Assembly (NCBI GenBank): GCA_012839845.1
Contig: DUMM01000021.1
Span: forward strand, 1 to 32,125
DNA: 32,125 nucleotides
Origin: Bacillota bacterium
Lineage (GTDB): Bacteria; Bacillota; Limnochordia; DTU087
Reading direction: 5' to 3'
The notes below the pieces were generated by a model. The model did not search any database, was not told where the DNA came from, and worked only from the letters and a program-made list of their open reading frames with translations. Both the position numbers and the translations under genes were made by a program. Each line of letters begins with the position of its first letter. The first letter of the stretch is position 1. This document shows, piece after piece, positions 1 to 32,125 of this stretch.

Positions 1-308
1 AAACTAGAACGGGCCGGGTATGAAGTGAATGAAAAGACGTCGCGCCCCACGCGGGGCGCGAGGGTTGAAACCCTGATCTCATTATCCATCAGCTGAACTG
101 CTGCGGTCGCGCCCCACGCGGGGCGCGAGGGTTGAAACTAAGAATGCTCATCGTTGGAGATCTCTACCATCCGGTCGCGCCCCACGCGGGGCGCGAGGGT
201 TGAAACTTTAGTAGGGCCGCAGGGAATAGGGAAAAGTACACGTCGCGCCCCACGCGGGGCGCGAGGGTTGAAACTTAACCGCTACGAAGCCAATGCTCGC
301 CGACCTGA

Positions 309-341
309 GTCGCGCCCCACGCGGGGCGCGAGGAGTGATAC
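309..341 (+). repeat. Penultimate CRISPR repeat, 3' end mutated
   Basis: The first 25 bases match the consensus repeat exactly, including the whole stem. The 3' tail reads AGGAGTGATAC instead of AGGGTTGAAAC, which is three substitutions. It follows a normal 34-bp spacer. Loss of the tail would be expected to weaken the crRNA 5' handle made from it. Confidence 0.9.
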
Positions 342-375
342 CCAGCCAAAGAGGTTCAGCTAGTACAACTGACTG

Positions 376-408
376 ATCGCGCCCTACGACGGGTACGAAG
401 GTTGATGC
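376..408 (+). repeat. Terminal decayed CRISPR repeat
   Basis: This 33-bp segment starts exactly 34 bp after the preceding repeat, the normal spacer length. It matches the consensus at 24 of 33 positions by hand alignment (TCGCGCCC kept at the 5' side, GGTTGA kept near the 3' end). Several changes fall in the stem, so the hairpin is damaged. It reads as the oldest, no longer maintained repeat of the array. Confidence 0.75.
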
Positions 409-814
409 CCGGCTGGGGGGCAGGTTTGCATGTAGGCCGATGAACTGTCCCGGTGTAAGGTTAATGCAGGTGCTTTGGTGAGCGAAGGTTTCTGGATGAG
501 AGAGGAGAGACCTCACCACTTCTACGGATGCAGACCTCAAAGCCTTAGGGAGTGAGACCTCTCATGACCATAGTTCGTGTGGTATTCGAATAGTCCCCAA
601 TAGTGACGAGCGAGCTTCTGGGTTTTCTCCATGAAGAATGGGATTATGTTTTCTCGCCCGTCTCTTTAGTGCGTGTATTCAAGTTATAACAACCGTATGC
701 TCTGTGTGTTGCATCCCAGATGAGTATGTGACTCTACCGTTAATGAGGCAGAACCTGCTTTGAGCTCCTCATGCAACACTAGTTGATAATAGAAACCAAC
801 CCGAACATACTGAC
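409..814. other. Intergenic stretch without a recognisable gene
   Basis: I see no open frame with a convincing ribosome site or protein-like composition in this 400-bp stretch. It contains a heptamer AGACCTC repeated at 508-514, 532-538 and 555-561, and an inverted-repeat element at 706-779 described separately. The stretch separates the end of the CRISPR array from the small minus-strand gene at 852. Confidence 0.6.
706..779. repeat. Inverted-repeat element with internal hairpins
   Basis: A perfect 9-bp inverted repeat (GTGTTGCAT at 706-714, ATGCAACAC at 771-779) encloses further complementary segments: GAGT/ACTC near 722-734 and ATGAGG/CCTCAT at 743-748 and 767-772, the latter partly competing with the outer stem. 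It could be a branched structured RNA or a short palindromic mobile remnant. It lacks tRNA hallmarks (no T-loop TTCRA, no 7-bp acceptor with CCA). Confidence 0.35.
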
Positions 815-847
815 CGGGTCCTACTTCTGCTGGACCCGCCCATTTTT
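815..847 (+). terminator. Possible intrinsic terminator
   Basis: CGGGTCC at 815-821 pairs with GGACCCG at 832-838 across a 10-base loop. On the plus strand a run of five T follows at 843-847 after a GC-rich gap. It could end transcription coming from the CRISPR array side. The gap between stem and T-run makes this weak. On the minus strand the same stem lies just after the small gene ending at 852 but has no U-run there. Confidence 0.35.
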
Positions 848-851
848 CGTT

Positions 852-989
852 CTACCCCACCCGATACGCCACCAGCGCTATCTTCTGGCCTGTAGTCTTG
901 GCAAGCTCCTCCTCCCAAGCGGTGATGGTTTGGAGCTCTTCCTCGGATAGGTCAGCTAAGGGGCACTGGTTCTTGCGGTTTTCCGCCAT
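852..989 (-). CDS. Small 45-residue conserved-looking protein
   Basis: A short minus-strand frame begins with ATG at 989 and ends with TAG at 852-854. A GGGAGG ribosome site sits seven bases before the ATG, which is strong support for a gene this small. The product starts MAENRKNQCP, has an acidic helix-forming middle (LSEEELQTI, then WEEELAKTTG) and ends KIALVAYRVG. The pattern of an acidic amphipathic helix followed by a hydrophobic VAY-type strand resembles small uncharacterised proteins I associate with Clostridia, but I cannot name a family or function. It lies 95 bp after the liv fusion gene on the same strand, so it may be the last gene of that transcript. I see no transmembrane segment or metal motif (a single Cys). 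Confidence 0.7.
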   Translation of the reverse strand: MAENRKNQCPLADLSEEELQTITAWEEELAKTTGQKIALVAYRVG

Positions 990-1084
990 CGTACGACCTC
1001 CCTCGAATGCCGGCGACTTGTCCTTACTGTTAAGTGTTTCCTTATTTCGACTAGGTTTATGCAGGCAGCGGGGAGGCGTCGTCT

Positions 1085-3874
1085 CTATATCAGCTGCAGA
1101 CTTTGCTTCAGCATTTGGTCTGCCGCGGCAGAGGCAGTGATTTTCCCATCCTTAAGATAATAAGCCCTGTCGGCGATGGAAAGCGCTGCACTGGCGTTTT
1201 GCTCAACCAGCAGCACTGCTGTTCCGGTCCTGTTAATCTCTGCAATGGTGCTCATCACCCTGTCTACCATGATGGGAGCAAGGCCCATCGACGGTTCATC
1301 CATGCAGATGAGGCGGGGTGAAGTAACCAGTGCTCTGGCAATGGCCAGCATCTGCTGCTCGCCTCCCGAAAGGGTACCGGCCAGTTGGTTGCGCCGTTCG
1401 GCTAGAACGGGGAAGAGGCTGAAGACCTTCTCCAGACCGGCCAGGGACTCTGACCGAGGAAGGGAGTCGGCAGCCAGGTCTAGGTTTTCCATGACGGTGA
1501 GATCAGGCAGTATGCGGCGGCCCTCGGGCACCACTCCCATTCCCATCCTGATTATTTCATACGTCGGCAGACCGTCAATCCGCCGGCCGAGGAAATAGAT
1601 CTCTCCTTGGGTGGGGCGGAGCCGTCCGGTGATGGTCTTCAGGGTTGTGCTCTTGCCGGCGGCATTGAGGCCCAGAAGGGTCACCGCTTCGCCGGGATAC
1701 ACGCATAGGTCAATCCCTTGGAGTACCTTGGCTGGCCCATAACCGGCATGTACGTTCATAAGCTTGAGAAGAGGCTGTGAGTTGGGGACAGTTCTGTTGT
1801 CTCCAGATACGCGGTCTGACACTTGAACAGTTGTTTCGATCGCTGCCGCACTGGGTGCGGATTTGAGCGACCTCTCTATGATGCTGATGCGTCCCGCGTG
1901 GCCATCATCAGAGGCAGAGGAACTGCCGAAATATGCCCGGATAACCTCTGGATTTTGGGCTACATCCTCGGGTCTGCCTTCGGCGATTTTCTCGCCGTAG
2001 TTGAGCACCACTGCCCGATCGCACACAGAGGCGATGAGGTCCATGTGATGTTCAATGACTACAATGGTGTAGCCCTGCTGTTTCAAGTGAACGATTTCAT
2101 CAGCAAGCTGGGATATCTCCTCAACAGTCATACCTGCCGCCGGCTCATCGAGCAGGAGCAGTTTGGCTCCTGTAGCAAGGGCTCGGGCCATTTCAACCCG
2201 CCGCTTGTCAGGGTAGGAAAGCTCGGCAACTTGGTCGCCTTCCCGCTGAGCCAGGCTGCATTCAACCTGGTCCAGAATTCCCCGCACATAGCTGATGGTC
2301 TCAGCCTCCTTGCGCAGGTGAGACTCAGACCTGAAGAGGATTTCTGGTAGCAGAGCCTTGTGGCGCAGGTGGCATCCAGCCAAGACGTTCTCTAGGACGC
2401 TTTGAGTTTCATACAGCCGGATATTCTGAAAAGTCCTGGCGGTGCCCAACTGGGCCACCTCGTGCGGCGCCTTGCCCACAATTGACTGCCCATACAGTCG
2501 GATATCCCCGCTGGTCGGCCTAATAAGGCCCGTTACCAGGTTAAACAGGGTTGTTTTACCGGCACCGTTGGGCCCGATGATGCCTAAGATTTCTCCTTGA
2601 TGTACGGTCAAGCTGACGTTGGAGAGGGCAGTCAGCCCGCCGAAGGTGCAGGTTACGTTCTGAAGCTCGAGAACTGGAGCTTTGGCGGTATTGGAACTCT
2701 CCAGTTTGCTGGACCGTCCAATGGCCGAGAGCTTTCCGTCTCTCGCCGGGGAAGCGCTGCTCTTCTTGATCCCTCTAGATGCCGCTGTTTCCGACTTCTG
2801 TACCTTCTTGGGACTAATACCCATCAGTCTCTCGCCGACGCCTATCAACCCTTGAGGCCTGAAAATTGCCAGAAGCACAAGGGCCAGGCCGTAAATCAGC
2901 ATGCGGTAGATGCTGTAGGCCCGCAGAGCTTCGGGCAGAACCTGGAGAAGCAGGACACCCAACATGATCCCCGGTACGCTGCGCACTCCCCCGAGGACCA
3001 CCATGCAGTAGAGGGTGATGAGCTCCGTCATGGTAAAGTTCTGGGGGAATACTGCCCGCTGCCAAGAGGCAAAGAGAGCACCGGCAAGACCGGCAACAGC
3101 CGCAGCGCCGGCGAAGGCTGCGATCCGGTAACCCTTGACGTTCACGCCCATACAGGCCGCGGCGATTTCGTTCTCCCGCAAAGCATTCCAAGCTCGGCCA
3201 ATTTTGGACCCCGCAAGCCGGGATACGCCGATGAGCACAGCAATAGTAAGAATCCAGATGAAGACGTACTGAGATTCCAGGGTGGCGAAGGTGTATCCGA
3301 AGATGCGGGGCGGATCGATTGCCACGATGCCGTTGGGACCATTGGTGATGTTGATGGGCCGGTCCAGGTTGTTCAAAAGAATCCGCACAATCTGACCAAA
3401 GCCCAGGGTTACCATGGCCAGGTAATCGCCGTGCAGTCTCAGGGTGGGAATACTGACTGCCAAGGCAGCCAGGACTGCTAAAGCGATGCCGATGAGGGCT
3501 GCCGGCAGGAACGGCAGATGCAAACCGAATTTGGGTGATGCCAGGAGCGCGTATGCATAGGCCCCTATGGCGTAAAACCCCACGTAGCCCAGGTCCAACA
3601 GCCCCGCTTGCCCTGCCACTATGGAAAGGCCGGCGGCCAGCATGAGGTAAATGCCGACAGATCCTCCTACCCGGATGAGGTAGTAATCCCGGGTGAGGAG
3701 GGGGATGGGAAGGATTAGGGCATAGACCAGGAACACTAGAATCCGCACCAACGGATAGTGACTGCCCGCCTGCTCCCGCAGCCGGGCCAAGGAGCCGGTG
3801 AACTCAACCGCCTTTGGACGGTGATGAGCTGCCTTTTCCTTTGGAATTTTGTTGCGCTCGTAATCCACAGCCAT
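1085..3874 (-). CDS. LivM-LivG-LivF triple fusion, branched-chain amino acid ABC importer
   Basis: One 929-residue polypeptide holds three normally separate importer subunits. Residues 40-350 are a LivM-type permease with about eight to ten hydrophobic helices and the coupling segment ALRENEIAAACMGV (231-244). A Ser/Lys-rich linker follows (351-399). Residues 400-650 are a LivG-type ATPase with Walker A GPNGAGKT (434-441), Walker B LLLLDEP (572-578) and an H-loop IEHH. Its ABC signature is LSYPDKR rather than LSGGQ. A second linker (651-700) leads to a LivF-type ATPase, 701-929, with Walker A GLNAAGKST (735-743), canonical LSGGEQQ (835-841) and Walker B LICMDEP. The fused ATPases would form one canonical and one degenerate nucleotide site. 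The gene follows livH with 41 bp between and depends on the T-box leader upstream of livK. I see no frameshift or internal stop, so the fusion looks genuine. Confidence 0.95.
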   Translation of the reverse strand: MAVDYERNKIPKEKAAHHRPKAVEFTGSLARLREQAGSHYPLVRILVFLVYALILPIPLLTRDYYLIRVGGSVGIYLMLAAGLSIVAGQAGLLDLGYVGFYAIGAYAYALLASPKFGLHLPFLPAALIGIALAVLAALAVSIPTLRLHGDYLAMVTLGFGQIVRILLNNLDRPINITNGPNGIVAIDPPRIFGYTFATLESQYVFIWILTIAVLIGVSRLAGSKIGRAWNALRENEIAAACMGVNVKGYRIAAFAGAAAVAGLAGALFASWQRAVFPQNFTMTELITLYCMVVLGGVRSVPGIMLGVLLLQVLPEALRAYSIYRMLIYGLALVLLAIFRPQGLIGVGERLMGISPKKVQKSETAASRGIKKSSASPARDGKLSAIGRSSKLESSNTAKAPVLELQNVTCTFGGLTALSNVSLTVHQGEILGIIGPNGAGKTTLFNLVTGLIRPTSGDIRLYGQSIVGKAPHEVAQLGTARTFQNIRLYETQSVLENVLAGCHLRHKALLPEILFRSESHLRKEAETISYVRGILDQVECSLAQREGDQVAELSYPDKRRVEMARALATGAKLLLLDEPAAGMTVEEISQLADEIVHLKQQGYTIVVIEHHMDLIASVCDRAVVLNYGEKIAEGRPEDVAQNPEVIRAYFGSSSASDDGHAGRISIIERSLKSAPSAAAIETTVQVSDRVSGDNRTVPNSQPLLKLMNVHAGYGPAKVLQGIDLCVYPGEAVTLLGLNAAGKSTTLKTITGRLRPTQGEIYFLGRRIDGLPTYEIIRMGMGVVPEGRRILPDLTVMENLDLAADSLPRSESLAGLEKVFSLFPVLAERRNQLAGTLSGGEQQMLAIARALVTSPRLICMDEPSMGLAPIMVDRVMSTIAEINRTGTAVLLVEQNASAALSIADRAYYLKDGKITASAAADQMLKQSLQLI

Positions 3875-3915
3875 GGGCTACGCCCGCCTTTCTCAAGTTT
3901 TGGAGGTAAAGCCGT

Positions 3916-4842
3916 CTAGGCCCTCGACACGCTGGGCTTTCCAAACAGCCCCGCTGGCCGGAGAATGAGGGTGAGAATTAGTACGGCAAAGACTATAGCG
4001 TCTTTGTAGACCGGGGGAGCGATCAGAACCCCGAAGCTTTCCGCAAGGCCGAGCAGCAGCCCTCCTGCCGCGGCGCCCCGAAAACTCCCTATACCCCCCA
4101 GTACCGCTGCCGTAAAGGCCTTCATGCCGGCTGAAAAGCCGATCATGTAGTCTACCTGGGTATAATAAAGTCCGATCATCACTCCGGCAAGCCCAGCCAG
4201 GGCTGACCCCAAGACAAATGTGAGGGCTATGACTTGCGCGGTATTGACTCCCATGTATTCTGCAGCTTCGCTGTCTTGGCTGGTTGCCCGCATGGCCCGG
4301 CCAAATTTGGTCTTAAACACGACAACATCCAAAAGCACCATGGTTACGGCAGATACTACCACCATTGCCAGGCGGGTTGCCGAGATGGTAGCACCTGCGG
4401 CGCGAACAACCAGGTCTTGGGGGATCAAAAGCTCTGCCGGTATGGCCTTGGCTCTGCCGGCGGTGAGAATCATGGCCGCATTCTGCAGGATAATGGAAAC
4501 GCCTAAAGCAGAGATGAGGGTAACAAGCCGGGATCCGCCCCGTAAAGGCCTGTAGGCGAACCGCTCTATGGCAGCGCCCAGTATTGACGTAGCTCCAACG
4601 GCAGCGAGGACCATGGCTGCCAGCACCAGGATGGGTGCTGCAACCTGACCGTCCTCAGCGAAAAACATCAAGACGCCCCAGCCGGTGAAGGCTCCCACCA
4701 TGAAGACATCTCCATGGGCGAAATTCAGCATTCTAAGGACACCGTAGACCATGGAATAACCTAAGGCCAGAAGGGCGTATATACTGCCGAGGGTGATCCC
4801 ATTGACGATTTGCTGCGGAACCTGACTGATAAGCTCTTCCAT
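3916..4842 (-). CDS. livH: LivH, branched-chain amino acid ABC permease
   Basis: This 308-residue integral membrane protein is the second permease of the importer, partnering the LivM part of the downstream fusion. It opens with an amphipathic stretch, then many hydrophobic helices. The family motif NFAHGD lies in the first 50 residues, and the coupling EAA-like segment SQDSEAAEYMGV lies near residue 195. The length is normal for LivH. I start it at ATG 4842, because an AAGGGGTG ribosome site sits six bases before it. A GTG at 4851 would add three residues but overlaps that site. The gene follows livK after 115 bp that contain two strong stem-loops. Confidence 0.95.
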   Translation of the reverse strand: MEELISQVPQQIVNGITLGSIYALLALGYSMVYGVLRMLNFAHGDVFMVGAFTGWGVLMFFAEDGQVAAPILVLAAMVLAAVGATSILGAAIERFAYRPLRGGSRLVTLISALGVSIILQNAAMILTAGRAKAIPAELLIPQDLVVRAAGATISATRLAMVVVSAVTMVLLDVVVFKTKFGRAMRATSQDSEAAEYMGVNTAQVIALTFVLGSALAGLAGVMIGLYYTQVDYMIGFSAGMKAFTAAVLGGIGSFRGAAAGGLLLGLAESFGVLIAPPVYKDAIVFAVLILTLILRPAGLFGKPSVSRA

Positions 4843-4864
4843 TTCCCTCACCCCTTCTTAAGCG

Positions 4865-4898
4865 GTGCGGCCGCCGCAGATCTCCCCAGCGGCCGCAC
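4865..4898 (-). other. Strong stem-loop between livK and livH
   Basis: A perfect 10-bp stem (GTGCGGCCGC at 4865-4874, GCGGCCGCAC at 4889-4898) with a 14-base loop sits in the gap between livK and livH. It has no U-run, so it is not a standard intrinsic terminator. A stem in this place can protect the upstream binding-protein mRNA from 3' decay or attenuate the permease genes (inference). Confidence 0.7.
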
Positions 4899-4922
4899 AT
4901 ACCCTGCAGGTTTTAACGAGCT

Positions 4923-4942
4923 GCGCGGTGAACTGGCCGCGC
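4923..4942 (-). other. Second stem-loop downstream of livK
   Basis: GCGCGG at 4923-4928 pairs with CCGCGC at 4937-4942 across eight bases, just 15 bp after the livK stop codon. Together with the stem at 4865-4898 it makes a tandem hairpin block in the livK-livH gap, with no U-run after it on the minus strand. Confidence 0.55.
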
Positions 4943-4957
4943 TTGTCTCTTGTACGA

Positions 4958-6151
4958 CTAGTTCCCTGAAACACTGGCTGAATACTCAGCCACCGGCACA
5001 AACTCTCCGTTCTGCACCTGGTAGACAAAGATGCTGGCACCGACTACATCGCCTTTGGCATCGAAGCTGATGGGGAATCCCAAAATGCCCCTGTAGCCGT
5101 CAGTCTTGCTGATGGCTTCACGCACCTTGTCCCGGGTGATGGCCATGGGATCGGAGGCTGCTCTCCTCGCAGCATCGATGAGGATGTTGGCGGCTTCATA
5201 TGACTGTCCGCTGAAGACGCTCATGGCGCCGTATCGTCCCTCGAATTTCTCAATGAAGGACTGGGCCTCCGGCACCTCCCTGATGTCCTTGCCGATGGAG
5301 GTGACGTACATGCCCTCCGCCAGTCCTCCAGAACCGTCAATTAGCTGGTCCTTCTCCTTGAGTCCGTCTCCGCCCATGAAGGTCACATCAAGGCCGAGGC
5401 CGGCGGCCTGTTTGATTAGGCTGGCTGCCTGGGCTGGATTGGCCAGGCCGAGGTAAACCAGGTCAGGATTAGCTGCCTTGACTCTAGTTAAGATGGGGGA
5501 GAAGTCCCGGTCCGCCATGTCAATTTGTCCTCTCAACACCTCAACACCCGCCGCCTTAAGGGCCGGCTCTACCTGGTCGGCCAAGCCTTGACCGTAGGTG
5601 GTTTTATCATCGATGATGTAGATTTTCTGAGCCTTCAGTTCCTCGACAATGAACTTAGCGGCTGCGGGACCTTGGGCATCGTCCCGGGGGCAGATGCGGA
5701 ACATCACGCTGTAGCCCATCTCGGTCAGCGGCGGATATGTAGCCGACTGGCTGATGATGGGCAGCCCTGCCCGCTGGTAGGTCGGAAGTGCCGCCTGGAC
5801 TGTGGCGCTGTTCATTGGTCCCACAACACCGATGACGTTGCGGTCCATGGCCAGCATCTCAGCCACGATAATCGCCTTGGCCGGATCAGCGGCATCGTCT
5901 GCCTCCACGATTTCAATCATCCGCCCGTTGATGCCGCCCGCAGCATTGGCCTCTTCAACAGCCATCTTGATGGCATTAAGACCATCAAGACCGATCTTGG
6001 AAACATCGCCGGTGTACGGGCCGGCAGCTCCAATTTTGATGGGGGGAAGCTCCTTGGCGGCAAGCTCCACCGTCCCTGCCAGGGCTACAACGGCCGCCAC
6101 GAGGATTACGAACAACACTGCATTCACCTTGGATTTCAGCTTTCTCAGCAT
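4958..6151 (-). CDS. livK: LivK-type extracellular amino acid-binding protein
   Basis: This 397-residue protein is the type I periplasmic-binding-fold receptor that captures amino acids outside the membrane and delivers them to LivH/LivM. Residues 1-35 form a Sec signal peptide (MLRKLKSK, then a long hydrophobic core). The mature part opens with PIKIGAAGPYTGD and contains the family's GVVGPMNSA segment, matching LivK. No Cys lies near the signal end, so there is no lipobox. In a Gram-positive cell the protein would have to stay attached by an uncleaved signal or some other means. The start at 6151 is fixed by AGAGGAGGT eight bases upstream. An open frame continues upstream but runs through the T-box terminator and cannot be coding. 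The gene heads the operon livK-livH-livMGF. Confidence 0.95.
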   Translation of the reverse strand: MLRKLKSKVNAVLFVILVAAVVALAGTVELAAKELPPIKIGAAGPYTGDVSKIGLDGLNAIKMAVEEANAAGGINGRMIEIVEADDAADPAKAIIVAEMLAMDRNVIGVVGPMNSATVQAALPTYQRAGLPIISQSATYPPLTEMGYSVMFRICPRDDAQGPAAAKFIVEELKAQKIYIIDDKTTYGQGLADQVEPALKAAGVEVLRGQIDMADRDFSPILTRVKAANPDLVYLGLANPAQAASLIKQAAGLGLDVTFMGGDGLKEKDQLIDGSGGLAEGMYVTSIGKDIREVPEAQSFIEKFEGRYGAMSVFSGQSYEAANILIDAARRAASDPMAITRDKVREAISKTDGYRGILGFPISFDAKGDVVGASIFVYQVQNGEFVPVAEYSASVSGN

Positions 6152-6257
6152 GGAAATACCTCCTCTTTTGGTAGACCTCATGGGAGGAATTCCAGGCCTT
6201 GGCCAAGGGCTATCTGCTTGAGCGGGTGGGCCGTCGGCAGCTGCCTTCTTGCCTAAC

Positions 6258-6285
6258 AAAAAAGCCCGTCCCAAAAGGGACGAGC
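6258..6285 (-). terminator. Intrinsic terminator of the T-box leader
   Basis: On the minus strand, GCTCGTCCC (6285-6277) pairs with GGGACGGGC (6272-6264) around a TTTT loop. One pair is a G-U wobble (T over G). Six T follow at 6263-6258. Its 5' arm overlaps the antiterminator pairing partner, so the two structures are mutually exclusive. Confidence 0.93.
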
Positions 6286-6619
6286 CTTATACTCGCGGTG
6301 CCACCCTAATTGGATAGGCTGATGCCTAACCCACTTTTCCAGGGTACGGCCTCTTATCTAGGCGCCCAACTGGCTGGGCCCGGCCGGTTGGGTAGAACAA
6401 GTGCCTACTAAGGGCGATACCCCTGCCCGGTAACGGGGGCTGCCGGCTCAACCTACTGAGTTAACCGCCCATGGGGAAACTGTTCGGCCTGCGGCTCCGG
6501 GGCCCACTCGCCGCACCCTTCCCGCGGGGCTTCCACCATCCCCCGCTCGCTTAGGGCCGGTTTGCTGCGGCGATCTTCCCCATCAACGCCTTTCCTTCCC
6601 ACAATAGATGATGAAGTTT
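6258..6619 (-). promoter_or_regulatory. T-box riboswitch leader of the liv operon
   Basis: Read on the minus strand, the leader carries the T-box hallmark AGGGTGGCACCGCG at 6307-6294. Just before the terminator, AGGG and GCGAG of this segment can pair with downstream CTCGT and CCCT to form the antiterminator. Upstream are the Stem I base (ATGGGGAA pairing with TTCCCCAT) and a Stem I tip (GCGGGG/CCCCGC enclosing GATGGTGGAAG), followed by a Stem II-like region with AGTA. Uncharged tRNA would stabilise the antiterminator and switch on livK, livH and livMGF (family knowledge). The likely specifier region is near 6497-6509 and reads GAGTGGGCCCCGG. By comparison with known leaders the codon could be GCC (Ala) or GGC (Gly). 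I could not settle it, and no Leu or Ile codon is evident there. Confidence 0.9.
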
Positions 6620-6625
6620 GATGAC

Positions 6626-6654
6626 ATCTTACACCGTAAATTATGGGATGTCAA
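6626..6654 (-). promoter_or_regulatory. Sigma-A promoter of the T-box/liv operon
   Basis: A perfect -35 TTGACA (6654-6649) and a -10 TAAGAT (6631-6626) are separated by exactly 17 bases. Transcription should start near 6619, about 468 bases before the livK start codon, giving a leader that contains the whole T-box. Confidence 0.9.
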
Positions 6655-6702
6655 GGGGGGAAAGGGTGAAAATTCTATCGCCGGACAAAATCCCGACAAG
6701 GC

Positions 6703-6732
6703 GAAATATTGCCGGCAGTTTAGGGCAATCTA
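6703..6732 (+). promoter_or_regulatory. Tentative forespore sigma-G-like promoter of the ger operon
   Basis: GAAATA at 6703-6708 and CAATCTA at 6726-6732 are 17 bases apart. They partly resemble the sigma-G elements (TGMATA and CATWMTA). GerA-type operons are transcribed by sigma-G in Bacillus (established knowledge). The match is imperfect, so this is a candidate only. Confidence 0.35.
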
Positions 6733-6757
6733 AGAACCAGAGCGAAAAGGAGGTCTG

Positions 6758-8401
6758 ATGGTTCTGTTGCTGGAGAGATTGTGGCAGAGACTGCGGCGCA
6801 AGAAAGAGACACCCCAGCCGCGAGATTTCGACGGCGTATCCTTAAGCGAGCTGTTGGAATTTATTCAGTCGCAAGACTTGGTCTCTGACCTCAAGGAAAA
6901 CGAGGCCATGATCAAGCAAGCCCTGGGCGATAGTTCCGATCTTACCCTTCGCCACTTGAGATTTGGCCGTGAGCTTCAGATACCTGTTTTAGTTCTTCAC
7001 ATTGACGGCATGGTAGATTCGGAAACGCTCATGAACGGACTTATCGGACCTATCCTGGGAAAAAGCTCGTGGCTTTCGGAGGAAGAGTCTGGACAGAGGC
7101 TGAGTAGAAGTGAGCTCTTTCTCTTGATGAAAGAGCAGATCCTGCGCAATAGTTCTGTGCACGAGACAGCGAGTCTGGATGAACTTCTGGATTACCTGGT
7201 CAGGGGCAATGCCGTCTTGCTCATGGACGGTGTACCTAAAGCCTTGGCCTGTGAAGTTAAAGGCTGGGCTGAGAGAAATGTTCAGCAGCCCACTACTGAG
7301 GTTGCTGTCCGGGGACCACAGAATGCCTTTATAGAAAACCGCCGAGTGAACACAACATTGCTCCGAAGGATCATCGCCTCCCCTTTATTGTGGTTTGAGG
7401 ACTTTAAGGTGGGAGCTGTCACCAACACCATGGTGACCATTGCCTATATCAAGGGGTTAGTTGAGGACAGTTTGGTGGAGGAAGTAAGGGAGCGGATCAG
7501 CTCCATCGAAATCGACGCTATATTCGAAAGCGGACACATAGAGGAACTCATTGAAGATGCTCCGTATTCTCCTTTTCCCACCATCCTCAGAACCGAACGG
7601 CCGGACAAGGTGGCTGCCGCGCTGCTGGAGGGAAGGGTTGCGATCATTACCGACGGTACTCCTTACGTATTGGTTGTTCCAGTTACTTTTCAAAGCTTCT
7701 TGACCGCTGCGGAGGACTATTACGAACGGTTTTTTACGGGTTCGGTGGTTAGGTTTATCCGGGCTGTCGCCTTCTTCCTGGCTCTTACCTTGCCGTCAAC
7801 GTACGTAGCTGTTACAAACTTCCATCAAGAGCTGCTCCCAACATCCCTTACTTTGAGCATTGCTGCCCAGCGGGAAGGAGTACCCTTTGTAGCTATTGTC
7901 GAAGCTTTGTTCTTGGAAGTCTCCTTTGAGCTGTTGCGGGAGGCTGGAATCAGGCTGCCTAAGGCTATTGGCCCTGCCATCAGCATCGTTGGCGCCCTTA
8001 TCTTGGGTGAAGCAGCCGTTTCCGCTGGGCTGGTGTCCTCGGCTTTGGTGATTGTTGTTGCGGCTACGGCTATTGCATCCTTCATCAGTCCCATATACAG
8101 CATGTCCATCAGCGTTCACCTGCTGCGCTTTCCCATGATCCTCCTGGCCGGCACTTTGGGCCTTTTTGGGGTAATGATGGGTTTGGCCGCCATCTTGATC
8201 CACCTTTGCAGCGTCCGATCCTTCGGGGTACCATACCTGACTCCGTTGGCACCGGCAGTGCCTTCCGAGTGGAAGGATACTGTAGTCCGGGTACCTATGT
8301 GGAAGATGGATACGAGACCCAAATCCCTGGTGAAGAAGGAGTTCATACGCCAAAGCCCCAGGCAGAGACCTCAGCCGCCTGAGCAAGAGGATACCGAGTA
8401 G
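6758..8401 (+). CDS. gerAA: GerA-family spore germinant receptor, A subunit
   Basis: This 547-residue protein is the A subunit of a nutrient germinant receptor in the spore inner membrane. Residues 25-325 are the hydrophilic domain, including the family-typical segment VAVRGPQNAFIEN (182-194). Residues 330-490 hold four to five hydrophobic helices with LTLPSTYVAVTNFHQELLP between them. The tail after residue 500 is basic and hydrophilic. Length and order fit GerAA. The ATG is preceded by a near-perfect AAAAGGAGG five bases upstream. It is the first gene of a gerA-B-C-D type operon, divergent from the liv operon. The ligand cannot be told from sequence. Confidence 0.96.
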   Translation: MVLLLERLWQRLRRKKETPQPRDFDGVSLSELLEFIQSQDLVSDLKENEAMIKQALGDSSDLTLRHLRFGRELQIPVLVLHIDGMVDSETLMNGLIGPILGKSSWLSEEESGQRLSRSELFLLMKEQILRNSSVHETASLDELLDYLVRGNAVLLMDGVPKALACEVKGWAERNVQQPTTEVAVRGPQNAFIENRRVNTTLLRRIIASPLLWFEDFKVGAVTNTMVTIAYIKGLVEDSLVEEVRERISSIEIDAIFESGHIEELIEDAPYSPFPTILRTERPDKVAAALLEGRVAIITDGTPYVLVVPVTFQSFLTAAEDYYERFFTGSVVRFIRAVAFFLALTLPSTYVAVTNFHQELLPTSLTLSIAAQREGVPFVAIVEALFLEVSFELLREAGIRLPKAIGPAISIVGALILGEAAVSAGLVSSALVIVVAATAIASFISPIYSMSISVHLLRFPMILLAGTLGLFGVMMGLAAILIHLCSVRSFGVPYLTPLAPAVPSEWKDTVVRVPMWKMDTRPKSLVKKEFIRQSPRQRPQPPEQEDTE

Positions 8402-8436
8402 TATTGTACTCTGCTGGTGAAGGAAGGAGAGTCATC

Positions 8437-9558
8437 TTGGCAGTCCTTGAGGGCGGAAGAATTAGCGGTAAACAGTTTATAGCTTTAGCAGTTCTGACCC
8501 GAATCTTGGCGGCTCTGCTGGAGGCCCCCACAATCTCCGGCACCAACGCAGGACACGATGTTTGGATAGCGATCCTCATTTCAACTTTTCTCACCCTTCC
8601 TTGGGTATTCCTGTGGGTGCAGCTTGCCAAGATGTATCCCGGAAAGACCATTATCCAGTACAGCATGGATATCCTCGGGCCGTGGTTTGGGCGCCTAGTG
8701 GGCCTTGTACTGATTGTGTACTTCCTGCAGCAGTCAGCCCATGCAGTTCGGGTGGCTGCCGATGCTTATGTGACTACAATTATGCCGGAAACTCCCCTCA
8801 TCGTGTTTATCGCTATTATGACGGCGCTGTCCTCCAACTGCGCCCGTTCCGGGCTGGAAGTTCTAGCCCGGGCAGCGGACATTGTATTTCCCCTCGTGAT
8901 GTTTCTTCTGGTGCTGATCCTGGTTCTTCCCATCGGCACCGCAGATCCCTTGAATTTGCTGCCGGTAGCCGCTTACGGCTGGCAGCCCATCTTCGAGGCT
9001 TCCTTGTCTTCCTTTGCCATCTTCGGTGAACTGATAGTCATGACCATGCTGTTTCCCTATCTCGATGAAGCCAAGGAGGCCAATCGATTGGCAGTAACCA
9101 CTGTCTTGCTTGCAGGCTTTCTTTTCACTGTGTTTTCCATCGTCGTAGCACTGGTCTTCGGACCTGCAATGGGAAGTCTCATTTTCCCAGCCTTCAGCCT
9201 GAGCCGGTCAATTGAGTTTGCCTTCGTAGTGGAACGGGTAGAGGTGATTCCTCTAGTTGCGTGGACTTTGGGTGCCGGTGTCAAGCAGACGGTATTCCTT
9301 TGGGCCGCTATGTTGGGGATTGCCCAGCTTTTCAATCTGTCGGAGATGAAATCTCTGGCTTATCCTGTGGGGGCACTGGTGGCCAGCTTTTCGGTCTGGC
9401 TGTTCAGCACTATTTTTGACGCGCTGCAGTTTTACACAGCTGCAGAATTCGGCCCCCTGGCTATTATTGCTACGTATGTTATTTCTCTGGTTCTGTACAT
9501 CGGCGCTCTTATCCGCCGATCTGTCCGATCCAGCCGGGGAGAGGAGGCGCGTCCGTGA
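8437..9558 (+). CDS. gerAB: GerAB-family germinant receptor, B subunit
   Basis: This 373-residue polytopic protein is the B subunit, a member of the amino acid/polyamine transporter superfamily and the likely ligand-binding part of the receptor (family knowledge). About ten hydrophobic helices fill the sequence. The start region GGRISGKQFIAL matches the usual GerAB opening, in which a short cytoplasmic segment precedes helix 1. I place the start at TTG 8437, after AAGGAGAG six bases upstream. An upstream TTG at 8404 has no good ribosome site. The gene lies 35 bp after gerAA, and its stop overlaps the start of gerAC. Confidence 0.93.
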   Translation: MAVLEGGRISGKQFIALAVLTRILAALLEAPTISGTNAGHDVWIAILISTFLTLPWVFLWVQLAKMYPGKTIIQYSMDILGPWFGRLVGLVLIVYFLQQSAHAVRVAADAYVTTIMPETPLIVFIAIMTALSSNCARSGLEVLARAADIVFPLVMFLLVLILVLPIGTADPLNLLPVAAYGWQPIFEASLSSFAIFGELIVMTMLFPYLDEAKEANRLAVTTVLLAGFLFTVFSIVVALVFGPAMGSLIFPAFSLSRSIEFAFVVERVEVIPLVAWTLGAGVKQTVFLWAAMLGIAQLFNLSEMKSLAYPVGALVASFSVWLFSTIFDALQFYTAAEFGPLAIIATYVISLVLYIGALIRRSVRSSRGEEARP

Positions 9559-10778
9559 CGGGGAACTCGAGAAAAGTGCTGGTTGTGATGCTGATCGTGA
9601 TTTCTATGCTGCTGGGAGGGTGCTGGAGCCGGCGGGATGTAGAGAGGCTGGCCTTTGTTCTGGCAGTGGCTGTGGACAAAGCCCAGGACCCCGATAAGGT
9701 CCAGCTGACAGTAGAGCTGGCCAGGCCGTCAGCTCTAACGGCTACCAGCCAAGGGGGCGGCTCTTTGGAGAGCGCCGTATGGCGAGTATCGAGTACGGGG
9801 TATACGGTGTTCGATGCCATCCGCAACTTCGCCTCCCAAGTACCCCGCCAGTTATTCTGGTCCCACAACCGCCTTATAGTTTTCGGTGAAGAGATTGCCA
9901 GGGAGGGGCTGGAGGATGTGCTGGATGCCTTTTTCCGGGATCCTGAAATGAGGCGGTCGGTGAAAGTGATAGTCTGCAAGGGCGATACCGGGGCGAACTT
10001 TCTCCTGGTGGACGTACCCCTGGAGAGGGTGCTTTCCGGGGGCATTCAGGGGATAATTTCAAGCTCGGTAGAGAAGCTGTCCACCATGGTCGACATAGGT
10101 CTGAACTACTTCGGCCGGGCGCTGTCGGCAGACGGCCTGGAGCCAATTGCCGTCAGGGGAGAGATCATCGACTTGCCCCCCGATGAGGATCCGCGGGGCA
10201 GTCTGGAGCGGACAAAGATCTCCAAAGCACCCCGGATCACAGGCGCTGCGGTATTCAAAGGGACCAAGCTGGTGGGATGGCTGGATAAACCCGAAGCCCG
10301 GGGCTTCAACTGGATCAAGGGCAAGATCGGCGGCGGAGTAATCACTGTAGAGAAACCCAACGAACGGAATAAGTTCATAGCGGTGGAAATTGTAAGAACT
10401 AGGAGCAATATCAAGACAGAGATAGTAGGCGGCAAGCCGAAGGTGACGATAAAAGTCGAGTGCATGGGGAATTTTGCCGACAGGGAGAATGTCTACGTAA
10501 ACCCAGAGGGTGTTGCACCCACTGTGCTTTCCATCGAAAGGCAGATGGCGGCGGTAATCAGAAACGAGATAGAGGCGGCTGTCAAGAAGGCCAAGGAATT
10601 CGGTTCGGATATCTTCGGCTTCGGTGAAGCTTTTTACAGGTTCCACCCCAAAGAATGGAAGCGGCTGCGGGAGGATTGGAACGACAAGGGTTTCCGAGAA
10701 CTGCAGGTCGAGGTGGAAGTTAAGGCCATGCTCCGGCGCTCAGGTCTGATCGAGCTGGAGGTGCCTTTGGGAAAGTAG
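9555..10778 (+). CDS. gerAC: Ger(x)C-family germinant receptor lipoprotein, C subunit
   Basis: This 407-residue protein is the lipoprotein C subunit. A lipoprotein signal occupies residues 1-22 with lipobox LGGC and the lipidated Cys at 23, followed by WSRRDVERLAFVLAVAVD, which matches the GerAC opening. The rest is soluble and contains a C-terminal Ger(x)C domain with FGFGEAFYRFHPKEWKRL-like features near residue 355. The GTG start at 9555 overlaps the gerAB stop (GTGA), with GAGGAGG seven bases upstream, so the two are translationally coupled. Confidence 0.95.
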   Translation: MTGNSRKVLVVMLIVISMLLGGCWSRRDVERLAFVLAVAVDKAQDPDKVQLTVELARPSALTATSQGGGSLESAVWRVSSTGYTVFDAIRNFASQVPRQLFWSHNRLIVFGEEIAREGLEDVLDAFFRDPEMRRSVKVIVCKGDTGANFLLVDVPLERVLSGGIQGIISSSVEKLSTMVDIGLNYFGRALSADGLEPIAVRGEIIDLPPDEDPRGSLERTKISKAPRITGAAVFKGTKLVGWLDKPEARGFNWIKGKIGGGVITVEKPNERNKFIAVEIVRTRSNIKTEIVGGKPKVTIKVECMGNFADRENVYVNPEGVAPTVLSIERQMAAVIRNEIEAAVKKAKEFGSDIFGFGEAFYRFHPKEWKRLREDWNDKGFRELQVEVEVKAMLRRSGLIELEVPLGK

Positions 10779-10781
10779 CAG

Positions 10782-11021
10782 GTGGTGCTCTTGATTGCTA
10801 GTGTACTGGGGATCGTGCTGGTCTACGGGGCGATTGTGTACTACGAAGCCCCAGGGTTAATTAAGCGCAAACTCTGGCGGGAGCTGGCTGTGTTTATGCT
10901 GGTTGTGGCGGCAGGACTCACCCTGGGCATTACCAGGGTTACAGGCATTTTGTACAAGTGCTGGGTAGACTTGGTAGGGCCGGTGGGCAAGTCCATATCT
11001 CACCTGATAGGGCTCATCTAG
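10782..11021 (+). CDS. Small two-helix membrane protein, candidate germinant-receptor D subunit
   Basis: This 79-residue protein has two hydrophobic helices, at about residues 2-20 and 35-54, joined by a basic loop (KRKLW), and ends in a short amphipathic tail. It begins three bases after the gerAC stop in the same direction, so it belongs to the ger operon. Some Bacillus gerA-type operons carry a fourth distal D gene for a roughly 75-residue two-helix protein that changes receptor output (established knowledge). Size, topology and position all fit, but the sequence match was not tested. The start may be GTG 10782 or the next codon, also GTG. The stop overlaps the stop of the convergent queG gene in the shared palindrome CTAG at 11018-11021. 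Confidence 0.75.
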   Translation: MVLLIASVLGIVLVYGAIVYYEAPGLIKRKLWRELAVFMLVVAAGLTLGITRVTGILYKCWVDLVGPVGKSISHLIGLI

Positions 11022-12121
11022 AAGCTGCGCGGCGTCTTATTGAGCTTTTCTACGCGGGCAAGGGCCCATTCCGCGGACATCCTGACCGGTTCCGAAGAGT
11101 CTGCCAGAGCCTTTGCCAGCAGGGGAATGGCCTGCAGGCTGCCGCTGTTTCCCAGGTTAATTGCCGCATTGCGCTGCAGGACCTTTTTACCCCGCCAGCC
11201 CGCTGCAGTTCGAGCAAAGGTTCCCCGAAAACATCGGCTGGTAAGTCCCATGACCATGGCTAAAGACGGCGCAGTGCCGATCTGCGGGTGGGGGAAAAAC
11301 TCCTGGTGGTTGCGCCATTGGGCTGCGGCATTGTGGGGGCAGACTTCCTGGCAGGTGTCGCAGCCAAAAAGGCGGTCATCCATCGGCACCCGCAGCTTCT
11401 CCGGAATCATCCCGCGAGCCTGGGTGGCGTAAGACAAACACAGTTTGGGATCCACCACATAGGGCCTGATGATGGCGCCGGTGGGACAAGCCTCTATGCA
11501 GCGCCCGCATTTCCGGCAGGTTCTGGGCTCAAAGGGGTCGGGAGGCAGAGAGGCGGTTGTCAAGAGTATTCCCAGGAATACCCAGGAACCAAAGCGGTCT
11601 GTAATAATGCACGAATTCCACCCGTAAAAACCGAGCCCCGCCCGATATGCCAGAGCCTTTTCCAGCAGGGGACCTGAGTCCACCATAGGTAGGGAAGAGG
11701 TTCCCGGAGCGGCTTCTTGCAAGAACTCAGCCAGCTCCTTAAGCCGGGGGAGCATGACTCGGTGGTAATCCTCCCCCCAAGCATAACGGGAAAGGCGTCC
11801 CTTAGGGAAAGGATCTGCGGAGGGGTCTTCAGTGCTGTTTGCTTTTTCTTTTCCGTCAGGTTCAATCAAGGACGGGTCGACGCTGTAGGCCATGGCGACC
11901 ACAACGATGCTCTTCACGCCGGGAAGGTGAAGGGCCGGTGTTGTCCGCTCCGCGGGAGTGCCGGCGGCAAGGGGAACAGAAAGGCCCAGCTTCAGGCGGG
12001 TTTCAAGCTCCCTTTGGACATCTGTCAAGGGCTCCGGGGAGGTGACCTTTACCAAGTCGAAGCCCAGACTATAGGCTTTTTGCAGCAGCTCTTCTTTCAG
12101 CAGCAGTGAGGCGGTTGTCAT
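11018..12121 (-). CDS. queG: Epoxyqueuosine reductase QueG
   Basis: This 367-residue cobalamin-dependent enzyme reduces epoxyqueuosine to queuosine in the wobble base of certain tRNAs. Positions are counted from the chosen start. An N-terminal cobalamin-binding domain carries the acid motif VDSGPLLEKA, with the catalytic Asp at about 148. Two [4Fe-4S] clusters are indicated by CRKCGRCIEACP (Cys 202, 205, 208, 212) and by CDTCQEVCP (254, 257, 261) with Cys 228. A C-terminal HEAT-like repeat (about 315-360) is typical of longer QueG forms. The usual GKN after the acid motif reads GWN here. I start at ATG 12121, which has AAAGGA nine bases upstream. The ATG at 12130 directly abuts that site. No other queuosine gene is in the window. 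Confidence 0.94.
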   Translation of the reverse strand: MTTASLLLKEELLQKAYSLGFDLVKVTSPEPLTDVQRELETRLKLGLSVPLAAGTPAERTTPALHLPGVKSIVVVAMAYSVDPSLIEPDGKEKANSTEDPSADPFPKGRLSRYAWGEDYHRVMLPRLKELAEFLQEAAPGTSSLPMVDSGPLLEKALAYRAGLGFYGWNSCIITDRFGSWVFLGILLTTASLPPDPFEPRTCRKCGRCIEACPTGAIIRPYVVDPKLCLSYATQARGMIPEKLRVPMDDRLFGCDTCQEVCPHNAAAQWRNHQEFFPHPQIGTAPSLAMVMGLTSRCFRGTFARTAAGWRGKKVLQRNAAINLGNSGSLQAIPLLAKALADSSEPVRMSAEWALARVEKLNKTPRSF

Positions 12122-12156
12122 CAGCGGCATTCCTTTCCCATGGGTTTCCCAGGTCT

Positions 12157-12162
12157 ATTATA
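12157..12162 (-). promoter_or_regulatory. Consensus -10 element upstream of queG
   Basis: A perfect TATAAT reads on the minus strand at 12162-12157, 35 bases before the chosen queG start. I see no good -35 at 16-18 bases upstream, so the promoter is only half supported. Confidence 0.45.
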
Positions 12163-12199
12163 CCTCTATTCCCTTATGAGTTTCTCGGAGCGCAAAATG

Positions 12200-12248
12200 A
12201 AAAAGCAAAAGGCGAGCCATCGTCAATGAATAACGATAGAACCCCGCC
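12200..12248 (-). terminator. Intrinsic terminator after the Nfu gene
   Basis: On the minus strand, GGCGGG (12248-12243) pairs with CTCGCC (12216-12211), with an inner ATCGT/ACGAT stem (12237-12233 and 12223-12219). The T-rich run TTTTGCTTTT follows at 12210-12201. It lies between the Nfu gene and queG and suggests the two are separate transcripts. Confidence 0.55.
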
Positions 12249-12320
12249 CGATGGTCAAAACGCCGCGACTTGCTGCAGCAACTGCTCTAGATAAACTTAG
12301 ATAATTCGATGTCCGTATTC

Positions 12321-12539
12321 TTAAACAGCTCTAACTTCCTTCACCTCAGGAATCTGCTGCTTCAGAATCCTTTCAATTCCGTTCTTCAAGGTCATGATGG
12401 ACATGGGACAGCCGGCGCAAGCCCCCTGCAGCCTAACCTTGACCACACCGTCTTCCACGCTTACCAGCTGCACATCACCGCCGTCAGCCTGAAGATGGGG
12501 GCGGATCTGATCTAAGACCTGCTGGACCTGTTCCTGCAC
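12321..12539 (-). CDS. Nfu-type iron-sulfur cluster scaffold protein
   Basis: This 72-residue protein consists of just the NifU C-terminal (Nfu) domain, which holds and delivers iron-sulfur clusters to target enzymes. The opening VLDQIRPHLQADGGDVQLV and the cluster-binding CAGCPMSIMTL (CxxC) are characteristic. The stand-alone Nfu length is usual for Bacillota. I chose the GTG at 12539 as start because AAGGAGG lies eight bases upstream. A GTG at 12548 sits inside that ribosome site. A client could be the adjacent iron-sulfur enzyme QueG (inference from position only). Confidence 0.95.
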   Translation of the reverse strand: MQEQVQQVLDQIRPHLQADGGDVQLVSVEDGVVKVRLQGACAGCPMSIMTLKNGIERILKQQIPEVKEVRAV

Positions 12540-12587
12540 TATAGGCACCTCCTTACAGCTACCCCTTGCGGAGTGCTATGCCCTTAA

Positions 12588-12616
12588 AGTATACACCTTT
12601 AGTAGGAATTATACAA
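12588..12616 (-). promoter_or_regulatory. Candidate promoter of the Nfu gene
   Basis: On the minus strand, TATACT (12593-12588) is a good -10. It lies 17 bases after TTGTAT (12616-12611), a weak -35. The start of transcription would fall about 40 bases before the Nfu start codon. An overlapping TATAAT at 12613-12608 could serve as an alternative -10. Confidence 0.5.
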
Positions 12617-12634
12617 GGGACTTGGCAGGTCTTA

Positions 12635-12675
12635 CCGGACGCCCCAAGAACGTTAATGAAAAGTTAACCGTCCGG
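12635..12675 (-). other. Nested inverted repeat at the end of the winged-helix gene
   Basis: CCGGACG (12635-12641) pairs with CGTCCGG (12669-12675), and inside it GTTAA (12652-12656) pairs with TTAAC (12664-12668). The structure spans the stop codon of the gene ending at 12664. There is no U-run on the minus strand, so it is not a normal intrinsic terminator. It might stabilise the mRNA end or be an operator for the Nfu promoter just downstream. Confidence 0.45.
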
Positions 12676-13050
12676 CTCCGGATGGGTCCCGCTGGGAAGG
12701 GCCCATTTGCGGGTAACAGGATCTTGGACTACCTTAGGAGGATTGCATTTCTTCAGATGGTGGAGCAGGGCTTGAATGCTGTTGTACGGGTTTTTTGCCC
12801 GCTGGGGGATGCCGGTGCTCTGGAATTTATCCACTATTTCCCTAGTGGAAAGGGGATGGGGACTATTTGCCAGAATCTCAACAATGGCGCGGCTGATGCT
12901 CTGGCGGCCGACGGCAGTAGGTGGTGTCCCCAGGATCTTATCCAGCTGCTCTTGCCGCCTTTTAAGGATCTGCAGTTCCTGCTGAAGGCGGTAGATTTCC
13001 TCATTTAGCATCAGCCTAGCTTTCTGCAGGATGTCTTCTGATGTATCCAC
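12664..13050 (-). CDS. Coiled-coil/winged-helix protein, putative DNA-binding regulator
   Basis: This 128-residue protein has two parts. Residues 5-42 form a likely coiled coil (EEIYRLQQELQILKRRQEQL), suggesting a dimer. Residues 50-120 look like a winged helix, with AIVEILANSPHPLSTREIV as the helix-turn-helix region, followed by KNPYNSIQALLHHLKK and a short basic wing ending RKWAL. This resembles HARE-HTH-type and related bacterial winged-helix domains, but I cannot assign a named family. The start is GTG 13050, with AAAGGAG nine bases upstream. It is divergent from ymfF and lies upstream of the Nfu gene on the same strand. Its target is unknown. Confidence 0.75.
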   Translation of the reverse strand: MDTSEDILQKARLMLNEEIYRLQQELQILKRRQEQLDKILGTPPTAVGRQSISRAIVEILANSPHPLSTREIVDKFQSTGIPQRAKNPYNSIQALLHHLKKCNPPKVVQDPVTRKWALPSGTHPEPDG

Positions 13051-13207
13051 GGAAATGAACTCCTTTCATTTAAGTTAGATTTATGACATTCTATGCCGAA
13101 CCGCGGGCAAAGGTGCTTTTTGGCTGACGCTGGGAAGCCGAGCTGGCGCCCGAGCGCATAGAGGACCACCGGCAAGGCAGACTAAGTACGAAGGAGGTTT
13201 GGGCCCC

Positions 13208-14512
13208 ATGTTTAGGACAGTAAGAATTGCGGACGAAGTCCGACTCCACGTCTTGCCCACATCTAAGTTCAAGACCGTAACCAGCAAAGTCTACGTGCAG
13301 ACTGCCCTTGGGGCTGCAACCGGCTTAACGGCGCTGGTGCCCATGGTGCTTGCCAGGGGAAGCGAGAGATACCCGACCATGCAGGCAGTTGCCGCCCAGC
13401 TGGCGGATCTTTACGGAGCCCGGTTTGGGTGCGATGTGGTGAAAATTGGGGAGCGGCAGTGCATGGAGTTTTACTACGAGCTGCCTGCCGGTGTGTACGT
13501 AAATGAACCAGATCTGGTCAGCCGGGGTATGACTGCCTTTGCCGAGCTTATCTTCCACCCCAAGGTGGTGGACACAGGTTTCGATCCCCTGTATGTGGAC
13601 CAGGAGAAAACCAACCTCAAGAACCTGATCAGAGGTCTGATCGACAATAAGCGCAGCTACGCCCTGCAGCGGTTTTACGAGACTATGTTTGCTGGGGAGC
13701 CCTTTGCGCTGTACAAATACGGCACTGAGGAAGAGGTAGACTCCATCACACCAAAGGAGCTGCTGCAGCATTACCGGCAGGTCATGGCGAAAAACCCCAT
13801 CGATGTATTCGTAGTCGGAGATGTCGATGAAAACAGCTTAGCAGACCTCTGGAGCCAGACGCTGCCGGAAAGATTGGGGGCGCGCCAGCTGCCGGAGCTG
13901 GAAGAGTTCAAGGAGCCGAAAGAAGTGAAGGAAGTACAGGAGGAGGAAGACCTGCAGCAGGGCATTCTCTTCTTGGGCTACAGGACGCCGGTTACCTACA
14001 GCTCGCCTGATTACTACAAGCTCCTCGTGTACAGCGGAGTCCTGGGGGGATTTCCCCATTCCAAGCTATTCATCAACGTGCGGGAAAAAGCCAGCCTGGC
14101 TTATTATGTCTGGACTCACGTAGAGGCCACCAAAGGCTTTATGCTCATTAACGCCGGCATTCATCCAGATAACTACCAGAAAGCTGTGAACATCATCTTG
14201 GGGCAGGTGGAGGCGCTGAACCAAGGGAGGGTGACGGAAGAGGAGCTGGAGGCAACTAAGCGGGGGCTGATCAACAGTTTCCTCACTATGGAGGACAACC
14301 CCACGGCGACGATCGACCGCGGTATGCTGGAGGCTGTCCACGGCGTTAGGCGGACTCCTCAGGAAGTAGTGGATTTGGTCCGCCGGGTAACGGTTGAAGA
14401 CCTAGTGGAACAGGGCCGCAAGCTGAAGCTGGACACCATTTACTTTCTGCGTGGAGAAATGGAGAAATCCGCCAGCGGAAATAGAGCAGGACAGGAGGTG
14501 CAGCTTCGGTGA
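13208..14512 (+). CDS. YmfF-like M16 peptidase-family protein (catalytically inactive partner)
   Basis: This 434-residue protein has the M16 (insulinase/pitrilysin) fold but no HxxEH zinc motif in its first 100 residues, so it should not be a peptidase alone. It would pair with the next gene product. In B. subtilis the homologous pair YmfF/YmfH is linked to 5-aminopentanol modification of elongation factor P (some databases write YfmF/YfmH). A Glu/Lys-rich segment lies at about residues 235-255. The ATG at 13208 is preceded by AAGGAGG ten bases upstream. The TTG at 13199 is too close to that site. No efp gene is in the window. Confidence 0.9.
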   Translation: MFRTVRIADEVRLHVLPTSKFKTVTSKVYVQTALGAATGLTALVPMVLARGSERYPTMQAVAAQLADLYGARFGCDVVKIGERQCMEFYYELPAGVYVNEPDLVSRGMTAFAELIFHPKVVDTGFDPLYVDQEKTNLKNLIRGLIDNKRSYALQRFYETMFAGEPFALYKYGTEEEVDSITPKELLQHYRQVMAKNPIDVFVVGDVDENSLADLWSQTLPERLGARQLPELEEFKEPKEVKEVQEEEDLQQGILFLGYRTPVTYSSPDYYKLLVYSGVLGGFPHSKLFINVREKASLAYYVWTHVEATKGFMLINAGIHPDNYQKAVNIILGQVEALNQGRVTEEELEATKRGLINSFLTMEDNPTATIDRGMLEAVHGVRRTPQEVVDLVRRVTVEDLVEQGRKLKLDTIYFLRGEMEKSASGNRAGQEVQLR

Positions 14513-15825
14513 GGGGAATAGGTACTGCAGTAGGGCTCAGCCGGCAGGATTACGATGCATTAAGGGAGACGGTTTACCACACCCGGCTGGCCAACGGCTT
14601 GAGAATATACGTAATGCCAAAGCCGGATTATAATGAGAAATACGCTGTATTTGCAACCCGCTACGGCTCCATAGATACCACCTTCATTCCGCCGGGGGAG
14701 GAGCAGGCAGTCATTACTCCGCCTGGCGTTGCCCACTTCCTTGAACACAAGCTCTTTGAGGGAGAAGGAAGCAGCGCCTTTGAAACCTTTGCTGGCCTGG
14801 GAGCATCAGTCAATGCCTACACCACCTACGGGCTGACCAGCTACTTGTTTTCCACCACAGATAATTTCTACCAGTGCCTGGAAGCCCTGGTGGATTTTGT
14901 ACAGCACCCTTATTTCACTGAAGAGAGCGTAGCTAAAGAGCAGGGGATCATCGCTCAGGAGATCAGCATGTATGAAGACAATCCTAGTGTCCGGGTGTAT
15001 AACAACCTTCTCCAGGCCATGTATCACTATCACCCGGTGAGGGAGAAAATTGCCGGTACCATCGAGTCAGTGGCGGCCATTACACCGAGAATTCTCTACC
15101 GGTGCCACAGCACCTTCTACCATCCGGAGAACATGATCCTATTTGCCATCGGCAATATTGATCCGGAAAAGGTGGTGCGGGCGGTGGAAAGCCGTTTGCG
15201 GGCCGACGGACATGCGGTGCAAGGGACGATCCGCAGAGTCTATCCCAGCGAGCCGGAAAGCGTTAAGGAAGCCAGGATCGAGGAGCAGATGTCGGTGGCC
15301 AGGCCCCTTTGTTACCTGGGTTTCAAAGACAATCAACTGGCCTCAGGGGATGAGCTTTTGCAGCGCCAGCTGGCTGCCAGCCTGAGCCTACAGATTCTCT
15401 TTGGGAAGACGTCTGCCCTCTACAACCGGCTGTATGAAAGCGGCCTCATAGACAACTCCTTCACAAGCTACTATACAGCTGAGGAAAGCTTTGCCTATTC
15501 CATCGTAGGGGGAGTGACGCCGGATCCGCTAAAGCTGGAAGAAGCCATCCTGGCCGGCCTTAAGGAAGCCCGGGAAAACGGCATTGCACAGGAGGAGTTT
15601 GGAAGGCAGAAGAGAAAGTCAATAGGTGGTTTTCTCTACGCCCTTAATTCCCTAGATTTCATCGCCAACAATTTCATTTCAACGAGATTCAGAGGAAGCT
15701 CTCTCTTTTCGTATTTGGACGTACTGCAAAACCTCAGAATTGAGGATGTGGAGCGCTGCCTGGAAGAGCAGCTGATTGAGGAGCGCCTATCTGTATCCAT
15801 TATTTGGCCCCGCCACCAGCCCTAA
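14509..15825 (+). CDS. YmfH-like M16 zinc peptidase
   Basis: This 438-residue protein is the catalytic member of the M16 pair. The inverted zinc motif HFLEH is at residues 76-80, with the downstream Glu pair EQGIIAQE (144 and 151) supplying the third ligand, followed by the second M16 domain. The GTG start at 14509 overlaps the stop of the preceding gene (GTGA), with CAGGAGGTG eight bases upstream, which indicates translational coupling and likely heterodimer formation. The role is inferred from B. subtilis YmfH (EF-P modification). A more general peptide-processing role is also possible. Confidence 0.93.
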   Translation: MRGIGTAVGLSRQDYDALRETVYHTRLANGLRIYVMPKPDYNEKYAVFATRYGSIDTTFIPPGEEQAVITPPGVAHFLEHKLFEGEGSSAFETFAGLGASVNAYTTYGLTSYLFSTTDNFYQCLEALVDFVQHPYFTEESVAKEQGIIAQEISMYEDNPSVRVYNNLLQAMYHYHPVREKIAGTIESVAAITPRILYRCHSTFYHPENMILFAIGNIDPEKVVRAVESRLRADGHAVQGTIRRVYPSEPESVKEARIEEQMSVARPLCYLGFKDNQLASGDELLQRQLAASLSLQILFGKTSALYNRLYESGLIDNSFTSYYTAEESFAYSIVGGVTPDPLKLEEAILAGLKEARENGIAQEEFGRQKRKSIGGFLYALNSLDFIANNFISTRFRGSSLFSYLDVLQNLRIEDVERCLEEQLIEERLSVSIIWPRHQP

Positions 15826-15881
15826 AGTCGGGAGCAGGCGGATGCCCTTGCGTTTGGCAGCTTTTTGCAGGAATGATGACC

Positions 15882-16475
15882 ATGCTGAAAGATAAGAAAG
15901 CTATCAGGGAGAGCATCTTAGCCGCCAGGAACAGGCTGACTGAGGATGAGCGGCGGAGACTCAGCCTCCAAGTCCGGGACCGGTTCTTTGCTCTGCCTGA
16001 AGTAGTCTCTGCCCGGCGGCTGCTCTTGTTTCTGTCCTTCGGCAGCGAGGTGGATACTTGGCTGTTCTTGGAGCATGCCTTGTCCCTGGGCAAGGAGGTG
16101 GCGGCTCCCGTTACTCTGCGGCAGACGAGGGAGCTAGCCTTCTATCCCATCCGCAGTCGGGACGAGGCTGCCCCAGGCCATTGGGGGATTTACGAGCCCA
16201 AAATGGAAGGTGAGCCGATTCTGCCGGGAGGGGAAGATGTGGTAGCAGTTCCCGGGGTTGCCTTTGACCGCAGGGGTCGGCGCATCGGCTACGGAGGCGG
16301 ATATTACGACCGATTCCTGGCTGGAAAAGGCGCCGGAGCGTGGAAGGTGGGCATCTGCTTTGACCTGCAGCTTGTAGATGAGCTCCCGCAGGCGGAACAC
16401 GATGTGCCTGTTGATGCGGTGGTGACCGAGATGGAGACTGTCGTAGTCCGCAAAGGCAGATTACCCGGCGACTGA
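15882..16475 (+). CDS. 5-formyltetrahydrofolate cyclo-ligase
   Basis: This 197-residue enzyme converts 5-formyl-THF and ATP to 5,10-methenyl-THF, rescuing the stored folate form. GIYEPK (about 102-107) and the ATP-site motif GYGGGYYDR (136-144) are diagnostic, and the length matches the family. I start at ATG 15882 (MLKDKKAIRES), nine bases after AGGA. The in-frame region upstream reads as Pro/Gly/Cys-rich and is not family-like. It follows ymfH by 56 bp. Confidence 0.95.
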   Translation: MLKDKKAIRESILAARNRLTEDERRRLSLQVRDRFFALPEVVSARRLLLFLSFGSEVDTWLFLEHALSLGKEVAAPVTLRQTRELAFYPIRSRDEAAPGHWGIYEPKMEGEPILPGGEDVVAVPGVAFDRRGRRIGYGGGYYDRFLAGKGAGAWKVGICFDLQLVDELPQAEHDVPVDAVVTEMETVVVRKGRLPGD

Positions 16476-16541
16476 GGAGAGGAAAATGCCAAGCCGGAGC
16501 GGAATCATCCAAGGGGGCGATAACCCGGGGGAGGGTCTTAG

Positions 16542-17156
16542 GTGTATAAACCTGCACAGGAAATGCCGCTGCTGGAGAAATTGGCCCGCAATCCCATCAT
16601 TGCAGGGATCCGGGACCCCAATACAGCTAGATTGGCAATAGATCGGGGAATGCAGGTGTTTTTCATCTTGGGGGGGACCCTGCTTGAGCTCGGCCCAATG
16701 GTTTCTGCCATCAAAGATGTACCGGACTGTTTGGTCTTTTTGCACATAGATCTAGTTTCCGGTGTAGGTAAAGACGCAGCGGGCGTTGAGTACCTAGCCA
16801 AGACCATGCCGCTGGATGGGATTGTGACTACCCGCAACTACTTGATTCGGGCGGCTAAAGACGCGGGGCTGTTGGCGGTGCAGCGCTTGTTCGCCCTGGA
16901 CTCAGAGGGAGTGAAGACAGGGCTGACTATGATTCAATCCGCACAGCCTGACGCAGTTGAGATCTTGCCGGCTTTGGTTTTGCCCCATCTGGCAGACAGG
17001 CTGCCGCTGGACGAGATGCCTCCCATTATTGCCGGTGGCTTGGTGGAAACATGGGCTGATGTGGAGGCAGTCCTCCGGGGCCCTGCTGTGGGAATATCCA
17101 CCAGCAGGGTGGAGCTTTGGGACCCCCATAGGAGTCAGCGCAGGGGAGAAGCATAA
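16542..17156 (+). CDS. glpP: GlpP, glycerol-3-phosphate-responsive antiterminator
   Basis: This 204-residue protein is the GlpP antiterminator, a TIM-barrel-like protein that binds glycerol-3-phosphate and leader RNA to allow glp gene transcription in Bacillota. The segments NPIIAGIRDP, FFILGGTLLEL, FLHIDLVSGVGKD and DGIVTTRNYLIRAAK match the family throughout. The length is normal. The start is GTG 16542, with GGGGGAGG seven bases upstream. The usual partners glpF, glpK and glpD are not next to it. Instead a HAD phosphatase follows 27 bp later. Confidence 0.94.
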   Translation: MYKPAQEMPLLEKLARNPIIAGIRDPNTARLAIDRGMQVFFILGGTLLELGPMVSAIKDVPDCLVFLHIDLVSGVGKDAAGVEYLAKTMPLDGIVTTRNYLIRAAKDAGLLAVQRLFALDSEGVKTGLTMIQSAQPDAVEILPALVLPHLADRLPLDEMPPIIAGGLVETWADVEAVLRGPAVGISTSRVELWDPHRSQRRGEA

Positions 17157-17183
17157 ACAAGGGTTGAGAAGAAACCGGAAAGG

Positions 17184-17993
17184 ATGTCGCGCAAGTTGAA
17201 CCAGATGCCGCTATACGACGGATACATATTCGATTTAGATGGGACTATCTACTTGGGAGAAAACCTGATTCCCGGCGCAGACCGGGTGGTGGCGGAGCTG
17301 CGGGCGGCTGGGAAAGGTGTAGTGTTTTTGTCCAACAAGCCCATCCAGACCCGCTATGATTACGCTGCCAAGCTCACCCGCCTGGGGATCCCTACAGATG
17401 TCGGCAGGGTGATCAATTCGTCCTTTGTACTGGCACAGTACCTGCGGCGGGAGGCTCCCGGGTGTTTGTGCTATGTCATTGGCGAGCAGGCTCTGCTGGA
17501 TGATCTGGATGAGGCCGGAGTCAAGTACATACTGGAGCCGGAAAAAGTGGATTACCGGGTGGATTATGTAGTCCTGGCCTTTGACCGGACCTTTGATTAC
17601 CAAAAGCTCAACCGGGCTTTGCAGTGCGTCAAGCGGGGAGCCCGTTTGATCGCCACCAACGGCGATCGGACCTGTCCTGTGGAGGGGGGCGAGATCCCCG
17701 ATGCCGGGGGAGTCATCGGCGCTGTGGAGGGTACATCCGGGAAGAAAGTAGAACTGATTGTGGGCAAACCTAATCCCATGACGCTAAAAGTAGCTTTGGA
17801 CCTGCTGGGGCTTCCACCGGAGCGGTGCCTGATGGTGGGGGATAGAATCGAGACAGACATCCTCATGGGCAAGAAGACCGGCTTGGCAACGGCTTTGGTG
17901 ATGACCGGGGTCACAAGCTGGGAGACTTTAGAAGCTTCCGAAGTTGAACCTGATTATGTGCTGAATTCGGTGGTTGAGCTGCGCACCAGGTGA
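17184..17993 (+). CDS. HAD-IIA (NagD-like) phosphatase
   Basis: This 269-residue protein is a HAD hydrolase with all catalytic motifs: DLDGT (17-21, nucleophile Asp 17), SNK (50-52), GKP (194-196) and GDRIETD (219-225). The large cap inserted between motifs II and III (about 70-180) is the type IIA cap of NagD, AraL and p-nitrophenylphosphatase-like enzymes, which act on small phosphate esters. Directly after glpP, a role in glycerol phosphate or phosphoglycolate removal is conceivable (inference). The ATG at 17184 has AAAGG touching it. A TTG at 17196 is an alternative start. Confidence 0.93.
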   Translation: MSRKLNQMPLYDGYIFDLDGTIYLGENLIPGADRVVAELRAAGKGVVFLSNKPIQTRYDYAAKLTRLGIPTDVGRVINSSFVLAQYLRREAPGCLCYVIGEQALLDDLDEAGVKYILEPEKVDYRVDYVVLAFDRTFDYQKLNRALQCVKRGARLIATNGDRTCPVEGGEIPDAGGVIGAVEGTSGKKVELIVGKPNPMTLKVALDLLGLPPERCLMVGDRIETDILMGKKTGLATALVMTGVTSWETLEASEVEPDYVLNSVVELRTR

Positions 17994-18053
17994 AGTTGAT
18001 GATGATTGGTTCTTGGCGCGGGGAAATCCAGAAGCAGGGGAGATGAGGAATTG

Positions 18054-19511
18054 GTGGCCTTGACCAGACAGAAGCGGTCATTTGCGGTTGCCGCAGCCTG
18101 TTGTCTTATAGCAATAGCCGCCGCGGCCTTACACGGAGGGAGCGTCTCAGCCAAAGAAGGCACCTCGAGTTTGGACGGCAGCAGGATCCTGCGCAACATG
18201 GCGGCTCAATTCAGCGGTGCCCAAAATCTTGCCGGTAGAGTCACTGTACTGATCCAAAAGGACGGAGTCAGCGTTTCTGTGACGGGGGACATTAAGATCA
18301 AGGACTGGGAGCAGCTGCGTCTAGACTGCGAATCCGATAATCCCGTTATTCCCACAACCATTATCACTGATGGCGAATTGGTCGCTTATTATATGCCCAA
18401 TTCAACCAAACCTCGCATCGCCCACGACCCTTCGGAGATCGGCTTTCCCTTGATTACTGATCTCTCTTTAGCTGCTTTCACGCAGCTGCACAAGACCCAT
18501 GCCGGAGATCTCTTGGAAGAAAAGGAGTATCTGGGCCGTAAGGTGTACATGGTGCAGGTTCGGCCTGAGGGGACCGAAGATTTGCTGTGGGGGAAGGCTA
18601 TGTTTTGGGTGGATGCCCAAAGCTGGCTGCCGCTGCGGGTAACCAACCTTGATACCCCCTTGTTTTCCATCGAGTTTAGGGCGACCGACTGGGAAGAAGA
18701 TACCCAGGGACAGCTCATCAATGTGACGGGGGAGCTGATCCATCGGGGTGCCAACCGAGTGGTAATGGTCCTTGACCTTCACCGGTTTGAGGAAGGCACA
18801 TGGTTTCCGAAGAAAGTCAGCCTCTGGGATAACGGCCTGGAGGTGACTCAGAAGTTTTCCGACCTGAAGTTTAACGTGTCCCTATCTGATGAGCTGTTTT
18901 ACGTTGAGGAATTTGAGGTCCTGCGGACATCCCTGGCTAAGGGAGCGGCATTTCTGGCCTCCCGGAACTGGGAAGCGGCGGTGAAGGAGTATGAAAAGGT
19001 AGTGGCAATTGATCCCTACAATGTCGCTGCTCACTCCAATTTGGGATATGCCTATGTGGGAATAGGGGATGAGGCGGGAGCCATAGCCGAGTTTGAGCAG
19101 GTGATCATGCTGGCTCCCAATGATCCTTTGGGGTACAATAACTTAGCTTTCATCTACATCGATAACGGCATTTACTTGGAGAGGGCTCTGGAAATGGCCA
19201 AGAAGGCGGTAGAACTTTCACCGGGCAACGGAGCCTTCAGGGATACCCTGGGCTGGGGATATTACCAGCTGGGTGATTACGAACGGGCCGTTGAGGAGCT
19301 GACCGCAGCCTTAGAGCTGATGGGAGAGACGGAGCGGCCCTGGGACAGGGCACTGGTCCACTACCATTTGGGGATGGCCTACGCCGCCCAAAACCGCTGG
19401 GCCTCCGCTGAGGAGCAGTTTAAGAAGGCTCTGGGTTTGGACCCCAGTTTGGAGTCGGCGGAGAGGGAGCTGAAGCAGTTGGAAAAGCAGCGCCTAGAAA
19501 GCGCTGAATGA
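18054..19511 (+). CDS. Exported LolA-like domain protein with C-terminal TPR repeats
   Basis: This 485-residue protein starts with a Sec signal peptide (basic start, Ala-rich core, cut likely after VSA near residue 32). The Cys pair in the core is not followed by a lipobox context. Residues 40-280 resemble the LolA/RseB/GerS-type half-barrel: alternating strands, GRVTVLIQKDGVSVSVTGDIKIK, and a FWVDAQSWLPLRV segment that is typical of the fold. Residues 294-480 contain at least four TPR units (YNVAAHSNLGYAYVGIGDEA and similar). The start is GTG 18054, with GGGGAGATGAGG upstream. It could be a cell-envelope carrier or scaffold. Since cwlD is nearby, a role like the clostridial CwlD partner GerS is possible but untested. 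Confidence 0.8.
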   Translation: MALTRQKRSFAVAAACCLIAIAAAALHGGSVSAKEGTSSLDGSRILRNMAAQFSGAQNLAGRVTVLIQKDGVSVSVTGDIKIKDWEQLRLDCESDNPVIPTTIITDGELVAYYMPNSTKPRIAHDPSEIGFPLITDLSLAAFTQLHKTHAGDLLEEKEYLGRKVYMVQVRPEGTEDLLWGKAMFWVDAQSWLPLRVTNLDTPLFSIEFRATDWEEDTQGQLINVTGELIHRGANRVVMVLDLHRFEEGTWFPKKVSLWDNGLEVTQKFSDLKFNVSLSDELFYVEEFEVLRTSLAKGAAFLASRNWEAAVKEYEKVVAIDPYNVAAHSNLGYAYVGIGDEAGAIAEFEQVIMLAPNDPLGYNNLAFIYIDNGIYLERALEMAKKAVELSPGNGAFRDTLGWGYYQLGDYERAVEELTAALELMGETERPWDRALVHYHLGMAYAAQNRWASAEEQFKKALGLDPSLESAERELKQLEKQRLESAE

Positions 19512-19563
19512 TGCAGTGCGATGGCAGCCCACCACAGGGTGAGGCGGGAGAGGGGGAAACCCT

Positions 19564-20508
19564 TTGGCATTTAGCTTAAGTCAGCGGCTTCGGGAGCGCC
19601 GAGCTGCCGGCGAGTTTGAGCTGTCGATGCCGGGCACCAGGCAGGTGCTGGAAGCCAAGTTAGCCTCTGGTTTCTTGGGCGGTGCCGAGGTGCGGGCTGG
19701 AAACTCCAGCTACTATCTGATTCAGGAAGAACTAGCCTTGGATTTCCCGCCCTTGGTGGGGCAGGCCCAGCGGCTGAGACGCCAGCTTCAGCTGGTGAGG
19801 GGCATCGGTCCCAAGACAGAAGCCAGGCTGAGAGAGGCCGGAATTGACTCCCTGGTGGACCTGCTGGACCACCAGCGGTTCGGCGGGGAGGCGGCTCAAG
19901 TGCTCAAGGCAATTGATGCCCGGGATGGGGCTGAGCTTATCCGGTGGGGCGCAGCCGATTGGGATGTAGCGGCACTCTTCTCACCGGATGAGTTTGTCTT
20001 TTTAGACCTTGAGACCACCGGGCTGTACGGAACGCAGCCCCTGTTTCTTGTGGGTTTGATTTATCTCGAGAAGGGGAACCTCTTGCTTAAGCAGCTCCTC
20101 GCCCGCAGTTTTGAAGAGGAGGAGGGGGTTCTGACAGCGGCCCGGGACATTTTGAGCAGGCGGCCGGTGTGGGTATCCTATAACGGGCTTACTTTCGACG
20201 AACCGTTTCTGAAAAGCCGCTTTTGCTGCTATTTCGGAGAAAGCCCAGCTCCTAAACTCCATATAGACCTTTTGCGGCATGTGCGGGAGCACTATCGGGA
20301 TGTGCTGCCCAACTGCCGTCTGACTACGGTGGAAACATACCTGTTGGATACCTACCGGGGAGATGATGTCCCCAGCTATATGATTCCAGAGCTTTATTAC
20401 CAGTTTGTGATGTACCAGGAGCCCGCTCTGCTGGAAGGGATTCTGCTGCACAATGCCCGAGACCTCAAGAGTTTGGTGCGGCTGATGGGTGTGCTCCAGG
20501 GTTTGTAG
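19564..20508 (+). CDS. YprB-like RNase H-fold exonuclease protein
   Basis: This 314-residue protein has a helix-hairpin-helix nucleic-acid-binding motif (VRGIGPKTEARLREAG, 78-93) followed by a DEDD-type exonuclease fold. FLDLETTG gives Asp 148 and Glu 150, SYNGLTFDEPFL gives Asp 212, and HNARD gives His 296 and Asp 300. This is the YprB arrangement known in Bacillota, whose substrate is not established. The TTG start at 19564 has GAGGGGG six bases upstream. It lies in the run of genes between the TPR protein and YhaM. Confidence 0.88.
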   Translation: MAFSLSQRLRERRAAGEFELSMPGTRQVLEAKLASGFLGGAEVRAGNSSYYLIQEELALDFPPLVGQAQRLRRQLQLVRGIGPKTEARLREAGIDSLVDLLDHQRFGGEAAQVLKAIDARDGAELIRWGAADWDVAALFSPDEFVFLDLETTGLYGTQPLFLVGLIYLEKGNLLLKQLLARSFEEEEGVLTAARDILSRRPVWVSYNGLTFDEPFLKSRFCCYFGESPAPKLHIDLLRHVREHYRDVLPNCRLTTVETYLLDTYRGDDVPSYMIPELYYQFVMYQEPALLEGILLHNARDLKSLVRLMGVLQGL

Positions 20509-20610
20509 AGGATGAAAGTGGGTTGGGACTGATGCCGCAGTCACCCCTGTATACGGCTGGTGTCAGGTCTCAACACCGCAGCAGGCTGGGCCCTTGATAG
20601 GAGAGTGAAA

Positions 20611-21594
20611 ATGCAGGTTAAAGATATGGCCGAGGGAGCTTTGGTGCGGGGACATTACCTTATCACCCGCAAGGAGCTGATACCATTTTCATCTAAGCCG
20701 GGACGGTTCCTATTGGTACATTTAGCAGATAAGACCGGCGAGATCAGAGGGATTGTTTGGAATCAGGCGGAGGAGGTTGCTGCCCAGATCGCCACCGGCG
20801 ATATAGTGGCAGTGGAGGGCAGAGTGACAGTTTACCGGGATACCCTGCAGATAGTGTGCAGCTCGGTGATGAAGCCCCTGCCGGGAGAGTATTCACCAGA
20901 GGATTTTCTGCCTGCCTCAAGGCGCAGCCGGGAATCCATGCTGGCAGAGCTGATGGAGGTCATTCAGGAGGTCGAGGATAGAGACTGCCGGGCTTTGCTG
21001 GAGGCTGTCTTTACGCCTGATTTCCTTCAGGCCTTTACCTGGGCTCCGGCGGCCAGGTCTATGCATCAAGCATATGTCGGCGGGCTCGCGGAGCATACTC
21101 TGAATGTAGTGCGGCTTTGCCAAAAGGTGGCTGAGCTCTATCCAGAAGTTGACCGCAACCTATTGATAACCGGAGCCCTGCTGCACGATATCGGCAAGGT
21201 CTACGAGTACAAGATCAAGGCTGCCATCGAGATCACTGATGTCGGCCGGCTGATCGGTCACGTAGTCATCGGCCACGACACAGTCACCGAGGCCATAGCC
21301 GGGATCGAAGGTTTCTCCGAGGAGAAAGCTCTGCGCCTGCGCCACATGCTCCTCAGCCATCACGGTCAGCTGGAGTGGGGATCGCCCAAAGAGCCCCAGA
21401 CATTGGAGGCCTGCATCCTGCACCACTGCGACAATTTAGACAGCGAAGTAAGCAAGTTTGCCGAGGTGTTGGCCGCTGCCGGGCAGGGGGAAAGGTGGAC
21501 TCCTTACGATTCCCGCTTGGGCCGCTCGCTTTTTGCCGGTAACGGCGACTTCTTTGAGCCGGCGGTGGAGGATGCGGCGTCAGAAAGGAATTAG
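20611..21594 (+). CDS. yhaM: YhaM-family 3'-5' exoribonuclease
   Basis: This 327-residue enzyme joins an N-terminal OB-fold (FLLVHLADKTGEIRGIVWN, about 33-51) to an HD-domain phosphohydrolase (GGLAEHTLNVV, then LLHDIGKVYEY with HD at 192-193, and HHCDNLD further on). That is the layout of B. subtilis YhaM, a manganese-dependent 3'-5' exonuclease of RNA turnover. The ATG 20611 start has TAGGAGAG six bases upstream. Codons before it lack a ribosome site. The stop is two bases before the methyltransferase ATG, so the two genes are tightly coupled. Confidence 0.93.
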   Translation: MQVKDMAEGALVRGHYLITRKELIPFSSKPGRFLLVHLADKTGEIRGIVWNQAEEVAAQIATGDIVAVEGRVTVYRDTLQIVCSSVMKPLPGEYSPEDFLPASRRSRESMLAELMEVIQEVEDRDCRALLEAVFTPDFLQAFTWAPAARSMHQAYVGGLAEHTLNVVRLCQKVAELYPEVDRNLLITGALLHDIGKVYEYKIKAAIEITDVGRLIGHVVIGHDTVTEAIAGIEGFSEEKALRLRHMLLSHHGQLEWGSPKEPQTLEACILHHCDNLDSEVSKFAEVLAAAGQGERWTPYDSRLGRSLFAGNGDFFEPAVEDAASERN

Positions 21595-21596
21595 CC

Positions 21597-22196
21597 ATGG
21601 GTAACGAACACTATTTTACCCCTTATCCCACATCCCATTCCGCTGCTTTGCAGATAACCGCGGTGCTCAGGGGGAAGGAGTATCAGTTTGTTACAGAAGC
21701 AGGCGTTTTTTCCCGGTCGCGGGTGGATCAAGGGACCCGGCTGCTGATTGAAGCCCTGCCCCTGCCTTCCGAGGGCAGGATGCTGGATCTGGGCTGCGGC
21801 TATGGACCGGTAGGGATTGCGGCCGCCAGAGAAAATCCCGGTTTGGAAGTTGTGATGGTGGACATCAACCGAAGGGCAGTTGAACTAGCGGCGGTCAATG
21901 CCCGCTTAAACGGAGTTGTCAATGTAGATATACGGCAGGGAGACGGATTCTCTGTAGTGCCGGAAAAGGATTTTGCGTTGATTGCCTCCAACCCGCCCAT
22001 TCGGGCGGGAAAGCAGGTTGTCTATCCTCTCCTGGCAGCAGCCAGAGAGCACCTTGCTCCTGACGGTCTTCTCTGTGTTGTGATCCGCACTAAACAAGGT
22101 GCCCGCAGTTTGGAAAAATACCTGGCCGGCATTTACTCCCAGGTGGAGACCGTCGCCAAGGGCGGCGGCTATCGAGTCTTTGCCGCAAGAAGGTGA
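21597..22196 (+). CDS. RsmC-type class I SAM methyltransferase
   Basis: This 199-residue protein is a class I methyltransferase. The SAM site DLGCGYGPVGIAAA is at 64-77, an acidic VDIN follows at 89-92, and the amino-group methylation motif SNPPIRAGK is at 131-139. Short single-domain proteins of this kind (YbxB type) are related to RsmC, which makes N2-methylguanosine in 16S rRNA. The YFTPYPTSHSA opening is also family-like. The rRNA target is inferred from the family. The ATG at 21597 follows AAAGGAA by six bases. Confidence 0.9.
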   Translation: MGNEHYFTPYPTSHSAALQITAVLRGKEYQFVTEAGVFSRSRVDQGTRLLIEALPLPSEGRMLDLGCGYGPVGIAAARENPGLEVVMVDINRRAVELAAVNARLNGVVNVDIRQGDGFSVVPEKDFALIASNPPIRAGKQVVYPLLAAAREHLAPDGLLCVVIRTKQGARSLEKYLAGIYSQVETVAKGGGYRVFAARR

Positions 22197-22290
22197 CGGG
22201 AGATTTCATTAATATCCGGGATGCTCCTGCATAAGTCTGTAGATGAGTTGGGAAGCCAGCTACCAATTCTACAGACTGGAGTTGAGGAGC

Positions 22291-23085
22291 GTGGCCCGGC
22301 GAGCAGTCATCATTGTTATTACCCGCAGGCTGCGGCAGAAGCTGCTTTGTATCCTTTGCGCACTGGCCTTGGCGGGAACCTGTATAGCCTGGGCTAAAGG
22401 CCGGTACTTTTTTCTGCGGACAGCCACCGGTTCTCTGAGCGAAAAAGTCGCCGGCCGGTTGGTTGTCATCGATCCCGGCCACGGGGGTAGCGACCCCGGG
22501 GCTGTGGGGCCAGAAGGCGTGATGGAGAAGGATATTGTCCTCAATATCGTCAAGTATCTAGAAGCCCGGCTAAACGAAGCTGCAGTCTACACCATCCTGA
22601 CCAGAAGCGGCGACGGCTGGGTGAGGCCGGTACCGGGCGGCAGCTTCTTCGGCAGCAAGCGCCAGGATTTGATCGAACGGGCGGAGATCGCCAACCGCAG
22701 CCAAGCGGATATTTTTATCAGTATCCACTGCAACAGTTTCCCCCAATCCATCTGGTCTGGAGCCCAAACCTTTTACTATCCCGGTCGAGAAGAAAGCCGC
22801 ATACTGGCCGTCGCTATCCAAACCGAATTGGTCCGGCGTTTAGGTCCCAACCGCAGGCAGGCCAATACAGGGGATTACCGGGTTCTGAAGGAGGCCAAGA
22901 TGCCCGCGGTGGTGGTGGAAGCGGGCTTCTTGTCCAACCCTCGGGAAGGCCGTCTGCTGGCTGATGCCGACTACCAGAAAAGGGTGGCTGATGCCATATT
23001 CTGGGGAATCATCCGGTACTTCCAGATGCTGGAGGCAGGGCCCCAGAGGGTTGGCGGGGAGGAGCCGGTCAGAGGGATGGAGTAA
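22291..23085 (+). CDS. cwlD: CwlD-type N-acetylmuramoyl-L-alanine amidase
   Basis: This 264-residue enzyme is an amidase_3 zinc amidase anchored by an N-terminal hydrophobic segment (about 18-36). The zinc ligands are visible: His 64 in IDPGHGG, Glu 79 in VMEKD, His 146 in SIHCNS, and the catalytic Glu 210 in VVEAGFLSNP. The TGDYRVLKEAKMPAVVVEAGFLSN stretch matches CwlD, which removes peptides from cortex muramic acid so that muramic-delta-lactam can form (family knowledge). That mark is needed for cortex breakdown at germination. The start is uncertain. GTG 22291 has GGAG nine bases upstream, while ATG 22243 has no ribosome site. Confidence 0.92.
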   Translation: MARRAVIIVITRRLRQKLLCILCALALAGTCIAWAKGRYFFLRTATGSLSEKVAGRLVVIDPGHGGSDPGAVGPEGVMEKDIVLNIVKYLEARLNEAAVYTILTRSGDGWVRPVPGGSFFGSKRQDLIERAEIANRSQADIFISIHCNSFPQSIWSGAQTFYYPGREESRILAVAIQTELVRRLGPNRRQANTGDYRVLKEAKMPAVVVEAGFLSNPREGRLLADADYQKRVADAIFWGIIRYFQMLEAGPQRVGGEEPVRGME

Positions 23086-23143
23086 GCCTTCCTTTAGATA
23101 CCGGCGGCTTCGGCTAACGCCGGTTGCGGAGGGGTGATGTCCT

Positions 23144-24223
23144 GTGGGTTTGCCGATGCTGGTCGTCAACATCAGGGCGATCTACGATAATGCTGTCAAC
23201 GCTGTCAGGGCTTGTGGGAAAGCGGGGCTGGAACTGTTTGGCGTGACCAAGGCGGTTGGGGGGCTGCCGGCAGCTGCCCGGGCTATGCTGTCAGCAGGTG
23301 CCGTGGGCATTGCCGATTCTAGAGTAGCTAACCTGGAGAAACTGCGGAAAAGCGGCATCGGTGCACCTTTGATGCTCCTTAGAAGCCCAGGCGTGCAGGA
23401 TAGCAGACGTGCAGTCAGGGCAGCAGACATCATCTTGGTCTCAACCCTTTCCGGGATCGCGGAAATCTCCCGGGCACGGGATGATATGGACATCAGCCGG
23501 GAGATTCGGCTGATCCCCATGGTAGAAATGGGAGACCGGCGGGAAGGAATCATGCCGGAGCTGCTGAATGATGTGGTGGAAGCGGCGGACAAGCTGTCAG
23601 GGGTGCGCATCCTGGGTTTGGGTGCCAACTTCGCCTGCTTTGCCGGAGCTGTTCCTACGGCGGAGAAGATAAAGTACCTGGAGGAGCTGGCCCGGGGCCT
23701 GGAAGACAGGTGCGGCGCCGGTTTGGTCCTTTCTGCCGGAAACAGCAGTGCCCTAAGCTTGGTGTTGGAGGGAAAGTGGCCGAGGCTCTCGTATCCCGCA
23801 CACCTGCGGGTGGGAGAGAGCATTCTTCTAGGTTGGGACATCATGACCAAAGAGCCCTTGCCGGGGATGAGGCAGGATGCTTTCCAGTTCTACGGGGAAG
23901 TAATCGAAGTGGCGAAGAAGCCCAGTCTGCCCGACGGCCCGGTTGGCTGCAATGCCTTTAATGAAAGGGTGCGCCCCGTGGATCGGGGCTGCCACTGGCG
24001 CGCAGTGGTGGCCGTCGGCCGGCAGGACATCGGCGCCGGTACTCTCATCCCTGTGGATCCCGGAATTGAGGTCTTAGGAACATCCAGTGACCACACTGTG
24101 CTGGCGGTGGATGACGCCCAAAGGTCAATTAAGGTAGGCACTCAGCTGGAGTTTCGGCTGGATTACGGTGGGCTCCTGGGAGCTATGACTTCTCCGTATG
24201 TGGAGAAAATAATCAGAGAGTAG
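23144..24223 (+). CDS. Alanine/ornithine racemase-family PLP enzyme
   Basis: This 359-residue protein has the fold-type III PLP barrel of alanine racemase, in the version related to clostridial ornithine racemase. The PLP lysine is Lys 36 in FGVTKAVGG. The segments GLGANFACFAGAVP, SAGNSSALSL and HLRVGESILLG, with a C-terminal beta domain, match the Orr-type family. The substrate cannot be read from sequence; alanine, ornithine or another amino acid is possible. The GTG 23144 start follows GGAGGGGTGATG. It comes 58 bp after cwlD. Confidence 0.88.
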   Translation: MGLPMLVVNIRAIYDNAVNAVRACGKAGLELFGVTKAVGGLPAAARAMLSAGAVGIADSRVANLEKLRKSGIGAPLMLLRSPGVQDSRRAVRAADIILVSTLSGIAEISRARDDMDISREIRLIPMVEMGDRREGIMPELLNDVVEAADKLSGVRILGLGANFACFAGAVPTAEKIKYLEELARGLEDRCGAGLVLSAGNSSALSLVLEGKWPRLSYPAHLRVGESILLGWDIMTKEPLPGMRQDAFQFYGEVIEVAKKPSLPDGPVGCNAFNERVRPVDRGCHWRAVVAVGRQDIGAGTLIPVDPGIEVLGTSSDHTVLAVDDAQRSIKVGTQLEFRLDYGGLLGAMTSPYVEKIIRE

Positions 24224-24268
24224 TGTGTGGACAGGCTTAACGCACAGCCCAGAAGGAGGGGTGTAGCT

Positions 24269-25666
24269 GTGGATAGAGGCGGTCCCGGTAAGGTGGTTTT
24301 AGGCGCACTGTCGCCCCATCCCCCCCTGCTGATTCCCGAAGTGGGAGGGGACATGCTGCTTGAGGTAGATGACACTAAGCGGGCAATGGAGAGGTTGGCC
24401 CTGGCCGTTAGGGAGGTGGACCCCGATGTCGTGGTAATCATCAGTCCCCACGGACCCATTATGCCCGGCAGTATTGGAATCTGGGCCGTCGGAACCTTGA
24501 AGGGGGATTTTGCCCGCTTCGGAGCCCCGGAAGTAGCCTTTACGGTGGAGAATGACCTGGAGCTGCTCAGCGTGCTGCTGGATGAAGGGCGAGCAGCAGG
24601 TTATCCCCTGCAAGGGGTAGACGAGGCCTTGCTCAAGCGGTATGGATATCCCCCGGATTTAGATTACGCCACTTTGATTCCCCTTTACTATCTGGAAAAA
24701 GCAGGAGTAAGAAAGCCGGTTCTCCCCATGGGTATGGGGTTTTTTCATCCTCGAAAGCTGTATGAGTTTGGGGTAATCCTCCGCCGGGCAGTGGAGAAAG
24801 CCGGCCGGCGGGCAGTGATAATCGCCAGCGGTGACCTCTCCCATCGGTTGACTGTCGATGCCCCTGCCGGTTATTCCAAGAGCGGTCCCGCCTTTGATAG
24901 GACTCTGTGGGATCTTTTGAGCAAAGGCGACGTCGAAGGCATTCTGAACATTGACCCCCAGCTGCGGGAGGATGCCGGTGAGTGCGGATACCGATCTCTA
25001 GTGATGATGCTGGGCTGCTGGGAAGGCAGGTCCGTCAAGACGGTGCCGCTGTCTTATGAGGGGCCTTTTGGAGTGGGCTATGGAGTTTGCCTTATCCGGG
25101 ACAAGGACCTATACCTTGCCAGCCTGGGGGAGGACGAAGGCAGGCAGAGTTCCAGACCCCATCCCTTGGTAGAACTTGCCCGCCGGACAGTGGAGGCCAT
25201 TGCCCGGGGTGAGGCGCCGCCCTCGGCGGAGGACGTCTCCCTTCCTGGGGATCTGCCCGCCAGGGCGGCGGTATTTGTGACTCTGTATAGAGATGGGCAT
25301 CTCAGGGGCTGTATCGGCACCATCGAGCCGGTACACTCCAGCCTGGCAGAGGAAGTGATCAGCAATGCTAGGCAAGCGGCTTTCGCCGATCCCCGTTTCC
25401 TGCCGGTAAGGGCCTTTGAGCTCAACAGGATAACTTATTCAGTGGATGTGTTGGGCGAGCCGGAGCCGGTTGATGATGAGCGCCAGCTGGATCCAAGAAT
25501 ATACGGTGTGATCGTGAGGTCAGGCCGGCGGGTAGGCGTGCTCTTGCCGGATATAGAAGGAATCGATACTGCCAAGACCCAGGTGGACATAGCCCGGCGT
25601 AAGGCTGGGATTAGGCCGGATGAGCCGGTGGAGCTTTATAGGTTTAGGGTTATCCGGTATACGTAA
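24269..25666 (+). CDS. MEMO-AMMECR1 fusion (AmmeMemoRadiSam proteins B and A)
   Basis: This 465-residue protein fuses two members of the AmmeMemoRadiSam set. Residues 8-275 are a MEMO1/class III extradiol dioxygenase-like domain with the metal-site-type motifs HPPLLIPE (His 17), SPHGP (His 61) and SGDLSHR (His 192). Residues 298-465 are an AMMECR1 domain with the hallmark LRGCIGTI (345-352). The reaction is not known for any organism, to my knowledge. I start at GTG 24269, because AAGGAGG lies nine bases upstream; a GTG at 24227 has no site. The matching radical SAM gene follows 60 bp later, so all three parts of the system are present. Confidence 0.94.
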   Translation: MDRGGPGKVVLGALSPHPPLLIPEVGGDMLLEVDDTKRAMERLALAVREVDPDVVVIISPHGPIMPGSIGIWAVGTLKGDFARFGAPEVAFTVENDLELLSVLLDEGRAAGYPLQGVDEALLKRYGYPPDLDYATLIPLYYLEKAGVRKPVLPMGMGFFHPRKLYEFGVILRRAVEKAGRRAVIIASGDLSHRLTVDAPAGYSKSGPAFDRTLWDLLSKGDVEGILNIDPQLREDAGECGYRSLVMMLGCWEGRSVKTVPLSYEGPFGVGYGVCLIRDKDLYLASLGEDEGRQSSRPHPLVELARRTVEAIARGEAPPSAEDVSLPGDLPARAAVFVTLYRDGHLRGCIGTIEPVHSSLAEEVISNARQAAFADPRFLPVRAFELNRITYSVDVLGEPEPVDDERQLDPRIYGVIVRSGRRVGVLLPDIEGIDTAKTQVDIARRKAGIRPDEPVELYRFRVIRYT

Positions 25667-25726
25667 GAAGGCCGTCGGGGCATTGCCCGCCTTTGAACCG
25701 GAGCGTCACCGTGGGGAGGGAGAGAT

Positions 25727-26740
25727 GTGGCAAAGGAAGTGCTGGTGAGAACCGCTGCCTACTACAGCCGGGAAGGTGATGGTGTTCGCTGCCGGCTTTG
25801 CCCCCACAGCTGCCGGCTCATGCCGGGTCAGACCGGCCTGTGCCGGGTGAGGGAGTGCCGTAACGGCGAGCTGGTGACGCTGAGCTACGGCAGTGTGAGC
25901 TCCATCGCCCTGGATCCCATCGAAAAGAAGCCGCTCTATCATTTTTGCCCGGGGAGCACCGTTTTATCCCTGGGGACCTTTGGCTGCAATCTCCGCTGCC
26001 AATATTGCCAGAACTGGCATATTTCCCAGAGGGTGGGAAAGGCTCAGATCCTGAGTCCGGAGTCGGTGGCCGAGCTAGCCCTAGAGTACCGGCAGGAGCG
26101 GTGTATCGGTGCAGCCTTTACCTACAATGAACCCACCATTTGGTTTGAGTTCATCTGGGATGCTGTCCAACACATTAAGGCGGCAGGATTGGCTGCTGTA
26201 CTGGTCACCAACGGATACATGTCTGCCGAGCCTTGGCGAGAACTGCTGTCCTTCATCGATGCAGTAAACGTGGATGTTAAAGGATGGAGCGATGAGTTTT
26301 ACCGACAGGTATGCGGAGGAAAGCTGCAGCCAGTACTGGATAATGTCGAGACTGCCCGGCAGCTTTGCCATGTTGAGCTCACCTATCTCATTGTTCCGGG
26401 TCATAATGACGATGACGACAGCATTCGGGGGTTTGCCCGGTGGGTCGGCCAGCGGCTGGGCAGAACCACACCGGTACACTTCTCCCGCTTCTTCCCAAGC
26501 TATGACCTGGCTCTCGAGCCCACCCCTATCTCCACCATGGAGAGAGCCCGCAGTCTGGCCCAGGAGTGGCTGGATTATGTTTACCTGGGCAATGTCAGTA
26601 TACCCGGCGCCGCAGATACCCGCTGCGCCAAGTGTGGCACTTTGTTGATTCAGCGAGGCCCCGCCTACCATCTCCGAATCCGTGCTGATGAGAAGCGCTG
26701 CCCTGCCTGCGGAGAGGAAGTACCTTGGGTTTGTCAGTAA
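25727..26740 (+). CDS. amrS: AmmeMemoRadiSam system radical SAM enzyme AmrS
   Basis: This 337-residue radical SAM enzyme completes the AmmeMemoRadiSam set. The cluster motif is CNLRCQYCQN, with Cys 87, 91 and 94. An N-terminal Cys cluster (CRLCPHSC, 22-29, and Cys 39) and two C-terminal CxxC knuckles (CAKCG and CPACG) suggest further metal sites typical of this family. FTYNEPTIWFEF and VTNGYMS are conserved in glycyl-radical-activase-like relatives, but no glycyl radical enzyme is next to it. The GTG 25727 start has GGGAGGGAG four bases upstream. Confidence 0.95.
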   Translation: MAKEVLVRTAAYYSREGDGVRCRLCPHSCRLMPGQTGLCRVRECRNGELVTLSYGSVSSIALDPIEKKPLYHFCPGSTVLSLGTFGCNLRCQYCQNWHISQRVGKAQILSPESVAELALEYRQERCIGAAFTYNEPTIWFEFIWDAVQHIKAAGLAAVLVTNGYMSAEPWRELLSFIDAVNVDVKGWSDEFYRQVCGGKLQPVLDNVETARQLCHVELTYLIVPGHNDDDDSIRGFARWVGQRLGRTTPVHFSRFFPSYDLALEPTPISTMERARSLAQEWLDYVYLGNVSIPGAADTRCAKCGTLLIQRGPAYHLRIRADEKRCPACGEEVPWVCQ

Positions 26741-26879
26741 CGCCTTACGGCAGCACAGACAGCCCAGGTTTTGGCTGCAATGATCGGCAGGGGAAACAGC
26801 AAGCTTGTCGAAAAAAGAAACAGGAAGACTAGCGTCCTTTTTAGTTTTCCAGATTATGGTCACAGTGGAGGGAAACGCG

Positions 26880-28313
26880 TTGGAGCATCGGGATTTGTGG
26901 CAGGACTACAACCGCAGAGCATGCCGGCGGGAGATCAAGGCCCGGGCATTTGCTGCGTTTAATACATGTATAGACGCAGTTGTGCACGTTACGGACAGGC
27001 TGATGGAGGAGATCACTGCCAAAGATACCAGTATTGATTGGCAGCAAGTTGCCCGCGGTTCGGCCAGCGAGATCAACACCGTCAAGAGCAAGGAAGATCT
27101 CTTGATCGTCCTCAAGGACTGCCTCAGCGGCGGCAAGTCTTTCCACATAGTACTGGAGAATCTATCTCTGCTGGATTGGCTGGATGAGCATTTCACTGGC
27201 GCCAGGGAGAGTATGGGCGGTCAGGCTGGAATCATCGCCAATCAGCTGGCAGCTCTGGGTGCCCAGTCTATGGTGTATACACCACTTCTGTCTCCCAAAC
27301 AGGGCAGGCTCTTTGCTGAGGGCATAACAACCCCGGTGGTGACAGAAGATGGGCTGAAGATCCTGCCTATTCCAGAAGCGGTACGGAATGATGACGAGAC
27401 CAAGATCAACTGGATCTTCGAGTATGCTAAGGGAGAGAGCATCCGCTTTGGCACTGAAGTTGTAACTACGCCTAGGGCCAATCGGGTGATTTTGGCTACC
27501 AGGCCGGCGGGTGCAGTGATGTGCTTTGATGACAAGCTGGTGGAGCACCTGCCCCAGCTGGGAAAGGAAATCGACGTGGCCTTTATGGCTGGCTACCACT
27601 ATGCTGAGCCCGTTAATGCTTGCGGCCGCACCTTTGATCAGTTCATGGCCGATTCCGTTCAGCATCTACATGCCCTCAAAGAGGGTAATCCGAAATTGGC
27701 AATCCACTTTGAGTATGTGCCTATGAAAGCGGCGGAACTGGAGCCCAGGATGCTGGAGACCATCTGCCGGGAGATCAAGAGTTTCGGCATCAATGAGAAC
27801 GAGATCAAGCGGGTGCTGCGGGAATTCGGTTTTGAAGCCGAAATGGAAGAGATTGAAACCCATGAGCGGGCCTATTCCCTGTACCAAGGTGCGCTGCGGC
27901 TTTTCCGGCGCTTGGAGCTTGATCGGATCCACGTGCACAATCTGGGTTATTACGTGATGGTTCTCAGAAAACCGTATCCCGTAACGCCGGAGGAAGTACG
28001 CCAAGCCTGCCTTTATGCTTCATCGGTTAACGCTATGAAGGCCAAGTACGGCGGCTATGTCACCCGGGAGCAGTTGGAGGAAGCTGCGGAGATGAGACTC
28101 TCAGACATCGGTTTTGAGCAGCTGGCTGGTATGGCAAAGGAGCTGGAGAGCAGCCATCCGCAGGCAGCAAACCTCCTGACCGACGGATATCTTGAGTTTG
28201 AGGATCATTACCTATTGGTGGTACCTGCCCACGTTGTGCCGAATCCGGTGAGCACAGTAGGGATGGGCGATACTATCTCATCGTCCTCTTACGCGGCGGA
28301 GGTGGCTTCGTAG
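26880..28313 (+). CDS. ADP-dependent glucokinase/phosphofructokinase-family kinase
   Basis: This 477-residue protein belongs to the ADP-dependent sugar kinase family, ribokinase fold, which phosphorylates glucose or fructose-6-phosphate using ADP instead of ATP. Markers are FNTCIDAVVHV (27-37), GGQAGIIANQLA (113-124), HFEYVPMK (276-283) and the catalytic segment NPVSTVGMGDTISSSSY with GMGD at 461-464 (catalytic Asp 464). The family is best known from Euryarchaeota and animals and is sparse in bacteria. Which sugar is used cannot be decided here. The start is TTG 26880, with GGAGG exactly eight bases upstream; a TTG at 26805 has a poorer site. It ends the plus-strand gene run, 139 bp after amrS. 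Confidence 0.9.
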   Translation: MEHRDLWQDYNRRACRREIKARAFAAFNTCIDAVVHVTDRLMEEITAKDTSIDWQQVARGSASEINTVKSKEDLLIVLKDCLSGGKSFHIVLENLSLLDWLDEHFTGARESMGGQAGIIANQLAALGAQSMVYTPLLSPKQGRLFAEGITTPVVTEDGLKILPIPEAVRNDDETKINWIFEYAKGESIRFGTEVVTTPRANRVILATRPAGAVMCFDDKLVEHLPQLGKEIDVAFMAGYHYAEPVNACGRTFDQFMADSVQHLHALKEGNPKLAIHFEYVPMKAAELEPRMLETICREIKSFGINENEIKRVLREFGFEAEMEEIETHERAYSLYQGALRLFRRLELDRIHVHNLGYYVMVLRKPYPVTPEEVRQACLYASSVNAMKAKYGGYVTREQLEEAAEMRLSDIGFEQLAGMAKELESSHPQAANLLTDGYLEFEDHYLLVVPAHVVPNPVSTVGMGDTISSSSYAAEVAS

Positions 28314-28421
28314 TCTTTGGCTGGGGAAGACATGGGACAACTGGTCTAACGCCCCGGGGGAGTCTGGATGGGACGGGTTCTCTGGTAGAGTGGGCGGCCT
28401 ACAACGAGCTGGACACATGAG

Positions 28422-28452
28422 GAGCCAGGACACGGAACCGTGCACCTGGCTC
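28422..28452. terminator. Hairpin between convergent genes, possible bidirectional terminator
   Basis: GAGCCAGG (28422-28429) pairs with CCTGGCTC (28445-28452), with an inner CACG/CGTG stem. It lies between the kinase gene (ends 28313) and livF of the second liv operon (ends 28536), which converge here. The T-richness after it is modest on the plus strand (CTTAATGATTTTA) and absent on the minus strand, so the terminator call rests mainly on position and stem strength. Confidence 0.5.
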
Positions 28453-28535
28453 TCTTAATGATTTTAGGGTTAGACCAGCTGCGCTTGCTGGACTTACTGG
28501 GGTTTAAGCCAGGGTCTGCTTCTTCGGCAAGCCGA

Positions 28536-29240
28536 CTACATGCCGAGATAAGCCTTGCGGACCATCTCGCTGTCCATCAACTCTGCTCCGGTCCCTTCAG
28601 TTACAATCCGGCCGTTTTGAAGGACATAACCCCGGTGGCAGAGCTCTAGAGCTTCCAAGACCCGCTGTTCGATGAGCAGGATGGTCACTCCGGTCTTGCT
28701 GATGGCCCGGATGGCATCAAACAGTTCCTCCACCAGCTTAGGCATCAGTCCTAGGGAAGGCTCATCGAGGATCAGCAGCTTCGGATCGGCCATCAGACCT
28801 CGGCCCAGGGCCAGCATCTGCTGCTGGCCGCCGCTCATGCTGCCAGCCGTCTGCCGCGCCCGCTCTTTCAGTATGGGAAAGAGCTCATAGACGCGCTCCA
28901 AACGCCTTTCAATCTCTGTCTCGGAATCGGTGGTGTAGGCTCCCAGCCGCAGGTTTTCCGTAACAGTAAGCTTGCTGAACACGTGCCTTCCCTCTGGGAC
29001 GTGCACTAGCCCCCTGGCAACTATCTCGTGGGGCGGCAGCTGATCGATGCGCTCGCCGTTGAAGGTAATAGTACCGGAGGTGGGTTTGACCAGGCCGGAG
29101 ATAGTCCTGGCAATGGTGGATTTGCCGGCACCGTTGGAACCGACAATGGTGACGATCTCACCAGAGTTGATGTGCAGTGATACGTCTGTTAGTGCGGGAA
29201 CTCCGCTGTAACCAGCGCTAATTGACGACACGTTTAGCAT
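28536..29240 (-). CDS. livF: LivF, ABC importer ATPase (second liv operon)
   Basis: This 234-residue ATPase has Walker A GSNGAGKST (34-42), a canonical signature MSGGQQQ (135-141), Walker B LLILDEP (155-161) and LLIEQR in place of an H-loop His, as is usual for LivF. Length is normal. I start at ATG 29240, which has AGGTGAT four bases upstream and lies within the end of livG, so the two overlap by 23 bp. A GTG at 29249 would add three residues. It is the last gene of the operon and provides the intact signature that complements LivG. Confidence 0.95.
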   Translation of the reverse strand: MLNVSSISAGYSGVPALTDVSLHINSGEIVTIVGSNGAGKSTIARTISGLVKPTSGTITFNGERIDQLPPHEIVARGLVHVPEGRHVFSKLTVTENLRLGAYTTDSETEIERRLERVYELFPILKERARQTAGSMSGGQQQMLALGRGLMADPKLLILDEPSLGLMPKLVEELFDAIRAISKTGVTILLIEQRVLEALELCHRGYVLQNGRIVTEGTGAELMDSEMVRKAYLGM

Positions 29241-29961
29241 ACTTATCACCTAGATATGCCGATATCACCCGGGGGTTGGAGACGATCTCCTCAGGTGATC
29301 CCTCAGCAATTTTTGTGCCCGACTCGAGGACTATAACCCGGTCGGCAATGGGCATGATAGCTTCCATGACGTGCTCCACCACGATGAGGGCAAGCCCCTC
29401 ATCCCGCAGTGAGCGGATCATTTGGGAGGCCTCTGCCGCCTCTGTAGGGGTGAGACCTGCCATCGACTCATCCAGCATGAGCACCTTTGGTTCTGTGGCA
29501 AGGGACATGGCAACTTCCAAGCGCTTCTTTTCCGGAAGGGTCAAATTGACCGCCAAAACGTCGGCCCGATCAAGCATACCTACCCTTTCTAAGACGGCAA
29601 CGGCCTTTTCCCGAGCGGGAGTTGTGCGGGGATTTCGAAGATAGGCCCCCACCATCACGTTTTCCAGCACGGTCATCCCCTGCAGTACCTGCACCACTTG
29701 GAAAGTGCGGGCTACCCCCAGACTGCAGATCTGATTGGGAGACCAGTTGGTAATGTTCCGCCCGTTGAACTCAACGGTACCGCCATCTACCTTCAAAAAG
29801 CCCGTCAGGCAGTTGAAGAGGGTAGTTTTCCCGGCCCCGTTAGGTCCGATGAGGGCCAGTATCTCGCCGCTTTCCACTGAAAAGGAGACATCGTTGAGTG
29901 CCAACAGTCCGCCGAACCGCTTGGTCACGCCGGTGACAACCAGCTTTGCTTCCTTAGACAT
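29218..29961 (-). CDS. livG: LivG, ABC importer ATPase (second liv operon)
   Basis: This 247-residue ATPase has Walker A GPNGAGKT (39-46) and the H-loop VVEHV (His 197). Its ABC signature is LTLPEKKR (140-147) instead of LSGGQ, and its Walker B ends DES instead of DEP (164-166). Signature variants of this kind occur in LivG subfamilies, where the catalytic site is completed by LivF. The ATG start has AAAGGAGG seven bases upstream and overlaps the end of livM by eight bp. Confidence 0.95.
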   Translation of the reverse strand: MSKEAKLVVTGVTKRFGGLLALNDVSFSVESGEILALIGPNGAGKTTLFNCLTGFLKVDGGTVEFNGRNITNWSPNQICSLGVARTFQVVQVLQGMTVLENVMVGAYLRNPRTTPAREKAVAVLERVGMLDRADVLAVNLTLPEKKRLEVAMSLATEPKVLMLDESMAGLTPTEAAEASQMIRSLRDEGLALIVVEHVMEAIMPIADRVIVLESGTKIAEGSPEEIVSNPRVISAYLGDKYAKRVVN

Positions 29962-30949
29962 GGGCGCCCCTCCTTTCCACCTGGGCTCTGGCTCTTGCCT
30001 GGATATTCCTGACCACGCCCATGAGCCCCTGAGGCTGATAGACGCAGATCAGCACAATGAAAGCACCGTAGATCATCATATCGATACCTGTTCCCGTGGA
30101 GCCCATCCAAGCTCGGCTCAACTCCGAAATGGGAAGGAGGATGGCGGAACCCAGAATAGGGCCGAGGATATTTCCGGTACCGCCGAACACCGCAATCAGA
30201 GCAATGGTGACCGAAATGTTGTGGTTGAACATGTACTCAGGCTCAACGTACAGGCTGTACTGAGCGAGGAAAGTGCCGCACATGCCCGTGATCCCTGCAC
30301 TGATGGCGATGGCGATGAGCTTGTAGAGGGTCTTGTTAATTCCCATGGCGGCGGCCACGTCTTCATTTTCACGGATAGCTTTGAAATAATACCCCAGACG
30401 GGACCGTTCCATGTACCACATAAACAGGATGATGATGCCCAGCATGGCCAGGCCGATGTAGTAGTAGGGCAGCTTGGATGTGTGAAACTGCAAAGTGCCG
30501 AGCCCTTCCTTCACCAGGGGCAGCATCAGACCCGTTGCAGCTCCGACGCGCTGCCAGTTTTCGAACAGCACCTTCATCACTTGTCCCAAAGCAATAGTAG
30601 CGATGGCAAAATACCTGCCCCGCAGTCTTGTCACCGGCAGTCCTACTAAAAAGCCAAAAACGGCAGTGATGACCCCGGCCAGAGCAAAACCGATCCATGG
30701 GTTGATGCCGTACTCTACCTGGAGATAGGAAGACACATACGACCCCAAACCAAAGAAAGCAGCCTGACCGATGGAGACAAGGCCCACGTAACCACCTAAG
30801 ATATTCCACGCCTGGCCGAGGACCGCGTACAGGACCACCATGACCAGAATATGCTGCATGAAGCGGGCCTTAACGAAAAGGGGAAGAATTATGCTTGCCA
30901 GCACTGCTAAAATGAGCAGAGTCTTACTGGTTCGGTTAGTATCCTTCAT
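29954..30949 (-). CDS. livM: LivM, ABC importer permease (second liv operon)
   Basis: This 331-residue permease has about eight to ten hydrophobic helices, the LivM motif GGYVGLVSIGQAAFFGLGSY near residues 52-71 and the ATPase-coupling loop AIRENEDVAAAMGI near residue 210. The short basic tail (ARARAQVERRGAHV) has no ATPase attached, unlike the fused copy near the left end. The ATG at 30949 shares a base with the livH stop, with GGGGGG seven bases upstream. Confidence 0.95.
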   Translation of the reverse strand: MKDTNRTSKTLLILAVLASIILPLFVKARFMQHILVMVVLYAVLGQAWNILGGYVGLVSIGQAAFFGLGSYVSSYLQVEYGINPWIGFALAGVITAVFGFLVGLPVTRLRGRYFAIATIALGQVMKVLFENWQRVGAATGLMLPLVKEGLGTLQFHTSKLPYYYIGLAMLGIIILFMWYMERSRLGYYFKAIRENEDVAAAMGINKTLYKLIAIAISAGITGMCGTFLAQYSLYVEPEYMFNHNISVTIALIAVFGGTGNILGPILGSAILLPISELSRAWMGSTGTGIDMMIYGAFIVLICVYQPQGLMGVVRNIQARARAQVERRGAHV

Positions 30950-31809
30950 CAGTCAGCCCCCCATCCCATGAGACCGCGAGGCCGGAGAATGACGATCACC
31001 AAGTATGCCAAGAAGACCAGCGCATACTTGAATTCAGAACCGACGATGAAGCCTCCTACTGTCTCAATGATGCCGATGAGTATTGCCCCGATTAGTGCTC
31101 CTTCAGTGCTGCCGAATCCTCCCAGAGCTACAGCCACCAGGGCGACCAAACCGAACATAGTCCCAACATCAGGGAAAATGTAGTAGAATTCAGCAAGGAA
31201 AGCTCCGGCGGCGCCGGCACAGGCACACCCCAAACCAAAGGCATAGCCATTAAGCCGCTCGATGTTTATCCCCATGAGGGAGGCCGCCATTCTATCCAGG
31301 GAGATGGCTTGAATAGCGAGGCCGGTCTTTGTCTTGCGAACAAACCAATAAATTAGTCCAGCGACTATGAGACTGCCGATGCTGGCCACGAGTTTGGGGC
31401 GCTCAATAAAAACTGGACCCAGCATTATGATCCCGCGAAACATCGGGTTTTCCACCATGCGGTAATCGGGGCTCCACAGAAACTGGGCACTGTTGATCAA
31501 GAAAATGCTCAAGCCGAAAGTGACCAGGAGCCGAGCCAAAAACGGCCCTTCCAATACTTTGCCGATGACGGCATGGTACATCAATACTCCAAAGCCGAAC
31601 ATGAGCAGAGCAATGAGCGGACTGCTCAATACTGGGTCTAAGCCGAGGAACCTATTCAGCCAGAAGCTGGCGTACATAGCCAGCATAACAAAGGCGCCGT
31701 GGGCAAAGTTCACAATTCCCATGACCCCGTAGATGAGGCTGAGCCCCATGGCGACCAGGCCGTAAACGCACCCCAGCAGCAGACCCCCTACCGTTAGTTG
31801 AAGATACAC
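30949..31809 (-). CDS. livH: LivH, ABC importer permease (second liv operon)
   Basis: This 286-residue permease has the LivH motif NFAHGAFVML near residue 34, a coupling segment (ISLDRMAASLMGI) near residue 175 and about eight hydrophobic helices. It is a little shorter than the copy at 3916-4842. The GTG start at 31809 has AGGAGTGG upstream. A 111-bp gap with a strong stem-loop separates it from the preceding binding-protein gene. Confidence 0.94.
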   Translation of the reverse strand: MYLQLTVGGLLLGCVYGLVAMGLSLIYGVMGIVNFAHGAFVMLAMYASFWLNRFLGLDPVLSSPLIALLMFGFGVLMYHAVIGKVLEGPFLARLLVTFGLSIFLINSAQFLWSPDYRMVENPMFRGIIMLGPVFIERPKLVASIGSLIVAGLIYWFVRKTKTGLAIQAISLDRMAASLMGINIERLNGYAFGLGCACAGAAGAFLAEFYYIFPDVGTMFGLVALVAVALGGFGSTEGALIGAILIGIIETVGGFIVGSEFKYALVFLAYLVIVILRPRGLMGWGAD

Positions 31810-31863
31810 GGAGAACCACTCCTGTCATGATGTGTAGTCTGTTGTGGGCTAAACAGGATAATG

Positions 31864-31899
31864 CCCCCGGGGGCGGGCTGCCGCCCAGCCGCCCGGGGG
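31864..31899 (-). other. Strong stem-loop between livK and livH of the second operon
   Basis: CCCCC (31864-31868) pairs with GGGGG (31895-31899), and GGGCGG (31871-31876) pairs with CCGCCC (31889-31894), with a two-base bulge. There is no U-run, so it is not a plain terminator. It sits at the same place as the stem-loops in the first liv operon, and likely serves the same differential-expression role. Confidence 0.65.
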
Positions 31900-31920
31900 A
31901 AAATGGAACGTCTACAGGGG

Positions 31921-32125
31921 TTACTTGTCCCACCCTGGGAATGGGAAGATGTACTCTACGGCGGCCAGGTCAAAGGGCCAAACCACCCGGAACTCTCCGT
32001 TCTGGATCTGCAGGTAGAGAGATTTGGCCAACACGTTGTCATGGGTCACAGGATCGAATCTGACTCCGTCGTATGGTGAGATGAGGTCATCTGCCGACAT
32101 GTTGGTTTCCAGCAGAGCCTTGCGG
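31921..32125 (-). CDS. livK: LivK-type binding protein, C-terminal part (cut by the window end)
   Basis: The last 67 residues of a minus-strand gene are visible, ending at TAA 31921-31923. The sequence contains [21 protein letters not shown], a strand-rich [10 protein letters not shown] and the ending FPFPGWDK. Such endings are typical of type I periplasmic binding proteins of the branched-chain amino acid/amide class. Together with livH, livM, livG and livF downstream it makes a standard five-gene operon. The start, signal and ligand pocket lie beyond the right end. Confidence 0.85.

Follow-up and report, generated by a model that had tools for sequence, protein, structure and literature searches.

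Introduction

Published phylogenetic and structural work on ADP-dependent sugar kinases deals with those of archaea and animals. The closest described systems are the archaeal ADP-dependent phosphofructokinases (ADP-PFKs) and bifunctional PFK/glucokinases (AncMsPFK, PDB 6c8z/6xio; Pyrococcus horikoshii, 1u2x; M. jannaschii, 5od2), and the archaeal ADP-glucokinases (T. litoralis, 1gc5; P. furiosus, 1ua4) and animal ADPGK (5ccf). Substrate preference follows a short residue rule in AncMsPFK numbering: K179, N181 and R212 are reported to be restricted, as conserved residues, to PFK-specific and bifunctional enzymes, and Glu90 to glucokinases (GKs) and bifunctional enzymes (PMC7948494). The same study mentions the presence of the family in bacteria; in the literature searched, we found no characterised bacterial enzyme of this fold. 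The cyanobacterial ADP-dependent PFK-A enzymes (PMC11609450) are likewise bacterial phosphofructokinases spending ADP, but they belong to the unrelated PF00365 (PFK-A) superfamily and are not homologous to the kinase reported here. A description of the Limnochordales reports Embden-Meyerhof genes and does not name the present enzyme type (PMC11456536).

Here we analyse a kinase gene from Limnochordia that represents an undescribed bacterial branch of this known family and probably encodes an AMP-forming phosphofructokinase. Its donor, its substrate fructose 6-phosphate (F6P) and its glycolytic role are what we infer from its relatives, residues and distribution. In the literature searched, no description was found of a bacterial PFK-type branch that spreads through one class and stands as the sole recognisable PFK in some members.

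Results

The window, by which we mean the whole 32,125-nt stretch analysed (contig DUMM01000021.1), carries the kinase gene as an intact reading frame of 477 codons:

26867–26872, forward strand: GGAGGG, a ribosome-binding site with 7 nt between it and the TTG start (read from the sequence)
26880–28313, forward strand: kinase coding sequence, 477 aa, TTG start; PFK-type member of the ADP-dependent family, group B (PF04587, 238.7 bits; pLDDT 95; PDB matches)

Codon use of the kinase is native, ranking among the best fits of the 24 window genes, and its GC content is 54.3% versus 56.0% for the window; together with the GGAGGG site, these values bear out the initial annotation, by which codon use and ribosome site look native. 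Recent transfer from archaea is ruled out by the native codon use and by syntenic orthologues throughout the window's family and class. Comparison with an 88%-identical orthologue revealed strong purifying selection (dN 0.074, dS 1.07, dN/dS ~0.07).

The Pfam profile for ADP-specific phosphofructokinase/glucokinase (PF04587) matched over nearly its full length (profile positions 2–429 of 430), scoring 238.7 bits (cut-off 27; E 1.3e-70). ADP-specific PFK was the best NCBIfam model (269.3 bits), with the glucokinase models at 167 and 143. Because the corresponding equivalog, TIGR02045, is built on close archaeal members and its cut-off of 408.1 bits was not reached, we call the kinase PFK-type rather than a formal equivalog. 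The AlphaFold model, computed from a 35-row alignment, has a mean pLDDT of 95, a pTM of 0.92 and no disordered stretch. All of its top 22 structural matches in the PDB are ADP-dependent PFKs or GKs, with AncMsPFK and P. horikoshii PFK closest, after which the matches drop sharply to ATP-dependent ribokinase-fold enzymes (E 7e-8). Model and alignment display a ribokinase-like fold with the lid peculiar to the PF04587 family and the catalytic GxGD, HxE and NxxE motifs. Placement among the ADP-dependent sugar kinases, originally proposed from the motifs GGQAGIIAN (residues 113–121), HFEYVPMK (276–283) and NPVSTVGMGD (455–464), all of which were found, is thus confirmed by profile, model and structural matches, and chance is excluded.

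Every closest characterised relative is ADP-dependent, none being the ATP user that would have spoken against the initial annotation, and by analogy with them ADP would be the donor. A family member that has switched to ATP is very unlikely: the donor is not readable from sequence with certainty and some archaeal ADP-PFKs accept ATP to a limited extent (PMC12965863), but the nucleotide-side motifs are kept throughout the alignment of 35 rows and the relatives speak uniformly for ADP.

To read the sugar site, positions probed in AncMsPFK (PMC7948494) were transferred onto the alignment:

26961–26975, forward strand: NTCID, residues 28–32; N32 and D36 of AncMsPFK retained, N34 replaced by Cys in the window copy only
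27144–27146, forward strand: His89 at the position of Glu90, the GK/bifunctional marker (alignment; PMC7948494)
27216–27224, forward strand: Gly113-Gly114-Gln115, sugar-binding motif (alignment)
27402–27410, forward strand: Lys175-x-Asn177, matching F6P-binding K179 and N181 of AncMsPFK (alignment; PMC7948494)
27483–27503, forward strand: Arg202 (R206, essential) and Arg208 (R212, PFK/bifunctional marker) (alignment; PMC7948494)
27597–27599, forward strand: His240 at the Gln244 position (alignment)
27705–27713, forward strand: HxE Mg-nucleotide motif, residues 276–278 (alignment; motif from PMC6028617)
27792–27803, forward strand: NxxE Mg-nucleotide motif, residues 305–308 (alignment; motif from PMC6028617)
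28260–28271, forward strand: GMGD with catalytic Asp464 (D471 of AncMsPFK) (alignment)

Group B, the set of bacterial sequences to which the kinase belongs, retains N32, D36, GGQ, K179, N181, R206, R212, HxE and NxxE, as well as D471 with one exception. Glu90 is absent throughout and replaced by His or Tyr, and position 244 is His and position 284 Val; the three do not occur together in any of the six archaeal-type PDB sequences compared. By the published residue rule, group B is PFK-type and not bifunctional. F6P is only a best guess for the substrate, since the combination at 90, 244 and 284 is absent from these six enzymes. The sugar-specificity residues, whose inspection was suggested at the outset, thus resolve into PFK marks that are present (Lys175, Asn177, Arg208) and a GK mark, Glu90, that is replaced by His89.

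An ADP-glucokinase or a bifunctional GK/PFK would be in keeping with membership of the same family, in which bifunctional enzymes are common among methanogens (PMC6028617). Such an identity is highly improbable, as Glu90 is missing, the GK-type His181 is Asn here, E90A in AncMsPFK sharply cuts GK turnover (PMC7948494) and the tree described below excludes the glucokinases. These residues and the tree rule out a plain glucokinase: the ADP-glucokinases and animal ADPGK share the fold and nucleotide-side motifs with the window kinase, whereas their signature E90, H181 and D212 is absent from it.

Two copies are degenerate and may be inactive kinases or sequence errors: one (L091, genome G060) carries R206Q, HxQ and NxxQ, and the other, a group B copy (L029/L042, genome G041), carries D471A. 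Such copies, along with the Cys at N34 in the window copy alone, could hint at a pseudo-kinase or non-catalytic regulator. We consider this the least credible alternative, given that the window copy and almost every group B member have an intact catalytic Asp, Arg and pair of Mg motifs, and that dN/dS is ~0.07.

The phylogeny proposed initially was built with bacterial and archaeal rows, the latter being six sequences from the PDB, of which two are ancestral reconstructions, and two from Aenigmatarchaeota; for animal ADPGK the comparison was structural. The window gene falls on the archaeal PFK/bifunctional side: group B, together with its offshoot group D, joins the archaeal PFK and bifunctional enzymes at 100/98, with the archaeal ADP-glucokinases outside. 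The archaeal PFK and bifunctional enzymes share with the window kinase a side of the tree, the fold, the catalytic and Mg motifs and the K179/N181/R212 phosphate site; the window kinase differs in being bacterial, only 25–30% identical, and part of a Limnochordia-centred, long-branched clade of its own with His/Tyr90, His244 and Val284. After removal of long branches, a further bacterial group (group A) joins the archaeal glucokinases at 100/98. Enforcing a single bacterial clade of A, B and D cost 17.4 log units (AU p 0.06), and a single bacterial origin is disfavoured, though this p value does not reject it.

The window's genome holds two PF04587 genes, the group B copy and a group A copy on a second contig (C10:5847–7178, L062). 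Group A is marked by H32, mostly Q90, T116, A179, H181 and N212; L062 (His32, Gln90, Thr116, Ala179, His181, Asn212) is of GK lineage with a pocket unlike that of the characterised glucokinases compared. Two group A genes from another class (L107, L109) have an alcohol dehydrogenase gene in common at their loci, and L107 adjoins transketolase genes in split form as well as iron-containing alcohol dehydrogenases, a context that suggests polyol or ketose use. Group C is GK-like (E90 and H181); four of its loci (L111, L090, L092, L078) feature a class II aldolase together with a sugar ABC transporter and an RpiR-type regulator, and by this context its members resemble kinases of sugar or ketose catabolism. 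Group D (L077, L079, L093, L133, L135, L136) shows a third pocket type, with Leu90, Arg179 and Pro181, and is often present as an extra copy.

PF04587 exceeded its cut-off in 47 of 61 genomes (the window's own and its relatives). In a phylum-wide sample it matched in 18 of 250 genomes, 7 of them from the window's class, and a pattern-based scan of public contigs placed near relatives in Bacillota metagenome-assembled genomes, several labelled Limnochordia. The classical PFK family, PF00365, is missing from nine of the 61 genomes (G001, G023, G024, G027, G028, G034, G037, G038, G043), and all nine carry group B, in G001 as a fragment only. As the 14 genomes without PF04587 over cut-off all have PF00365, none of the 61 lacks both. 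Four of the nine (G027, G037, G038, G043) also have no match over cut-off to TIGR03168 (PfkB/FruK type); all nine have glucose-6-phosphate isomerase matches, most of them weak, and eight have class II aldolase. The exception, G037, is without PF00365, class II aldolase and ROK kinase, yet has two group B kinases; G030 likewise has no ROK match. After kinship is considered, the PF00365 losses shrink to about four or five events, and some assemblies are incomplete (G001, 85%); with so few independent losses, co-occurrence of group B and PFK loss across the 61 genomes is not significant. About 32 genomes have group B alongside PF00365, as do other-class carriers. By these profile searches, some relatives have no recognisable PFK other than group B.

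The window's genome has a PF00365 gene of its own on contig C76, with the motifs GGDGS and PATIDND. Since the Lys of PPi-dependent enzymes is missing here, we read the C76 enzyme as ATP-type. The genome search for an ATP- or PPi-dependent phosphofructokinase, suggested at the outset, therefore returned an ATP-type PFK, which rules out the window kinase as the genome's only one.

Upstream of the kinase lie:

23144–24223, forward strand: amino-acid racemase-like gene, conserved upstream neighbour (PF01168; ornithine racemase model below cut-off)
24227–26740, forward strand: gene for a LigB/MEMO-AMMECR1 fusion protein next to an AmrS-like radical SAM gene; only in the window's family do they separate racemase from kinase

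The racemase-like gene lies just 5' of the kinase in several families. A ribose-phosphate pyrophosphokinase (PRPP synthetase) gene lies 3' at six loci (L042, L043, L045, L049, L058, L067); in other lineages, as read from sequence, an argininosuccinate lyase-like gene comes before the kinase or an SmpB-like gene after it. Two genomes of family f10 that lack PF00365 (L076, L088) have it directly upstream of glycogen synthase, which alone among the predicted neighbours bears clearly on sugar storage; most are unrelated to glycolysis. The proposed ADP-using step in glycolysis or glycogen use accordingly stands in part: a sugar step of PFK type fits, while the glycogen link appears only in that one other family. 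A gerA-type germination operon (6758–10778) makes the presumed spore-forming background credible. The suggested role in germinating spores found no support: this operon lies 16 kb from the kinase, whose conserved neighbour is the amino-acid racemase-like gene. Elsewhere in the window, a 929-aa reading frame (1085–3874, reverse strand) is an apparent fusion of a LivM-like branched-chain amino-acid permease with two ATPase domains, LivG- and LivF-like, and a T-box leader (6273–6595, reverse strand; RF00230, 94 bits) precedes the operon for branched-chain amino-acid transport.

Another substrate, which the initial annotation also allowed, would here mean a PFK-lineage ADP-dependent kinase whose phosphosugar is not F6P but, for example, a different ketose phosphate or a pentose phosphate. 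Such an enzyme would accommodate the unusual residues at 90, 244 and 284, the coexisting ATP-type PFK and the pyrophosphokinase gene that comes next in several relatives. We hold it to be unlikely, though the most serious competitor, as the F6P phosphate residues are conserved, group B is the sole PFK candidate in several genomes, and the PRPP synthetase neighbour is missing from the window and most lineages.

Discussion

The reading we favour, with moderate confidence, is an active ADP-dependent 6-phosphofructokinase of ribokinase fold, inherited within Limnochordia. It is supported by the archaeal PFK clade, the retained K179/N181/R212, the absence of Glu90, the best NCBIfam model, the presence of group B in all nine PF00365-less relatives, the low dN/dS and the adjacency to glycogen synthase. 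His/Tyr90, His244 and Val284, the score below 408, coexistence with PF00365, the few PFK-loss events and neighbours that mostly have no tie to glycolysis weigh against this reading. The enzyme would convert F6P and Mg-ADP to F1,6BP and AMP: Asp464 would serve as the catalytic base, phosphoryl transfer would depend on Arg202, HxE and NxxE would bind Mg-ADP, and Lys175 with Asn177 would grip the phosphate of F6P. The kinase would work beside an ordinary ATP-type PFK in this species and is the sole recognisable PFK in some relatives.

More tentatively, and with considerable doubt, the class may run an archaeal-type AMP-forming glycolysis. Group B would then be its ADP-PFK and the sole PFK of several species, group A would be an ADP kinase of GK lineage whose pocket has been re-cut, and the family would have radiated in these bacteria into four or more kinds, their sugar-site signatures being absent from the characterised members compared.

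Limnochordia is a poorly studied class, and this kinase family is known mainly from archaea. With its natural changes at 90, 244 and 284, the kinase lends itself to testing the current specificity rules. An enzyme that is widespread in the class and is the sole recognisable PFK in some species would make ADP-driven bacterial glycolysis directly testable, because some relatives have no other apparent PFK.
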